Shown here piece by piece: positions 1 through 5,649 of a DNA stretch of 5,649 nt. Location of the stretch: the NCBI GenBank assembly GCA_946886865.1, contig CAMPJI010000123.1, forward strand, positions 1 to 5,649, written 5' to 3'. A program made the translations under genes and the position numbers. Positions within the stretch are counted from its first letter, which is position 1. Each line of letters begins with the position of its first letter. This DNA comes from an uncultured Lysobacterales bacterium (GTDB taxonomy: Bacteria > Pseudomonadota > Gammaproteobacteria > Xanthomonadales > Xanthomonadaceae). The notes under the pieces are model-generated. The model had not been told where the DNA came from and searched no databases. It worked only from the letters and a program-made list of their open reading frames with translations.

Positions 1-144
1 CACCCAGGAGCAGTAACTCCCTCTCCCTGCTTGCAGGGGAGGGCTGGGGAGGGGTGCTCTCCAAGCGACTACTCAACGGCCACGATGCTTTTCGCCCTTA
101 CCGACAGCTCCACGAGCCCGGGAGGCGCCAAGCGCAGCGAAAAA
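1..144. other. Left-end stretch without a supported gene
   Basis: Beyond the repeat at 18-56, this region carries a 7-base inverted pair (TTTTCGC near 89-95 and GCGAAAA at 137-143) and some GC-rich palindromic patches. No reading frame here has a plausible start signal and family-like content. Whatever follows the effector gene lies outside the window. Confidence 0.5.
18..56. repeat. GC-rich hairpin resembling a dispersed intergenic repeat
   Basis: CCCTGC at 25-30 pairs with GCAGGG at 33-38 around a TT loop, and imperfect outer arms extend to 19-43. A second GGGGAGGGGTG arm continues to 56. Short C/T-rich and G/A-rich palindromes of this kind are common between genes in Xanthomonadaceae. It could stop or stabilise the transcript leaving the effector gene, but no T-run follows on the minus strand, so a terminator role is uncertain. 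Only one copy is in the window. Confidence 0.5.
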
Positions 145-1503
145 TCAGTACCCCGCCTGCGCACCCTGCATCGAAATCCGCTCACGTACCGGCGCCACCT
201 CATGCGCCTGCTGGCGCGCGTTCTCCTGGCGCGCCGACTCCGTAGCGACCTGTTTCGCTGACTCATCCGCATCGGGAGGCAACCGGCTGAGATCGATCCG
301 GGCACGTTGACCCGGAACGTCGCCGGTCACGAAGACCGCATCATCCTGCACGTGCACCGCGTCCACCCGCCCGGCACGGATACCGGCGGCATTTGTGGCC
401 GCCGTGATCTGCGCGAGGCGGTCGGCCGATGTTTCGGCCGGCAAGCGGTTACGCAATTCGTCGTGCAGTCGATGCGACGGGTGCCCGGGATTGTCAAACA
501 ACTGGTCGGTCACCTCTCGCGTGATCGGGACATGTCGATACTGGTTTGGCCCATCCGCCGTGTGATCGAAATGCCCCATCCGTTCCTCGCCACCGCTGGT
601 GTCGATGTAGGCCTGTCGGGACTTGTCCGCACTCCTTCCAAAGTGGATGCCATTGATCTCAAGCATCTCTTCATCCATGCCGTGCCGATCCATATCCATG
701 ATCAGCCGTGGTTCGACTCCACGATGAGGGCGCGCGTAGATTCGATGGCTTTGAACGATGTATCCAATTGCAGACGCTCCCGTGTGGTTCGGGTAACTTG
801 AGGCGGCGCGTCCGACCGTGCTTGTCGGATCCTGATAGTAGTTCGTGACCAACGTGGAGAGGTTCGAGGGCGTGGGTTCCAAGGTCATGTTCGGCAGAAC
901 TTCGATACCGGGGCGGGCGTAGACTTTTCCATCAACGATATGGACGAAGTCGTCCGCCCGACCTGGAAGATCATTGAGCATAGATGCCAGCGTCACCCGG
1001 CCGTTCAATGCGCTGAAACGAGAGACAGCCGAATTCCAGCCTTCCACATGGGCTCTCGCCTCATCGTGCGCAGACGCCCGATGCCAAGCGGCAATCGGCT
1101 CGTCGTATGCATTTTCCGGATCCCTGCTTCGAGATATATCGTTGATCTCATTGGCAGCTTTTCCGATGGCCTGTTGCCGTGCTGCGTGATTGAATCCGTG
1201 CTGCAACTCGTGGCCCAGCACGAACGTCAAGTCATTTGCCTCGAAGTTTCCCTGGGGAGCGCCCTTCAAAGCCGAGGCAGGTATTTCGATGCGTTTGGAT
1301 TCACCGTAGTAGAGGGCACCAGCGCGCATACCGCCGGCCATCAATCCGATCGACTTCAGGTGTCCGGCTTCAACCGCGCCTGAGAACAGGGCCTCAAGGT
1401 GGGGAGATTCGCTGATCGTGCTACGCAGGTTGGCAACCATTTCGGGAGTCACGCCTCTTTCTCGTGACAAGTCCCCCAGCAATCGTTCCGCATCCTTGTG
1501 CAT
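145..1503 (-). CDS. Putative X-T4SS antibacterial effector (X-Tfe): HExxH metallopeptidase with C-terminal XVIPCD
   Basis: This 452-residue protein has no signal peptide, as expected of a type IV secretion substrate. Residues 94-105 carry FVLGHELQHGFN, a zinc-metallopeptidase HExxH motif (His98, Glu99, His102). EARAHVEGW at 148-156 follows and could supply a third zinc ligand, with Glu148 the best candidate, as in gluzincin-type peptidases. Residues about 200-330 form a second region I do not recognise. Residues about 335-432 resemble the XVIPCD secretion signal of Xanthomonadaceae effectors: FDNPGHPSHRLHDEL (336-350), a helix with DRLAQITAAT, then AGRVDAVHVQDDAVFVTGD (377-395), and a Gln-rich tail. 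XVIPCDs are bound by VirD4, which is encoded two genes upstream. The ATG at 1503 has AGGAG eight bases before it. The gene looks intact. The cleaved target is unknown; the paired lipoprotein points to an envelope target in competitor bacteria. Confidence 0.83.
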   Translation of the reverse strand: MHKDAERLLGDLSRERGVTPEMVANLRSTISESPHLEALFSGAVEAGHLKSIGLMAGGMRAGALYYGESKRIEIPASALKGAPQGNFEANDLTFVLGHELQHGFNHAARQQAIGKAANEINDISRSRDPENAYDEPIAAWHRASAHDEARAHVEGWNSAVSRFSALNGRVTLASMLNDLPGRADDFVHIVDGKVYARPGIEVLPNMTLEPTPSNLSTLVTNYYQDPTSTVGRAASSYPNHTGASAIGYIVQSHRIYARPHRGVEPRLIMDMDRHGMDEEMLEINGIHFGRSADKSRQAYIDTSGGEERMGHFDHTADGPNQYRHVPITREVTDQLFDNPGHPSHRLHDELRNRLPAETSADRLAQITAATNAAGIRAGRVDAVHVQDDAVFVTGDVPGQRARIDLSRLPPDADESAKQVATESARQENARQQAHEVAPVRERISMQGAQAGY

Positions 1504-1511
1504 TGGAATAT

Positions 1512-1516
1512 CTCCT
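1512..1516 (-). promoter_or_regulatory. Ribosome binding site of the effector gene
   Basis: AGGAG lies eight bases before the ATG at 1503 and two codons beyond the lipoprotein stop. It fixes the effector start and shows that the effector can be translated from the same message as the lipoprotein, with a gap of only 19 bases. Confidence 0.7.
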
Positions 1517-1522
1517 GGTCCT

Positions 1523-2164
1523 TCAGAGGTACTCGATCCGCTTTACGCACTCCACTCTCACGGACTTTTCAAGCTCGTACCCATGCGTGCTGACACGCAG
1601 ATGCTGGTACGCCTTTTCATCTCCACGCACGAAGTGCCACCCGATCTGCATTCCGTGCTCCACCAGCCAGGGATCCTGCACGAACCCTCGGATGCGTAGC
1701 GCATCAGCCAGCGGACCCAACAGGTCGCACGCGTTGCTCTCAGCGCCCGCCAATGGCATCCCGGCGTGTTCGATGATCAGCTTTGTTCGTTCCTCGAACC
1801 TGTCGGACTCCACATATTTCACCTGATAGGTGGTGACGTCGGATTCGATCTCCGCGACATCCGCCTCCAGTCCAGGCTGGTACGTCAACGCTATTTGCAG
1901 GTGACTCTGAACCAGATCTCGCGTGAGAGCGGGATTGGCTTCCAGATGGTCAATCAAGGCAACAACGCTGACGAGGGCTGCGGATAACGACGAGTCAATG
2001 TCTCCCCTCATGTCGCCGTGATCAGCTTGGGTCTTGCCTCTCTCACCGATGTAGCTTGCGGCTTGCCCATCCGACCTGGTCGTATGTGTTGTTGGCACCG
2101 CACACGCCGCCAGCGCCATGCTGGCTGCGGCGGTAATGGCGTGCGTCATACTCCGTGCCTTCAT
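1523..2164 (-). CDS. Putative X-Tfi immunity lipoprotein, internal start within the virD4 frame
   Basis: Starting at the ATG at 2164, this 213-residue protein has a lipoprotein signal peptide: Lys2 and Arg4, a hydrophobic core, and the lipobox LAAC with Cys21 as the lipidation site. The residue after Cys is Ala, not Asp, which predicts sorting to the outer membrane, facing the periplasm. The mature part is mostly charged and helical-looking, with two further cysteines (146 and 206) that could form a disulfide. I do not recognise its fold. Two things suggest immunity: it is a lipoprotein, as X-Tfi proteins of Xanthomonas are, and it lies 19 bases upstream of a predicted X-T4SS effector. The start is supported by AAGGAG eight bases before the ATG. 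A second ATG at 2149 would also keep the signal peptide but has poorer spacing. Its frame is continuous with virD4, which is odd because a signal peptide inside a fusion would not be used normally. Confidence 0.8.
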   Translation of the reverse strand: MKARSMTHAITAAASMALAACAVPTTHTTRSDGQAASYIGERGKTQADHGDMRGDIDSSLSAALVSVVALIDHLEANPALTRDLVQSHLQIALTYQPGLEADVAEIESDVTTYQVKYVESDRFEERTKLIIEHAGMPLAGAESNACDLLGPLADALRIRGFVQDPWLVEHGMQIGWHFVRGDEKAYQHLRVSTHGYELEKSVRVECVKRIEYL

Positions 2165-3874
2165 CCTGTCCTCTCCTTGCTTGATCGTGGGCACCTGCAC
2201 CGGCGGCAGCAGCCGCGCGGTGAAGTGGCGGTCTTCGTAATAGCGGATCTTCCGGCATTTGATGGGGTGCGCGAGGCCTTCGTAGACCAGCACCTGGTCC
2301 TTCGCCCCCATGGCCTTGAGTTCCTGCGGCAGCATCAGCGCGCGGCGCTCCTCGGACTCGTTGATCGACACGTCCCGCCGCAAGCCGCGCTGCCGGGTTT
2401 TGTTGCGACGGCGCACGGTGGTGTAGCCGAGCATCTCGGAGTAGTCGTTGGCGTCGCGCTGCTCGCGAGGGGCGAACAGGATCTGCATGGCGTGGTTGGT
2501 GACCAGGGTGCGGGCGACGTCCTTGCCGTACACGGCGTCGAGCTGCGCCAGCGACTGGATGATCGGCAACAGGCGCAGGTTGTAGCCGGCCATGTACGCC
2601 ACCGCCGAGGCGATGATGTCGACGCGGCCGATGGCGGTGAACTCGTCCATCAGCAGCAGGCACTGGTGCCGCAGCGCGGGGTTGGCCTGCGGCAGCTCGC
2701 GCGTGTTGAGGTGGATCAGCTGGCTGAAGAACAGGTTGAGGATGAGCCTGGCCTCGGCCAGCTTGTTCGGCGCGATGGCGACGTAGATGCTCATCGGCCG
2801 CTTGCGCACGTCGGTCAGGAGGAAGTCGTTGGCGCTGGTGGCCGCGTCCAGCACCGGGCTGACCCACGGGTTGAGCGGCTCCTTGAGCGTGCCGAGGATG
2901 GAGGCGAGCGTCTCGTCGGCCTGCGACAGCAGCGTGGCGAACGCATTGCGTGCCGGCTCTCCCAGGAATGGCTGGCCGGCCAGCGCCTGCAGGTACTCGC
3001 GCAGTGCCGTGCCATCGCCCGACGACAGCCGGAACAGGCGGCCGAGCGTGGGGAACTGGTACAGCGACTCGGGCATGCCGATCGCGACCTGGTCGTCGAA
3101 GTTCTCGAACAGGTACAGCGCGAATGCCAGAAACGCGTTGCGCGCCTGGCTGGTCCAGAACTTCTGCTTGTCGTCGCCGTCCGGATAAAGCATCGCGGCG
3201 ATGGCCTGCAGGTCCGACACGCGCAGGGCGGGGTCCTGGCTGACGTAGGCCAGCGGATTCCAGCGGTGGGTGCGGCCGTCCTCGGCAAAGGGATTGAACA
3301 GGTAGACCGCCTGCCCCTGCGCCGCCCGCCAGCCGCTGGTGAGGTCGAAGTTCTCCTGCTTGATGTCGAGCACGACGACCGAGCCGCGGTACTCCAGAAG
3401 GTTCGGCACCACCACGCCCACGCCCTTGCCCGAACGCGTGGGCGCGGCGAGCAGCGCGAACTGCTGGCCCGGCAGCCGTACCAGCTTGCGGCCCAGTCGC
3501 CCGACCACCAGTCCGTCGTCGGCCGGCTTGAGCAGCCCCAGCCGCGCCAGTTCACGCCCACGGGCGAAACGGGCGTCACCATGCAGCGCCTGCTTGCGCG
3601 GTCGCAGCAGCAGGACGGCGAGTACGAGCGCAACCAGCGCCGGCAGGCCGAACCCGACCCACCCCGCCAGGCGCACGCGACCGGCATGCGGCGCCACCTG
3701 CGGCAGGTCCAGCACGCGTGCGTAGCTCCACCACGTGTCCCAGCGCAGCGGCGCATCCACCTGCAGCAGCGCCTGCACCAGCCAGCCGGCGAGGTACAGG
3801 CCGGCCACGCCGGCGGCGGCCGCGCTCGCAAGCGCCAGCCCGGTTCGGGTTCTGGAAGGCATCATCGTCAACAT
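1523..3874 (-). CDS. virD4: VirD4 type IV coupling protein, reading in frame into an immunity lipoprotein
   Basis: Residues 1-570 form a VirD4/TraG-type coupling protein, the hexameric inner-membrane ATPase that recruits substrates to a type IV secretion system. Two membrane segments are visible (about 11-36 and 69-91). They are followed by a Walker A loop, APTRSGKG at 144-151, and a Walker B strand, LLLMDEF at 406-412. Between them, about 236-337, lies a helical region matching the all-alpha domain, which in Xanthomonas VirD4 binds the XVIPCD of effectors. The VirD4 part ends near LLPPVQVPTIKQ (555-566), a normal size for the family. No stop follows: the frame continues through residue 571 into a whole lipoprotein of 213 residues, giving 783 codons. 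The start is uncertain, because ATGs at 3874, 3865 and 3862 are all weakly supported by ribosome binding sites. The VirD4 identity is firm. Whether a fused protein, two separate proteins or both are made cannot be decided here. A separate VirD4 would occupy 2165-3874. Confidence 0.88.
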   Translation of the reverse strand: MLTMMPSRTRTGLALASAAAAGVAGLYLAGWLVQALLQVDAPLRWDTWWSYARVLDLPQVAPHAGRVRLAGWVGFGLPALVALVLAVLLLRPRKQALHGDARFARGRELARLGLLKPADDGLVVGRLGRKLVRLPGQQFALLAAPTRSGKGVGVVVPNLLEYRGSVVVLDIKQENFDLTSGWRAAQGQAVYLFNPFAEDGRTHRWNPLAYVSQDPALRVSDLQAIAAMLYPDGDDKQKFWTSQARNAFLAFALYLFENFDDQVAIGMPESLYQFPTLGRLFRLSSGDGTALREYLQALAGQPFLGEPARNAFATLLSQADETLASILGTLKEPLNPWVSPVLDAATSANDFLLTDVRKRPMSIYVAIAPNKLAEARLILNLFFSQLIHLNTRELPQANPALRHQCLLLMDEFTAIGRVDIIASAVAYMAGYNLRLLPIIQSLAQLDAVYGKDVARTLVTNHAMQILFAPREQRDANDYSEMLGYTTVRRRNKTRQRGLRRDVSINESEERRALMLPQELKAMGAKDQVLVYEGLAHPIKCRKIRYYEDRHFTARLLPPVQVPTIKQGEDRMKARSMTHAITAAASMALAACAVPTTHTTRSDGQAASYIGERGKTQADHGDMRGDIDSSLSAALVSVVALIDHLEANPALTRDLVQSHLQIALTYQPGLEADVAEIESDVTTYQVKYVESDRFEERTKLIIEHAGMPLAGAESNACDLLGPLADALRIRGFVQDPWLVEHGMQIGWHFVRGDEKAYQHLRVSTHGYELEKSVRVECVKRIEYL
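2173..2178 (-). promoter_or_regulatory. Strong ribosome binding site for the immunity lipoprotein
   Basis: AAGGAG lies eight bases before the ATG at 2164, inside the last codons of the VirD4 region. It is the best Shine-Dalgarno match near any start in the window apart from the effector's, and it is the main evidence that the lipoprotein is initiated separately rather than made only as a VirD4 fusion. Confidence 0.75.
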
Positions 3875-4008
3875 CCGTGTCGGGCCGCCGGTGCGGCGGC
3901 GTGGGTCAGTGCCCCCATCCCGGGGACGCCCGCATCATAAAGAGAAGCCGGCACGCGTGCAGCGCGCCGGCTCCGGGACACCTCATTCCAATGTGCGAGC
4001 CGCCGCGA
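3875..4008 (-). other. Intergenic gap between pit and virD4
   Basis: This 134-base gap holds the hairpin at 3946-3972 and must also contain any promoter for virD4. A TATGAT hexamer at 3934-3939 resembles a -10 box, but no good -35 sequence lies 16-18 bases upstream and that position falls inside the hairpin. No convincing Shine-Dalgarno sequence precedes the first virD4 ATG. I see no coding sequence here. Confidence 0.5.
3946..3972 (-). terminator. Probable intrinsic terminator after the DUF47-pit unit
   Basis: On the minus strand, 36 bases after the pit stop codon, AGCCGGC pairs with GCCGGCT (7 bp). The stem extends inward by a G-T wobble and three more pairs around a small loop of about five bases. 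It is followed by TCTCTTTATG, a short and imperfect T-rich run. Position and shape suit a rho-independent terminator separating phosphate uptake from the virD4 unit; the weak T tract means leakage is possible. Confidence 0.55.
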
Positions 4009-5136
4009 TCAGGCCCAGCCGATCGCCCGCATGCCGACGAACATCAGGTAGGCCAGCCCACCCGCCATCGGGATGGTCAGGATCCACGCCCAGATCATCT
4101 TCTCCACCACCGTCCACTTGATGGCGTTGAGGCGCTTGGCCGTGCCCACGCCCATGATCGCGGCGGAGATGTTGTGCGTGGTCGAGACCGGGATGCCGAG
4201 CGACGACGCAGCCAGGATCACCGAGGCGGCACTGGTTTCAGCCGCGAAGCCGTGGATCGGGTGCAGCTTGACCAGCTTGTGGCCCAGCGTCTTGATGATG
4301 CGCCAGCCGCCGGCGGCGGTACCGGCGGCCATCACCAGCGCGCAGGTGATCTTGATCCAGGTGTCGATATCGCCTTCGGCCAGCGCGGCATCGGACGGGT
4401 GCAGGAAGGCCAGCCAGCCCGGGAGGTCGTCCAGCGTGCCCGCGGCCTGCGCGCCGACCAATGCCAGCGCGATGATGCCCATCGTCTTCTGGGCATCGTT
4501 CATGCCGTGGGCGAAGCCCATGCCGGCGGCGCTGAGGATCTGGAATTTGCCGAAGAAGCTGTTGACCCAGCGCGGACGGGCCGCGCGGGCCAGGACGCCG
4601 CCGCTGCGCGCCATCATCGAGATGACGAAGAACAGCACGCCCATCACCAGGAAGCCCGCGGTGAAGCCCAGCACCGGCGAGGACACCATCGGCACGACGA
4701 CCTTCCACAGCACGCCCGCGCTCTTGTAGAGCGGCTCGGCCGGTTCCGACCAGATGATCGCGCCGGTGTCGTTGGACGCCGCGGCCAGCGCCGCGCCCAG
4801 CAGGCCGCCGATCAGCGCATGGGACGAGGACGACGGCAGCCCCACCCACCAGGTGATGAGGTTCCAGATGATGCCGCCCATCAGCGCGCACAGGATCAGC
4901 TGCGAGCCGACCTCCACCACGCCGACATCGATCAGGCCCGACGCGATGGTCTTGGCGACCGCCGTGCCGGCCAGTGCGCCGATCAGGTTCATGCCCGCCG
5001 CCAGGCCCACCGCCTGCATGGGCGACAGCACCTTGGTGGCCACCACCGTGGCGATGGAGTTGGCGGTGTCGTGGAAGCCGTTGATGTACTCGAAGATCAG
5101 CGCGACGAGTACGACGGTGATGACCAGCGTCAGCAT
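4009..5136 (-). CDS. pit: PiT-family inorganic phosphate transporter
   Basis: This is a complete 375-residue low-affinity inorganic phosphate permease of the inner membrane (PiT family), which in bacteria usually imports metal-phosphate with protons. The duplicated family signature is clear in both halves. The N-terminal half has GFHDTANS at residues 20-27 and GLPSSSSHALIG at 99-110; the C-terminal half has GFAHGMNDAQK at 207-217 and GIPVSTTHNIS at 314-324. About ten hydrophobic segments are visible, with more hydrophilic stretches near 175-196 and 234-260. The length fits the shorter bacterial PiT proteins rather than the roughly 500-residue E. coli PitA. The ATG at 5136 begins a hydrophobic N-terminus typical of the family and is preceded by a modest purine stretch (GAGG about 9 bases upstream). 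It follows the DUF47 gene by 10 bases. Ion specificity cannot be read from the sequence. Confidence 0.96.
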   Translation of the reverse strand: MLTLVITVVLVALIFEYINGFHDTANSIATVVATKVLSPMQAVGLAAGMNLIGALAGTAVAKTIASGLIDVGVVEVGSQLILCALMGGIIWNLITWWVGLPSSSSHALIGGLLGAALAAASNDTGAIIWSEPAEPLYKSAGVLWKVVVPMVSSPVLGFTAGFLVMGVLFFVISMMARSGGVLARAARPRWVNSFFGKFQILSAAGMGFAHGMNDAQKTMGIIALALVGAQAAGTLDDLPGWLAFLHPSDAALAEGDIDTWIKITCALVMAAGTAAGGWRIIKTLGHKLVKLHPIHGFAAETSAASVILAASSLGIPVSTTHNISAAIMGVGTAKRLNAIKWTVVEKMIWAWILTIPMAGGLAYLMFVGMRAIGWA

Positions 5137-5146
5137 CCCGCCGGCC

Positions 5147-5649
5147 TCAGGAGTTCTTCAGCACGATTTCGTAGGCCACCACGCCGGCCTCGCGGCAGCG
5201 GTCGATGGCCTTCTCCAGGATTTCGAAGAACTCCTTGAGCAGGAACATCTGCAGCGGATCGAGCCTGCCGGAGTAGATGTCGCGGTACAGCTCCAGCATC
5301 AGGCGGTCGGCCTCGTTCTCGATGGAACGCAGCTGGTCGCCCAGCGCCTTCATCGGCTCCAGCTTCATCAGCTTGAGCTTGCGGACCATCTCCACGACCA
5401 CGCCGGCGGCCTGCTCGAGCATCGCCGCGCGCGGGGCGAAGTCGATATGCGCCAGGTGCTGGGTGGCCAGCGAGTAGCGGTCGGCGAACTTCTCGACCTG
5501 CTTGGGGATCTTGTACAGGGCCGATCCCAGCGCTTCGATGTCCTCGCGCTCGATCGGCGTGATGAAGCTGTCCACCAGCGACTGGCTGATCTTGTCGGAG
5601 GCGTCGCGCTCGCGCTGGCGGGCCAGCTTGAACGCGTCCAGCGACGGCT
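5147..5649 (-). CDS. DUF47 / PhoU-like phosphate transport accessory protein (5' end cut by window)
   Basis: The protein belongs to the DUF47 (PhoU_div, TIGR00153-like) family: cytoplasmic, all-helical, PhoU-related proteins usually encoded next to PiT phosphate transporters and thought to modulate them, as in the orfA-pit operon of Sinorhizobium meliloti. The visible 166 codons contain the family's VDSFITPIEREDI segment followed by long amphipathic helices rich in Leu, Glu, Lys and Arg, and end in VLKNS. There is no signal peptide or membrane segment. A GTG at 5575 could be mistaken for the start, but the frame stays open upstream with family-like sequence (DAFKLARQRERDASDKISQSL) to the window edge. 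The real start is therefore outside; against a usual length of about 205-215 residues, roughly 40 are missing. The stop lies 10 bases before pit, so the two are almost certainly cotranscribed. Family assignment is firm; the regulatory role is inferred from context. Confidence 0.9.
   Translation of the reverse strand, partial: PSLDAFKLARQRERDASDKISQSLVDSFITPIEREDIEALGSALYKIPKQVEKFADRYSLATQHLAHIDFAPRAAMLEQAAGVVVEMVRKLKLMKLEPMKALGDQLRSIENEADRLMLELYRDIYSGRLDPLQMFLLKEFFEILEKAIDRCREAGVVAYEIVLKNS

Follow-up and report, generated by a model that had tools for sequence, protein, structure and literature searches.

An uncultured Lysobacterales bacterium carries a gene in which a VirD4 coupling ATPase of the X-T4SS type continues, with no stop codon, into a complete lipoprotein. 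The window analysed here is a stretch of 5,649 nucleotides (contig CAMPJI010000123.1); the fused gene occupies positions 1523–3874 on its minus strand and comprises 783 codons. We consider it likely that virD4 gained an immunity/effector cassette at its 3′ end, that both the chimera and a free lipoprotein are made, and that the lipoprotein protects the cell against the effector encoded next to it.

A complete VirD4 is fused to a complete lipoprotein

The open frame, the Pfam matches and the lipobox bear out the original prediction that one frame of 783 codons covers a whole X-T4SS-type VirD4 and a whole lipoprotein (residues 571–783). The domain T4SS-DNA_transf (PF02534) spans residues 124–561 (E = 2.2e-105; 353.7 bits, cut-off 20.1), and the VirD4 part also exceeds the curated cut-off for TraG-D_C (PF12696; 88.5 versus 22 bits). 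The last 213 residues of the chimera gave no Pfam match at E 0.01. Alignment with homologs agreed with a full-length VirD4 but not with its predicted end at residue 570. The canonical end lies at about residue 566, and 151 of 175 distinct VirD4 C-termini stop between −1 and +5 codons from this position. The VirD4 part is accordingly assigned to residues 1–566 (positions 2177–3874, minus strand), after which the window encodes GEDR and then M571 at position 2164.

A search with the 783-residue query returned 4542 proteins at E 1e-3. The 120 of these that were listed were 56–93% identical to the query, which marks the VirD4 part as X-T4SS type rather than conjugative, and the named relatives among these 120 were nearly all Xanthomonadales, Flavobacterium sp. 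MXW15 being the exception. The 5000 plasmid records retained were all less than 60% identical, with 45–53% for the 20 listed. One VirD4 relative (P0003) has an acetyltransferase N-terminus (PF00583) and is either a chimera or an assembly artefact. A mechanical open reading frame of 640 codons runs antisense to the fused frame.

The lipoprotein part (213 aa; positions 1523–2164, minus strand) begins at ATG 2164, which opens MKARSMTHAITAAASMALAAC. By eye, this is a signal peptide (residues 571–590, positions 2105–2164, minus strand) with an LAAC lipobox, whose cysteine (positions 2102–2104, minus strand) is residue 591 of the chimera and residue 21 of the free lipoprotein. The lipobox and the signal peptide, both judged by eye, together with an effector gene 19 nt downstream are the marks of an X-Tfi. 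No stand-alone relative of the lipoprotein was found at E 1e-3 among 643 candidates, and the fold comparison gave no safe match. Its assignment as an immunity protein therefore rests on gene order and the signal peptide. The gene order is common to loci L027, L130, L209 and L210; the tails of these four lack the lipobox. Judged by the order in common with Luteibacter, the lipoprotein probably confers immunity to the HELQH effector encoded behind it.

The neighbouring gene encodes a probable X-Tfe effector

The gene at positions 145–1503 (minus strand) encodes 452 aa with an HELQH zinc-peptidase motif (positions 1198–1212, minus strand; HExQHGFN in 5 of 5 aligned sequences) and a Q-containing C-terminal domain of secretion type. 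Sequence features and comparisons make its product a probable, though not proven, X-Tfe effector. A large gene with the motif HE[LVI]QHGF directly follows the fused gene in the window, L027 and L130; at L209 and L210 further immunity copies (L209 2454–3707, L210 3388–3912) separate the two. One of these copies contains two in-frame immunity domains, and the other seems truncated. At L281 the effector-like gene carries HETGH. Fold comparison of the window's effector gave weak zinc-peptidase matches and nothing stronger.

The last 150 residues of the effector (positions 145–594, minus strand) are XVIPCD-like, but the effector had no PF20410 match at E 1. The profile of this C-terminus matched a mixed set of secretion-type C-termini from other virD4 loci (A7) with 99.5%, and direct comparison with three PF20410 members was negative (2.9%). 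An intermediate group (A11) links to the same three members at 87.5%, which was the sole link found. Q-containing C-terminal domains of this class also form the last 150 codons of the corresponding genes at L027, L130, L209, L210, L150, L176, L219, L281 and L211. PF20410 missed all six that were scanned (window, L027, L130, L209, L281 and L150), and some Q-containing C-termini link to XVIPCD by profile.

Fusions recur in other genomes

That two genes are joined by four codons without a stop is by itself not improbable. What lifts the fusion above chance is its recurrence, in eight of the 120 listed relatives and at six loci among the 175 distinct C-termini. The eight proteins (P0005, P0010, P0015, P0021, P0049, P0051, P0086 and P0105) are 781–871 residues long, and the remaining 112 have at most 590 residues. 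By eye, all eight pass the canonical end into an apparent signal peptide and a secreted domain; a lipobox was not found in the tail of P0049. The junction, sought in related genomes as originally proposed, was present in fused form at L027, L130, L209, L210 (the same place as L193 in the count of C-termini), L150 and L262, with genome G401 holding two fused copies (L193/L210 and L209). Fused forms from three genomes of the genus of Luteibacter sp. OK325 align with L027 over almost their full length at 61–68% identity. The arrangement had been put forward as new for an X-T4SS. The chimeric frame is real, but it is not unique.

These findings also bear on the trivial explanation that an assembly or sequencing error removed a stop codon. 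Fused forms occur in five other genomes, one of them with two copies, and in the eight database proteins. We regard such an error as very improbable and reject it.

By inspection and alignment, the tails fall into three families. Family A contains the window, P0005, P0086, P0051, L027, L130, L209/L210 and L262. Family B consists of P0010, P0015, P0021 and P0105 and occurs unfused at L148, L161 and L172; family C comprises P0049 and L150. Families A and B were unrelated in profile comparison. In a VirD4-only FastTree phylogeny of 295 sequences (midpoint-rooted), the 15 fused tips formed 11 all-fused clades, and parsimony on this tree gave 11 changes from an unfused root.

The survey of VirD4 loci took the best 80 of 383. 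Two genome samples (398 and 395, from larger groups) were scored with two candidates per genome and a third (233) with up to four. From the 398 genomes, the given loci and 80 entries were used, leaving out three of the same type and more distant ones; from the 395 genomes, the given loci and ten others picked mainly for long open frames. With this coverage, the survey may have overlooked fusions, and the fused fraction is no rate. The motif behind the count of 175 missed L167, whose own VirD4 was wrongly flagged in the scan for orphan ends described below.

An internal start would supply the free lipoprotein

The original prediction favoured internal initiation at 2164, and this is well supported. 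The Shine-Dalgarno sequence AAGGAG (positions 2173–2178, minus strand), whose letters are also in-frame codons of the chimera, sits 8 nt 5′ of the ATG. By duplex energy with the anti-Shine-Dalgarno sequence, it makes 2164 the strongest of the 51 in-frame start codons in the fused frame. With the same method, the internal site ranked 1 of 70 at L262, 1 of 41 at L209, 2 of 42 at L210 and 3 of 26 at L027. The sites at L130 (13 of 46) and L150 (a TTG, 13 of 58) are weak, and free initiation is thus not evident in every fused locus. The conserved KVEV codons at the 3′ end of virD4 (such as AAGGTGGAGGTG) resemble a Shine-Dalgarno sequence and could serve a start just 3′ of them, for example the TTG of L150.

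Second immunity copies carry the same kind of site. The second immunity gene at L209 starts after gggagaggcctATGCC, which is close to the fusion's own catggagaggcctATGCC; the site is identical at the second copy of L281 and a weaker variant at that of L210. No full VirD4 reads into these second copies, so the site probably acts as a ribosome binding site there. According to a study on Stenotrophomonas, Smlt3025 protects as residues 45–333, which start at the signal peptide, and not as 1–333 or 13–333 (PMC6759196). The rank of the Shine-Dalgarno sequence, the sites at second copies and the Smlt3025 result together make it most likely that the free lipoprotein is initiated at 2164. VirD4 alone, with 570 residues, cannot be a primary product. 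In a frame with no stop, any ribosome that initiates at virD4 and completes translation yields the chimera. The likeliest output is therefore two proteins, the 783-residue chimera and the free lipoprotein.

The chimera could instead function as a polyprotein. In that case its internal signal peptide would form a third membrane segment and the immunity domain would be exported still joined to VirD4. A cut by signal peptidase II at the lipobox would then yield VirD4 and the lipoprotein in a fixed ratio. The lack of a stop fits this reading, as any full translation of virD4 yields the chimera. So do the nearly continuous alignments of the Luteibacter-group fusions with L027 and the case of L150, which has no good internal start and yet keeps an open tail of 332 codons with a lipobox. 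However, another TTG at L150, preceded by GAGGT, may serve as a start, and four of the six fused loci (second G401 copy excluded) have a strong internal ribosome binding site. Moreover, the signal peptide of the window is only weakly hydrophobic, with a 19-residue Kyte-Doolittle maximum of 1.42 compared to 2.54 for the second membrane helix of VirD4, and N-terminal extensions abolished protection by Smlt3025 (PMC6759196). We judge the polyprotein to be improbable.

It had also been argued that a literal fusion would block VirD4. This is not necessarily so. In genome G340, all three VirD4 candidates were scored, and the single match of this type is fused. G657 likewise has one VirD4 match, which is fused, with two of seven candidates scored. 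Since the only VirD4 of this type in G340 is a fusion, the chimera may need to retain coupling function in at least one lineage. In G002, G235 and G401, it is an additional copy, distant from virB4, that is fused.

virD4 probably gained the cassette at its 3′ end

The window is collinear with locus L001 of Lysobacter selenitireducens from the phosphate-transport genes through virD4, with 93.1% identity over 3464 nt. The alignment stops at position 2190, inside the last virD4 codons and 25 nt 5′ of the internal ATG. The VirD4 of L001 ends with a different tail, and no effector was seen among the open reading frames listed behind it. The GC content at third codon positions is 94.9% in pit, 92.1% in virD4, 69.2% in the immunity gene and 66.7% in the effector gene. 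From the end of identity at 2190 and the fall from 92 to 69%, we infer that recombination at the virD4 3′ end probably brought in the immunity/effector cassette; the junction with the last virD4 codons (positions 2165–2190, minus strand) is then probably foreign. The pit and DUF47 genes (positions 4009–5647) adjoin virD4 in the window. In the nearest relative (G001), virD4 and virB4 lie on different contigs, and one VirB4 and two PF20410 matches were found.

The proposed course of events is as follows. Recombination inside the last virD4 codons would have brought in a cassette of a lipoprotein X-Tfi and an HExxH effector. As the acquired end lacks a stop, the reading of virD4 would continue into the immunity gene. 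Translation from the virD4 start would make the VirD4–X-Tfi chimera of 783 residues, and ribosomes loading at the in-frame AAGGAG/ATG 2164 would make the free lipoprotein of 213 residues. The latter would be exported and lipidated and would shield the periplasm from the effector encoded 19 nt downstream.

The fusion itself may be neutral, the cassette having landed in frame by chance and the read-through being tolerated. The gene phases agree with this. At 20 loci with a secreted-protein gene near virD4 (selected by our own rule), six genes lie in frame 0, all of them fused, and seven each lie in frames 1 and 2 as separate genes. This ratio of 6:7:7 equals the random expectation and reveals no excess of fusion. 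Selection for fusion is thus unsupported by gene phase. On the other hand, none of the 14 separate genes is in frame 0, where one in three should fall with stops retained; this deviation is weak, several of the loci being related.

The signal peptides provide a further argument. They are similar in fused proteins of family A (window, P0086 and P0005) and family B (P0010, P0015 and P0021). The signal peptide of the window scored 55 against that of P0015 and 39 against that of P0010, compared to 37 for the best of 67 background N-termini. P0086 scored 62 against P0010 (best background 52) and 41 against P0015, a value reached by 4 of the 67. This background of lipoprotein-like N-termini is small and was chosen by our own rule. 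The three unfused family B signal peptides tested reached background level only, and P0105 and P0049 differ in this peptide. The similar signal peptides and the repeated xGExxM junction suggest that the VirD4 tail, the ribosome binding site and the signal peptide travel jointly while the mature domain is exchanged. Their occurrence in certain fused proteins whose mature domains are unrelated weakens the idea of many independent de novo fusions. It likewise speaks against pure neutrality, as the junctions may have been inherited rather than remade. For neutral fusion, the chances appear a little short of even.

Orphan virD4 ends accompany second immunity copies

Of the 175 distinct VirD4 loci, 141 offered 2 kb or more of downstream sequence. 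Orphan 3′ ends of the kind known from CDI/Rhs systems were found at L281, L170 and L187/L219, in each case before a second immunity copy. All of them lie behind a full virD4. At L281 the second immunity copy, located behind the effector, opens with a virD4 3′ end (SKRLMDKVEVKPLVI; 1984–2028), and the duplication measures 873 nt with 91% identity. The orphan at L170 is IRHYEDKYFTSRLMEKAKVEPLNI (3872–3943; E = 8e-11). Those at L187 (3894–3968) and L219 (2957–3031) are decayed (E = 3e-7), and L186 contains another degenerate end (E = 2e-4). In the genus of G002, clear orphans were present in two of 23 genomes, both already among the loci named. In the window, no orphan end is shown in the 144 nt behind the effector; weak tblastn places elsewhere reached E values up to 1.

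The 3′ end of virD4 thus resembles a site at which immunity/effector cassettes are exchanged, comparable to cdiA in CDI. Orphan cdiA-CT/cdiI modules likewise combine a constant large gene with a variable 3′ cassette, and the orphans downstream frequently open with a piece of that gene (PMC3150448). In contrast, the constant gene here is a coupling ATPase, the immunity gene comes first in the cassette, and the toxin is a separate gene. By analogy, the system of the window would work like CDI; membership in CDI is not claimed.

By eye, the VirD4 tail of L040 and L211 (VAPMEKRTKVVATTSRRARAALGQMAEAA) looks like the junction and signal peptide of L027 minus the hydrophobic core, which would fit the loss of an immunity domain.

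Relation to known systems and possible roles of the chimera

The available parts of two reports describe X-Tfi/X-Tfe pairs that share several features with the window. In X. citri (XAC2610/XAC2609) and Stenotrophomonas (Smlt3025/Smlt3024), the same VirD4 family is present, the lipoprotein gene lies upstream of the effector gene, the lipoprotein has a signal peptide and a lipobox, and the pairs often lie near secretion genes (PMC6536674, PMC6759196). These pairs are separately encoded, whereas the X-Tfi-like gene of the window is in frame with virD4. The same text mentions VirB3–VirB4 fusions for other systems and no VirD4–immunity fusion (PMC6536674, PMC6759196). Judged by titles and the beginnings of abstracts, no paper among those listed dealt with a VirD4–immunity fusion or with orphan virD4 ends; the search covered few papers of subscription journals and no bioRxiv preprints, and this negative is therefore no proof of novelty.

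A search of the same kind listed five papers, none of them on fbcH. The cytochrome b–c1 fusion encoded by this gene is cut at an internal signal peptide. As in the window, one frame passes from a membrane protein into an exported protein that brings its own signal peptide.

The chimera could also confer protection in cis. Kept cytoplasmic at the VirD4 C-terminus, the immunity domain would neutralise the effector at its docking site, and the free lipoprotein would guard the periplasm. The cytosolic X-Tfi XAC2610 protects X. citri, immunity is assigned to cis-toxicity, and XVIPCD is the part of the effector that docks on VirD4 (PMC10933484); X-Tfis acting in two compartments have been proposed (PMC6536674). 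A hydrophobic signal peptide in the linker is, however, ill-suited to the cytosol, and at L040 and L211 a tail that resembles it by eye has lost the hydrophobic core. We therefore think that cis protection probably does not apply.

A broader reading combines the two themes. The 3′ end of virD4 would be a site of cassette exchange in bactericidal T4SSs, with VirD4, the junction, the ribosome binding site and the signal peptide as a constant platform for interchangeable immunity domains and effectors, as in CDI and Rhs; in the fused forms, the VirD4–immunity chimera would be put to use, either by a cut at the lipobox or by holding the immunity domain at the docking site. We hold this combination to be rather doubtful. 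If it were true, no coupling protein would be made without its antidote. Independently of this, a probable immunity protein and the coupling ATPase are tied together in one frame, and protection in cis at the docking site becomes testable. The orphan-fragment rule can guide the search for displaced immunity/effector pairs. X-T4SSs may renew their effector repertoire through recombination at the virD4 3′ end, as the findings in several lineages suggest.
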